A stretch of DNA of 45,436 bases from a virus, in the IMG/VR virus record IMGVR_UViG_3300045996_004602, positions 1 to 45,436 of that record. The stretch is one strand, 5' to 3'. A program made the position numbers and the translations under genes. How positions within the stretch are numbered: the first letter of the stretch is position 1; each line of letters opens with the position of its first letter. This document shows positions 1-45,436 of the stretch, piece after piece. A model generated the notes under the pieces. That model was given only the letters and a program-made list of their open reading frames with translations. It did no database searches and had not been told where the DNA came from.

Positions 1-1260
1 ATGTCAAAACTCACCCTCAACATCGTCCCATTCGAGAATCGCGGTGGTAGCACCTCGTATCGCGTGACTGGGTCCGTTTTGGGCAAGCAACTGAGAAAGA
101 ACTTTCCGACCCTTGTAGAGGCGGAAGTGTTTAAACGTGGGATTCTGGCCAAACACACGCAAGTCGAATCAGTCCAGATTGTATCAACTCGACTTCGGCA
201 AGACGACATGCCCCGCATCGAGGCGTGGGTTGAGCAGCTCGGTGGCGTCGACGCTCTTGGCGGCGCGGTGGAGTTCTTCCTGAAGCACAAGGCCCCTGCC
301 GTCACCTTCGAGACGCCGTTCGCCGCCGTCGATGCCTTTGCCGCTGACCGAGACAAACGGGGCGTCAAAAAGAAGTCAGTGATGAAGTCGGTCATGTATA
401 AGATGATCCGGCAACTGGGGGTCGATGACATCATGCAGCTAAATGCTGAACGTCTCCGGCCTTGGATTTACGATTTTACGGTCGAGGCGCGGACCCGTAG
501 CGACCGGCGCGTATGGCTCGTCGGATTTTTCAAGTTCCTGAAGAAAATCCACGCGTGGGAGGGGGCGTCACCAATCGACGAAATCGAGCGTCCAATATGG
601 CGGGCAGGCCTTCCGGGTATCCTCGGCCTCGACCGGGTTCAAAAGCTCGTGGACGAGGCCGCAAACGACGTTTACGGCGAGACTGGAGAGGCCGGCGTGA
701 TGCTCGGATACTTCGCGGTCTGCCTCTTCACGGGCATCCGACCGGAGGAGGCGCAGAAACTGGGGCAGGGCAGGCCGAAGGACCCCAAAGACCCGAAGGG
801 AGAGCGGACCGACGGTTGGGAGTTCGTCCACTTCGAGAACAAGCTTATCGAGCTGCCTCCGGATATGGTGAAGGTGGGCGGCGTCCGAAACGTTCCGCTT
901 CAGGATAACGTGCTCGCGATCCTTGCGGAGGTGAAGCGCCGAAAGCTCCCGTTCTGCTTCTTCTCGAAGCGAGTTTTTAACCGGGTGCGCAAGGCGGCTG
1001 GCGTCCTCGCTGACTGGGAATCTGACGTGCAGCGTCACTGCTACGCGACCTACCACTACGCCGTTCACAAAGACGAAAAGTTCCTTGAGAGCGCCATGGG
1101 GAACAGCCGGAAGGTGCTGTTCAAGCACTACATTCGACGGACCGTCACAGAGTCGCAGGGCAGGGCCTACGCGACGATCACTCCGACTGGGTGGGGTCTT
1201 CTTTCTTTGTCGCCTTCTTCCCCGCCTCAATCTGGTCAACCAACGTCTGAAGCTGGGTGA
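1..1260 (+). CDS. int: Tyrosine recombinase / phage integrase
   Basis: 419 aa. Site-specific recombinase expected to integrate and excise the element by cutting DNA with a tyrosine nucleophile. Visible catalytic-domain landmarks: Arg I in FTGIRPEEAQ (R247), a lysine between strands (about K291, DMVKVGG), Arg II in QRHCYAT (R345) and the nucleophile in LFKHYIRR (Y377). Two box residues differ from the common form: the His three before Arg II is Asp (DVQRH), and the usual GHS is GNS. Such variation occurs among divergent integrases, so this need not mean inactivity. The N-terminal third would be the arm/core-binding part. The ATG is at the first base of the window, so a longer N-terminus cannot be excluded. 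The 3' end overlaps the end of a leftward RHH gene by 83 nt. The family call is secure; the attachment site is unknown. Confidence 0.9.
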   Translation: MSKLTLNIVPFENRGGSTSYRVTGSVLGKQLRKNFPTLVEAEVFKRGILAKHTQVESVQIVSTRLRQDDMPRIEAWVEQLGGVDALGGAVEFFLKHKAPAVTFETPFAAVDAFAADRDKRGVKKKSVMKSVMYKMIRQLGVDDIMQLNAERLRPWIYDFTVEARTRSDRRVWLVGFFKFLKKIHAWEGASPIDEIERPIWRAGLPGILGLDRVQKLVDEAANDVYGETGEAGVMLGYFAVCLFTGIRPEEAQKLGQGRPKDPKDPKGERTDGWEFVHFENKLIELPPDMVKVGGVRNVPLQDNVLAILAEVKRRKLPFCFFSKRVFNRVRKAAGVLADWESDVQRHCYATYHYAVHKDEKFLESAMGNSRKVLFKHYIRRTVTESQGRAYATITPTGWGLLSLSPSSPPQSGQPTSEAG

Positions 1261-1411
1261 CGAGGAACTCGTTCCGGTTCAGCTTCCGGGGGTTCTTTTT
1301 CTTCGCCAGTTTGTCCAATTTCACAAGGAGTGTCGCAGGCAATACCAAGCTGATTTGCGCCTTGTCCGCAGCCCGCCCGTGATTCCGTTTCTTTGGGGGT
1401 GTCTCGCTCAT
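1178..1411 (-). CDS. Small CopG/RHH-like DNA-binding protein
   Basis: 77 aa, lysine-rich. The central part (KAQISLVLPATLLVKLDKLA followed by LNRNEFLVTQLQTLVDQI) has the strand-helix-helix pattern of ribbon-helix-helix repressors, with a basic N-terminal tail. It is the second gene of a leftward pair, its ATG overlapping the stop of the upstream gene (ATGA at 1408-1411), so the two are probably co-translated. Its end runs into the 3' end of the integrase gene. Role inferred: a regulator or accessory factor of the integration region. The target is not visible. Confidence 0.7.
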   Translation of the reverse strand: MSETPPKKRNHGRAADKAQISLVLPATLLVKLDKLAKKKNPRKLNRNEFLVTQLQTLVDQIEAGKKATKKEDPTQSE

Positions 1412-1929
1412 TTTTTCGACTTAGTTTTCCCCATCCGTTCGTTCAGTGCCTCGGATAGTTGGGATGCGAAAAGAAACTTAACCGGGCACAGGTGGAAATC
1501 CTTAGCCACTCTTTCCCATTGTTTTCTGTCTTCTGCTGACATGGCATCGTGGCCTACGATCCATATTTCTGAGCAAAGTTTCTGTCCTATCGTAAATGCC
1601 ATGGATGATATGGCTGCTGTCTCTGCCTTTCCCGGCGTGTATTTTATCTTCGCTTCGAGACCGAGGGAGAGTTCGGGTAGAATCCAATCCACGGCGTTGT
1701 CGTGATAGACGTATTTTAACTGCATCCGACGCAGCAAGGTCCGGATGTCGGCGGTGAAGGAGAAGATTTTGGAGAGCGGTCCCTTGGATGCCTCAAGCCT
1801 GTCACGGATAGCGTCTTCTATCGCCGCTGATAAATTGCCGCCATAGTTTCGGTCGGCGAGTTCTTGCATTTCGGCATGAACGTCCGGGCTCAAACTGACT
1901 GGTTTTTTAACTTTGTTGGCACTGGTCAT
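1408..1929 (-). CDS. RHH-domain protein with unknown C-terminal domain
   Basis: 173 aa. Residues about 8-50 (KKPVSLSPDVHAEMQELADR then NLSAAIEDAIRDRLEAS) look like an Arc/CopG-type ribbon-helix-helix. The C-terminal ~120 residues (LLRRMQLKYVYHDNAVDWIL ... EIWIVGHDAMSAEDRKQWER) form a separate globular domain I do not recognise; its alternating strands and helices resemble a small alpha/beta domain. It is transcribed leftward, divergently from the gene at 2024, across a spacer with two related palindromes, and leads the operon containing the gene at 1178-1411. Autoregulation is plausible but inferred. Confidence 0.75.
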   Translation of the reverse strand: MTSANKVKKPVSLSPDVHAEMQELADRNYGGNLSAAIEDAIRDRLEASKGPLSKIFSFTADIRTLLRRMQLKYVYHDNAVDWILPELSLGLEAKIKYTPGKAETAAISSMAFTIGQKLCSEIWIVGHDAMSAEDRKQWERVAKDFHLCPVKFLFASQLSEALNERMGKTKSKK

Positions 1930-1941
1930 TTAGAGGAGAAC

Positions 1942-2001
1942 GGTAATACCGGCATGGGGGAATTCGATATTTTTCTTGTCCGGGGTATTACTAGTGATAC
2001 C
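1942..2001. promoter_or_regulatory. Paired palindromic operator candidates between divergent RHH genes
   Basis: The spacer between the leftward RHH operon (start 1929) and the rightward RHH gene (start 2024) holds a short palindrome, CGGTAATACCG (about 1941-1951), and a near-perfect 18-bp palindrome, GGTATTACTAGTGATACC (1984-2001). Both contain the same half-site, GGTATTAC or its complement. RHH dimers typically bind short paired half-sites, so these are good operator candidates. I saw no clean -35/-10 pair, so the promoters are not placed. Confidence 0.55.
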
Positions 2002-2023
2002 GACAGAACCAGCCCCGAGACCC

Positions 2024-2230
2024 ATGCCGAAAGCCAAAATTCCAATCAGTATTGACCCCGACCTGCTGGAGAAAATCCGGCTCATCACAGCAACCTCAAA
2101 AGGGGGGGTGAGTGGTTGGATTAACGAGGCCTGTCAGCGTAAAATCAAGAACGAGGGCCGGGCCAAAAAACGGAAAGCGGTTTTTTACACCGCCCGAAAG
2201 GAGGGGACATCAAATGCCAACGGTAATTGA
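2024..2230 (+). CDS. Small RHH (Arc/MetJ-like) DNA-binding protein
   Basis: 68 aa. It starts KAKIPISIDPDLLEKIRLIT and continues GGVSGWINEACQRKI, a typical strand-helix-helix ribbon-helix-helix layout with a basic tail (GRAKKRKA). The ATG at 2024 is preferred to an upstream in-frame TTG at 1976 because the palindrome lies in between and the RHH strand begins right after the ATG. It overlaps the next gene by 17 nt. Expected role: repressor acting on the palindromes just upstream. Confidence 0.7.
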   Translation: MPKAKIPISIDPDLLEKIRLITATSKGGVSGWINEACQRKIKNEGRAKKRKAVFYTARKEGTSNANGN

Positions 2231-2585
2231 ACTCCCCCAGTCGTTGATTGATCGGATCGCGGTGCTGGCCAAAGCCGAGCGCCGGACCCTCGAAGACCAA
2301 ATCGTCGTTTACCTTGAGCAGATCGCCAACGCCCCCACGGCGTTTAAACGGCCTGTTGAGGAAGTGACCCTCAACGAACTCGTCCCCCTCATGCCGAAAG
2401 GCCTGCGGTCCCGAGCCTCCGTCCAACGCCTCCTCAAATCCCGCGCCATCTCTGGCCGGAAGGTGCGGGGCACATGGACGTTCAACCCCTCCAAAGTATC
2501 CGCCGACCTCGACCAATTCGAGCGGGTATCGTCCATCTCCGCGTTCATCGATCAAGGCTCGCGGAAACGGCGCAACCGTAAGTAA
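2214..2585 (+). CDS. RHH plus excisionase-like DNA-binding protein
   Basis: 123 aa. The start at 2214 is fixed by a strong Shine-Dalgarno (AAAGGAGGGGAC, about 5 nt spacing), rare among the SD-poor genes here. The N-terminal part (IELPQSLIDRIAVLAKAERR) resembles an RHH or short helix pair. The C-terminal part (MPKGLRSRASVQRLLKSRAI, then RKVRGTWTFNPSKVSADL) has the layout of a small winged-helix/excisionase (MerR-like) domain that reads an entry on a recognition helix and wing. Possible roles are excisionase (next to int) or early regulator. Confidence 0.65.
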   Translation: MPTVIELPQSLIDRIAVLAKAERRTLEDQIVVYLEQIANAPTAFKRPVEEVTLNELVPLMPKGLRSRASVQRLLKSRAISGRKVRGTWTFNPSKVSADLDQFERVSSISAFIDQGSRKRRNRK

Positions 2586-2636
2586 CCAGACCAATTTCCC
2601 GCGCCGGTTTTTCGCCACGGCACGGGCAAAAAGAGC

Positions 2637-2664
2637 GGCCCGCCTCCGACCAAGGAAGCGGGCC
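2637..2664. terminator. GC-rich hairpin after the RHH operon
   Basis: GGCCCGC (2637-2643) pairs perfectly with GCGGGCC (2658-2664). There is no T-run on the plus-strand side. Read on the minus strand the hairpin is followed by GCTCTTTTTG, so it fits leftward termination better. It separates the regulatory block from the early operon. Confidence 0.45.
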
Positions 2665-2667
2665 TAG

Positions 2668-2703
2668 TAACCAAATACTCAGAGCGATCCAATGACTAGT
2701 TAG
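2668..2703 (+). promoter_or_regulatory. ACCAA-type leader with a three-codon mini-ORF
   Basis: GTAACCAAATAC is followed 10 nt later by GATCCAATG, matching the leader seen before many genes in this window. Here, however, the ATG (2692) opens only ATG-ACT-AGT-TAG. The real gene starts 24 nt further on (2716), in the same frame but after two stops. It may be a leader peptide, or an old start codon left behind when the gene start moved. Confidence 0.4.
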
Positions 2704-2715
2704 ACACCCTGAATC

Positions 2716-3852
2716 ATGCTGACTCATACTGATACACAGCCGCAAATCAAGTCCGACGACGAGCGTGCCAACCAAGGCCTTGAACTGATGGATGCTTCCG
2801 CCAGTTCCGCGCTCGATCTTCAAGAGCGGGCCATGGTGGACATCCAAATCTCCACCGCCCGCCGGTTCCCCCGCAGCCTCGCCGAGGTGAAGCGGAACAT
2901 CATGTCGGACGCGACCCTCGACGCGGAAACCTCCCGCCTCTGCTACTACGTCCTCCCTCCCCGCAAAGGAGCCGAAATCGACCCGGCCACCGGCAAGCCG
3001 AAGGTGATCCAAGGCCCGAGTGCCCGTCTCGCCGAAATCGCCCTGGCTCGTTACGGCAACCTGCGCGCCGAGGCCAACGTTGTCGCCGACGACGGAAAGT
3101 TCATCACCGCACAGGGCATGTGCTTCGACCTCCAGAACAACGTCGCCATTCGCGTCAACGTGAAGCGCCGCGTCACCACGAAGGGTGGTCAGCGGTTCAG
3201 CGACGACATGGTTGTCGTCACCGGCAACGCCGCGTGTTCCATCGCCCTCCGCAATGCCATCTTCAAGGTCGTCCCGATGGCTCTCATCAAGCCGGTTTAC
3301 GACGCCTGCAAAAAGGTCGCCGTCGGCGACGGCAAGACGTTGGTTTCGCGCCGCGAGGCTGCGCTGGCCCACTTCGCCAAATTGGGCGTCAGCAAAGAGC
3401 GCGTGTTCTTCGCGGTCGGAGCCAAGGGAGTTGAGGACATCGGACTTGAGCAACTCGAACAGCTCATCGGCCTCTCCACAGCCATCGAGGAGAACGAAAC
3501 GACGACCGCCGACGCTTTCCCCGATCCGAAGGCAGCGGCGGCGGAAGCGGGCAAGCCCGTGTTCACGAAGGAACCGAAGGCCGGCGATGCCGCGCCGGCT
3601 CCCACGGGTGAAGCGTCGCCCGTCGTGCTGCCGCCCGCGCCAAAGGCCACCACTCGCGTCACGTTGGCCACCATCGCCGATCTTCGGACCCGCGACGGCA
3701 TCACTGACGAGGAGCTGACCGCGTGGGCTCGCCGGAACAAGCACCTTAACGACGTTGAGGAACTCGGCGAAGTGCCCGTAGGTAAACTGCGCCTGATCCA
3801 CGACGCGTGGGAGACCATCGCGAAGGACATCATCGCCGCCCGCGCCAGCTAA
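2716..3852 (+). CDS. Conserved phage protein, likely recombination-associated
   Basis: 378 aa. The N-terminal ~230 residues are compact and conserved-looking (VIQGPSARLAEIALARYGNL, TAQGMCFDLQNNVAIRVNVK, VVVTGNAACSIALRNAIFKV, VPMALIKPVYDAC). I recall this pattern in phage proteins that sit beside a RecB-like nuclease, as here. A Pro/Ala-rich linker (about 260-305) leads to a small helical C-terminal domain. A role with the next gene in phage recombination (for example strand annealing) is inferred from position only. It starts the main rightward early operon, and the following gene begins 20 nt downstream. Confidence 0.7.
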   Translation: MLTHTDTQPQIKSDDERANQGLELMDASASSALDLQERAMVDIQISTARRFPRSLAEVKRNIMSDATLDAETSRLCYYVLPPRKGAEIDPATGKPKVIQGPSARLAEIALARYGNLRAEANVVADDGKFITAQGMCFDLQNNVAIRVNVKRRVTTKGGQRFSDDMVVVTGNAACSIALRNAIFKVVPMALIKPVYDACKKVAVGDGKTLVSRREAALAHFAKLGVSKERVFFAVGAKGVEDIGLEQLEQLIGLSTAIEENETTTADAFPDPKAAAAEAGKPVFTKEPKAGDAAPAPTGEASPVVLPPAPKATTRVTLATIADLRTRDGITDEELTAWARRNKHLNDVEELGEVPVGKLRLIHDAWETIAKDIIAARAS

Positions 3853-3872
3853 ACAGCACCCAGCGCCTCCCC

Positions 3873-5024
3873 ATGGCTAAGCTCAAGCTCAGTCCAACGG
3901 ACGAGCGTGCTGGGTTGCCCTCTGCGTCCGCGTTCCAACGTTACGACCTCTGCCCGGGGTCATGGAACGCGGCACAGTTGGTGCCAGCCGCCACCCGCAA
4001 TCAGTCGAGCGTCGATGCCGCCGAAGGCACCATGCTCCACGAACAAATTGCCCTCCGGTCCCGTGCGGACATTGAGGCCAATTCTGACCTCTCCCAGAAA
4101 CTTTCCCACGAACAGCGGGCAACCTTGCTCCGCGCTCTCAACAACGACGCCGCGCTGATCGAGCAATACGGTATCACGCCTCGTCAGGTGGATATCGAAA
4201 AACGCCTGTTCCTTCACGACCCGGTGAAGCTCGCGCCGGTCGCCTCTGGCAAGTTCGACCGAGTCCTTTACGGCGATTTTAACGCCCGCGTCCTCGTCAT
4301 CGACTACAAGTTTGGACGTGGTGACGTGGAGAGCGCCGAACTCAACCACCAGCTCCGTTTTTCGGCGGCGGTGCTCGATGCCGAACACGGCCCTGAAGAG
4401 GTCATCGTCGCCATTAACCAACCTCGCGCCGATGGCGGTATGCAGGTCACGTCTGCGGTCTATACGCGTGACGACTTGGTGAAGGCACGTGAGGAGGTGT
4501 TCGCCATCCTCGAAAAAATCCGCGATCCGAACGCCCCGCGTATCGCCGGTTATGAGCAGTGCAAGTATTGCCCAGCCCGTGGCACGTCGGCGTGTCCCGA
4601 ATCCATCGCTGCGGTCGCCAAGGTCGCCGGTCTTCCGGACAACCTCAACCCCAGCGAACTGGCCGAGGCCCTCAAGTTGGCAAAGCTCGCCGAAAGGGTC
4701 ATTGAAGCCATGCGTGAGCAGGCCAAGACGTGGCTCGCCATTCAGCCAGACGCGATTCCTGGCTGGCTGATGAAGCCGGGACAGACGCGCAAGTCCGTCA
4801 CCGACGCACAGCGCGCCTTCAACATCCTCAGCGCGGACGGTCTCGTCACCCAAGACGAATTCGTTGCCGCGTGCTCTGTGAAGCTCACCGACCTCGTCGA
4901 AATCGTCGCCGAGAAGAAGGGACTGAAGGTCAAGGCCGCCCGCGAGGCCGTCGAAACCTCGCTACGCGCCGACTTCCTAATCGACGAAAAAACCACCGCC
5001 CCGTCACTCGCCGAGGCCAAGTAA
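3873..5024 (+). CDS. RecB/Cas4-like PD-(D/E)XK nuclease (DUF2800-like)
   Basis: 383 aa. Landmarks: SASAFQRYDLCPGSW near the N-terminus, EGTMLHEQIALRS (the His of this nuclease type), SGKFDRVLYGDF and VIDYKFGRG (the D...DxK core), then QLRFSAAVL. A Cys cluster (GYEQCKYCPARGTSACP) recalls the C-terminal iron-sulfur cluster ligands of RecB/Cas4 nucleases. Expected role: exonuclease resecting DNA ends for phage recombination together with the preceding protein. The ATG at 3873 is chosen because the fold starts right there and the upstream extension is intergenic. Confidence 0.75.
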   Translation: MAKLKLSPTDERAGLPSASAFQRYDLCPGSWNAAQLVPAATRNQSSVDAAEGTMLHEQIALRSRADIEANSDLSQKLSHEQRATLLRALNNDAALIEQYGITPRQVDIEKRLFLHDPVKLAPVASGKFDRVLYGDFNARVLVIDYKFGRGDVESAELNHQLRFSAAVLDAEHGPEEVIVAINQPRADGGMQVTSAVYTRDDLVKAREEVFAILEKIRDPNAPRIAGYEQCKYCPARGTSACPESIAAVAKVAGLPDNLNPSELAEALKLAKLAERVIEAMREQAKTWLAIQPDAIPGWLMKPGQTRKSVTDAQRAFNILSADGLVTQDEFVAACSVKLTDLVEIVAEKKGLKVKAAREAVETSLRADFLIDEKTTAPSLAEAK

Positions 5025-5032
5025 ATCCAACC

Positions 5033-5296
5033 ATGTCCACCACCCTCAAAGAACAAATAACAGTCGCCGTCGGCTCCTACGCCGAGGCCGAATCCCGCCG
5101 GTTTAAACAGGGCTCTCGTCATCAGGCGAAGGCCAGCATTCAAGCCGCCGTGCTCTCCGGCATCGGCTTGGCGGCTCACCACCTCGTCGCCACCGATGGG
5201 AGCGAAACGATTACGCCTCTGGCCATGGAAAAGGCGGTCGCGGAAGTCGCCGTCGAGATGGGTTTCAAACCCGCATCCCTGAAAAACACCGTCTGA
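5033..5296 (+). CDS. Small protein of unknown function
   Basis: 87 aa, mostly helical (SYAEAESRRFKQGSRHQAKA, SGIGLAAHHLVATDG). No family recognised. The gene is packed between two nuclease genes, its stop overlapping the next start (TGATG at 5294-5298), so it belongs to the early recombination operon. It carries a GTTTAAAC copy at 5101-5108 coding for Phe-Lys. Confidence 0.65.
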   Translation: MSTTLKEQITVAVGSYAEAESRRFKQGSRHQAKASIQAAVLSGIGLAAHHLVATDGSETITPLAMEKAVAEVAVEMGFKPASLKNTV

Positions 5297-5745
5297 TGAA
5301 ACCGGAAGACTTCGCCAAGATCGAGGCGCGGCTGAACGCGAAGGGGCACGGCGTCGTGGGTAAAATCCCAGCGGCGTCCCCTGTTGTCGTGCCCACAGAG
5401 CCCGCTCCGATCTTGGCGAAGGTCTCCGTCCTCGCCAACACCGACGAGGAGAAGTTGAACAAAACCGAGGCTGCATTCCTGGCATTCCTGCGCGGCGAAA
5501 AACGTTGGGCCTACATCGGCGTCCAGACCTTCACCCTCAAGCTCGCCGACGACACCCGCTACACGCCCGACTTCATCTGTGTTGGGCACGGCGGCGAGTT
5601 CGTCGCCTTCGAGACCAAAGGATTCTGGCGAGACGACGCCCGCGTGAAAATCAAAGTCGCGGCCCGGCAATTCCCTTTCCTCCAGTTCACCGCCGTCACC
5701 CGGACCAAAGGGGGCGGATGGGAATTCGAGGCGTTTAAACGATAG
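5296..5745 (+). CDS. DUF1064-like PD-(D/E)XK endonuclease
   Basis: 149 aa. The core reads NKTEAAFLAFLRGEKRWAYI, then TRYTPDFICVG, then FVAFETKGFWRDDARVKIK. The PDF...ExK spacing is the nuclease signature seen in phage DUF1064-type proteins, possible Holliday-junction or structure-specific nucleases. The N-terminal ~45 residues are a Pro/Val-rich linker. Start and stop overlap the preceding gene by one base. The gene ends in the codons Phe-Lys-Arg-stop, which contain a GTTTAAAC copy (5733-5740). Confidence 0.7.
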   Translation: MKPEDFAKIEARLNAKGHGVVGKIPAASPVVVPTEPAPILAKVSVLANTDEEKLNKTEAAFLAFLRGEKRWAYIGVQTFTLKLADDTRYTPDFICVGHGGEFVAFETKGFWRDDARVKIKVAARQFPFLQFTAVTRTKGGGWEFEAFKR

Positions 5746-5774
5746 AGTAACCAAAAACCAAATACACCATACCA

Positions 5775-6107
5775 ATGACTGCTTCTGCTGCTTCCATCCC
5801 TGTATCTGAAATTCCTGTTTCCACCAAGCGTTCGGGAATCGGTTCCCTCCTCTGGCGCTGGCTCGTCGTCTATCCTGTCACTCGTTCGATTTTCTTCACC
5901 GTCGTCACCATCGTCGCGGCCTTGGTCGCTGCGGGCGTGCTCGTCCTCGGTGGTGCCATCATCGCCCTTGTGGGCGGCGTGTTCCTGTTGGCCGTCCTCG
6001 CGGTCCTCGTTGTCGCCGTGGTCCTCGCACCCGCGCCCATCCTCTTGTCTCCGACACAGTGGGGCAACGTCACCGCGAAACTGTCGGGAAAGAAAGGGGC
6101 CGAGTAA
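5775..6107 (+). CDS. Small membrane protein
   Basis: 110 aa. Two long hydrophobic stretches (about residues 34-62 and 63-88) in a Val/Ala/Leu-rich core, with a short polar N-terminus and a basic C-terminal tail (KLSGKKGAE). No family recognised. It is preceded by a clear copy of the SD-less leader (GTAACCAA ... ATACCAATG, 5747-5777). A role in the membrane during early infection is possible, with no further evidence. Confidence 0.7.
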   Translation: MTASAASIPVSEIPVSTKRSGIGSLLWRWLVVYPVTRSIFFTVVTIVAALVAAGVLVLGGAIIALVGGVFLLAVLAVLVVAVVLAPAPILLSPTQWGNVTAKLSGKKGAE

Positions 6108-6108
6108 C

Positions 6109-7158
6109 ATGGGAGCAGACACGAAAATCGAATGGACGGCAACGCGGCTCCCCGACGGGACTGTGTTGGCCGGCTACACCTTCAACCCGTGGATCGGATG
6201 CGCGAAGGTCTCCCCCGGTTGTCTCCACTGCTACGCAGAGACACAGGACAACCATCGCGGCTGGACCGCCGAAGGGTGGGGGAAGGGCAAGCCCCGGAAA
6301 CACACGTCTGTCGCCTACTGGCGCGAGCCGTTGAAGTGGAACGGCGAAGCGGAGGCATCTGGCATCCGCCGGAAAGTCTTCTGTGCGTCCCTCGCGGACT
6401 GGCTCGACGCCGAGGTCCCGATTGAATGGCTCGCCGAACTCCTCGACCTCATCCGGCAGACGCCGCACCTCGACTGGCTCTTGCTCTCGAAGCGACCGGA
6501 GAACTGGTCGGTGCGGATGGGCGAGGTGAAGCATTATTGCACGACGCGTGCTCACCTGATGGACCTCTACAGGTGGGTTGGGGAATGGATGTTGGGCAAT
6601 CCACCGTTAAACGTGTGGATCGGAACCACCGCTGAGGATCAAGCTCGTTACGACGAACGCATCGCCCACCTGTGCTTAATCCCGGCGTTGTATCGGTTCC
6701 TCAGCATGGAGCCGTTGTTGTCCGCCGTGGATATGCAGCTTCACGCCAATCTCCCCGGCGAGCGTATGCTTCGTTGGCACCGTCCGGTGAAGGGCATGCT
6801 CCATTGGGTGATTGTCGGTGGCGAGTCCGGCCCCGGCGCTCGTCCGATGCACCCGGACTGGGCGCGATCACTCCGTGACCAATGTGCCAAGGCTGGCGTG
6901 CCGTTCTTCTTCAAACAGTGGGGCGAGTATCTCCCCGTCGGGCAATTCCTGCCGAACCACGGCAAGATCACCGGCGGGACGGCGGCGAAAAAAGGGCTGA
7001 AATTGCATTACGCCGGAGGAGCGCACGCCTATGAGGACGGTGTTGCTTTTGCGGAGACGCCTGATGGCCGTTTGACCTTCCGCGTGGGTAAGGTCGCCGC
7101 CGGTCGGCTCCTCGACGGTCGCGAGTGGAACGAGACCCCGGAAGGGAGGGCGGCATGA
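6109..7158 (+). CDS. DUF5131 / phage Gp37-Gp68 family protein
   Basis: 349 aa. The N-terminal signature TFNPWIGCAKVSPGCLHCYA (C31, C38, C41) followed by IEWLAELLDLIRQTPHLDWL, LLSKRPENW, NVWIGTTAEDQ, RFLSMEPLL, WVIVGGESGPGARPMHPDWA and FFFKQWGEY is the full pattern of the phage Gp37/Gp68 (DUF5131) family. The clustered Cys recall metal or iron-sulfur binding, and the family has been considered radical-SAM-like, but its biochemical role is unsettled to my knowledge. The ATG directly follows the previous stop by one base. Confidence 0.85.
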   Translation: MGADTKIEWTATRLPDGTVLAGYTFNPWIGCAKVSPGCLHCYAETQDNHRGWTAEGWGKGKPRKHTSVAYWREPLKWNGEAEASGIRRKVFCASLADWLDAEVPIEWLAELLDLIRQTPHLDWLLLSKRPENWSVRMGEVKHYCTTRAHLMDLYRWVGEWMLGNPPLNVWIGTTAEDQARYDERIAHLCLIPALYRFLSMEPLLSAVDMQLHANLPGERMLRWHRPVKGMLHWVIVGGESGPGARPMHPDWARSLRDQCAKAGVPFFFKQWGEYLPVGQFLPNHGKITGGTAAKKGLKLHYAGGAHAYEDGVAFAETPDGRLTFRVGKVAAGRLLDGREWNETPEGRAA

Positions 7159-7394
7159 GTGAATCCGTTCCGCTACTCAACGGACTCGGCGCACTCAGCA
7201 CGGAGCTGGGCAACTGCGCCAAGCTCGCCGCCGCCGACAACAACAACGAGGCGTCTCTTGCCTTCGCCAGCGCCCGCGACCGCCTCGACGAGGTGGTTTG
7301 CCGGTTCGTCGCGACGGACAAGGCCGCGTTCTTCAACCCAGCACTCGGCACGCCGTGCCCGACCGTGCCAGCGCCCCTACACGGCCCCAACTGA
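7155..7394 (+). CDS. Small protein of unknown function
   Basis: 79 aa, helical, acidic-neutral (LGALSTELGNCAKLAAADNN, FASARDRLDEVVCRFVATDK). No domain recognised. It starts inside the stop of the DUF5131 gene (ATGA) with a purine-rich SD (GGAAGGGAGGG), so it is co-translated. The C-terminus is Pro-rich. Confidence 0.65.
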   Translation: MSESVPLLNGLGALSTELGNCAKLAAADNNNEASLAFASARDRLDEVVCRFVATDKAAFFNPALGTPCPTVPAPLHGPN

Positions 7395-7395
7395 C

Positions 7396-7530
7396 ATGAG
7401 AAAACTGAAAACAGCACTCCTCGTTATCGGCTTTGTGGCTCTGGTCGTCGCCCTCTCCTCCATTGACCGTTGGATTTGGCAGCAGGCGCACCCGCAGGCC
7501 CCGGCATGGACGTATTGGTTCAGCAACTGA
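7396..7530 (+). CDS. Small single-TM protein
   Basis: 44 aa: basic start (MRKLKTA), one transmembrane helix (LLVIGFVALVVALSSIDRWI) and a Trp-rich tail (TYWFSN). Starts 1 base after the previous stop. The compact position makes it credible despite its size. Function unknown. Confidence 0.55.
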   Translation: MRKLKTALLVIGFVALVVALSSIDRWIWQQAHPQAPAWTYWFSN

Positions 7531-7541
7531 CCCCCATCTAA

Positions 7542-8309
7542 ATGCGAATCCGCACCGTCAAACCCGAGTTCTGGAAAAACGAGGAGCTTGCGCGCCTTCC
7601 CGAGTTCGCTCGGCTGATGGCGCTCGCGCTCCTCAACTACGCCGATGACGAGGGTTATTTTCTCGCCGATCACCGGCTCATTCGTGGCGAGCTGTTCCCC
7701 TTCGACGATGACTCGTCGAGGGTTCAGCGAGCTATCTCCGACCTCTCGAACGCGAAATACCTCACGCTCTACAACGGCACAAATGGCCGGATGTATGGGC
7801 ATGTCGTCAATTTCAAGAAACATCAGAAGATCGACCGTGGAACTCCCTCCAAGATAAAGCCCTTGCTGGACTTCGCCGAACCATCGTCGAGCACTCAGCG
7901 AGCACTCGCTCTAGGAACAGGGATCAGGGAACAGGGAATTGGATCAGGGAACGGGGAACAGGGCGCGGCTCCCGCCGCCGTTGTTCCACCGGCCACGTCC
8001 GAGCTTCCGCTTGTCCCGAGCTTCCCGGCAGTCCTCGAAACACCCGAATTCAAAACCGCATGGGCGGACTGGATCGAATACCGGCGTGAACGGAGGTTGC
8101 CGGCCTACAAGCCCAAGTCACAGGTCGCTCAATTGACCGAGCTGGCTGGCTGGGGTCACGACGCTGCGATCTACAGCATTCGCGAATCCATTCGCCAGCA
8201 GTGGCAGGGCCTATTCCCGCCAAAGGTTGGGATCACCAAACCGAACACGTTCAGCCAAGCCCCCACAGCCGAAGACCACGGCAAGGGGTTTTTTACCGAC
8301 AGAAACTAG
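7542..8309 (+). CDS. Phage replication initiator-like protein
   Basis: 255 aa. The opening MRIRTVKPEFWKNEELARLP is typical of phage replication initiators/replisome organisers with an N-terminal winged helix, here followed by LMALALLNYADDEGYF and RVQRAISDLSNAKYL. A Ser/Gly/Ala-rich linker (about 108-150) leads to a C-terminal helical part (FKTAWADWIEYRRERRL ... SIRESIRQQWQGL) that probably contacts the helicase loader. The next gene encodes a DnaC-like ATPase, the usual initiator-loader pairing (like lambda O and P). The origin often lies in or near this gene; I saw no clear iterons in it. Confidence 0.75.
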   Translation: MRIRTVKPEFWKNEELARLPEFARLMALALLNYADDEGYFLADHRLIRGELFPFDDDSSRVQRAISDLSNAKYLTLYNGTNGRMYGHVVNFKKHQKIDRGTPSKIKPLLDFAEPSSSTQRALALGTGIREQGIGSGNGEQGAAPAAVVPPATSELPLVPSFPAVLETPEFKTAWADWIEYRRERRLPAYKPKSQVAQLTELAGWGHDAAIYSIRESIRQQWQGLFPPKVGITKPNTFSQAPTAEDHGKGFFTDRN

Positions 8310-8364
8310 GCGTTTAAACGACAGCGACCAACCCGCGACGACCAACGCGGCCAAACAAAATCCA

Positions 8365-9330
8365 ATGACACTATCCGATACTCCTCCCGCTGAACACGTC
8401 AGCGTGAACGACGATCACCTTCACGATCCCGCATGGGAAGCCACATGCGCCGCCGCCGACCGAGAGGCCGACGCCACCCAGCACCGGCCCCGCGTTGAGC
8501 GAGCCGAGCCGATTCCGTTTTCCGCCGCCATGTCCCCGATCCAAACCGCCGACCCCGCCGCCTCCGGCCCGGTCACAATGGCTGATTGGCTCGCCGACGT
8601 GGACCAGAAGATGAAGGCGGACCCCACCGGGTATTTTAAGCCAGGCATTTGCCGTCACTGTAACGTCGATCTTGGACCCAACGACGACGACAAGTGCTTC
8701 GCCATCCTCGGCACGTTCCTACCCCTCGTGTGTTGCCCGTCCTGTGCTCACGCGGGCAAGGCCAAGCTCGAACTCGAAGAGAAGGCCGCACAGGAGATGC
8801 GTTACGCTGGAATCATTCCCACCGAGTTCCTCGGCTGGAACACCGGAAAGGGCAATAATCAGGCCCTCGCCGCCGCCCGTGACCTCCTCCGTCGCGAGCC
8901 CAAAAAAGGCCTGCTCCTTCACGGCGTATCCGGCACCTGCAAAACCCGTATCCTCTGGCACCTCGTCAAGGACATCGTCGAATTACCCGAGGCGTCATCG
9001 TGGCTGGTTCTCGACGCCTACGAGTTGTCCACCATGCCCTCGATTCCCAAGGAGGCATACAGCGTCCAACACCTGTTTATCGACGACCTCGGGAACGAGG
9101 CGGAGGACTTCAAAAACAAGAAGCGGTTCGAGACATCGTTCCTTCACCTGATCCGCAAGCGTGCCGACTGGCACCGTCCCACGTCCGTCACCACCCAGCT
9201 CACCGGGAAGGCATTCAAGGAAAAGTTCTTCAATGGCGTCGCAGCCGCCGCGATCCTCCGCCGCTGGGAGGAGCGCATGAACACCGTAAACACGTCCGCC
9301 ACTGCCGGGGTGAAGGGAGGGAACGCCTAA
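8365..9330 (+). CDS. DnaC-like helicase loader ATPase with zinc ribbon
   Basis: 321 aa. A low-complexity N-terminus (1-85) is followed by a four-Cys zinc ribbon (C96, C99, then CCPSC at 123-127) and an AAA+ domain: Walker A GVSGTCKT (187-194), Walker B LFIDDLGNE (237-244) and a possible Arg finger in AAILRRWEE. This matches phage DnaC-type loaders that place the replicative helicase at the origin. The ATG at 8365 sits behind an A/C-rich leader with repeated GACCAAC and a terminal CCAATG. The stop overlaps the next start. Confidence 0.8.
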   Translation: MTLSDTPPAEHVSVNDDHLHDPAWEATCAAADREADATQHRPRVERAEPIPFSAAMSPIQTADPAASGPVTMADWLADVDQKMKADPTGYFKPGICRHCNVDLGPNDDDKCFAILGTFLPLVCCPSCAHAGKAKLELEEKAAQEMRYAGIIPTEFLGWNTGKGNNQALAAARDLLRREPKKGLLLHGVSGTCKTRILWHLVKDIVELPEASSWLVLDAYELSTMPSIPKEAYSVQHLFIDDLGNEAEDFKNKKRFETSFLHLIRKRADWHRPTSVTTQLTGKAFKEKFFNGVAAAAILRRWEERMNTVNTSATAGVKGGNA

Positions 9331-9863
9331 TGGCCAAAGCCAAAGTCAGGAGAATCGTTGAGCGTGATGACGTGCAGCATTCCCGCGCTTCCTCAGTCCG
9401 GAGCCAGCGAGATCCGTTCGAGGCATCCGTCGGATTTGATTTCGAGGCCGTAGAGCGCGCCATTGATGGCGACAGGCCAGAAGACACGGACGAGGCCCCA
9501 ACCCCGCGCCGTAGCTCAAAGGACGGCGCGCAAGCCCCGTCCCCGTCCGATGCCAGAACCCTGTTCATGATGCGCGAGCTGATCGCGTGGCTGCTCTATG
9601 GTGAAAAGGCCGACAAAATCATCCTGAAGGCCGCGAACAAGCGCCTCCTCGTCACCGGCTACGCCGTCAACCCAGACCTGTTCGACGGGAAGACGCTGTG
9701 CGACCTGGCTAAAGAGAACGGCTTCACCAAAGAGTCGCTTTACCGCTTCGCCCGCGACTTCACCCGCCGGTTCGGCATTCCGGTCGTCGGCAGCGCCGCC
9801 GAAACACGACGTTTAAACAGCCTGAGGAAGTGGCCGAAAGGAGCCGAACATGGCCAAAATTAG
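9330..9863 (+). CDS. HTH protein, early region
   Basis: 177 aa. The N-terminal 70 residues are polar and low-complexity. The C-terminal half is helical, with LCDLAKENGFTKESLYRFAR resembling a helix-turn-helix, followed by DFTRRFGIP. It could be a DNA-binding regulator or a replication accessory factor. Start overlaps the upstream stop (TAATG); the end overlaps the next gene by 14 nt. Confidence 0.65.
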   Translation: MAKAKVRRIVERDDVQHSRASSVRSQRDPFEASVGFDFEAVERAIDGDRPEDTDEAPTPRRSSKDGAQAPSPSDARTLFMMRELIAWLLYGEKADKIILKAANKRLLVTGYAVNPDLFDGKTLCDLAKENGFTKESLYRFARDFTRRFGIPVVGSAAETRRLNSLRKWPKGAEHGQN

Positions 9864-10479
9864 ACTCAAGGACGGGCCGCTCGACGATGACATGCCTCAT
9901 AGCGCACACGGCAAAGTCATCCTCCGGGATGGCCGTGTCGGCTACGTCACCGAGATGACCACCGATCAATCCGGGCCGTTCCTGAAGGCCTCGATCACTG
10001 CGGTTTTCGTGACCGCGCCGGCCACGGGCCGGAAACGCCGTGTCAGTGCTCTGGAGGCGAACTTTGGACAGGCCACGAAGGCGGCTGAGAAGATGGCGAA
10101 AGCGTTTGGTCTAAACACGGCCTTCGTCGATCAGGTGTTGCAGCGGACTCCGGAAGAGAAATTGACGACGTTCAAAAACGAGCGGCTCGCCACGCCGCAC
10201 ACATCCGTAGGACCGCTTCGCGACCCCCGCGACATCCCGGCGTTCAAGCGCAAGACGTTCGAGCTGGAGGAGCGCATTTGTGACCTGAAGCTGGAGCGGG
10301 ATTACACCAAACGAAGCCACACCTACGACGAGGCGCGAAGGGGCTTCTGGGTCACGCTGGACCGGGGTGAAAACAGAGGAGCGAAGGAGTTCGTTTCGGA
10401 CTGGGACTTGGATCGGATGGAAACCGAACTCGACGCCCGCAAACGCGTCCTCACTCAGGCCGAAGGCTTGCCGTTCTGA
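9850..10479 (+). CDS. Phage protein of unknown function
   Basis: 209 aa, basic and soluble. The N-terminal strands (GKVILRDGRVGYVTEMTTDQ) may form a small beta domain; the middle and C-terminus are helical and charged (EERICDLKLERDYTKRSH, DLDRMETELDARKRVL). No family recognised. A good SD (AAAGGAGCC) precedes the ATG. It is the last gene of the rightward early operon and meets a leftward gene tail to tail with a 25-nt overlap. Confidence 0.65.
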   Translation: MAKIRLKDGPLDDDMPHSAHGKVILRDGRVGYVTEMTTDQSGPFLKASITAVFVTAPATGRKRRVSALEANFGQATKAAEKMAKAFGLNTAFVDQVLQRTPEEKLTTFKNERLATPHTSVGPLRDPRDIPAFKRKTFELEERICDLKLERDYTKRSHTYDEARRGFWVTLDRGENRGAKEFVSDWDLDRMETELDARKRVLTQAEGLPF

Positions 10480-10694
10480 CCGAACCGCACGGCGGTCCAC
10501 AGGGCCGCGCCCACAAGGCCAACGCCCGTCACCCAGCCAAGTCCGAGGGTGATGGGCCTGCCCGCATAGCCGAACGTCTCCACGTCCACCACGTCACCAG
10601 CCTTCCCATACATCCACGCGCACAACGCCACACCGCATACGAGGAGGGGGGCTGAGACGAACACGATACGAAGGGGTTTAACTGGATCGGACAT
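10455..10694 (-). CDS. Small two-TM membrane protein
   Basis: 79 aa with two hydrophobic segments (about 9-29, IVFVSAPLLVCGVALCAWMY, and 47-69, PITLGLGWVTGVGLVGAALW). It could be a holin-like or immunity membrane protein, but nothing specific supports this. It is a lone leftward gene, and its upstream side is the repeat-bearing spacer at 10695-11032, where its promoter must lie. Confidence 0.6.
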   Translation of the reverse strand: MSDPVKPLRIVFVSAPLLVCGVALCAWMYGKAGDVVDVETFGYAGRPITLGLGWVTGVGLVGAALWTAVRFGQNGKPSA

Positions 10695-10757
10695 CGGGGG
10701 ATCAAAGGGGGTTTCCGCAGGTTACTGTCAAGCTCATTCCGCTATTCCATTCGTAGC

Positions 10758-10805
10758 TGTATCCTGCTATTGGATACACGCCGCTTGTAAAAAGCCGCTT
10801 GTAAA
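10758..10805. repeat. Dyad plus 12-bp tandem direct repeat
   Basis: TGTATCC-N7-GGATACA is immediately followed by two copies of GCCGCTTGTAAA with a 14-bp period. On the minus strand the repeats present TTTACA twice, which could be alternative -35 elements for the gene at 10694. Iteron-like binding sites for the replication initiator or a repressor are the other possibility. Confidence 0.55.
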
Positions 10806-10928
10806 TGTAAAAATCGCCCTGCCCCGCACCCACCCCCCCCCTAAGGAATCTCTTTGACGACACCGCAGGCCGGTGGTTCGGACCGAGGCCCGTGATCCGG
10901 GAGGGGAGGCAGGGCGGTGGGGTGAACC

Positions 10929-11024
10929 ATGAGCCGCTACGAGGCCTCGACGAGCTTTCGGCGAATGGAAGGGGAGGCGGCAGACTCAAAAAGGCCTCGC
11001 GGTTGGTTGGGCCTAAGTGTTTAA
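10929..11024 (+). CDS. Possible 31-codon ORF
   Basis: 31 codons, starting MSRYEASTSFRRMEGEAADS; its TAA stop lies inside the GTTTAAAC copy at 11019. The ATG follows GGTGAACC. Basic, no family. Listed because it fills an otherwise empty spacer; it may not be expressed. Confidence 0.25.
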   Translation: MSRYEASTSFRRMEGEAADSKRPRGWLGLSV

Positions 11025-11032
11025 ACACCGTC

Positions 11033-11251
11033 ATGTCATTCGCTGCATTTAAAGAGGCATTCGAGGACGAACTGGCTCTATGGCCACCATCGGAACACCG
11101 GTTCGATAGGTTGCTCACTGATTTGCGGACCCATGCCCTTCCATCGGTAAAAAAATACGTCCTGACCGTGGAGGAAAGATCCGAGCTGCAACGGATCTAC
11201 TGGCGTGCGGAGGAAGCCGAGCGCGTCAAAAAATCGAATGGGTCTGCTTAA
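11033..11251 (+). CDS. Small acidic helical protein
   Basis: 72 aa (SFAAFKEAFEDELALWPPSE, VKKYVLTVEERSELQRIYWR). Charged and helical, no domain recognised. It is an isolated rightward gene starting 7 nt after a GTTTAAAC copy and ending just before a hairpin with A/T runs. The ATG at 11033 is preferred over upstream in-frame starts because the extension is Gly/Arg-rich spacer sequence. Confidence 0.5.
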   Translation: MSFAAFKEAFEDELALWPPSEHRFDRLLTDLRTHALPSVKKYVLTVEERSELQRIYWRAEEAERVKKSNGSA

Positions 11252-11256
11252 ACACG

Positions 11257-11293
11257 AAAAAGCCCCCGCCGGGCCGGAGCCAGGTCAGGGGCT
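11257..11293 (-). terminator. Intrinsic terminator of the leftward operon
   Basis: Read on the minus strand: AGCCCC, a 21-nt loop region, GGGGCT, then TTTTT. It lies just past the last gene of the leftward operon (stop at 11301) and could also slow plus-strand transcripts from 11033-11251. Confidence 0.7.
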
Positions 11294-11300
11294 GTGTTGT

Positions 11301-11564
11301 TTAAACGGGCCTCTTCTCTACTGCGAGAAACGTGGACACACCCGGCATGGGTGAATCGTTTCGCATCATTTTTTTGGTGAAGTCGTAAAAGTCAGCGAGG
11401 CATTTTCCGTCCTCTTCAGGACGCCAGTTCGTTCGATCCTCTGGCACGACCTCGCCCGTTTCTTCATCAACGTATGCTTTCCTCACGCGCCAATCATTTC
11501 GGGGTGTGCGGAAGGCCGGATGGTCTTCGATGCTTTTCTCAACCGTTTCGAGGTAGGGGAACAT
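11301..11564 (-). CDS. Small protein of unknown function
   Basis: 87 aa (MFPYLETVEKSIEDHPAFRT, KAYVDEETGEVVPEDRTNW, CLADFYDFTKKMMRNDSPMP). No domain recognised. The ATG at 11564 follows CCAAATCACCATCCC, similar to the CTCCAAATCACC leader of late genes. Its stop codon TAA is inside a GTTTAAAC copy (11299-11306). It is flanked by terminators on both sides, so it may be its own transcription unit. Confidence 0.65.
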   Translation of the reverse strand: MFPYLETVEKSIEDHPAFRTPRNDWRVRKAYVDEETGEVVPEDRTNWRPEEDGKCLADFYDFTKKMMRNDSPMPGVSTFLAVEKRPV

Positions 11565-11591
11565 GGGATGGTGATTTGGTATATGGTGCAG

Positions 11592-11622
11592 AAAAAAGGC
11601 CGGAGCGGCAAGCCGTCCGGCC
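11592..11622 (-). terminator. Strong intrinsic terminator
   Basis: Minus strand: GGCCGGA, an inner mini-stem, TCCGGCC, then TTTTTT (11597-11592). It follows the DUF488-like gene (stop 11630) and ends the long leftward operon. Confidence 0.8.
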
Positions 11623-11629
11623 ATAGTGT

Positions 11630-12034
11630 TTAAACGGTGTCCCAAGCGTTGGGCGGGCGGAGTTCGGGAATCTCCTCGCCGGTGTTGATGAACCACCAAT
11701 CGGCGAAGATGCGGCGGTGGCAGAATTGCCCGTCCAAAACGAGGACGGGTGTGAGGGATTCAAAGCAGAGGAATACGACCTCGCGGGTGCCGGCCTGTCG
11801 TTGGAGTTCGGCGATGGCCTTCCGGATGGAGACGACGCCGAGACGTTCGAGCATGGCGCGGTAACGCATGGTGTAGGCCCGTTTCTTGAGGGTGAGCCAC
11901 GCCTTGTCCGGGTAGAGGATTTCGAGCGTGGCGTCCATGCGGTGGGGACAGAAGCGGGGAGGGCCGACACTGGTCCGGACGAGGAAGTGGCGGGCCGGGT
12001 CGAGGAGGGGGGAGCGATAGTAGGAGGTGAGCAT
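11630..12034 (-). CDS. DUF488-like protein
   Basis: 134 aa. The start MLTSYYRSPLLDPARHFLVR and the late motifs VVFLCFES (C90), CHRRIFADWW (C105-H106-R107) and TGEEIPEL match DUF488-family proteins, a widespread family with conserved Cys and His-Arg of unsettled function. Its start overlaps the upstream stop (TAATG at 12034) and its stop TAA lies within a GTTTAAAC copy (11628-11635). It is the last gene before a strong terminator. Confidence 0.7.
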   Translation of the reverse strand: MLTSYYRSPLLDPARHFLVRTSVGPPRFCPHRMDATLEILYPDKAWLTLKKRAYTMRYRAMLERLGVVSIRKAIAELQRQAGTREVVFLCFESLTPVLVLDGQFCHRRIFADWWFINTGEEIPELRPPNAWDTV

Positions 12035-12162
12035 TAGCGTTTTTTGAAACGGCGGCGTTTTGGTTTGTAGTTGTGCTTCACTTTCCACGCCGCCTCTCGG
12101 ACGGCGTGGGCAACGTGCGGCAGAGGATCAATGAGCGGGTTGGTGCAGAGTTTGATCTTCAT
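12034..12162 (-). CDS. Tiny basic protein
   Basis: 42 aa (MKIKLCTNPLIDPLPHVAHA, ending KPKRRRFKKR). The strongly basic tail suggests nucleic-acid binding. It overlaps the 3' end of the upstream gene by 35 nt and the start of the next gene by one base. Listed because the overlap pattern matches translational coupling. Confidence 0.5.
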   Translation of the reverse strand: MKIKLCTNPLIDPLPHVAHAVREAAWKVKHNYKPKRRRFKKR

Positions 12163-12517
12163 GGCGCGGACGTTTTTTGGCTTCACGTCGAGCACGGCGA
12201 ATGAGGCGTGCGAACTCCTCCATGTCCGCTTGGAGCACGCAGTCACGGAGCACGGGCGTTCCAGCCTTGCGCCACTTCGAGAAGGCGAGGGCGAACTGAC
12301 CGGGTTCCGGACGTGCGCTTTTGAAGCGAACGCGGCAGGTCCAGAGCGTCTTGCTCATACGACCGGTGTGGGCGCATGGCACCGACTCCTTGTAACGGAC
12401 GAACAGGATGGAGAGGCGTTGCTCCTCGGTGAACATCGGGTTCGGGGCGGGCTCGATGTATTGACGGGGGACGCCGGTATCGTCTGTGCGCTTCGGTTTT
12501 TTCGTCGTGGTCTTCAT
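12128..12517 (-). CDS. Basic phage protein of unknown function
   Basis: 129 aa, rich in Lys and Arg at both ends (MKTTTKKPKRTDD ... RRARREAKKRPRHED). The middle (FTEEQRLSILFVRYKESVP, CRVRFKSARPEPGQFALAFS) looks folded. No family recognised. Its ATG overlaps the stop of the upstream gene (ATGA, 12514-12517). Confidence 0.6.
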   Translation of the reverse strand: MKTTTKKPKRTDDTGVPRQYIEPAPNPMFTEEQRLSILFVRYKESVPCAHTGRMSKTLWTCRVRFKSARPEPGQFALAFSKWRKAGTPVLRDCVLQADMEEFARLIRRARREAKKRPRHEDQTLHQPAH

Positions 12518-12963
12518 AGGTCGGGAACTGTGGGGATGGTTTGGATACCGGCGTGTTTGTCGGCGGTGGTGACGCCGGCCATGCGGCTGATGGCGTCGAG
12601 GTCCTTTTCGTGACCGTGGGCGTGGCCTTGGAGGAGCCGGCCCTTGATCCGGCCCGCGTGGTAGGCGATGCGAGCGCCCATCTTTTCCTCGTGTTCGTGG
12701 ACGATGCGGGAGAGGCGTTCGGCGAACTGGTCAACCGGGAGGTGGTGGAGTTTGGGGATCGCCTCGGTTTGGAGCCAGACGCGGTAGCCCTCGGGATCGT
12801 CGGGCGGCGGTGCCAGGACGATGACGCGGCTGCGCTTGGGCTCGATGGTGACGGCGGCGCATTCGATGCCGTCCTCGGATTCGTGGATGACGCCGAGGGT
12901 GAGGGCTTGAGCCGGTGCGGGCTCGTCGGTGTGAGTGTCGGGAGTGAGTTTTACTTTGGCCAT
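12514..12963 (-). CDS. Phage protein of unknown function
   Basis: 149 aa with a disordered start (MAKVKLTPDTHTDEPAPAQA), a beta-rich middle (LGVIHESEDGIECAAVTIEP, KRSRVIVLAPPPDDPEGYRV) and a helical His-rich C-terminus (FAERLSRIVHEHEEKMGARI, LLQGHAHGHEKDLDAISRMA). No family recognised. The leader has GTAACCAA, a GTTTAAAC copy and CCAATG. Confidence 0.6.
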   Translation of the reverse strand: MAKVKLTPDTHTDEPAPAQALTLGVIHESEDGIECAAVTIEPKRSRVIVLAPPPDDPEGYRVWLQTEAIPKLHHLPVDQFAERLSRIVHEHEEKMGARIAYHAGRIKGRLLQGHAHGHEKDLDAISRMAGVTTADKHAGIQTIPTVPDL

Positions 12964-12987
12964 TGGATTTGGTGTTTAAACAGTTGG

Positions 12988-13275
12988 TTACTTGGTTGCT
13001 TGTTTGAGTGCGGATTTGAACCGCGCCTCGCGTTCTTGTTGGGTCATCGCCTCCGGGATCGGGGGGCAGACATAGCCTTGGGCGAGGTCGGCGTATTTGT
13101 ATGGGAACTTCGCTTTCACGAATTCCGGGGAGACGAAGCAGGAGAACGCGCCGCAGTCGTCGGAGAAGCCGCGCCATGCCTTTACGGACCTGTCCCACGC
13201 CACATCGACAACGGATGCGGCGCGGGGGTGTTCGACGGGAGCGGGCGGCGGTGGAGGACGGAGACGGAGCCTCAT
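12988..13275 (-). CDS. Small protein of unknown function
   Basis: 95 aa. Pro/Arg-rich N-terminus (MRLRLRPPPPPAPVEHPRAA), then VVDVAWDRSVKAWRGFSDDC and EFVKAKFPYKYADLAQGYVC; two Cys near the middle and one later. The start at 13275 overlaps the upstream stop (ATGA). Its TAA stop is part of the leader motif of the next gene (AAGTAACCAAC). Confidence 0.6.
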   Translation of the reverse strand: MRLRLRPPPPPAPVEHPRAASVVDVAWDRSVKAWRGFSDDCGAFSCFVSPEFVKAKFPYKYADLAQGYVCPPIPEAMTQQEREARFKSALKQATK

Positions 13276-13796
13276 GACGTTGCGCCCTTTTGGGGCCGTG
13301 GAATGATCGCCCATTTGATCGCCAGCGGGCCGACGAACAGAGCGAACATCGGCGCTCCGTGCCCCGCTATGACGCGGAGGAACGAAACGAAGTGGACGTG
13401 GGTGAATGGACCGAACTCGGAGCGCTCCGCAGTTCGAGTCTTCCACAGTCGGTCTCCTTTGGTCCGGCTCCAGCGAAGGCGCAGATAAAGCCGACCGATT
13501 TTTGCCTGTCGGTCGAAGACCTGATCCGGAGTGAGCGGCGGAATAACACGGGCCAGATTGGCGGCCTCTCGCAACTCTTCCTGCTCACGGACTAGTTGGT
13601 TGACCACAAGTTCGTGTTGTTCGTGGAGGGTGACGATACGGGCTTTCCTCATCGCTAGCTCGGCTTCCGTGGCAGTCAGTTCGGCCTTCAACTTCCGATA
13701 TGCCTCGGCTCCGACCTTTTCGCGTTCCCGAAGATCGGCGATTTCGAGGCGTGCGATTTTCAGCAGCGCGTCCGCTGTGGTGATTGGCGTGTCCAT
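13272..13796 (-). CDS. Coiled-coil protein with C-terminal hydrophobic segment
   Basis: 174 aa. Residues about 5-85 are a strong coiled coil (LLKIARLEIADLREREKVGA, LKAELTATEAELAMRKARIV). A basic region follows (YLRLRWSRTKGDRLW), and a hydrophobic segment near the C-terminus (FVSFLRVIAGHGAPMFALFV, GPLAIKWAII) could anchor it in the membrane. That architecture recalls spanin- or accessory-lysis-type proteins, but there is no lysozyme next door, so the role is open. The start overlaps the previous stop (TGATG). Confidence 0.6.
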   Translation of the reverse strand: MDTPITTADALLKIARLEIADLREREKVGAEAYRKLKAELTATEAELAMRKARIVTLHEQHELVVNQLVREQEELREAANLARVIPPLTPDQVFDRQAKIGRLYLRLRWSRTKGDRLWKTRTAERSEFGPFTHVHFVSFLRVIAGHGAPMFALFVGPLAIKWAIIPRPQKGATS

Positions 13797-13951
13797 CAGT
13801 TGAGCCCTCCGGTGAGTTTGAGGGCGAGGATCACGGCCATAAAAAAGCCGCCTGCAAAAGCGACGGCGTGAGTGAGAAGAGAGCGGGCTTTATCGCCGTC
13901 GCTTTCGTGTGGGATGCCTCCACGAATCGGGAGGTGGTTTAGGTGAGTCAT
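13796..13951 (-). CDS. Small single-TM protein (51 aa)
   Basis: 51 aa: a polar N-terminus (MTHLNHLPIRGGIPHESDGD) and one transmembrane helix (about 28-47, VAFAGGFFMAVILALKLTGG). The ATG follows a complete copy of the SD-less leader (GTAACCAAACATCC, then GACCA, then ACCAATG). The stop overlaps the next start (TGATG), which ties it to the coiled-coil/TM protein downstream. Possible holin-like partner; inferred only. Confidence 0.6.
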   Translation of the reverse strand: MTHLNHLPIRGGIPHESDGDKARSLLTHAVAFAGGFFMAVILALKLTGGLN

Positions 13952-14228
13952 TGGTTTTTTTGGTCGGATGTTTGGTTACGGACGACCGGGTCCGGGGTTC
14001 CGGTTTCCAGTCGTCATGCAACACGCCTCCCCGGCGCTCCTCTGTCTGGATGGCGCGGTCGATCAGGGTGTTGTTTTCGGTCTTCTTCACGGGGTCGTTA
14101 CGGTGGCCACTCTCGTAAGAGCGGAGGGTGGAGAGTTTGATCCCCCACGCCTCCGCTGCCTGTTGAGCGTTCCAGCCGCGACGCCGTTTGATGAGCCACA
14201 TTTTTTCAAAGCGGGTGAGAATTGCCAT
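13890..14228 (-). CDS. XRE-like helix-turn-helix regulator
   Basis: 112 aa. The N-terminal half has a Cro/CI-type HTH (GWNAQQAAEAWGIKLSTLRS, then YESGHRNDP). The C-terminal half is basic and disordered (RTRSSVTKHPTKKTNDSPKP ... RKRRR). Candidate phage regulator. Upstream (14240-14260) lies a box shared with two other control regions, directly ahead of its start. Its 3' end overlaps the next gene by 62 nt, containing that gene's leader. Confidence 0.7.
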   Translation of the reverse strand: MAILTRFEKMWLIKRRRGWNAQQAAEAWGIKLSTLRSYESGHRNDPVKKTENNTLIDRAIQTEERRGGVLHDDWKPEPRTRSSVTKHPTKKTNDSPKPPPDSWRHPTRKRRR

Positions 14229-14260
14229 GCCCTCCCGCGTGTCGCTTATTTACTACATTG

Positions 14261-14584
14261 TCAACCGCTGCCTGTCGCGGGTGGGCCGAACACTTCGAGG
14301 TGTTTTTTGTCCCACGCCTCGTCGGTCGCTGCTTCGATGTAGTCCATGGCGTGGAACTGCCGCAGTTGAATGTCACGAGCACCGCGACAAATGGTGGACG
14401 GTTTGCCAGTCCGTCCACCGATTGCGTTGGTCCCCGTGGAGTGACAGATGCGCGCCGCCTCGGTCATGGCGCTGAGTGTGAGGGCCGGAGCCAGGTCGGC
14501 GTATGGACTGCCGTCCCGGAACGGGCACGTTCCGCACATGGCTTTGCAGACCGGGAGCCGGTGGGGCTTTTTCTTGGCCTTCAT
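14261..14584 (-). CDS. Cys-motif phage protein (CxxxCxxCPFR)
   Basis: 107 aa. N-terminal CKAMCGTCPFRDGSPY, then ARICHSTG, TICRGARDIQLRQFHAMDYI and TDEAW. I recall this Cys pattern (CGTCPFR ... CH ... CRGARD) in small phage and plasmid proteins; the Cys residues suggest a metal or iron-sulfur site. No function known to me. The end overlaps the next gene's start by 4 nt with its neighbour upstream (ATGA at 14581-14584). Confidence 0.6.
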   Translation of the reverse strand: MKAKKKPHRLPVCKAMCGTCPFRDGSPYADLAPALTLSAMTEAARICHSTGTNAIGGRTGKPSTICRGARDIQLRQFHAMDYIEAATDEAWDKKHLEVFGPPATGSG

Positions 14585-14796
14585 TGGCTGATCAACTTTC
14601 TGTTTTTCGGCTGTGCGCCGATAGGGTTGGGTTTGAATCCAAGGTGAACGAGGGCGCGCTTCACGGTCATTGGGGCGAGCCCGGTCACGCGTGACGCGTT
14701 CTCCATGGATGTTTCGTGAGCAAGCTGACCGGCGGCGAGCCAGTCGGCGTAGGGGATTGAGCGGTTGTTCCGCCGAGGGTCTGGACGGTCGCTCAC
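14581..14796 (-). CDS. Small HTH-like protein
   Basis: 71 aa. The centre (LAHETSMENASRVTGLAPMT, VKRALVHLGF) looks like a helix-turn-helix of the kind that recognises DNA or acts in a terminase-like small protein. The basic C-terminal tail ends KNRKLISQ. Overlaps neighbours by 4 nt on both sides, in a tightly coupled run. Confidence 0.55.
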   Translation of the reverse strand: MSDRPDPRRNNRSIPYADWLAAGQLAHETSMENASRVTGLAPMTVKRALVHLGFKPNPIGAQPKNRKLISQ

Positions 14797-15011
14797 TTCG
14801 GGCCTCCTTCCTCTACGACGATGGAGGTAAACGAGACCGAGACCTCGACGCCGGTGGACGCATAAAGTTCAGCGGCCACCTTTGCCGACATGTCTTCCAG
14901 TTCCGAGGGCTCCAACTTCGCGATCTTATCCTCACCCTCGACGACACATTCGCCCGAACCGCGGAAACCTCGCCTCGTAGTGTAGGTGTATTTGCACCGG
15001 AAGGTTTTCAC
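14793..15011 (-). CDS. Small beta-rich protein
   Basis: 72 aa. Alternating strands (MKTFRCKYTYTTRRGFRGSG, ECVVEGEDKIAKLEP) and a helix, then a further strand (GVEVSVSFTSIVVEEGG). No family recognised. Overlaps both neighbouring genes by 4 nt. Confidence 0.55.
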   Translation of the reverse strand: MKTFRCKYTYTTRRGFRGSGECVVEGEDKIAKLEPSELEDMSAKVAAELYASTGVEVSVSFTSIVVEEGGPK

Positions 15012-15154
15012 CTCGGACCTCCCTTCGTTTCCCGAATCGCCTTGGCGACCTCACGGACCGCCGAGGCGAGGTTGTTGATTGCGGACGAGCACCGGAAGCC
15101 TGATGGCATCGCTAATGCAATGATCACCGCAGAGCAGATAATTGCGAAGCCCAT
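15008..15154 (-). CDS. Small membrane protein
   Basis: 48 aa. N-terminal hydrophobic helix (MGFAIICSAVIIALAMPSGF) and a charged amphipathic helix (NNLASAVREVAKAIRETKGG). The start overlaps the SprT-like gene stop (TGATG at 15154). Function unknown. Confidence 0.5.
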   Translation of the reverse strand: MGFAIICSAVIIALAMPSGFRCSSAINNLASAVREVAKAIRETKGGPR

Positions 15155-15876
15155 CAGTTGGTCCCTCCTTTCGCCGCCGTCACCTTCGCGTTTTTCACGT
15201 CCGCGAGCATCGGCTGTTTCGTGGCCGGGGAGAGCGGGGGGCCGTATTTGTCGATCCACTCACGCGTTGTCCGGACTACGTATCCAGTTTGTGGGCACAC
15301 GCACTTGATGAGTCGGGTTCCCTGTTTGGGGACGCCGCTTTTGTCCTCTTCGAGCTTCGCGTGGGGGAAGGAGCCGAGCACCGGGAGGAGTTCGGTCCGG
15401 TTGAACTCCAGCAAGGCGTCGCCGCAAACGATGGCGTTCTCTCCGCGTCCGTGGAGGTCGAGCGAGCGGGCCATCTGCATGAACGCGGGGCCGTGTTTCT
15501 CGTCCACGCCGACGGTCGCATGCAGGAGTTGGTGAAGGAGGACGCCCAACACGTCCGCCGACTTTTCGAGGACCGGGTTGATGAAGATTTCGTGATGGCC
15601 GTCGCCGCTGGCGTCCTTGTCCCAGCACGCGCCGAGACGTTTGACGCCGCCCCGCCCGGTGTAACCGGTGGAGACCCGGAACGGTTGGACGCGCTCGCCG
15701 AGGCGTGCGCCGATTTCCTTCTCGTAAATCTTGGCGGCGGCGGTGAGCCATTCTTCCCGGCTCCGGTCGGAGCGTTTAAACGTCGAGTCATCGACGAGGG
15801 TGGGGCTCGCGGAAAGCGCCGAGGTGGTGTTGCCGATGCCGGCACTTGTGCCAGCGGATTTGAGTTTCACTTTCAT
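15154..15876 (-). CDS. SprT-like zinc metallopeptidase fold with HQLLH
   Basis: 240 aa. The core resembles SprT/wss-type metallopeptidase domains: FRVSTGYTGRGGVKRLGACW, a metal-binding helix VLGVLLHQLLHATVG and a distal KHGPAF. The motif is HQLLH (H115-Q116-L-L-H119). The catalytic Glu of HExxH is Gln, encoded CAA at 15531-15529, one base from GAA. Metal binding may survive while peptidase activity would be expected to be lost. The C-terminal KCVCPQTGYVVRTTREWIDK could be a degenerate zinc ribbon. Its leader has GTAACCAA and GACCAAATG. Confidence 0.75.
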   Translation of the reverse strand: MKVKLKSAGTSAGIGNTTSALSASPTLVDDSTFKRSDRSREEWLTAAAKIYEKEIGARLGERVQPFRVSTGYTGRGGVKRLGACWDKDASGDGHHEIFINPVLEKSADVLGVLLHQLLHATVGVDEKHGPAFMQMARSLDLHGRGENAIVCGDALLEFNRTELLPVLGSFPHAKLEEDKSGVPKQGTRLIKCVCPQTGYVVRTTREWIDKYGPPLSPATKQPMLADVKNAKVTAAKGGTN

Positions 15877-15924
15877 TTGGTCGGATTCTGTATCTGATTT
15901 TTGGTTACTGGATCGTCGGAGCCG

Positions 15925-16725
15925 TCAGGCGTCCGCGAAAAGGAGCTGCTGTTCTTCTTCGTAAACGGCCTCCGGCGTAGTCAGCGCCGGGGCCGGTAGA
16001 GCGAGGGGTTCGGAGACGGTCGGAGGAGTCGTCGGCACGTCCGCTGCTTGCGCGGGGAGCATCGTCAACGGAAGCCACGGCATGATGTGGTGAATGTTCC
16101 GCCACTGGCCCCACTGTTTGAGCGACAGCGTGTTGCCGTGGATCACGACGCAGGGGATTCCCCACAGCGACGTGTTGACGAAGCACATGTTGCAGGCGGT
16201 TTTGTTCACGTCCACGGCGACGACCCGCAGCTTGCGGATCAGGTCGCCGCGTCCGGCGTCCGCCAGAACCTTGCCGATTGAGAGAATCATCGCCCCGGCC
16301 CCGCAAGCGGGCTCGCTGATGGAGCAATGGCCGTGGTCGTTCACCGCCGCCTCGATGCCTTCGACAGTGACGGTGATTCTCGCGATGGCTTCGCACAGCG
16401 CGGCGGGGGTGTGGAACTCCCCGCCGTGTTGCGCGCCCTTTTGCGAGAGCGCCCAGTCCATGTAGTGGACACCGAGCACGTCGCTGAACGGCTCGTTTTG
16501 CATTTCCATCACGAGGGCGGCGAAGGCCTCGGTGAACAAGGTCAGCTCCTCCTTCGTCCACCGTTTCGCCTCTTCGAGGTATTCCGCTTCACGGGTCTGC
16601 ATGGCGAGCGTGCAGGCCGCGAAGGTGACGAAGGCATCAAACACCTTACGGTGGTCGTGACCGCGACGCGCAATGGCGTCCATCGCCCTCCGGAAGTCGG
16701 GGGGCGGCGAGTTTTTGGAGAACAT
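15925..16725 (-). CDS. N6-adenine methylase-like protein lacking motif IV
   Basis: 266 aa. The methylase part begins QHGGEFHTPAALCEAIARIT (HsdM-like FHTP region), with motif I SEPACGAGAMILSIG (137-150, SAM binding) and a VDVN acidic strand (171-174). After NTSLWGIPCVVIHGNTLSLK the expected NPPF/NPPY catalytic loop is absent; the protein goes on to a Pro-rich tail. Phages often carry such short HsdM-like proteins. Without motif IV, methyl transfer is doubtful and SAM binding or decoy roles are possible. Confidence 0.75.
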   Translation of the reverse strand: MFSKNSPPPDFRRAMDAIARRGHDHRKVFDAFVTFAACTLAMQTREAEYLEEAKRWTKEELTLFTEAFAALVMEMQNEPFSDVLGVHYMDWALSQKGAQHGGEFHTPAALCEAIARITVTVEGIEAAVNDHGHCSISEPACGAGAMILSIGKVLADAGRGDLIRKLRVVAVDVNKTACNMCFVNTSLWGIPCVVIHGNTLSLKQWGQWRNIHHIMPWLPLTMLPAQAADVPTTPPTVSEPLALPAPALTTPEAVYEEEQQLLFADA

Positions 16726-16728
16726 CGG

Positions 16729-17064
16729 TCATACCTCCTGCATAAATACCCAATTGGGTTTTGGAGGTGTTGGGGGTCGCCCCGTCGCACGAATAGCGGC
16801 AATAATATCAGCGCCATTGATGCTGGTGCCCCGTTTCGCAAGTCGCCCACGCCGACCTGTAGTCATGAAAGCGTAGAGGTCGTCAGCGGCGCTGTCCTTG
16901 GAGATGTCGAGCGGGCCGTGAACCCGTGCGCCTTTGCCCGTTTTGCAATGGCCAACGGCAATCGCGACCGCTAGCGCGTCGTCATGATCACGGGCCAAGA
17001 TAAACGCACCGGCTGGCGTCGTGTTGCCGACATCGAAAAAGAACGTTGGGATGATCGTGCTCAT
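16729..17064 (-). CDS. Phage protein of unknown function
   Basis: 111 aa. N-terminal STIIPTFFFDVGNTTPAGAF then ILARDHDDALAVAIAVGHCK; compact alpha/beta. The C-terminal part (AFMTTGRRGRLAKRGTSING, ADIIAAIRATG) is helical. No family recognised. The start overlaps the upstream stop (TAATG at 17064-17066). Confidence 0.6.
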   Translation of the reverse strand: MSTIIPTFFFDVGNTTPAGAFILARDHDDALAVAIAVGHCKTGKGARVHGPLDISKDSAADDLYAFMTTGRRGRLAKRGTSINGADIIAAIRATGRPPTPPKPNWVFMQEV

Positions 17065-17855
17065 TATTCGATGCTGTCGGGGGTGGAGAGGATGGCCGGA
17101 CCGCGCAGGGTCCGCTTGGCCAGCATCGAAGCGTGAGAATTGATCGGCAGCTTCTTGCTGACGCCGTCCTCGTCCACGAAGAAGACCATGTGCGATTTGC
17201 AACCGCAGTCGCACCGATTGTGAACCACCTCGATCTTGCCGTCGATGACCTCGGACAGCTCCGCTGTGGTGAACGTCTCCCCCTTCGGCGTGATGACCCA
17301 AGTGTTGCCGTCGGGCATGAACACTTTGCCGTGGACCTTCTGGCGCTCCCAGCACGCGACGTAGTCTTCGACGGACCCCTCCCAAATGAACTCGGAGTCG
17401 GGGACGGGGTGGAAGCCGAAACCGATGACAACCGCATGGTCGAGTTCGCGGTCGAGACTGGCGAGGTGGCCGGCGATTTTAAGGTCGGCGAGGTTCTCTT
17501 TCAGCTTTTCGAGGAGGGTCGCTTTGAGCCCTTCGATGCTTTTTGCGGTGGTCTCGTCGTCGTTGATGGAAACTTCGGCGGCGGCGGTTATGGCGGGGCC
17601 GAATTTATCGGAGACGAATTTTTTGACGAGGCCCTTGGCGATGTCGCCGACGCATTGCTCGCCGGTCTTGTAGAGTTGGGCGATCAGCGCCGCGTTGCAG
17701 GTCTCGACGGTGACGCCGAGGCACAGCTTTTTTTCATCGGGCGACTTCGGGCAGTTGTCCGGCGGGTAGGAGGGAAGCATGTCCGCCCACTGCTTGCGGG
17801 CGTCGGGGGCGTAGCGGAATTTGGATTTTTCGGACGGGGTGTGAGTCTGATTCAT
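17064..17855 (-). CDS. Phage protein, DUF3846-like C-terminus
   Basis: 263 aa. The N-terminal half is helical with scattered Cys (NCPKSPDEKKLCLGVTVETC). The C-terminal part (VVHNRCDCGCKSHMVFFVDE, DGVSKKLPINSHASMLAKRT, LRGPAIL) has the LPxN pattern I associate with DUF3846-type phage domains; the CDCGC cluster may bind metal. Leader: a doubled GTAACCA and a terminal GACCAATG. Function unknown. Confidence 0.6.
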   Translation of the reverse strand: MNQTHTPSEKSKFRYAPDARKQWADMLPSYPPDNCPKSPDEKKLCLGVTVETCNAALIAQLYKTGEQCVGDIAKGLVKKFVSDKFGPAITAAAEVSINDDETTAKSIEGLKATLLEKLKENLADLKIAGHLASLDRELDHAVVIGFGFHPVPDSEFIWEGSVEDYVACWERQKVHGKVFMPDGNTWVITPKGETFTTAELSEVIDGKIEVVHNRCDCGCKSHMVFFVDEDGVSKKLPINSHASMLAKRTLRGPAILSTPDSIE

Positions 17856-17895
17856 TGGTCGTATTTGTATTTGGTTACTGGTTACGGAACGAACA

Positions 17896-17920
17896 GGCCC
17901 CGCCAGTCACGGTCGGGGCC
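17896..17920. terminator. Hairpin between leftward genes
   Basis: GGCCCCG (17896-17902) pairs with CGGGGCC (17914-17920). There is no long T-run on either side (minus: CTGTTCG; plus: TTTGTT), so this is a partial terminator or an mRNA-processing/stability hairpin between the genes at 17943-18269 and 17064-17855. Confidence 0.5.
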
Positions 17921-17942
17921 TTTGTTGGGAGAGGGAGGACGG

Positions 17943-18269
17943 TCAGAGAAGGTTGAGCTGCTTTTTGTCGGTGACCTTCTTCGCCGGGGTGGCCGTCTCC
18001 AGTGCCGTCAGGCGGTCGTGTAGGCCGGTGGTGATTTTGGTGACGACTTCGAGGCGCGGCGTGAGAACCTTGTTCACGTCGTCGTCAACGTTCACCTCGA
18101 ACTCGTAGGCTTCGAGGATCTGTTCCATGCGGGCGGTGACGGAGGGGTGTTCGAGGAGGCGGTTCAGCAGCTCCGGGGTGTCGAGGATAACGGTGAGCAC
18201 GGAGGAGGCGTGGGTGATTTCGCCGGTCGTGTGTTTCGGGGCGGCGGTGTCTGCGAGTTTGGCTTTCAT
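17943..18269 (-). CDS. Small helical protein
   Basis: 108 aa. It starts MKAKLADTAAPKHTTGEITH; helices in SSVLTVILDTPELLNRLLEH and LEVVTKITTGLHDRLTALET suggest a coiled-coil or helical bundle. No family recognised. The ATG follows a complete SD-less leader (GTAACCAAATCAC ... GACCAATG, 18267-18300). Confidence 0.55.
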   Translation of the reverse strand: MKAKLADTAAPKHTTGEITHASSVLTVILDTPELLNRLLEHPSVTARMEQILEAYEFEVNVDDDVNKVLTPRLEVVTKITTGLHDRLTALETATPAKKVTDKKQLNLL

Positions 18270-18368
18270 TGGTCGGATGTATTAGTGATTTGGTTACGAA
18301 CTGAAACGGGGTGCCTCTCGTCGTTTAAACGTTAGGCGGTAAGGGGGAACGGTCGGACAGGGAGCGCC

Positions 18369-20036
18369 TCAACGGCGTCCGTGCTGTCCACCGGCAACGA
18401 CGTGACCGAGGGTGGAGAGGATTTTTTCCACCATGTTCGCGGGCGTCAGGCTATCGACGGTCCGGAGGAAGCAGTCATGCTGCATCGGTTGGTCGATCAG
18501 GAATCCGTAAGTCTCAAGGCGGCGATCCCGGCCAAGTAGTTCCTTGATCCGGCTCGCCTCGTATGGATCAATGTCCCCGTCCGTGATTATCGCCTGAATC
18601 AGGCGGTTCTCGCGGCGAGGGAGGAGTGACTGTAGGCCGCTCTCCATTGCATAGAGAAGATTCGTGGCATCGTGCAGGCCGACGCGCCCGATGGGGCTGT
18701 CAACCACACGCTCGTTCCACGCCTTCACCACCTTAACCGACGTGCTGAATGCGAGCACCTCGCATGGGATGCGAAGTTTCTCGAACAGTTCGGCGAGGAC
18801 GAGCGACAACGCGTTGGCGGCGTCGATGCGGGTGGACGTGGCGTGCTTTCCACGGGTGAGCTTTTGCGTTCCGTCTTCGTCATGCCCGGCGGTGTGGATG
18901 CCTTGGTTCCGATTGGAGTCGTAGCACATGGACCCGCTGTAATCGACGAACAACTGGACGGCGGTGTTGAGGCGCTCGGCATGGGTTGTCCGGTAGAAAA
19001 TGCGGTCGAGGTTTTGCCCCGTCGCGAGGTCCGTGATCTTCCGGAAGTCGAGGTCGCCGGTGTCCTTGTCGTAGGTCCGTTTGTGACGGGATACGCTCAA
19101 CAGCTCCTCACGGAGGGCCGCGAGGAGGGCGTTGAAGCCGGACACCTCAATGCGATGCCGCTCCCGCGTGGTGTGCTGGAGTGGGATGCGCGGGATGGGG
19201 TGGGGCATCGCCCGGATCGGAGCCGGCGGCGTGATGAACTGGAGATTGCCGAGGTCGGGTTGAACGGTCGGGGTCGCGTCGTCGCTTCCGCCGTCGTGGA
19301 ACACGTCCTCTGCCTCTCCGTAGTCGGGGCGCTCGATTAGAGGGTCGTCTTCGGGGTCGGTGGTTTTGCAACCGCCGCCTTCCTGTGGACCGTCTTTCTC
19401 CTCGCCCTCGCCGTCGTCGCCCTTGTCGGGTTTTCCGTCCCCGTCTTGGTCGTCCGGTTTGCCGTCGCCTTCACCGTCGCCGTCCTGCGGGTCTTGGTCG
19501 CCAGCGTCACCGTCACCGTCGGAGGGTTGGCCGTCTCCCTCGTCTGGTTTTTGGTCGCCGTCGCCTTCGCCGTCTTCCTGCTCCTCGCCCTCGCCGTCGC
19601 CCTTGTCGGGCTGCGGTTGGTCCTTCTTCTCCGGCTTCCCTTCGCCTTTACCCTTGCCGGGTTTGAGCGGGGGTGGCGGATCGTCGGGGAACACGGGGCG
19701 CGGCGGGTGTGGAAACCCAAAGGCGTCAGCGATGGCGCAAAAACCGCCATGGAGCCGGCGTTCGTCCGCCGTCATCGAGTCGAGCTGTGCGACATGTTCG
19801 AGCAGGTAGTCGCTTTTGGCGTTCACGCCCTTGCCGTAGCGGGGGCCTTGGAGCCGGTCGCGAATCTCGGTGGGCATCTGCTTGCGGCGGACGTGCCAGC
19901 CGTAGCGTTTCAGATACCGCTCAACGAATCCGTAGGTGAGCCGGTAGCGGTCGCCGACACGGGCGATGGTCGTTCCGGGCGGGGGCCGCTTCGTCGGATC
20001 GTCCGGCGGCGGCTGGTGTGTAATGATGTCAGCCAT
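18369..20036 (-). CDS. CobT-like VWA-domain protein
   Basis: 555 aa. Residues 1-115 form a helical domain; about 118-250 is a very acidic Gly/Asp/Pro-rich linker; then RIEVSGFNALLAALREELLS leads to a von Willebrand A domain with a MIDAS-type VDYSGSM (D365, S367, S369), later ITDGDIDPYEASRIKELLGR and FLIDQPMQHDCF. This is the architecture of CobT-like metallochelatase-type partners, which work with a CobS/MoxR AAA+ ATPase. The ATPase gene is directly upstream (20058-21278) and its TAA stop is in this gene's leader. In phages such pairs have no firmly known role; cobalt chelation here is unlikely without other cobalamin genes. Confidence 0.8.
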   Translation of the reverse strand: MADIITHQPPPDDPTKRPPPGTTIARVGDRYRLTYGFVERYLKRYGWHVRRKQMPTEIRDRLQGPRYGKGVNAKSDYLLEHVAQLDSMTADERRLHGGFCAIADAFGFPHPPRPVFPDDPPPPLKPGKGKGEGKPEKKDQPQPDKGDGEGEEQEDGEGDGDQKPDEGDGQPSDGDGDAGDQDPQDGDGEGDGKPDDQDGDGKPDKGDDGEGEEKDGPQEGGGCKTTDPEDDPLIERPDYGEAEDVFHDGGSDDATPTVQPDLGNLQFITPPAPIRAMPHPIPRIPLQHTTRERHRIEVSGFNALLAALREELLSVSRHKRTYDKDTGDLDFRKITDLATGQNLDRIFYRTTHAERLNTAVQLFVDYSGSMCYDSNRNQGIHTAGHDEDGTQKLTRGKHATSTRIDAANALSLVLAELFEKLRIPCEVLAFSTSVKVVKAWNERVVDSPIGRVGLHDATNLLYAMESGLQSLLPRRENRLIQAIITDGDIDPYEASRIKELLGRDRRLETYGFLIDQPMQHDCFLRTVDSLTPANMVEKILSTLGHVVAGGQHGRR

Positions 20037-20057
20037 GGTGGTGTATTGGTCGTTTGG

Positions 20058-21278
20058 TTACAGGCCGTTGGTAATGATCGCGGCGGCTTCGCGGTGCTCC
20101 GCAGCGGGGAGGCCGTCAAGAAGGCAGAAGTCCATCGCCTCCTGTGGGGAGAGCTGTTCGACGCACTTGTTGCCCTCCTCGTCCTGACCGAGCATGCAAC
20201 GGGCGATGCGCACCGCGATGCGGGTGGACGGGGCGGCGGTCAACTTGCGGGCCTCGTAGGCGGCGCGGAGACCGTTGAAGATGCCGACAAGTTTTTCCGC
20301 GTTGGTCGGCGTGAGTCCGACCCGGGCAAGAATGGACGCCTCTGTCTTGGCCGGGAGGTAGTCGCATTTGACGAACACGATGCGGTTGAGCAGCGCGGCA
20401 TTGAGGCGGAAGCCAGAATAGTTGCCGGTGTCGTCGCGGAGGGTGTTACACGTCATGAAGACCTGAAACCCCTGCTTCGCTTCGATGGTCTCGCCGGTCT
20501 GCGGGATGAAGATACGGCCGGTTTCGAGCACCGCGTTGAGGACGCTGATAATCTCGGGTTGGCACTGGTCGATTTCGTCCAGAATCAGCCCCATGCCATT
20601 GAGCATCGCGATGGGGAGGAAGCCGTAGGTGTAGAACGTTTCCGTTCCGGTCCCCGTCGCCCTGGCTGCGGGCTTCGCGAGGAAGTCGGAGAGGGCGAGA
20701 CCGTCGGCGACGCTGACCTTGAGGTAGCGTTGGCCGTGCTTACGCAGCATGTTTTCCAGCGGGAAGGTTTTGCCGGAGCCGGACGGGCCAGACGCCATGA
20801 TGTGGCGGCGCGAGCGGATGGCGTAGTCGATCCGCTTGGTAACGTAGGCGTCCTCGACGAAGAATTTGTCAACGGGGAGGAGGGGAGGGAGAGGGGTGGA
20901 TTGGCCGGACTTGAGGCTGGCTGCAACGGAGGCGGTGAAACCGGACTGGAACACCTCGTCGGCGATCCGCTTCATGTCGGCCTCGACGAACTTCACCTTG
21001 TTGGCTCCCTGCTGTTGGACGGAGACGGCGATGGCGTCTTGGAGGGTCTTGGCCTGCTCCATCAGCACCTTGCGGACACCGTCATCGTGTTGCTTGAGGA
21101 ACTTCGTGATGTCGTCGCCCATCTGCGTGAAGTTCGCTTTGGAGAGCTTCGTGAGTTCCTCCATCTTGCGGTTGATGAGGGGCTCGGCGTATTTCACTAC
21201 GTCCTTTTCTTCGACATCCAGTTCGAGGTTTTCGAGGATGCGGGTGACGAGCTGGCGGACTTGTTCTTCCTGAGTCAT
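20058..21278 (-). CDS. CobS/MoxR-like AAA+ ATPase
   Basis: 406 aa. A helical N-terminal part (1-130), then the AAA+ core: Walker A GPSGSGKT (164-171), KVSVADGLALSDFLAKP, YGFLPIAMLNGMGLILDEID (Walker B 231-237), then VFMTCNTLRDDTGNYSGFRL (sensor I) and LLNRIVFVKCDYL. This matches CobS/MoxR ATPases that remodel or load a client with a VWA partner. It is the first gene of the leftward operon; upstream lies the structured region and a leader with GAACCAAATACATCC and TCCAATG. Confidence 0.85.
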   Translation of the reverse strand: MTQEEQVRQLVTRILENLELDVEEKDVVKYAEPLINRKMEELTKLSKANFTQMGDDITKFLKQHDDGVRKVLMEQAKTLQDAIAVSVQQQGANKVKFVEADMKRIADEVFQSGFTASVAASLKSGQSTPLPPLLPVDKFFVEDAYVTKRIDYAIRSRRHIMASGPSGSGKTFPLENMLRKHGQRYLKVSVADGLALSDFLAKPAARATGTGTETFYTYGFLPIAMLNGMGLILDEIDQCQPEIISVLNAVLETGRIFIPQTGETIEAKQGFQVFMTCNTLRDDTGNYSGFRLNAALLNRIVFVKCDYLPAKTEASILARVGLTPTNAEKLVGIFNGLRAAYEARKLTAAPSTRIAVRIARCMLGQDEEGNKCVEQLSPQEAMDFCLLDGLPAAEHREAAAIITNGL

Positions 21279-21324
21279 TGGATTTTTTGGTCGGATGTAT
21301 TTGGTTCTCTCTGCGTTTAAACGG

Positions 21325-22110
21325 GCTTGAGACCGTCACGCCTTCCCACACGGGAGGCGGGCCGCATTAAACCGCCGACGGCACACGATGGAGCGCCCGT
21401 CTAGTCACGGGTGCTCAGTCATGCCGCCGGGGTTTTGAACTCGTTGCCGCCGTCGTCGCGACGGTGGGCGAGGGTTGGAGACGCCGTCCGGAAGGTGGAG
21501 CCGGGGGAGCGTCTGTTCGGGTTGTGAGCTTTTGCAGATAAAAGGATTTCAAATCTGATCCCTCGTCGTCGCTGGCCGGCCTTGTTGGGTGTTATCCATA
21601 GGCGGGCCGCTCGGAGGCAGGCTCGTTTACACTGGCGAGTGCTACTCGTGATCGCGTTTTTCTCAGGCAGGGGTGGACACGCTGGCATTTCGGGTCATGG
21701 CGGCTAGTCACCGCTCTCCGTAGCAGGGGTGGTAAATCCCCGCCGTGCTTGTCCCTGTCTCAGCTACGCCCCCACTTCATCGGCTTCGACGGCGATTGCT
21801 CGCCCGCCTCCATGGGTGCCAAAGGCTGTCATTCTACTTCACGCTTTCTTTCGCACTGGTTTCTCGACTTGTTCCCCCGCCTCCCTTTCGGACGGGCGGG
21901 GACTTGGAAAGGCGAAACCTGCCTTCCTATGAGTGTTACCCAGTTGTCTCCGTTTCGGTCGCCTCTCGGCGTCCCGGTGGCTCTCACCACGCGGCCCTAT
22001 TCACTGGCAAACTACCCATCCCCCGGTCTGTCGGGGGGAACGTGTGGCCTCTCGATTTAACGAGGCCGGAGAAAGAACGGCCTTCAGTATGCCATAAATT
22101 TACTACATTG
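21325..22110 (-). ncRNA. Candidate large structured non-coding RNA (minus strand)
   Basis: About 790 nt without a credible gene, full of inverted repeats. On the minus strand they fold into hairpins with GNRA tetraloops: GCC-GAGA-GGC (21961-21970), a 7-bp stem CCCCGCC/GGCGGGG capped by a CC-GAAA-GG helix (21875-21901), GGCGA-GCAA-TCGCC (21791-21804). Others: GGCCTC/GAGGCC (22046-22067), CCCCCG/CGGGGG (22020-22037), nested CGTAGC/GCTACG (21719-21768) around GGGG/CCCC, CCGTCG/CGACGG (21450-21464), and two hairpins with the same apex (21396-21411, 21700-21714). GNRA loops on this strand only fix orientation. It may be a standalone RNA (cf. giant phage RNAs such as GOLLD and ROOL, to which I cannot align it) or a long leader for the CobS-like operon. 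Ends are approximate. Confidence 0.7.
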
Positions 22111-22178
22111 CATAGTAATATTACATACTAAAAGCCGTTTACTATCAACGACTTATAAAGTGCCGTGATACGGCATAC
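22087..22178. promoter_or_regulatory. AT-rich divergent control region with nested dyads
   Basis: An AT-rich island in GC-rich DNA. It holds GTATGCC (22087-22093) facing GGCATAC (22172-22178), TTACTA-N7-TAGTAA (22100-22118), GTAATATTAC (22115-22124) and TGCCGT-N3-ACGGCA (22161-22175). Leftward it faces the structured RNA and CobS-like operon; rightward it faces the late genes. It therefore looks like a central operator/promoter region. Confidence 0.55.
22120..22148 (-). promoter_or_regulatory. Putative leftward promoter
   Basis: Minus strand: TTGATA (22148-22143), 17-nt spacer, TGTAAT (22125-22120). Start would be near 22112, at the upstream edge of the structured RNA candidate. Sequence match only. 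Confidence 0.4.
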
Positions 22179-22230
22179 ACGTTTAAACGGGTTTTTGTGG
22201 GGTAGCTCAAGCCGATTCGACGCCCGGAAA

Positions 22231-22258
22231 TTGACTGGGGACCTCCTTGAGAACAGGG
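22231..22258 (+). promoter_or_regulatory. AAATTGACT element upstream of the small basic gene
   Basis: GGAAATTGACT at about 22227-22237, with a run TTGAGAACAGG beyond. First copy of the late-region AAATTGACT box; here it is about 65 nt before the ATG and lacks the TAnnAT part. Confidence 0.35.
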
Positions 22259-22299
22259 GCCGCATTCCGCGTCCCCGCCAACCTCCCACAAGTCACACC

Positions 22300-22395
22300 A
22301 TGGCACGCGCTAAAGCAGTCAAAAAGAAGGCCCCCAAGGGCAAGTCCAGGGGCGGTCGCTCCAAGAGCGGCGGCAAGGGCAAGTCCAGCGGTTAA
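22300..22395 (+). CDS. Tiny Lys/Arg/Gly-rich basic protein
   Basis: 31 aa, starting MARAKAVKKKAPKGKSRGGR and ending in Gly/Ser/Lys. It resembles histone-tail-like or protamine-like DNA-binding peptides and lacks any fold. It is the first gene right of the central control region and is followed by a hairpin, so it may be made in quantity. Function (DNA compaction, RNA binding) is inferred from composition. Confidence 0.55.
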   Translation: MARAKAVKKKAPKGKSRGGRSKSGGKGKSSG

Positions 22396-22412
22396 CGCCC
22401 GTCTGGTTTTCT

Positions 22413-22447
22413 AAGCCGGTGGCAATGGCTCACGCCGTCACCGGCTT
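22413..22447 (+). terminator. Hairpin after the basic peptide gene
   Basis: AAGCCGGTG (22413-22421) pairs with CACCGGCTT (22439-22447), then TCCC; only a short T-tract. Likely a weak terminator or attenuator between the peptide gene and the PP-loop gene, whose ATG is 22 nt further on. Confidence 0.55.
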
Positions 22448-22468
22448 TCCCACTTTCTCCAAATCACG

Positions 22469-23155
22469 ATGTCCGTTTATCACGACACCCTCCGCTATCT
22501 CCAAGCGATGAAGAAGGAGGAAGACGAGATTCTCGTCGGTTACTCCGGCGGCAAGGACTCGCTGGTTGTGATGGACCTTTGCTGCAAGGTCTTCAGCCGC
22601 GTTAAGGCGATCAACTTTTACTTGGTCCCCGATCTGGAGGTCATCAACAAGCAGCTCCGTTACGCGAAGACGAAGTGGGGCGTCGATGTCATCAGCATCC
22701 CGCATTTCATCATCCCTATCGCGATCAAGGACGGTCTGTTTTGCGACCCGCACCCTGCGCTCGATGACATCGAGGAGTTCGGATTGAAGGAGCACTACGC
22801 GTTCGCCATGGCGTCCGCAGGTGCGTCCCGCATCGCCGTCGGAATGAAGTCTGCCGACGGGCTGAAGAGGCGTCAATTTTTCGGCAACATCCGTGACTCC
22901 GGCGACCCGATATGGGACCGGCTCCGTTTCCCGATCAAGGATTGGCGGAAGAAGGACGTTCTGGACTACCTCGCGGCCAATAACATCCCGCTGCCGGACT
23001 CCCAAGATGGAGCGGTTACGTCGGGGGTGGGGCTCGATCACGACTCACTGTGCTGGCTGCACGACAAGCACCCAGCCGATTTCAAAAAACTCCTCAAATG
23101 GTTTCCCTATGCCGAAGCGTCCATCAAACGGCGTGAGTGGTTCGGCGTCCGTTGA
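22469..23155 (+). CDS. PAPS reductase-like PP-loop protein (IbrA-like)
   Basis: 228 aa. The PP-loop ATP-pyrophosphatase signature EILVGYSGGKDSLVVMDL (YSGGKDS at 25-31) is followed by INFYLVPDLEVINKQLRY and SIPHFIIPIAIKDGLFCDPH; it ends FKKLLKWFPYAEASIKRREW. The family includes PAPS reductases, DndC and phage IbrA. It has no Dnd neighbours and is followed by a ParB-like protein, the IbrA/IbrB arrangement seen in prophages. Predicted role: adenylation-type chemistry on an unknown substrate. The leader is CTCCAAATCACG. Confidence 0.75.
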   Translation: MSVYHDTLRYLQAMKKEEDEILVGYSGGKDSLVVMDLCCKVFSRVKAINFYLVPDLEVINKQLRYAKTKWGVDVISIPHFIIPIAIKDGLFCDPHPALDDIEEFGLKEHYAFAMASAGASRIAVGMKSADGLKRRQFFGNIRDSGDPIWDRLRFPIKDWRKKDVLDYLAANNIPLPDSQDGAVTSGVGLDHDSLCWLHDKHPADFKKLLKWFPYAEASIKRREWFGVR

Positions 23156-23987
23156 CGCTGGCCAACCCGCGCCCACAACTCCACTGCCCGAAGCCGCTCC
23201 TGTCACTGTTACCGCGCCCGGTGACGGCGAGGTGTCCAAGTTCCAGCGGTTCACCACGGACACGATCCACCGGTCGCAGATCAAGAACGCGACATACAAC
23301 CCGCGCCAGATCACGGAGCAGGCGAAGAAGCGCCTGCGTGACGCGCTCAACCGCGTCGGCCTCGTCCAGCCCATCGTTTGGAATCGCCAGAGCGGGAACA
23401 TCGTCGGCGGTCATCAACGCATCAAGCAGCTCGACGCGCTTGAGGGTGGCACCGACTACCGCCTGACGGTCGCCGTCCTCGACGTGGACGAGGTCCGTGA
23501 AAAGGAACTGAACGTCCTCCTCAACAACCCGGAGGCGCAGGGCGATTGGGACCTGAAAGCGTTGAAAGACCTCCTCGACACGGACGGCCTCTCGCTGGAG
23601 CACACCGGTTTTGGAGTCGCCGACCTCATGCAAATGTTCGGTGACGCGCCCATGCAGGATGGGGCCGTCCAAAACGAACTCGCCGACCAACTCTCCGGCG
23701 TGAAGGGAGCCTATGAGAAGCTCGCCAATATGTCGCTGAACAAAGACGACAGTGATTTTTACTGTGTCGTCGTCTTCCGGTCTGTGGACGAGCGGACCCG
23801 CTTCCTCGAAGCGATGGAGTTACCCGACAACCGATACGTCAACGGGGACTACCTGACGGACCGCCTGAAGCTCGCTCGCGCTCAACTGGGGGCGGAAGAA
23901 GCCGAGGGAACCACGGAAGGGAACCGGGGCGGCGAGGGGGGCGGAGTCAGCCAGGACAAACCCGTAGTCGCCAAAAAAGTAGGGTGA
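23109..23987 (+). CDS. ParB/Srx-domain protein (IbrB-like)
   Basis: 292 aa. After a Pro/Ala-rich start the domain reads IKNATYNPRQITEQAKKRLR, LVQPIVWNRQSGNIVGGHQR (the GGHQR active/CTP-site motif of ParB-like proteins), DVDEVREKELNVLLNNPEAQ, then TGFGVADLMQMFG and a C-terminal KLARAQLGAEEAEG tail. ParB-like enzymes of this kind bind nucleotides or act as nucleases. The start at 23109 overlaps the PP-loop gene by 47 nt, so the two are coupled. The 3' end overlaps the leftward ASCH gene by 168 nt. Confidence 0.75.
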   Translation: MPKRPSNGVSGSASVDAGQPAPTTPLPEAAPVTVTAPGDGEVSKFQRFTTDTIHRSQIKNATYNPRQITEQAKKRLRDALNRVGLVQPIVWNRQSGNIVGGHQRIKQLDALEGGTDYRLTVAVLDVDEVREKELNVLLNNPEAQGDWDLKALKDLLDTDGLSLEHTGFGVADLMQMFGDAPMQDGAVQNELADQLSGVKGAYEKLANMSLNKDDSDFYCVVVFRSVDERTRFLEAMELPDNRYVNGDYLTDRLKLARAQLGAEEAEGTTEGNRGGEGGGVSQDKPVVAKKVG

Positions 23988-24290
23988 TTCGTGATGATCG
24001 ACGCAGTCAATAACCTCGGACCAGCCGACGAACGCGCCGAAGGCCAGCTCCTTCACCGGGGGGATCGTCACGCCGAATTTCTTCGCGATGTCCCGGACCT
24101 CGAAAGCATCGGGAACGGACTTTCCGGCGTGAACGAGGAACCTGCCACGGAAGTTCGTCGGCCAGTCTCGGTTTTCGACGGGCTTGTAGCCGTTTACGAT
24201 CAGCCACGCCCAAGGTTGGCGTATGGACAAAGCCACTACGGGAAGGACGGAGAGAATTGGGGATTTGATTTTTCGGGTGATTTTGGCCAT
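23820..24290 (-). CDS. ASCH-domain protein
   Basis: 156 aa. VVALSIRQPWAWLIVNGYKP, VENRDWPTNFRGRFLVHAGK and ELAFGAFVGWSEVIDCVDHH are the ASCH (PUA-like) fold signatures, thought to bind RNA or nucleic acids. It runs opposite to the late genes, its tail overlapping the ParB-like gene by 168 nt, so it must have its own promoter. Upstream (24290-24310) is a box also found ahead of the HTH gene at 14228. Function in phage unknown. Confidence 0.75.
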   Translation of the reverse strand: MAKITRKIKSPILSVLPVVALSIRQPWAWLIVNGYKPVENRDWPTNFRGRFLVHAGKSVPDAFEVRDIAKKFGVTIPPVKELAFGAFVGWSEVIDCVDHHESPYFFGDYGFVLADSAPLAAPVPFRGSLGFFRPQLSASELQAVRQVVPVDVSVVG

Positions 24291-24325
24291 GTCGCTAATT
24301 TGTTACATACGGATGGAGGTCTAAA

Positions 24326-25150
24326 ATGACGGCCCCGTCAACGCCGAACATAATTGCCCAGACGGAGGGCCTCGTTTCACGCGCCCAGTTCAAGTGGGCA
24401 CAGGACATTTTCAGCCGTTTAAACAACGGGACCGGGAAGGTATCTCATACCGACCTCCAGCGCGCCGGAGACATTCTCCGCGACTACACCGCAGAGCAGG
24501 CAAAGAAGCTCGCGCCACAAGGTCCCACCGCCACGGAGCCGGAGGAAAACGGGCCGCAGGCAAAGCGGTTCGGCCATACCATCGTGGACGCCTGCATCAC
24601 GCTCGGCATCCATCAGAGCACTTGGAAGCGTTGGGCGAAAATCCCGTCGTTCCCCGCCGCCCGATCGGATGGCCGATGGCCGCTCGATGAAATCCGGGCG
24701 TGGGCGAAGTCGAATGGCAAGTTGGCGGGCGACACGTTTTTCGAGAAGGAGTCAGCCGAGGAGGAAGCCGAGCGCGGGAAACTGGAATTGCGCCGACTCC
24801 GCACCATCTGCGACCGGCTCGACTTCGAGTTCTCCGTTCGGCAGGACGAGTTTGTGACGAAGGTGGAACACGAGTCCACCTGTGCGCGCATCGCCGCAAA
24901 CGTCCGTCGCGTCCTCCTACCGTTGCCCGCCGGCCTCTCTCCGCAGGTTGTCGGGCTCTCCATCGCCGACGCCGAAGAAACGATCCGCAAGGCGGTGTTC
25001 GAGGCGCTCGAAGAACTCCACGCCGGGCAGTGGGAGGACGAAGACGAGGATGACGAAGAAGACGATCCGCCGCCGGAGCCGGTCCCCGCCGCGCCGATGC
25101 CGGAGCCTGTCGCGTCCAAAAAGAAAAAGAGCAAGGCGAAGAAAAAGTAA
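24326..25150 (+). CDS. Terminase small subunit (Nu1-like)
   Basis: 274 aa. A winged-helix-like segment (TIVDACITLGIHQSTWKRWA, then PSFPAARSDGRWPLDEIRAW) of the Nu1/MerR-like type that reads packaging sites on DNA, then a long helical region (EEAERGKLELRRLRTICDRL) and a Glu/Asp-rich tail (DEDEDDEEDDPPPEPVP) ending in polylysine. The acidic/Lys tail is unusual but common in phage small subunits. A clear SD (GGAGGTC) precedes the ATG. The large subunit starts on its stop (TAATG). Confidence 0.75.
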   Translation: MTAPSTPNIIAQTEGLVSRAQFKWAQDIFSRLNNGTGKVSHTDLQRAGDILRDYTAEQAKKLAPQGPTATEPEENGPQAKRFGHTIVDACITLGIHQSTWKRWAKIPSFPAARSDGRWPLDEIRAWAKSNGKLAGDTFFEKESAEEEAERGKLELRRLRTICDRLDFEFSVRQDEFVTKVEHESTCARIAANVRRVLLPLPAGLSPQVVGLSIADAEETIRKAVFEALEELHAGQWEDEDEDDEEDDPPPEPVPAAPMPEPVASKKKKSKAKKK

Positions 25151-27048
25151 TGGTCGCCCACGCCTCAACCTACGCGAACAGCCAGCCCAGTAAAATGAGA
25201 CTGGGGGAGCGTGTATTTAGAAAGTGGATTCGTCCACCTGACCGCCGCCCGCCGTGGCAGTGGGCGGAAGAAAACGTCGAGGTAGATCGCACGTCGATCT
25301 TCTCGGGCAAATGGAAGTCGGCAACCTCGCCGTGGGTGCGTGAGGTGATGGAGGCTTGGGCGGACCACAAGGTCACGGACATCGGAATCATGTGCTCTGC
25401 CCAGAGCGCGAAGACCCAGACGCTCCTTTGTGCGTTACCGTGGTCCATCTGCGAAGATCCCGGTCCGACGTTATGGGTGATGGCGTCACGCGACGACGTT
25501 GTTGAGTTCGCCGCAAACCGCCTGATGCCGACGCTGGAGCGGTGCAAGGCGCTCCGGAAGCTGATGCCGAAGGACCGGTCCGGCAAAAAACAGCACGCGA
25601 TTCACTTCGACTCGATGCCGTTCGAGATTGTCGGCGCGGGCTCGCCCTCGAAGCTCCAGTCGAAGCCGATCCGCTACCTGATCCTCGACGAGGTGCGCAA
25701 CTACCCGCCGGGGGCGCTCGAAATGGCGCTGAAGCGCACGCGAACCTACTGGAATTGCAAGCGGGTCATTATCTCGACGCCGGACCATTGCGACGACCAC
25801 GTCCACCGCGCCTATAAAAAGGGCGATCAGCGGAAGTGGTTTTTCCCGTGCCCGAATCCCAACTGTGGGCAGTTCCAAACGCTCGACTGGAAACAGATGA
25901 AGTGGGGCGATCCGAACGACCCCACTCACGCGGCGTTCAAGCGCGGCCCGGTCTGGGACTACGACGCCCTGGCTCCGACGATCCGCTACCAGTGCTGTGC
26001 GTGCGGACACGACATCGCCGACACGCACTTCAACCGGAAGCACATAATCAACAAGGGCAAATGGCAGCGCACCAATCCGACTGCGCCCCGGCATTACGTC
26101 TCGTTCACTTGGAGCGCACTCCTGCCGACGTGGGTGACGTGGCGGTCTCTCGTCGAGGAGTTCATCGACGCCCATGCCGCACTCCGCACGGGCGATCACC
26201 AGCCGCTCAAGGCATTCATCAACGAGTCTCTCGGAGAGCCGTGGGAGGACCGGTTGAAGGAGTTCAGCGACTTCGGTTTCTTGGAGCAAACGAAGCGCCC
26301 ATATGCAATCGGCGACGACTGGATTTACGAGAAGGTCCGCTTCCTCTCTATCGACGTGCAAAAGGATCACTACCGCTATGTCTCGCGGGCGTTCGGTATC
26401 GAGGGCGGGCGGCTCGTGTCGCGCCTGATCGAATACGGGCGCTGCAACACCGAGCTGGAAATCGAGGATCTTCGGGCGCGTTTAAACGTCGCTCACAAAA
26501 ACGTCATGATCGACTCCGGTCACGAGGCCCCGCGCATCTACCGCATGTGCGCCCGGTATGGTTGGAAGGCGTTCAAGGGAACGGACACGGCTTATTTCCC
26601 GGCGGTTGACCCGACGACCCAAAAGCGCGTCCGTCGGCTTTGGTCTGTCACGCACGCCGATCCCGCGATGGGAACGGTTATGCAGGGCAAGGTGAAACCG
26701 GTGAAGTTGTTCCTCACCGCAAAGCCCGGCGTGCAAGACATGTTCGCGGAGTGGATGATGGGCATGGGCATCGAATGGACCCTGCCTGCCGACGTGGGGG
26801 AGGACTATCTGAAGGAGGTCACGGCATCGAAGCGTGTCGAGCGCACGGACCCGAAGGGGCACGTCTCTTACCACTGGGAACAGGTCCGCAAGGACAACCA
26901 CTACGAGGATTGCGAGACCCAGATCGTCGTCGCGGCGCTGGCGTCGGGCATCCTGAAGCTGGCAGCGAAGACGACGACCGCGCCGGAAGCCATGGTGCCG
27001 GCTGGTGACGTTGATGAGGACGATGCCGGGGACGGGGACGACTCTTGA
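25150..27048 (+). CDS. Terminase large subunit, GpA family
   Basis: 632 aa. The N-terminal ATPase has CSAQSAKTQTLLCALPWSIC (Walker A-like, about 82-92), TLWVMASRDDVVEFAANRLM (adenine/motor region) and RYLILDEVRNYP (Walker B, 176-184). A Cys cluster (CPNPNCG ... CCACG) is typical of GpA. The C-terminal nuclease part includes FLSIDVQKDHYRYVSRAFG and HKNVMIDSGHEAPRIYRM. The Walker A is SAQSAKT rather than GxxGKT, as in some GpA relatives. It packages DNA into the head and cuts the termini. Confidence 0.9.
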   Translation: MVAHASTYANSQPSKMRLGERVFRKWIRPPDRRPPWQWAEENVEVDRTSIFSGKWKSATSPWVREVMEAWADHKVTDIGIMCSAQSAKTQTLLCALPWSICEDPGPTLWVMASRDDVVEFAANRLMPTLERCKALRKLMPKDRSGKKQHAIHFDSMPFEIVGAGSPSKLQSKPIRYLILDEVRNYPPGALEMALKRTRTYWNCKRVIISTPDHCDDHVHRAYKKGDQRKWFFPCPNPNCGQFQTLDWKQMKWGDPNDPTHAAFKRGPVWDYDALAPTIRYQCCACGHDIADTHFNRKHIINKGKWQRTNPTAPRHYVSFTWSALLPTWVTWRSLVEEFIDAHAALRTGDHQPLKAFINESLGEPWEDRLKEFSDFGFLEQTKRPYAIGDDWIYEKVRFLSIDVQKDHYRYVSRAFGIEGGRLVSRLIEYGRCNTELEIEDLRARLNVAHKNVMIDSGHEAPRIYRMCARYGWKAFKGTDTAYFPAVDPTTQKRVRRLWSVTHADPAMGTVMQGKVKPVKLFLTAKPGVQDMFAEWMMGMGIEWTLPADVGEDYLKEVTASKRVERTDPKGHVSYHWEQVRKDNHYEDCETQIVVAALASGILKLAAKTTTAPEAMVPAGDVDEDDAGDGDDS

Positions 27049-27050
27049 AA

Positions 27051-27076
27051 TTGACTAGGCCTGCCCTTGTAGCATG
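27051..27076 (+). promoter_or_regulatory. AAATTGACT-N13-TAGCATG element
   Basis: TTGACT, 13-nt spacer, TAGCAT, where the last ATG is the start codon of the gpW-like gene (27074). The spacing is too short for a standard sigma-70 promoter, yet the arrangement recurs in the late region (29942, 37835, 38556), so it may be a phage-specific late element or a translation signal. Confidence 0.4.
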
Positions 27077-27355
27077 GCAGGATCAATTCAAGGCATCTAC
27101 ATCGGGCGCACGGAAGCGTGGCTGTTGGAACGCCGTGATTGGATTCAGACGCAGATTGACGCGGCCCTTCAGGGGAAGCGGTTCCAGTCGGTCGCCAGCG
27201 GCGGCAATTCGTCGTCCAAACTCCACCTCTCACTCCCGGAACTGAAAACCGAGATGCTGGAGGTGCTTTACGCGCTCCAGAAACTCAACCCGGCCACCTA
27301 CGGCAAGCGGGTGAAGAAGTTCTATTTGGACTTCAGCGCGAACGCTCACACCTGA
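27074..27355 (+). CDS. gpW-like head-tail joining protein
   Basis: 93 aa. A small basic helical protein (SIQGIYIGRTEAWLLERRDW, IQTQIDAALQGKRFQSV) ending LYALQKLNPATYGKRVKKFY. Its length and position between terminase and portal match lambda gpW, which seals the head before tail attachment. Sequence support is modest, position strong. Confidence 0.6.
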   Translation: MAGSIQGIYIGRTEAWLLERRDWIQTQIDAALQGKRFQSVASGGNSSSKLHLSLPELKTEMLEVLYALQKLNPATYGKRVKKFYLDFSANAHT

Positions 27356-27371
27356 CCCCGAGGCACCCGAC

Positions 27372-28976
27372 ATGGCCAAACTTCGCCTCCCGCAATTCGT
27401 TGCGAGCATCATGAGTCTCGGTGACGCGCCTGCCGTCTCCGCCGAACCATCTCCCGCGCCGACGGTCGCCACGGTCGAGCCCGCAACGCAAGCACAGGCC
27501 ATCACGACGTATCTCCGGGACTCGAATCTTTACGAGGCCGCGCAGGTGTCGCGCCTGCGGACGAACATCAAGTATTTCGCGAACGACAGCAAAAACGACC
27601 TGACGTATTGGTCCCGGACCAAGCTGCTCAACGCGGCCCGCTACCTCTACGCCAACGACGGTTTCACGCGGGGCGCGTTGCGCGACATGGCGCGCTATTC
27701 GTTCGGCCACACCGGTCTTTCCCCGCAATCGCTCGTCAGCGATCAGGCCATCGCGAAGTCCTACGAGGATTACTGGTGGGAGTGGTGCAAGGTCTGCGAC
27801 GTAACTGGGAAACACCATTTCTCCGAGCTTCAGAAAATCCTCTCCGTGTCCATGGACAAGGACGGGGATGTCGGACTCGTGATGGTGCGGATGCCAGGCG
27901 AAGGCCCGCGCATTCAAGTGATCGAGGCTCACCGCATCGACAGCGGCCCCATCGTCAATGACAAGGCGTGGGTCGATGGCGTGAAGCTCACACCCTACGG
28001 ACGCCCGGAGGCGTATCGCATCATCGAAGGCGACTTTCCCGTGTGGGCGCACTGGGGCGGCGCAACTCGTGACATCCCGGCAACCGATTTCATTCACCTC
28101 TTCGAGGGCGAGCGTGCGGATCAGCCTCGCGGCATCACCGCGCTGTATCACGCGATCAACAATCTCCACGACAAAAAAGACCTCATCGACTTCGAGAAGG
28201 TGAAGGCGAAGAACGCGTCTGCCATCGCCGCGACGTTGGAGACGGAGGACGGCACCGCGGACATCGACGACTGGAATGAGAGCGAAGGCGGCAACGCCAA
28301 CTCTCCTACGGAAATCGACCTCGCGCTGATGCGAGCGGGCAAGGTTCAGGTCCTCAAAAAGGGCGAGAAGCTCAACATGGACTCGCCGAATATCCCGTCG
28401 GCGACGTTCCAAGGTTTCCTCGAATTCCTGATTCGCGATGTGGCTGCGGGCCTCGGGCTGCCCTACGAGTTCATCTGGAACCCGGAGAAAGTCGGCGGCT
28501 CCGCTAACCGCTTCATACTCGAAAAGGCTCAACGCCGGTTTGCCGAGCGTCAGGAGCTTTTCATTGACCGCATGATGAACCGCCTCTGGTTCTGGGTCAT
28601 TGCTGACGGCATCCAGAGCGGACGCCTGAAAGCGCCGCCCGCTGGGGAGAGCGAGTCCGCCGTCGAGTGGCAGCGCCCCACACAAATTACCGTCGATGCA
28701 GGCCGCGAATCCCGCGAAGAGCGCGAAGACATCGCTTTCGGCACCATGACGGAGTCCGAGAGCTACGCCCGTCGCGGTCTGAGCTGGCGCGAGGCTCGCG
28801 TCCAGAAGGAAGCGGAAGCCGACGACCTCCTGACCCGCGCCACCGCGCTCGCTGAAAAACACAAGGTCCCGGTGGACGTGGCGATCAACCTTCTCCAGCG
28901 GCAGAGCCAGAATCCTCCGCCCATCGACCCGAACGCAGGTAAGCCCGCGCCTGCGAAATCCACGCCCCAGAAATGA
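27372..28976 (+). CDS. Phage portal protein (lambda type)
   Basis: 534 aa. Signatures of the lambda-type portal family: SRTKLLNAARYLYANDGFTR, DMARYSFGHTGLSPQSL, FHRMFEG-type region FIHLFEGERADQPRGITALY and LIRDVAAGLGLPYEFIWNPE. It forms the dodecameric ring through which DNA is packed. The end overlaps the S49 protease gene (ATGA). Confidence 0.9.
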   Translation: MAKLRLPQFVASIMSLGDAPAVSAEPSPAPTVATVEPATQAQAITTYLRDSNLYEAAQVSRLRTNIKYFANDSKNDLTYWSRTKLLNAARYLYANDGFTRGALRDMARYSFGHTGLSPQSLVSDQAIAKSYEDYWWEWCKVCDVTGKHHFSELQKILSVSMDKDGDVGLVMVRMPGEGPRIQVIEAHRIDSGPIVNDKAWVDGVKLTPYGRPEAYRIIEGDFPVWAHWGGATRDIPATDFIHLFEGERADQPRGITALYHAINNLHDKKDLIDFEKVKAKNASAIAATLETEDGTADIDDWNESEGGNANSPTEIDLALMRAGKVQVLKKGEKLNMDSPNIPSATFQGFLEFLIRDVAAGLGLPYEFIWNPEKVGGSANRFILEKAQRRFAERQELFIDRMMNRLWFWVIADGIQSGRLKAPPAGESESAVEWQRPTQITVDAGRESREEREDIAFGTMTESESYARRGLSWREARVQKEAEADDLLTRATALAEKHKVPVDVAINLLQRQSQNPPPIDPNAGKPAPAKSTPQK

Positions 28977-29866
28977 ACACTCCCGCCTTCACCCTCCCGG
29001 CCTCCCTAAGCATGGAAGACACGCGAATCGACATGACGTTTAAACGCATGTGCGAGCCGTGGTTTGTCCTGCCCGAAACTCACGCGGCGCTCGACGCGGC
29101 CATGCAGCGGTTCAGCAAAATGGAGCCCCAAGCATTCCTTGGGCTATTCGGTGGCCAGATCGCACGTCCGAAATACGAGGTGCGCGAGGGCGTCGCTATC
29201 GTCCCGGTCAACGGAACGATGGTGCGCAAGCCGTCGATGTTTGAGCGCATCTTCTTCGGTATCTCCGCGCTCGATGACATCGAATCCATGCTCACAGGCG
29301 CGGCCACGGATTCCGCCGTCAGCTCGATCATCCTCAACATCGACTCCGGCGGCGGCTCTGCCATGGGCACGCCCGAACTCGCCTCACTCGTTGACATCAT
29401 CAACCGCGACACGAAGCCCATCGTCACGTTCACCTCCGGGGTAATGGGAAGCGCGGCCTATTACCTCGGCGCGGCGTCGTCCGAAATCATCGCTACACCG
29501 TCCGCCGCTGTCGGTGGCGTCGGCACGGTCATTTCATTCCTCGACGTATCGCGGCTCTACGAGATGAATGGCGTGAAGCGCGAGGTTATCACCAACGACG
29601 ATTCGCCGTATAAGGGCGTCGGAATGCCAGGCGCTCCAATCAGCGAAAAGCATCGCGATTACCTGAAGGAGATCGTCAACGACTCATCGGCCACGTTCAA
29701 GACGCACATCCGCACACACCGAAAGGGCGTAACGAACGAGGGGATGAACGGCAAAACCTACTCTGGCCAAAAGTGCGTTGCGATGGGGCTGTGCGACACC
29801 ATCGGCGGCATGACTGATGCGATGCGGTCCGCAAAGCAACTGGCCGAGTTCAGGCGCAAAAAGTAA
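28973..29866 (+). CDS. S49-family prohead protease (lambda C-like)
   Basis: 297 aa. SppA/S49 fold: GVAIVPVNGTMVRKPSMFER, IILNIDSGGGSAMGTPELAS and VTFTSGVMGSAAYYLGAASS (Ser160 nucleophile), with YKGVGMP (K214, probable general base). In phages this protease processes the capsid and scaffold. The portal/protease/scaffold/capsid order supports it. The gene is followed by a perfect terminator. Confidence 0.9.
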   Translation: MNTPAFTLPASLSMEDTRIDMTFKRMCEPWFVLPETHAALDAAMQRFSKMEPQAFLGLFGGQIARPKYEVREGVAIVPVNGTMVRKPSMFERIFFGISALDDIESMLTGAATDSAVSSIILNIDSGGGSAMGTPELASLVDIINRDTKPIVTFTSGVMGSAAYYLGAASSEIIATPSAAVGGVGTVISFLDVSRLYEMNGVKREVITNDDSPYKGVGMPGAPISEKHRDYLKEIVNDSSATFKTHIRTHRKGVTNEGMNGKTYSGQKCVAMGLCDTIGGMTDAMRSAKQLAEFRRKK

Positions 29867-29879
29867 GCGAGACCATCAC

Positions 29880-29909
29880 GGCGTCCTCCGAAACGAGGAC
29901 GCCTTTTTT
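29880..29909 (+). terminator. Intrinsic terminator after the protease gene
   Basis: GGCGTCCTC, loop CGAAAC, GAGGACGCC, then TTTTTT (29904-29909). Textbook rho-independent terminator inside the head module. The next genes therefore need their own promoter. Confidence 0.85.
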
Positions 29910-29941
29910 GTGCCCGTATTCGAGCCATCACGACGGGGCAG

Positions 29942-29970
29942 AAATTGACTGGAGCGGGGTTTGTATCATG
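29942..29970 (+). promoter_or_regulatory. AAATTGACT-N13-TATCATG element
   Basis: GAAATTGACT, then a 13-nt spacer after TTGACT, then TATCATG, whose ATG starts the next gene (29968). It comes right after a strong terminator, so transcription should begin near here, which makes a promoter function attractive. GGAG within the spacer can act as SD. Confidence 0.45.
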
Positions 29971-30384
29971 GCCCTCACACTCGCTGAGCAACTCGCTCAA
30001 TCCATCGCCTCCCTCGAAACGGCGAATGCGTCCGTAACCAACCTCACCGCTCAGGTCGGCACGTTGACCGGCGAGCGCGATACCGCCACCGCCCGCGTCA
30101 CCACCCTCGAAGCCAGCGTAACCGCGCTGACCGGGGAACGCGACACTCACGCTGCCACGATCAAGACGCTCAACGCGTCGGTCACGGCTCTCACGACCGA
30201 GCGCGACACGCTGCGGGCCAATCAGGCGACCGCCGAGGAAATCGCCCGCCGGACCATGGCCGGCACCGGCCAGCCCGTTCCCGTCACTGCCGACGTGACC
30301 GGCGGCAAAAAGGACCCCGCCAAGATGACGCTCACTGAGCGCTGCCAAGCCGCCGTCGCGGCTGGCCAAAGCAAGGCCAAGTAA
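29968..30384 (+). CDS. Coiled-coil protein, likely scaffold
   Basis: 138 aa. Residues about 5-90 are a coiled coil with repeated LT(G/T)ERDT units (GTLTGERDTATARVTTLEAS, ALTGERDTHAATIKTLNASV), then a Pro/Val-rich linker and a basic end (KMTLTERCQAAVAAGQSKAK). Position between protease and capsid suggests a scaffold or capsid assembly protein; the internal repeats of ~25 residues are visible. Function inferred. Confidence 0.65.
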   Translation: MALTLAEQLAQSIASLETANASVTNLTAQVGTLTGERDTATARVTTLEASVTALTGERDTHAATIKTLNASVTALTTERDTLRANQATAEEIARRTMAGTGQPVPVTADVTGGKKDPAKMTLTERCQAAVAAGQSKAK

Positions 30385-30456
30385 CGCGAAAGCGTAATCA
30401 TATTTCGGATACAAGCCCGGATTCCACCGCAACTCAAAACCACAAGGTAAACTACA

Positions 30457-31461
30457 ATGCCGCTCACTAATCTCGCTGCTCTCTGGACTCCGGACCTCTG
30501 GATTCAGGGTGTCGCCGAAGCCGCCCGCTCCCTCCCGAGCGTTCTCAACTCCGGAGCCGTCACCCGCTCCGAACTCCTCGACAGCATCGCCACCGGTCCC
30601 GGTGTGTCCGCGAAGATGCCCTTCTTCCGCGACGTGACCGATGAGGACGACGAGGTTCAGGCGGAGAACACCGCCGCGACCACGACCGCCCTCGCGAGCG
30701 CGCAGCAAATCTGCACCATCCTCAACCGTCAGTTCGGTTATGACATCACCGCGCTTTCCGCGCAGGTGTCCGGCTCCGATCCCGTGGCTTACGCCACGTC
30801 GCAGATCGCCGCCCGCCGTCTGATGGCTCGTCTCAAGACTCTCATCGCGGTTCTCCGTGGTTCCTTCGGTGTCGCGGCCATGGCCGCTGCCTCCAAGGAC
30901 ATCCACTTGGAGACCACCGTCGGTCTCGGTGCTGGCAACCTCATCACCGGTGCGACCGTCATCGACGCGCTGACCCTTATGGGCGAGCTGAACGACGCCG
31001 TCCGCAACGGCGTGTGCCTCATGCACCCGGTGGTGCGTGGCAACCTCCTCAAGCAGGACGAAATCGACTTCCAGCGCCCCTCGTCCGGCGGCAATACGCT
31101 GGAGACCTACAAAGGCATCCCGCTCTTTGTCTCCAACAAGCTCGTCCGTGCGGGCACGACCAGCGGCCTCGTTTACGAGACCTACATTATGTCCCGTGGC
31201 GTGGTCGGCTACGGCGAGAAGGCACAGGCCGGCGACGTGATCGACGTTGCCTCGCTCCAGTTCGACACGGACAAGTCGAAGAACAACCAGCAGATTTACG
31301 ACCGCACCCGCTTCATCATGCACCTTAACGGGCTGAAGTGGACCGGCACGCCCGCTGGCCAGTCGGCGACCAACGCCGAACTCGCGACCGCTGCGAACTG
31401 GGCGCTCGCCTTCGGCACCGCCGACCGTGTGGGCGCGGTGCGCATCCTGTCCAACGGCTAA
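30457..31461 (+). CDS. Major capsid protein (Gp13-like, HK97 fold)
   Basis: 334 aa. AENTAATTTALASAQQICTI, NRQFGYDITALSAQVSGSDP and TLIAVLRGSFGVAA match the phage coat proteins I know as Gp13-like HK97-fold capsids, along with YKGIPLFVSNKLVRAGTTSG and GYGEKA. It comes after scaffold and before head completion genes. A 72-nt A/C-rich leader (ACAAGGTAAACTACA) precedes the ATG. Highly expressed by expectation. Confidence 0.8.
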   Translation: MPLTNLAALWTPDLWIQGVAEAARSLPSVLNSGAVTRSELLDSIATGPGVSAKMPFFRDVTDEDDEVQAENTAATTTALASAQQICTILNRQFGYDITALSAQVSGSDPVAYATSQIAARRLMARLKTLIAVLRGSFGVAAMAAASKDIHLETTVGLGAGNLITGATVIDALTLMGELNDAVRNGVCLMHPVVRGNLLKQDEIDFQRPSSGGNTLETYKGIPLFVSNKLVRAGTTSGLVYETYIMSRGVVGYGEKAQAGDVIDVASLQFDTDKSKNNQQIYDRTRFIMHLNGLKWTGTPAGQSATNAELATAANWALAFGTADRVGAVRILSNG

Positions 31462-31506
31462 GCACTCGCCGCCGTTTAAACATCATCCAACCGGAGACCC
31501 CGACCA

Positions 31507-32064
31507 ATGGCCAAGATCACTGCTAAAACGACTGCCGCTGCCAAACCCGCGAACGTGTTCGCAAAGCCTGCCCCCGCCGCCGTTGGTGATGGGGAGCAGG
31601 CCCCGGTTGCGGATGTTGGTCAGGGCGCTCCGGTTGCTGATGAAGGCGCTGACTTCTCCATCGACGGTGAGGACGAGGTTCAGAAAGAAGAGAAGGCCCC
31701 TGAGCAGCCGATTGTTGAGAAGCCTGCTGAGGAAGCCAAACCCGCGAAGGCTCCGAAGCCTACGCCCGCAGCCAAGAAGGCCGTTGCTCCGTCCATCGAC
31801 GGTGAGGACGAAATTCGCGAGGGTGGTGCAAGCCGTGCCGTCGTTGAAGCAGCCAGGAACGCGGAGGCCGAGGCCCGTCTGCGTCAGTCCCAAAACGAAG
31901 CGGTGGAGAACGCGCAGCACATCGCCCGCTTGAGCAAACTCGGTTCGGAGAACACGCGCCGCATCCGTCTCGAAAAGCTGTCTCGCACGGAGTCGTCGGT
32001 GCGCGAACTCATCGCCGAAAACGAGGCGCTCAAGGCGGAGAACGCCGCACTTAAAAAGAAGTAA
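31507..32064 (+). CDS. Low-complexity and coiled-coil protein, possible head accessory
   Basis: 185 aa. An Ala/Pro/Lys-rich N-terminal region (1-100) contains two copies of SIDGEDE; the C-terminal third is a coiled coil (NAEAEARLRQSQNEAVENAQ, RELIAENEALKAENAALKKK). No enzymatic fold. Position after the capsid gene suggests a head decoration or tail-connector role; not recognised. Confidence 0.6.
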   Translation: MAKITAKTTAAAKPANVFAKPAPAAVGDGEQAPVADVGQGAPVADEGADFSIDGEDEVQKEEKAPEQPIVEKPAEEAKPAKAPKPTPAAKKAVAPSIDGEDEIREGGASRAVVEAARNAEAEARLRQSQNEAVENAQHIARLSKLGSENTRRIRLEKLSRTESSVRELIAENEALKAENAALKKK

Positions 32065-32118
32065 CCCAATTCCCCCGCAGGTAAACCGGGGGCGGTCTTG
32101 GTGTATTGGTCAAAACTT

Positions 32119-32147
32119 GGCCCGCCCGTCGGTAACGAGGGCGGGCC
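32119..32147 (+). terminator. Strong GC hairpin before the head-completion gene
   Basis: GGCCCGCCC (32119-32127) pairs with GGGCGGGCC (32139-32147), followed by TTGCAATATCT. The T-run is weak, so termination may be partial. Confidence 0.6.
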
Positions 32148-32171
32148 TTGCAATATCTGGAGACGTAAAAA

Positions 32172-32519
32172 TTGAACTGCGATTTCACAAAGGAACTCTC
32201 CGACGGATTCATCGAAGCGGCTGATGGCGTGGGGATGGGCGTAACGCTCCGGCACAAGGGCCGACTGATCCGAGCCATTGAGGATACGCAGACCGCAGGC
32301 CTCGAATTTATGGACGGTGGGGCGATGGAAGACGGCACCCGCACTTTCTGCGCCTTCAAAGCCGACTTCGGAACGATCCAGCCGCAGGCGGAAGAGAAGA
32401 TCGAACTCATGCCCAATCCGAAGACGGGCGGGGCTCCGATCAAACTGAGAATTCAGAATCCGGATACAAAGCAGATCGACCCGACCGTCCGCCTTATCTG
32501 CCGGCCCGAGACCAAATAA
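32172..32519 (+). CDS. Head-tail joining candidate with TTG start
   Basis: 115 aa beginning NCDFTKELSDGFIEAADGVG, then KGRLIRAIEDTQTAGLEFMD and IKLRIQNPDTKQIDPTVRLI. The start is a TTG within AAAATTGAACT, with GGAG about 9 nt upstream; the next in-frame ATG (GVGMGVT) would remove 20 residues of what looks like the fold. No family recognised; the head-to-tail position suggests a connector. Confidence 0.6.
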   Translation: MNCDFTKELSDGFIEAADGVGMGVTLRHKGRLIRAIEDTQTAGLEFMDGGAMEDGTRTFCAFKADFGTIQPQAEEKIELMPNPKTGGAPIKLRIQNPDTKQIDPTVRLICRPETK

Positions 32520-32547
32520 CCCGACCAACAAATCACGTTTAAACGAA

Positions 32548-35500
32548 ATGAATTCGACCCTCCTTCTTTACGTCTGCCTCTCGAACCCGGCCCGTTCGGC
32601 GCTTATCGCCAACTCGTCCAGCACCTACGCCCCCGCGAAGCCGGAATTCGTTCTGCGCGACACGGTGACGCTGCGGGTGCGGTTCTACGAACTCTCGAAC
32701 TCGACCGGCCTCCTCGAACAACAGGACATCGGCGAGAACGCTACGCTTTCCTTTGGCGGCAAGAAAACGAACGCCATCGTGTCGTCCCTGGCATTTCTGT
32801 TCTTCACGAATGCCCTTACTCGCAACGCCGACGAGCCCACCGACATTTTCTGGGAGGGTGAGTTGGACCTGAACACGGAGGAATTCATCACGGCATTCGG
32901 CACCGATACCACCACGGCGCTTACCTGTGAGCTGGAGGTTTCTGAGGACGCGGAGCGCCGCACGGTGGCTCAGTTTGAAGCAACCGGCATTTTCGATGTC
33001 ATCCGGGGTGGGGAGGCCGCGCCTACGCCGGCTGTGCCTCCGATGCCCAGTGCGCCAATCAATGATACGCTTTTTGGCGGCGTCACCGGCGCGTGGGTTC
33101 AGCGCACGTTCCCCGCGGTTTGGCAAAAGTTCATCGACAACGTTTCGCTCCTCTTCCCGTGGAGCCGGCTCAGTGGCGTCCCTGCGACCTTCCCTCCGTC
33201 GGCACACAATCACGACGCCTCGGCCATCACCACGGGCACGATTGATGTTGCGCGCCTTCCTGCGCTTTCCCTGACCGCGACGCTGTCGGTGGCGAACGCA
33301 GCCGCCCGTTTGGCACTGACCGCCGCCGCTGCTCAAGGGAAGATCGTTGTTGATGCCGACACCGGCAAAAGTTGGGGCCTCGTCACTGGAGGCAACCCGG
33401 CGACGGCGGGTGATTGGGTTCAGGTCGGCGACCGTGAAATCGACATGGACGACGTTGTCGGACTCCCGGCGGCGCTCGATGCAAAGGCCGAAGACGCTGA
33501 TTTCGTTATCGACGACTTTTTCACCTCCGACTCGCCAAGCGACTTCGTGGGTGAGGTCAACGCCGCGTTCTACAATCACGCCAGCGAGATTTTTGCCCGT
33601 CCGACCTATGGAGAGGTGACGGACGAAATCGCCGCCGAGAATATGGCCAGCGGCGGTCGCGTGGCACTTGGCACGCTTTCAACGGCAGGCAACACCAATG
33701 CCGCCGCCGTATCCTCGCTGAACCGCCGCCTTCTTGTTGAAGCGACGATTGGTGTGGGCGCGGGTGCCTTTACGCGCACGATCACGCTTCAGACCACGAA
33801 CGCGCAGGCTGGTGACGAGCGGGAAATCGTCATTGCGATGCCGGCCTCGACGAATCCGACCATTGAGATTCGCAACGCCACCTCGGGTGGAACCCTGCTC
33901 GGCACGGTTCCAACGGACGCGCTCGTTGCGCGGTCGTGGACGTTGTGGACCCGCTATAACGGTGCGTCGTGGAACGTTTGCTCGCTCCAACCGAACAGCG
34001 CCAAGGAATACGTTTCGGCCTACGTGGACCCGATTGCCGCACAACGGATCGGTTCCGACCAAGCGATCAGTGATGGCGTCACCCCCAACCGCGCACAGGT
34101 TCAAGGGCCGTTTGTCGGTGGATCACGCGGCTGGTTCGCGGGCGCGGTTTCCGCGACGTGGCGTGGTTTGGTTACGGTGCCGACGACTAATCCGGCAGCG
34201 AGCGCGTATCTCTTTCTGGTCAACTCCGTGGCCGGGGCCGAGACGGCGAACAGCCTGATTTCCTATATCTTCCCGAACGGGAGGCTGGAGATTAACGCGC
34301 TTGGCACGGGCGGATTCACGAATTCACGCTCGTTCAACTATTCTGGTTTCCGGGCGGCATATTCCGGCCAAACAGGCATTCTTGAAATCGCGTTCACCAG
34401 TGGGACGACGAATCCGATTGTGCGGTGGAACGACGTGGACATCAGCGTGAACTTCACCGCTGCGACGGCTGGCACGCCACCCGCATGGATCGACGCCGCT
34501 CTCGTCTCCACGTATCACGTCACGGCCTACAATTGGCCCGCTGGTCCGGCTCCTATCGGCTGCTGGATCAACGGCACACTCACCGATGCAGAACGGGCGT
34601 CATGGCGAGCCACTGGCAACGCCCCCTATTGGGTAGCAGCGGGCGGAAGCCAGGCACTCGCAATTTCATCGGACTTCTCGGCTGGCGTGGACAGTTGGGG
34701 AGCCGCGCAAGGTGCGGTCGTGGGCAATGTCGATGCCATCGGTGGCATTGATAATGTCCTTGAACTGAATACCGGCGGTGGCACCGGGGCGGCGGCGAGC
34801 CGTGACCTTGGTTTGGGTAACATCGTTGGACGAACGATCCGCCTTCGCTTCGACGTTTATCGCCCGTCTGCGAACACTGCCGGCACGCATATCAATATCC
34901 GGGACGGGGGTTCTGGTTTGCTGACGCCGACATTGGATTTCGTTCCGCCTGCCGACACATGGACCTCTTACGACGTGGTCATCCCGATGGCCAATCCGAC
35001 CACGGCCCTGCAATTCCGTCTCGCGATTGCCGCCACCTCCGGAGGCACATTGGGAACGGGTGACAAGGTGTATTTCAAAAACGTCAAGGTGAACCTGATG
35101 GGGGCACTTTCCATTCCGGTCGCTCAGGGCACCTACCTTGACGACGCAACATCCATCGGTGGAAACTTGGCAACGCTGACGGGAATGTTTGCTCCGGCAC
35201 AAAGCGGGAAAATCACGTCCACCACGCTCAAGGGTTACGTCGATCCTATCGTCACGCAGCGCCTATCCGCCGATCAGATCATCAGCGATGGCCTGACCAC
35301 GAACCGTGCACAGGTCCAGATTTCCGGCACACGAGGAAATCTTGCAGGCGCTTCGGCCGTAACGTGGCGGGGGCTAGTGACTGTGCCATCGAGTAACCCA
35401 GCGGCCACCTTGGGATTATTTGCCGTCCAATCTTCGGCGACCAGCCTCGGCGGAGTCTTCAGTTTGTGCTGTTTCGTGGGGACGACCGGCGCGCTTTCTA

Positions 35501-36657
35501 TCGAACAACAAACGACGCCAGTAAACACGCACATCGTGAAGGTCATATACCCGGCGTTCCGTTCGACTTACTCAGGTCAGACGGGGATTCTTGAGGTATA
35601 TATCACTCCTTTGGCTGTCGTGGTGCGTTGGAATGACGTCGATATCTCAAGCGCATTTTCAGCGGCCAATATCGGCACTCCGCCGCCGTGGTTGGATACT
35701 ACGTTGGTCAGCACCTATCACCTGACCGGCTACAACTGGCCTGCCGGCCCCGCTCCAATCGGATGTTGGATTCTCGGAGCGTTGTCCGCAGATGACCGCA
35801 CCTACTGGCGCACGACTGGTAAGCCGCCCGCATGGGTCGTTCCCGGCGGGAGCCGATCCGCCGCAGCGAGTGCGCTGACTGGCGACTCCTCGACGTTCAC
35901 GGGCGGTCCCGGAACGTGGCAGCAGTGGTCCAACGGCGCATTGGTGGTCTCTGGCGGAAAAGCCAACCTGACCATCGGGAGTGCATTTCTCGGTATGCGT
36001 GCGATCATCGCCTCGGCGGAAAATACGCTCACAGCGAACCGGGCTTACCGCGTCACCTACACCATCAGCGGATTGGTGGGAACTGCGACTTTCCGTTACA
36101 ACGACAACGGTGCAGCATCTCCAATCCGCACCATTGTGGCGGATGGCACATACTCGGACGATGTGCTGCTCACGACTTTCACGTCTATCGGTTTCGGCGG
36201 ATCAAATGGCGCTACCTTCGCCGTAGATGACATTACCGCGTTGCCTCTCGGCGCGCTCTCTCTCCCCGGAGTGCAGCCCATCGCGGTCATGGACGACTGG
36301 ACCGGCATCGGTGGGAACGCCGCCCGCCTCGTAGGCATGACGCCGGTGACGGACATCCGCTTCTGGCGGGTCAGCGCCGACACGGCGACCAACGGCAACC
36401 AGCAGCTCCTTGGTGGCGATGTCGTCGATTCTACGAAGGACGTGATCGACCTCATTGAGCAGACCACGACCGGAACCCCGACGACGACCATCGGTAGCGC
36501 GTCCGCCGGCGCTCAATACAAGGCCTCCGGCGCGCTATCCGCCGGTATCAATCCTGTCACTACCGTCACCCGCAAGCTCGCGAGCAACGCCATCTGGATC
36601 GGCTCCAACACCACGGACACCGTCCGCACAACCATCACCGGCCACCGCGCCGCTTAA
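32548..36657 (+). CDS. Large virion protein with duplicated lectin-like domain
   Basis: 1369 aa. The N-terminal ~160 residues (FVLRDTVTLRVRFYELSNST, FWEGELDLNTEEFITAFGTD) resemble a baseplate/fibre-type N-terminal beta domain. SAHNHDASAITTGTIDVARL (about 225) is a common fibre motif. Two long repeats of ~405 residues (from 492 and 897) each carry RAQVQ, TWRGLVTVP, YSGQTGILE, VRWNDVDIS, STYH(V/L)T and YNWPAGPAPIGCW; their beta-rich character suggests lectin-like (LamG-type) receptor binding. It sits between head completion and tail genes; a receptor-binding fibre or head decoration is likely. Confidence 0.75.
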   Translation: MNSTLLLYVCLSNPARSALIANSSSTYAPAKPEFVLRDTVTLRVRFYELSNSTGLLEQQDIGENATLSFGGKKTNAIVSSLAFLFFTNALTRNADEPTDIFWEGELDLNTEEFITAFGTDTTTALTCELEVSEDAERRTVAQFEATGIFDVIRGGEAAPTPAVPPMPSAPINDTLFGGVTGAWVQRTFPAVWQKFIDNVSLLFPWSRLSGVPATFPPSAHNHDASAITTGTIDVARLPALSLTATLSVANAAARLALTAAAAQGKIVVDADTGKSWGLVTGGNPATAGDWVQVGDREIDMDDVVGLPAALDAKAEDADFVIDDFFTSDSPSDFVGEVNAAFYNHASEIFARPTYGEVTDEIAAENMASGGRVALGTLSTAGNTNAAAVSSLNRRLLVEATIGVGAGAFTRTITLQTTNAQAGDEREIVIAMPASTNPTIEIRNATSGGTLLGTVPTDALVARSWTLWTRYNGASWNVCSLQPNSAKEYVSAYVDPIAAQRIGSDQAISDGVTPNRAQVQGPFVGGSRGWFAGAVSATWRGLVTVPTTNPAASAYLFLVNSVAGAETANSLISYIFPNGRLEINALGTGGFTNSRSFNYSGFRAAYSGQTGILEIAFTSGTTNPIVRWNDVDISVNFTAATAGTPPAWIDAALVSTYHVTAYNWPAGPAPIGCWINGTLTDAERASWRATGNAPYWVAAGGSQALAISSDFSAGVDSWGAAQGAVVGNVDAIGGIDNVLELNTGGGTGAAASRDLGLGNIVGRTIRLRFDVYRPSANTAGTHINIRDGGSGLLTPTLDFVPPADTWTSYDVVIPMANPTTALQFRLAIAATSGGTLGTGDKVYFKNVKVNLMGALSIPVAQGTYLDDATSIGGNLATLTGMFAPAQSGKITSTTLKGYVDPIVTQRLSADQIISDGLTTNRAQVQISGTRGNLAGASAVTWRGLVTVPSSNPAATLGLFAVQSSATSLGGVFSLCCFVGTTGALSIEQQTTPVNTHIVKVIYPAFRSTYSGQTGILEVYITPLAVVVRWNDVDISSAFSAANIGTPPPWLDTTLVSTYHLTGYNWPAGPAPIGCWILGALSADDRTYWRTTGKPPAWVVPGGSRSAAASALTGDSSTFTGGPGTWQQWSNGALVVSGGKANLTIGSAFLGMRAIIASAENTLTANRAYRVTYTISGLVGTATFRYNDNGAASPIRTIVADGTYSDDVLLTTFTSIGFGGSNGATFAVDDITALPLGALSLPGVQPIAVMDDWTGIGGNAARLVGMTPVTDIRFWRVSADTATNGNQQLLGGDVVDSTKDVIDLIEQTTTGTPTTTIGSASAGAQYKASGALSAGINPVTTVTRKLASNAIWIGSNTTDTVRTTITGHRAA
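34021..35235 (+). repeat. Intragenic domain repeat copy 1 (residues 492-896)
   Basis: Starts YVDPIAAQRIGSDQAISDG. Shares YSGQTGILE, VRWNDVDIS and NWPAGPAPIGCW with copy 2. Contains an extra segment (SDFSAGVDSWGA ...) at its end similar to a carbohydrate-binding module. Confidence 0.75.
35236..36440 (+). repeat. Intragenic domain repeat copy 2 (residues 897 on)
   Basis: Starts YVDPIVTQRLSADQIISDG; diverged from copy 1 but with the same order of motifs (TWRGLVTVP, YSGQTGILE, VRWNDVDIS, NWPAGPAPIGCW). The downstream boundary is approximate. Confidence 0.7.
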
Positions 36658-36660
36658 TCC

Positions 36661-37143
36661 ATGAGCGAAGAACTCCCTCCTGAAGAGACCACACCGCCGG
36701 GATTCCCATCCTACGCATGCTCCATCGGCACAGTGATCGACCACCGTGACGGCGGCTATGTCATCGCCACGCCGGACGGTCGGACAATCGGCATCGGTGC
36801 GAACGGCGAACCGAGCGAGACGAATGTCGAAGCGGACATCGCGAGTCCGCCCGCGCCCGTTCTGACCGTCGAGCAAATCTGGAATGACTGGCTTGCTGGT
36901 TACATCACGGACCCCGTCACCGGCATCGAGCTGAAGGCCAACCGCCAAGCGAGGAATGACTTCATCGGGCAGGCGACCTTGCTACGCGAAGCCTTGGATG
37001 GCGGTGCCCTCACCGGGGCGGACCCCGTCACGGTATGGGACCGCTCCAACGTGCCGCATGAACTCACTGTCACCAACTGCCGGGCGCTACTTCTCCGCTA
37101 CGGAATCGCGTGGCAAACCGCCTTCAACGAACTCGCTCCATAA
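36661..37143 (+). CDS. DUF4376-like tail-fibre-associated protein
   Basis: 160 aa. Begins with a Pro/Glu-rich stretch and a beta part (SIGTVIDHRDGGYVIATPDG). The C-terminal half (ELKANRQARNDFIGQATLLR, VTVWDRSNVPHELTVTNCRA, LLLRYGIAWQTAF) matches the helical DUF4376 pattern found downstream of phage fibre genes. It starts 4 nt after the large fibre-like gene, so a fibre chaperone or partner role fits. Confidence 0.6.
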   Translation: MSEELPPEETTPPGFPSYACSIGTVIDHRDGGYVIATPDGRTIGIGANGEPSETNVEADIASPPAPVLTVEQIWNDWLAGYITDPVTGIELKANRQARNDFIGQATLLREALDGGALTGADPVTVWDRSNVPHELTVTNCRALLLRYGIAWQTAFNELAP

Positions 37144-37145
37144 CC

Positions 37146-37838
37146 ATGAAACCGACTTTCACCTTCATACTCATCGCTTCTCTCACCCTCGGCTTGTTCG
37201 GTTGTAAGACCAACCGCGTCGAAGACGTATATATTCCCGACACCGGACCCGTGCTCGAAGCGCTCAACGCGAACGAGGCGACCGTCCTCGGCAAAATCGA
37301 AGGTATCGCCGACGCGTCGGATTCAATCGTGAAGGTGACGAAGGGGACGGCCTATGAAGCACCTGCCGCCGCCGCCGGAGCTACGATCCAGAACGCCATC
37401 ACGGACATCCGCGCATCCATCGCCGCAAACCCGGCGGCGAAGATGGAGAAGGTCGTAAAGCAGTTGCTCGATGCTATCGAACAACTGAAAGCGATCATCG
37501 TTACGCTTCAGCGCGAGAATCAAGAACTACGCGACGCCAATGCGAAACGGTGGTATTGGGTCCTGTCGGGGCTCGGTGTTGCCTGCACATTGGGCGCGGT
37601 TGCGTCTGGTTTTTTCTCCGGTTCAATACCGGTCATTGGGCCGATGCTCGGACCTCGTATCGGCGTTCTCCTGGGATCGCTTGCCGGGACATGCTTCCTC
37701 CTCGTCTATCTCTTCAATTGGGCTCGGAACCATCCGACACACGTTGCCGTAATCGTCGTGGGACTGCTCGGGACCGCTGCGGGCCTCGCGTGGCACAATC
37801 ATATCACTGATCGGGAGGAGAAAGCGGCCAAATCTTGA
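37146..37838 (+). CDS. Predicted lipoprotein with C-terminal membrane helices
   Basis: 230 aa. Signal peptide and lipobox (FILIASLTLGLFGCKTN, C20 or so). The middle is helical/coiled-coil (MEKVVKQLLDAIEQLKAIIV, TLQRENQELRDANAKRWYWV). Three hydrophobic segments follow (about 133-155, 163-188, 196-212). A lipid anchor combined with TM helices is an unusual topology; a lysis or superinfection-exclusion role is possible. Confidence 0.6.
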   Translation: MKPTFTFILIASLTLGLFGCKTNRVEDVYIPDTGPVLEALNANEATVLGKIEGIADASDSIVKVTKGTAYEAPAAAAGATIQNAITDIRASIAANPAAKMEKVVKQLLDAIEQLKAIIVTLQRENQELRDANAKRWYWVLSGLGVACTLGAVASGFFSGSIPVIGPMLGPRIGVLLGSLAGTCFLLVYLFNWARNHPTHVAVIVVGLLGTAAGLAWHNHITDREEKAAKS

Positions 37839-37860
37839 CTCCGCTTGCATAGATAGAATG
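37834..37860 (+). promoter_or_regulatory. TTGACT-N13-TAGAATG element
   Basis: TCTTGACT, 13-nt spacer, TAGAATG, the last ATG being the start of the small membrane gene (37858). Same arrangement as at 27051 and 29942 but lacking the AAA before TTGACT. Confidence 0.35.
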
Positions 37861-38112
37861 TCCATTCGCGCCATCCTCCTTTCGCTGATCCAAGATCGTG
37901 TTGTCGTAACCGGGGGAGGCATCGGAGGCGGGAGTCTCACGGTCGCCAAAGCTGCGGATCACACGATCCTAACCGTCGAAAGACTTGTCGCCCTCCAGCC
38001 CTACGCGGTGTTTTTCGCGACGGTGTTTGGTGGGCTCTGCTCTTTCCTGACCGCGTGCTATGTTGCCTTCAAAATCTATCGCCTTTGGAAAACACCGAAG
38101 GCCTTGGAGTGA
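37858..38112 (+). CDS. Small membrane protein, holin-like candidate
   Basis: 84 aa with one clear transmembrane helix (about 46-70, PYAVFFATVFGGLCSFLTAC) and a basic C-terminus (FKIYRLWKTPKALE). Size and position next to the lipoprotein would suit a holin, but no endolysin is nearby. The stop overlaps the next start (TGATG). Confidence 0.5.
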   Translation: MSIRAILLSLIQDRVVVTGGGIGGGSLTVAKAADHTILTVERLVALQPYAVFFATVFGGLCSFLTACYVAFKIYRLWKTPKALE

Positions 38113-38555
38113 TGAGCGAGACGGTTTCAAAATTTGCCCGGGCGCTAGAGAAGCGCATTCAGTCGCTCATTGAAGCGGCGCTCGATGCTGACACGGACAT
38201 CACGGTCAAGGTCGGCGACGAAAACACGAAGATCAACGGCAAGGTGGTTTTGATTCGTGTCGATGAAGGCCATCAGGTCCATCCTCGGATGAACCTCGTT
38301 GAAGGCCGTTTAAACGTCATCCTCCGGGCGAAGTCGGCGGACGTGGATGCGGACGATATCAATGCGGAGTGGAGCACCATCTGCGGTGTCCTCGACGATG
38401 GCGCATTCGCTACGAATGTCACCGTGGCCAACGAACTGATGATTTACGGCGTCAAGATCACGCCGTTTACCCACGAGGTTGAGGACAACTGCTTCAAAAA
38501 GCGGTGGGTGAAGTTGGTAAACGGATACGTCCCGATCACACCCGTAGCACCGTAG
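38112..38555 (+). CDS. Probable tail terminator or tail completion protein
   Basis: 147 aa: RALEKRIQSLIEAALDADTD, then beta strands (GRLNVILRAKSADVDADDIN, ELMIYGVKITPFTHEVEDNC). Small alpha/beta protein right before the tube-like gene, the normal place for a tail terminator. No sequence-level match. Confidence 0.55.
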   Translation: MSETVSKFARALEKRIQSLIEAALDADTDITVKVGDENTKINGKVVLIRVDEGHQVHPRMNLVEGRLNVILRAKSADVDADDINAEWSTICGVLDDGAFATNVTVANELMIYGVKITPFTHEVEDNCFKKRWVKLVNGYVPITPVAP

Positions 38556-38584
38556 AAATTGACTTGGAGGTGGTAGGTAAGATG
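38556..38584 (+). promoter_or_regulatory. AAATTGACT-N13-TAAGATG element
   Basis: GAAATTGACTTGGAGG: TTGACT, 13 nt, TAAGATG with the ATG of the tail tube candidate (38582). Contains an SD-like GGAGG. Confidence 0.4.
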
Positions 38585-38968
38585 CCCGCCACACTCATCA
38601 ACGCTACTGACCTCGTCTTCGGCGTGCCGCAGGACGAATCCGGCCTCGTTATCGAGAGCCTCTCCGTAACCTTCGACCAGAAGCAAAAGCCCGTTCTCTC
38701 GAAGCAGGGAGAGACGACCGGCATGGCGCTCTACGACCAGAAGTCGAAGATCAGCATTTCCGGTCTGGCCAAGGGCACTGCCGGCCTTCCGGCAACCACG
38801 CTTATCGCGGCCATGGCTGCGCTCGCGAACGTCGCCGAAACCCACGGCCACGGCGTCGCGAACACCGGCTCCATCATCGTCGATAGCATCAAGCACGACC
38901 TCCAGATCGAGGACTTCAAAAAGCTCTCCATCGAGGCGACGCGCTACCCGCTGATGATCACGGCCTGA
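38582..38968 (+). CDS. Tail tube-like protein
   Basis: 128 aa. Beta-rich start (LVFGVPQDESGLVIESLSVT) then QKQKPVLSKQGETTGMALYD and SKISISGLAKGTAGLP, ending in a short amphipathic region (IKHDLQIEDFKKLSIEATRY). Its position between the terminator-like gene and the tail chaperone region fits a tail tube protein; homology not shown by eye. Confidence 0.55.
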   Translation: MPATLINATDLVFGVPQDESGLVIESLSVTFDQKQKPVLSKQGETTGMALYDQKSKISISGLAKGTAGLPATTLIAAMAALANVAETHGHGVANTGSIIVDSIKHDLQIEDFKKLSIEATRYPLMITA

Positions 38969-38987
38969 TCGTCCGCACTCCCACTTT

Positions 38988-39062
38988 AGCAGGCTAGTTC
39001 AGCGGTAGAACGCCGGACTCATAATCCGGAGGTCGAGGGTTCGAGTCCCCCGCCTGCTCCCA
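38988..39062 (+). tRNA. tRNA with CAT anticodon (Met, or Ile2 if modified)
   Basis: Perfect 7-bp acceptor stem (38988-38994 with 39052-39058), D stem GTTC/GAAC, anticodon stem CCGGA/TCCGG with loop CTCATAA (anticodon CAT at 39020-39022), variable AGGTC, T arm with loop TTCGAGT and one A-C mismatch, and an encoded CCA (39060-39062). It begins with A1-U72 and has C at the discriminator, both unusual. A CAT tRNA is read as elongator Met or, after lysidine modification, Ile. It sits in the tail module in the sense direction. Confidence 0.9.
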
Positions 39063-39072
39063 CGTTCAGCTC

Positions 39073-39087
39073 CTCCAAATCACCATG
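39073..39087 (+). promoter_or_regulatory. Leader CTCCAAATCACCATG, first late copy
   Basis: SD-less leader CTCCAAATCACC directly before ATG, also found at 39536-39550 (identical through ATGTCC) and 22457-22471 (one base different). Confidence 0.5.
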
Positions 39088-39528
39088 TCCTCCGCTCCAA
39101 ATCCCGCCAGAATTTCGGTTCCGTCGCTCGAAGCCGCTGCCTCCAATTCGGAGAGCCCGTTTTGCTACACGAGCAATACCCTGTGCGCCTCGGCGCTCAT
39201 TACGCTTGGCATTCCGTTCGTGCCCGGTCGTCCGCTCATGAACGCGGAAGTGAACGGCGAAGAACGCGTCATTTGGCTGTTCCAATTGGAGAGCCTCGAC
39301 GGTCTCTACAAGACGAAGGAAATGATGGCCGCTTGGGACGACGAAAAATGGTGCCAGGCGAATCCCGATCACCCGTTCGTTTACGCGAAATACGCGCTCC
39401 TCAACCGGAACCGGTTGCTCGAAGTCATCAAGAACGACGTGCCCCTCGTCGCGATGAAGCGCGGTGACGCCATCTGCCTCGTCCGGAAGGGCAGTGCCGC
39501 TCACGCGAACCTCTCCCTCGCGCAATAA
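39085..39528 (+). CDS. Tail-region protein of unknown function
   Basis: 147 aa. NTLCASALITLGIPFVPGRP, RVIWLFQLESLDGLYKTKEM, MAAWDDEKWCQANPDHPFVY, then a helical C-terminus. No family recognised. Directly follows the tRNA and precedes the tail chaperone gene with an identical leader, so the two are probably controlled alike. Confidence 0.55.
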   Translation: MSSAPNPARISVPSLEAAASNSESPFCYTSNTLCASALITLGIPFVPGRPLMNAEVNGEERVIWLFQLESLDGLYKTKEMMAAWDDEKWCQANPDHPFVYAKYALLNRNRLLEVIKNDVPLVAMKRGDAICLVRKGSAAHANLSLAQ

Positions 39529-39547
39529 CGCCCGGCTCCAAATCACC

Positions 39548-39982
39548 ATGTCCACTACCGTTTCGCCCGAATCTGTCTCGCTCATTTCGCTCCTCAAGGC
39601 CCCGGAGAAAATCGGCGGCCTGGCGCTCCGCCCCATCACGACCGGGACCTATTCACTCTGTCTTCAGGCCGGGAGCAGACTCGTCGCCGGAGCCCACGGC
39701 GAGGCGCAGCCGGGCAAGACGATGAACATGCCCTACGAGGTGCTTTTGTTCATCTATATCCACACTGCACCGCTCGAAGAGGTGTGCGACGTGGTCTTCG
39801 ACATTCCCGCACTACGCCGGAAGGTTTTCGCCCTAGGGGAGACGCTGGCGATCAGCGAAATCGACGCAATCAGCGCGAGAATCATGGCCATGCTCGATCA
39901 GGCCACCGCGAATATTATCTCCCCGGAGAAGAAACAGTCGCCGTCCGAAGCCGCGAAGGAGGCCCATGGCCCAAAAGCATAG
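39548..39982 (+). CDS. Tail assembly chaperone G-like (short form)
   Basis: 144 aa. Alpha-helical (PYEVLLFIYIHTAPLEEVCD, VVFDIPALRRKVFALGETLA, EIDAISARIMAMLDQATANI) ending GPKA. Its position before the tape measure gene and the overlapping frame that follows identify it as the G-type tail chaperone, made together with a longer frameshifted form. Confidence 0.75.
   Translation: MSTTVSPESVSLISLLKAPEKIGGLALRPITTGTYSLCLQAGSRLVAGAHGEAQPGKTMNMPYEVLLFIYIHTAPLEEVCDVVFDIPALRRKVFALGETLAISEIDAISARIMAMLDQATANIISPEKKQSPSEAAKEAHGPKA
39970..39976 (+). promoter_or_regulatory. -1 programmed frameshift site CCCAAAA
   Basis: In the G frame the codons read GGC-CCA-AAA, giving the canonical slippery heptamer C-CCA-AAA (39970-39976), five codons before nothing else: a stop follows two codons later (GCA-TAG). 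A -1 slip continues as Ser-Ile-Glu-Pro-Ala-Trp. This is the classic way phages make the gpG-T fusion. Confidence 0.85.
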
Positions 39983-40197
39983 AGCCGGCATGGCAGGACG
40001 CCATTGTCTTCATGCTGGCGACACAAACCGGGTGGTCGGAGGACTTCATCGTCTGGCACCTGCCACTGCAACGCGTCTGGGCCTACGTCCTCTGCTATTG
40101 TCGATCCAACGGCGTCAAGTGCCGGTGGGGGCGCGGGGTAAAGACGGATCAGCAAGTAGAAACTGACTTGAGGGCACTAGTAGGCCTTCTGAAATGA
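39976..40197 (+). CDS. T extension of the tail assembly chaperone, via -1 frameshift
   Basis: 73 codons from the slippery site to the TGA at 40195-40197, joined in frame to the G part (39548-39975) to give a ~217-aa G-T fusion. The extension (IEPAWQDAIVFMLATQTGWS, EDFIVWHLPLQRVWAYVLCY) has the Trp-rich helical pattern of T domains, which bind the tape measure. It has no good start of its own. It ends inside the next gene's start (ATGA at 40194-40197). Confidence 0.8.
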   Translation, partial: SIEPAWQDAIVFMLATQTGWSEDFIVWHLPLQRVWAYVLCYCRSNGVKCRWGRGVKTDQQVETDLRALVGLLK

Positions 40198-40790
40198 GCG
40201 CACCTGTCGCAAGACTCACCGTCAATTACAAGCCCCTCTCCAACGCGATTCGGGCATACGCGAAGCATCGTCGCATGACGAACGCGCAGGTTGTCGAAGT
40301 GACCGCAAAAAAGCTGTTGTTCGACCTGTATCGTGCCTATCGGACGGTTGCGGCGACGGCGGCGAAGATCGTGGAGGAGGCTCGTCGGCGAAATTGGTTC
40401 ACGCGCATCAAAAAATTCCGTGGCGGTAATTCGCCATATGTCGGCAAGACGATCCGTGGCCCGCGAACCGTCGTTCAGGACGAATTGGATGCCCGTGGCC
40501 GCAAGGTTGGTTTCCTGGCTTCGACGTTTCTCTTCAAGCGTTGGCGCGTGAAGAAGGGCGGTCAGCGCGGGCTCTACGCCAAGGCGGGAGCAAAGAGTCG
40601 TGTTTTTGTGGATACAGATCGGCCAAATCCACAGGTCGTAATCTCCTCCGAGGTCGATGGCGTCATCAAGATGAACAGCAAGTTCGGACTGTGGGCGCGT
40701 GCCATCGCGGCTCGTGTGGCGGACATGATGGTTTACGTGCGTCGGAAGGAACGCGAGTCGGCCAACGTCTGGAAAGCGTTTAAACGATGA
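40194..40790 (+). CDS. Basic tail protein of unknown function
   Basis: 198 aa, strongly basic. LTVNYKPLSNAIRAYAKHRR, QVVEVTAKKLLFDLYRAYRT, FTRIKKFRGGNSPYVGKTIR, then beta-rich and basic (FLFKRWRVKKGGQRGLYAKA). It ends VWKAFKR with a GTTTAAAC copy just before the stop (40778-40785). Small overlap with both neighbours. A tail completion or minor tail protein is likely from position. Confidence 0.55.
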   Translation: MSAPVARLTVNYKPLSNAIRAYAKHRRMTNAQVVEVTAKKLLFDLYRAYRTVAATAAKIVEEARRRNWFTRIKKFRGGNSPYVGKTIRGPRTVVQDELDARGRKVGFLASTFLFKRWRVKKGGQRGLYAKAGAKSRVFVDTDRPNPQVVISSEVDGVIKMNSKFGLWARAIAARVADMMVYVRRKERESANVWKAFKR

Positions 40791-42664
40791 GCGTCCTTAC
40801 CACCACGATCCGGATGGAGGACTCGCAGTTTTTCGCGAGCCTCAATCGAATGGAAGCTCGCCTCGGTGGTTTGGCCACCGGCTTCGCCGCGCTCTCCGCC
40901 CGGATGGCGTCTTCGTTCCTGCCCATTGCAACGGGCATTGGCGTCGTCACTGGCGCTATGTTTGGCCTGAAGAAGGCGGTTACGGACGCGGCAAACATGG
41001 AGCAGCTTCAGACCTCGTTTGAGGTGCTGATTGGTTCTGCGGACGTAGCGAAGCAGACGCTCAAGGACCTCCAGAAATTTGCTGACGAGACGACGTTTCA
41101 GATGCCAGAGGTAGCCGGTTCGGCGAAGCAGATGATTGCTTTCGGCGTCGGCGCGAAGGATGTCGTCGGCACGATCCGCATGCTCGGTGACGTGGCGGCG
41201 GGTCTCAATATCCCGCTTTCCGAACTGACCGACGTTTACGGCCGTAACCTCGTTCAGGGGCGTCTCTTTTCCCGCGACATTTACCAGTTCCAGAGCCGGG
41301 GTATCCCGATCATCGCGGCCCTCGCGAAGCAGTTTGGCGTAGCCGAAAGCTCGATCATGGGAATGGTCGAGGCCGGTCGCGTCGGTTCGGCGGAAATGGT
41401 GAAGGCGTTCCAGTCAATGACTGGGGAGGGCGGGCAGTTCGCCGGGATGCTGAAGAAACAGTCGCAGACTTTCAACGGCCTGTGGTCCACGCTTGTCGAT
41501 AACATCAGCGCCCGGTTCCGTGATTTCGGCGGACCGCTCATCACTGCCCTGAAGCCCGTCGTTGATGGACTGATTCAGAAGGTGAAGGAGATGGAGCCAG
41601 CCGCGAAACGGTTCGGCGAAACGGTCGCTCGGATCATCACCGGGCTCCAAAATGCTTTCAAGTCGGGTCAGTTCACGGAGCTCGTCGGGCTCTCGTTGGA
41701 GCTGGGGTTTGCCCGCGCCATGAACGCGCTATCGGCTGGTCTCGAAACCACGCTCGCAGTGGCGGGCGCGGCGTTCTCCCAGCTCTTTGGGGATGCAAAA
41801 TTCTGGGAGGGGTTCGGAAAGGCAATGACCGGCATTGCCAGCCAGTTTGGCGCGGCGCTCCTGAAGGCATTCGAGGCCCCACTTGCCTACGTTCAGGCGT
41901 TTTTCGAGGACATGGCACCCGGCGGTGATGTGTCGCGCCGGCTCGACGCCAAGAAGGACGCTACGCGACAGGTTTTGGCGAACGATCCCCGTTTCGCTGG
42001 CAAGAGCGAGAGCGACATCATCACTGCGTTTGGTTCGTTCAGCCGTAACCCGGTCGAAGAGGCTTTGTTTCAGCAGTTCAGGGAGGCTCGGGATGCCCTC
42101 GCCGATAAACTGGCGAAGGAAGCGGGCGTTACTTCGATCGCTGAAAAGGCGAACGCGATCATGGCCAGCGGCGGCGTGAAATACGGCTTTGGTGGCGACA
42201 ACTTGAACGCCGGGGGAATCGCAAGGGGTGGTGTGGACATGGTCCGTGAGGGTCTCGACCTGCTCAAAAAGCCCGCGATTGATTTTCTCAAAACTGCGAA
42301 GGCGGTTGCCGCTGCCTATGAGCCGGCGGCGCTCTATGATGAGGCGAAGCTGGACGCGATTAAGGAGAAGTTGAGGAAGCTGTTCCCCGAACTGCCGAAG
42401 ACCGGTGACGCGGGTGACGCCGCGAACGCCCGCAAGGGCAGGGGACCGGGTGAACTCATGGGCGGCGACTACACCATCGTTGCCGACTCCCTCGCGAAGA
42501 TCGGCGGCGGCGGCGGTGTCGCTGGCGTCAACGCCGTGCTCGCTGAGGCCCGCGAGACCAACGCCGAACTCAAGACCGTAAACAAGACCCTCGTTGAAGT
42601 GAAGACCGTCCTGCTGGCGGGCCGAACCGGGGGCCAAGAAATCTCCGGCTCAATGCACCGCTAA
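40787..42664 (+). CDS. Tape measure protein
   Basis: 625 aa. Typical N-terminal domain: MEQLQTSFEVLIGSADVAKQ, TLKDLQKFADETTFQMPEVA, QMIAFGVGAKDVVGTIRMLG, GRLFSRDIYQFQSRGIPIIA. Long helical regions follow, hydrophobic helices near the middle, then the C-terminal end (KTVNKTLVEVKTVLLAGRTG). It sets tail length and runs through the tube; at 625 aa a tail of about 90-100 nm would be expected on the usual 1.5 Angstrom per residue rule. Confidence 0.9.
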   Translation: MSVLTTTIRMEDSQFFASLNRMEARLGGLATGFAALSARMASSFLPIATGIGVVTGAMFGLKKAVTDAANMEQLQTSFEVLIGSADVAKQTLKDLQKFADETTFQMPEVAGSAKQMIAFGVGAKDVVGTIRMLGDVAAGLNIPLSELTDVYGRNLVQGRLFSRDIYQFQSRGIPIIAALAKQFGVAESSIMGMVEAGRVGSAEMVKAFQSMTGEGGQFAGMLKKQSQTFNGLWSTLVDNISARFRDFGGPLITALKPVVDGLIQKVKEMEPAAKRFGETVARIITGLQNAFKSGQFTELVGLSLELGFARAMNALSAGLETTLAVAGAAFSQLFGDAKFWEGFGKAMTGIASQFGAALLKAFEAPLAYVQAFFEDMAPGGDVSRRLDAKKDATRQVLANDPRFAGKSESDIITAFGSFSRNPVEEALFQQFREARDALADKLAKEAGVTSIAEKANAIMASGGVKYGFGGDNLNAGGIARGGVDMVREGLDLLKKPAIDFLKTAKAVAAAYEPAALYDEAKLDAIKEKLRKLFPELPKTGDAGDAANARKGRGPGELMGGDYTIVADSLAKIGGGGGVAGVNAVLAEARETNAELKTVNKTLVEVKTVLLAGRTGGQEISGSMHR

Positions 42665-42671
42665 AATCACA

Positions 42672-43382
42672 ATGGTCGTTTTAATTGGATCAATCCGCGC
42701 TGACCGTCTCCTCGACCAACCCGAAACAGAAATCGAGGTTGATCGCTACGGCATTGCCGAAGCGACAGAGGTTTTTCAGTGCCAGTGGAAGGACGCCATG
42801 CGTCTGTCTGCGGCGGTAAAAAAGCATCCGGATTTCACTTGGCTCGAAAAAACGAAGTCGAAGATCAAGCGAGAGGAGGGAGACCTGGCTCGCGTAACCA
42901 TCACGTTCGAGGGCACGGAGGGCGGCGGCACATCGACAGCAGAGCCGGCGGCCATTTACGAACTGGAGAGCTGCGCCACACAGGAGCCAATCGAAACGCA
43001 TCCACGTTATAATATCGTCTCCGATGATGAACGGCGCAAAATCGAGGAAGCCCTGAAATCGCGCAAGGCACCGGTGGGGCTTGGAACGCGGGCGGCTGAA
43101 CTCTACGGGAAAAAACTAAAGGGCGTAACGTCCTACCTCTCCCCGTCAGTAACGTGGACCCAGACAATCACGCGGGGCGCAAGCCAACTCTCGGGCGAAA
43201 ACCTTAACAAGGTTGGTGACATCGACGCGCCGTCGGGCCCCGCTCCTGCAATCGCTTCTGGCCGCAATTGGCTGCGTGGTGCGACCACCCAGACCATCCG
43301 GGGCTCTGCGGTCCAAATTCGCCATTCGTGGCGGCTTTCCGGGCGCGCTGGTTGGGACCCACAACTCTACGCATCGACCTAA
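42672..43382 (+). CDS. Distal tail protein of unknown family
   Basis: 236 aa. Mixed beta/helical (IADRLLDQPETEIEVDRYGI-type region RADRLLDQPETEIEVDRYGI, then LARVTITFEGTEGGGTSTAE, YLSPSVTWTQTITRGASQLS). No family recognised; position after the tape measure gene suggests a distal tail/hub component. The stop overlaps the next start (TAATG). Confidence 0.55.
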   Translation: MVVLIGSIRADRLLDQPETEIEVDRYGIAEATEVFQCQWKDAMRLSAAVKKHPDFTWLEKTKSKIKREEGDLARVTITFEGTEGGGTSTAEPAAIYELESCATQEPIETHPRYNIVSDDERRKIEEALKSRKAPVGLGTRAAELYGKKLKGVTSYLSPSVTWTQTITRGASQLSGENLNKVGDIDAPSGPAPAIASGRNWLRGATTQTIRGSAVQIRHSWRLSGRAGWDPQLYAST

Positions 43383-43936
43383 TGCGGTTCCGGATCAAAA
43401 ATCAGCCCCAGCTTGAGATTTGGCTCAATGCGTTGGCCGACGAGATCGAGCGCGTCGAAAAAGGCCGTCCACGTTTAAACGCTGGCGTTAATGTCCTGAT
43501 CGACGAGGGACCGGAAGGGTTTACGATCACAGGCACGGCGACGGGAGACGGTGGAAGCAGCCCGGACCTGCCGTTCCAACTCACGGGTTTCATTGAGGCC
43601 GACACGGCCTACATTTCCTGCACGCCGGGATTGATCGACGACATCGTGCCGACGATGGGCGGTATCAGTCTGTTGAATCTCCCGGCACCTAAGATCGCTG
43701 TGACGGGTGCATCGGGCGTGCTTTGGGTCAAAAATACACTCGATGCCGCTGGCGTTATCACTGCGTCCATCATCGAAGCTGGATCGGCCATGCCAGCGAA
43801 CTCTTCGGTCCTCGCGTATCGAATGCTCGGCTCCTTCACCAGTGCGAGCGGTCAATTTACCTCGGTTGTGAGCCTGTTGCACACGAACCAAGCGCACCGT
43901 CGCTGCAATGGCTCTAGCACATGGGGAAGCGCGTAA
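43382..43936 (+). CDS. Tail-tip protein of unknown family
   Basis: 184 aa. MRFRIKNQPQLEIWLNALAD, EIERVEKGRPRLNAGVNVLI, then small beta-rich strands with Gly/Ser turns (IDDIVPTMGGISLLNLPAPK, ASGVLWVKNTLDAAGVITAS). No family recognised; candidate tail tip or baseplate part. Carries a GTTTAAAC copy (43473-43480) coding Arg-Leu-Asn. Confidence 0.5.
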   Translation: MRFRIKNQPQLEIWLNALADEIERVEKGRPRLNAGVNVLIDEGPEGFTITGTATGDGGSSPDLPFQLTGFIEADTAYISCTPGLIDDIVPTMGGISLLNLPAPKIAVTGASGVLWVKNTLDAAGVITASIIEAGSAMPANSSVLAYRMLGSFTSASGQFTSVVSLLHTNQAHRRCNGSSTWGSA

Positions 43937-43939
43937 GCC

Positions 43940-45436
43940 ATGAACCTCGCCGTTTTGTGCCCAGAATGTTGCACGCCGCCGACTCCGACTGTGTTGAGCA
44001 AAAGGCGGAGTGTCACCAAATCCAAATACGGGTTTAGTGAGGTGCTTGCTTTTGTTTCTGCAAAACCGAGGCGGTATAAAAATCTGTCCGTGACTGGCAG
44101 TGCATCCTTGGTTTCGGGATCTGAGAGCTTCGTGTCCGTCTTTAGTGGGGGGCTTTTTTTCGATGCGGACGGCGTGATGCGCTGCGATATGAAGTCATCC
44201 ACGTCGGCGACTTCCGGATATTTCTGGCCAGACCATGAAGGGCCGGGCGGGTCACGCGTCTATGATGTATGCGCGTCCCATCCATACGAATATCTCACAT
44301 GGGGTTTGGATTATCAGGAGGTGTTTTACGCTCTCTACCCCGCGTTGGGGGAGCTGTTGTTGGGCTCTTGGGGCTTAAGCTCTAACGGGACATTGGTATC
44401 ATCCGATGCGACTCATAAGGCGTGGAATATCACCGGATTTTACGATGGGAGCCTTTTAGCTCAGCTCAGCAACGAATATAGGACCGACGACCTCTTGACC
44501 GATCTGGATGCCGCGTTAACCGCTGCCAGCTATTCGGCCTACAACACGTCGTTCCCCACAGCCGCGTTTGACATCGCGACCAACGAAAGCTCTGCGCTAG
44601 CCGAGGAATCCAAATACAAAATTCAACACCGGGTGCCAAAGGTTGGAAACGGGAAGTGCTATCGGGTGGAGTGGGTGGAACGCTTCGTCCCCAAGGTCAC
44701 TTTCGACGCCGAAGCACCCTATCACGCAAATGGCGGAGGTGCTTCGATCACGTCGGTTGAAATTCTGAATCGTGGTGTCTTCCGTCCCGATATCACCATT
44801 GGGGCGGTCGTGACGGGGTATGATGAGGAAACCGGTGAACCTATCGTCGAGGGCACTGATGGGGGCGGCTTCGGCTTAAAACTCGTCGCAGTCATGTCGT
44901 CCGGTGGGTCCGTTGCCAGCATCCGCATACTCCATCCGGGCAACGGCTATACCGAGGCCCCAACGATCACTCTTGAAGGTGACGCAGAGGCAGTGGCCGT
45001 AGTCGATCTGGACGAAGGTAGCCCCAACAAGGGCCGAATTATTGCGGTCAACGTTACGTCTGGCGGCGACTACCTCCCCGAGCTCGTGTTCAATTCGCCG
45101 GAACTGGGCGGGACGCAGGCAGTGGCAACCTGCACGCTCGATCCTCAGGGGGGCATTGCGACCGTTTCAGTGACCAACGCCGGCCAATACTACTCAACGG
45201 TTTCGCTCGGCATTGACGCCGAGGTGATGTCCACGGCTCCCAGTCTCTTTGTTCATTGGGGCCAAGAGACTCCAAAATGTTATAACTGGGACGGCGTAAA
45301 GCCGTCTGGATATGCGGACTCCACGCCTTCGACCTACCCGACCTCGGCGGAATACGATTTTCCCAAGCCCGTTGCTGAGGGCGACCGATCAATGCAGATA
45401 AAACGCGTCCTGTGCGACTGCTCCACTTGCCCATGA
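43940..45436 (+). CDS. Beta-rich tail-tip or fibre protein
   Basis: 498 aa, complete, ending at the last base of the window. Starts NLAVLCPECCTPPTPTVLSK with a Cys pair and ends KRVLCDCSTCP, so both termini carry clustered Cys that may bind metal or form disulfides. The C-terminal half has repeated Gly-rich strand units (SVEILNRGVFRPDITIGAVV, ASIRILHPGNGYTEAPTITL, ISVTNAGQYYSTVSL-like IATVSVTNAGQYYSTVSLGI), a fibre-like pattern. Position at the tail end supports a structural role. Confidence 0.55.
   Translation: MNLAVLCPECCTPPTPTVLSKRRSVTKSKYGFSEVLAFVSAKPRRYKNLSVTGSASLVSGSESFVSVFSGGLFFDADGVMRCDMKSSTSATSGYFWPDHEGPGGSRVYDVCASHPYEYLTWGLDYQEVFYALYPALGELLLGSWGLSSNGTLVSSDATHKAWNITGFYDGSLLAQLSNEYRTDDLLTDLDAALTAASYSAYNTSFPTAAFDIATNESSALAEESKYKIQHRVPKVGNGKCYRVEWVERFVPKVTFDAEAPYHANGGGASITSVEILNRGVFRPDITIGAVVTGYDEETGEPIVEGTDGGGFGLKLVAVMSSGGSVASIRILHPGNGYTEAPTITLEGDAEAVAVVDLDEGSPNKGRIIAVNVTSGGDYLPELVFNSPELGGTQAVATCTLDPQGGIATVSVTNAGQYYSTVSLGIDAEVMSTAPSLFVHWGQETPKCYNWDGVKPSGYADSTPSTYPTSAEYDFPKPVAEGDRSMQIKRVLCDCSTCP

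Follow-up and report, generated by a model that had tools for sequence, protein, structure and literature searches.

A non-coding stretch upstream of a CobS-like operon in a virus genome ends in an element that, by its sequence, structure and covariation, is almost certainly a twister ribozyme (positions 21303–21373, minus strand), with predicted cleavage activity. The window, meaning the whole stretch of DNA analysed, comprises the 45,436 bases of an IMG/VR virus record, and all numbering follows window positions. The original prediction had placed a large structured minus-strand RNA at 21325–22110; its 3’ boundary at 21325 falls inside the twister, and the structured element runs on to 21303. 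A transcript beginning at about 22112 probably cleaves itself here into two parts, a structured RNA of ~744 nt and the mRNA of the CobS operon, which keeps a leader of 90 nt.

The flagged stretch lies, together with a small Lys-rich ORF (22300–22395, plus strand), between two divergent gene sets: terminase, portal and major head protein genes running rightward from about 24.3 kb, and the CobS-like operon running leftward from 21,278. The first operon gene (20058–21278, minus strand) encodes a CobS-like AAA ATPase (PHROG 249, E=6.4e-36; Pfam AAA_5, E=3.7e-13), and its ATG lies 24 nt past the twister end without a Shine-Dalgarno sequence. Of the CobS/CobT-like operon originally proposed downstream, the CobS part is borne out, while the gene in the CobT position (18369–20036, minus strand) has no family match in PHROG or Pfam; a partial counterpart, 34% identical, is present in a second virus, L001. 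The small Lys-rich ORF precedes a PAPS-reductase-like gene in three viruses (the window; L001 at 4131–4276, minus strand; L100 at about 360–500, plus strand), and the window copy is without a family match.

A region search aligned 21303–21373 to the type-P1 twister family (Rfam RF03160) over its full length (1–68 of 68) with 56 bits and E=1.4e-11, and a search of the whole record gave E=1.2e-13. The curated Rfam gathering cutoff for this family is 67.2 bits, above the scores of both the window and L001 (45.5 bits, E=8.3e-8); under curated thresholds the window shows a tRNA only, and the twister surfaced when an E-value threshold was applied to the region. The alignment places P1 at 21373–21370/21306–21303 (GGUU/AACC), P2 at 21366–21363/21315–21312 (UGCG/CGCA), P3 at about 21360–21337 and P4 at 21336–21334/21323–21321, with pseudoknots T1 at 21331–21329/21309–21307 (CUC/GAG) and T2 at 21362–21361/21326–21325 (GC/GC). 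The termini lie in P1, stems P1, P2 and P4 all pair, and P1 and P2 form 4 of 4 pairs in both the window and L001. Loop L1 carries UAA at 21369–21367 (minus strand), which holds the U-A dinucleotide that defines twister cleavage (PMC5408937), so that from alignment position the predicted cleavage site is the step between U21369 and A21368. The element thus shares with RF03160 all stems, both pseudoknots, the U-A cleavage step and the conserved loop letters; it differs in its T1 (CCC/GGG in the consensus), its sub-cutoff score and the long structured RNA that precedes it.

Covariation across viruses is strong for this element. A pattern scan of viral contigs uncovered 17 more twister-like sites apart from L001, and 18 sequences, among them the window and L001, had a 5’ half that could be parsed. 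Both pseudoknots form in every one of the 18, with T1 alternating between CCC/GGG and CUC/GAG and T2 between GC/GC and AC/GU; the scan patterns restricted varying loop letters to two choices and did not impose pairing itself. As a negative control, 26 other TerL-related virus records contained no twister at E≤0.1. Between the window and L001, P1, P3 and T2 differ in sequence with pairing retained, T2 changing on both sides from GC/GC to AC/GU, and P1, P2, T1 and T2 pair in both.

The viral sites also speak for the main rival to an independently acting RNA, an ordinary long 5’ leader in which the twister shortens the operon mRNA and the 740 nt ahead of the ribozyme are transcribed spacer or a cis-acting regulatory leader with no independent life. 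Sixteen of 19 viral twister-P1 sites, counting the window and L001, lie 2–57 nt from a start codon, where about 10 would be expected at random positions. Most of them have coding sequence close upstream and no large RNA there, and a twister therefore needs no large RNA. We regard the leader explanation as possible, though on the unlikely side, and return below to the conservation that bears on it. Bacterial twister and hammerhead ribozymes have been described in the vicinity of phage genes, the purpose of the association being still unknown (PMC10085705). The window has in common with these cases a self-cleaving ribozyme in a phage intergenic stretch; the reported associations are strongest with Mu-like phage genes, whereas here the neighbours are a CobS-like operon and about 740 nt of structured RNA upstream. 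Ribozymes also occur in clusters in other records, with six hammerhead-II and RAGATH-28 at one phage locus (L020) and six twister-P5 at another (L013).

Upstream of the ribozyme, the original claim that some 790 nt hold no credible ORF stands. None of the ORFs there matches a PHROG family at E≤1, two antisense ORFs compared between the window and L001 do not align, and a six-frame comparison of the two viruses stays inside the shuffled range; a coding explanation was dropped on these grounds. The minimum free energy of 21279–22112 (834 nt) corresponds to z −5.6 on the minus strand, where none of 20 shuffles did as well, and to z −2.7 on the plus strand. This agrees with the predicted large structured RNA, but in 160-nt windows the excess stability is limited to two spots, 21359–21518 (z −6.2) and 21999–22158 (z −4.6), and the middle is ordinary. 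At the 740-nt scale the minus strand comes about 5th among the genome’s 120 strand-windows (8 shuffles each), and because four other strand-windows score lower, folding energy alone is neither unique nor decisive.

GNRA loops had been reported to close stems only when the region is read leftward. If a minimum stem of 4 bp is set, the minus strand has three GNRA hairpins (GAGA 21985, GAGA 21967 and GCAA 21799) against 0.52 expected (p=0.0135), and the plus strand has none; lowering the minimum to 3 bp gives 4 against 1.5 expected, which is not significant (p=0.06). The GAGA loop at 21967 and the GCAA loop are thus upheld, while the GAAA loop at 21889 has a direct stem of just 3 bp. The nested stem described earlier is present, as 6 bp at 21720–21725/21763–21768. 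A 23S rRNA-like look of GCCGAUGAAG was dropped, there being no Rfam match.

The same strand comparison bears on a DNA-level explanation, in which the region is a palindrome-rich divergent promoter or replication origin and the twister is its sole RNA element. Its position between divergent operons and its AT-rich centre suit such a role, as does the presence on both flanks (21315 and 22181) of the genome-wide palindrome GTTTAAAC. Palindromes would, however, fold about equally on both strands, whereas here both the folding energy and the GNRA hairpins are biased towards the RNA strand, and the flanking copies belong to a 22-copy genome-wide set that is not specific to this place. We consider a DNA control region improbable. 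In favour of a large minus-strand structured RNA ahead of the CobS-like operon are the folding bias, the lack of a protein, synteny with L001 and a twister that works on that strand only.

The palindrome set is an observation in its own right. Copies of GTTTAAAC include those at 2342, 5733, 8312, 15774, 18323, 21315, 22181, 26480, 29038, 32537, 38308, 40778 and 43473, one of the copies sits inside the twister, and many spacings are 2.2–2.8 kb. By direct count CGTTTAAACG is present 13 times, with about 1.5 expected even when one mismatch is allowed, and 22 of the 23 genome occurrences of TTTAAA sit in a GTTTAAAC palindrome. The palindrome recurs in three copies in L001 and one in L024, and is absent from about 20 more distant TerL relatives. 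The phage’s ParB-like protein (23232–23987) might bind it.

L001 is a 7.2-kb sequence with TerL, TerS, ParB-like and PAPS-reductase-like genes on one side and CobS and the next gene on the other, so that the order TerL-TerS-ParB-PAPS reductase, divergent from RNA-twister-CobS, is common to both viruses. TerL, the ParB-like protein, the PAPS reductase-like protein and CobS are 52–61% identical between them. About 700 non-coding nt separate the two gene sets of L001 before its twister, whose end lies 24 nt from the CobS ATG as in the window. The L001 upstream RNA folds with z −3.0 on the RNA strand and z −1.7 on the opposite strand.

Poor conservation of the upstream sequence favours a plain leader: overall alignment of the upstream RNA between window and L001 is not above shuffles (p about 0.08). 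The 5’ halves have no recognised structure in common. Against such a leader, however, a 24-nt block and the hairpin adjoining the ribozyme are both conserved, folding is strand-biased in both viruses, and both retain a long non-coding stretch. The best-conserved block of the upstream RNA (21753–21845, minus strand; alignment A6 with L001) comprises GAnGUAGAAnGnnAGC followed by AAGCCGAUGAnGnnnGGGCGUAGC, the latter being the 24-nt block, identical at 20 of 24 positions to L001 4598–4621 without gaps (E=0.005); these and the block CGGCGUCnCCAA occur in the same order in both viruses. The long hairpin directly 5’ of the twister (21375–21435, minus strand) is kept in L001 (4898–4942) with changed sequence, including 3 two-sided changes among 10 aligned pairs, and an ACGC...GCGU hairpin (21479–21514, minus strand), whose 3’ arm lies within CGGCGUCnCCAA, has its L001 counterpart at 4835–4854.

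Paired folding of the two viruses, anchored on the conserved blocks, yielded 29 shared pairs, 7 of them with two-sided changes; an unanchored run yielded few shared pairs. Shuffled controls (n=23) averaged about 11 shared pairs, and 1 of 23 also reached 29, with more two-sided changes. The shared pairs include the long hairpin before the twister, the ACGC/GCGU hairpin, a hairpin at 21603–21579 and a long-range helix between GUAGA (21837–21833) and UCUGC (21538–21534). Shared folding of the upstream RNA thus has modest support from sequence comparison. Because just two homologues were found in the collections scanned, covariation is strong for the twister and modest elsewhere, and an independent role for the upstream RNA is plausible.

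L001 was the only relative carrying the RNA in viral scans; the other CobS match, L005, is 32% identical and lies outside the RNA comparison. Three TerL relatives have neither a CobS match nor a twister: L036 and L100, where a PAPS-reductase-like gene lies near the contig end, and L024, a 5.3-kb fragment from which the RNA position is absent because it ends in the ParB-like gene. Beyond these, 41 sources searched with a sequence model of the 94-nt core gave no convincing match, and the 388 genomes searched from the phylum to which L117 (a Verrucomicrobiota MAG) belongs gave one weak match (L119), without a twister. Twister searches of two MAGs with related terminases came back empty, and annotated phages gave no match. 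Further candidates (L105–L115) matched the core pattern and were rejected, since most matches lay inside long open reading frames and none had a twister within 1.5 kb; on closer reading L108 is coding.

The search for large phage RNAs suggested by the original prediction matched neither GOLLD nor ROOL; the regional Rfam search gave the twister-P1. GOLLD and ROOL RNAs assemble into nanocages built from RNA alone; their genes lie in phages and prophages, in many cases close to tRNA islands (PMC12286853). Size, phage origin and a complex predicted fold would fit membership of either family, and large size, phage encoding, an elaborate fold (predicted in the window) and unknown function are common to all three. 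Against this, neither GOLLD (RF02032) nor ROOL (RF03087) matched at E≤10 in the whole record, a search that gave no positive-control signal for ROOL, and neither matched in a regional Rfam scan at E≤5, in which other large Rfam RNAs likewise had no match to the region. The only tRNA, a tRNA-Met at 38988, lies 17 kb from the stretch, and no tRNA array is near; such a neighbourhood is frequent for GOLLD but not strict. Unlike both families, the window RNA would owe its 3’ end to a linked self-cleaving ribozyme. That it belongs to either family is very improbable.

The upstream end is AT-rich (35% GC at 22100–22199), as noted originally, and holds the promoter-like TTGATA-N17-TGTAAT (22120–22148, minus strand; read by hand from the sequence, with a start expected near 22112), but a strict promoter scan listed no site there. 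In this tailed phage, the leftward transcript of the CobS operon would begin with the region, its start near 22112 being suggested by these hexamers. Polymerase would make first about 740 nt of non-coding multi-hairpin RNA, which folding statistics support and comparison supports weakly, then the twister and then the CobS-operon message. By analogy with characterised twisters, the ribozyme would cut its own strand between U21369 and A21368. The 5’ product, a structured RNA of about 744 nt (21369–22112, minus strand) predicted from the fold z, GNRA excess and lack of a conserved ORF, would be set free with a 2’,3’-cyclic phosphate end; the 3’ product would be the operon mRNA, with a 5’-hydroxyl and a 90-nt leader that opens with the ribozyme core and carries no Shine-Dalgarno sequence. 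Cleavage would therefore fix the 3’ terminus of the large RNA and part it from the operon message.

The alternatives first posed, a new RNA class or a very long leader, are not mutually exclusive, because the twister would convert one into the other by cleavage. The original observation holds for the most part, and its interpretation in part. Between a freed upstream RNA with a function of its own and a discarded leader, we lean slightly to the former, as plausible. The ribozyme joins a known family, and what differs is the composite, with a long structured RNA directly upstream. It is possible that the upstream part represents a new RNA class, and we put forward tentatively, as such a class, large structured RNAs of phages that would rank with GOLLD and ROOL and be cut from an operon transcript by a twister at their own 3’ end. 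The natural job of bacterial and phage twisters is an open question, as is the reason for their association with phage genes (PMC10085705). In two diverged viruses a twister is placed with a large structured RNA on one side and a gene on the other, which suggests one such job: to release the mRNA and at the same time give the large RNA its 3’ end. If functional, the upstream RNA would extend the short list of giant RNAs known from phages.

Other non-coding features of the window were observed in passing. Positions 10614–11629, about 1 kb without a credible gene and flanked by converging operons, fold strongly on both strands, and Rfam gave no match there. Similar A/C-rich leaders of the type GTAACCAAA...CATCCGACCA stand immediately 5’ of the ATG, without a Shine-Dalgarno sequence, at minus-strand genes starting at 12963, 13951, 15876, 17855, 18269, 20036 and 21278, and the CobS leader has a near-repeat at 13952–13977. 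On the plus strand, AAATTGACTnG is repeated just 5’ of rightward genes (22228, 27048, 29942 and 38556) and is possibly a phage promoter element, with 6 matches when one mismatch is allowed against 1.8 expected.
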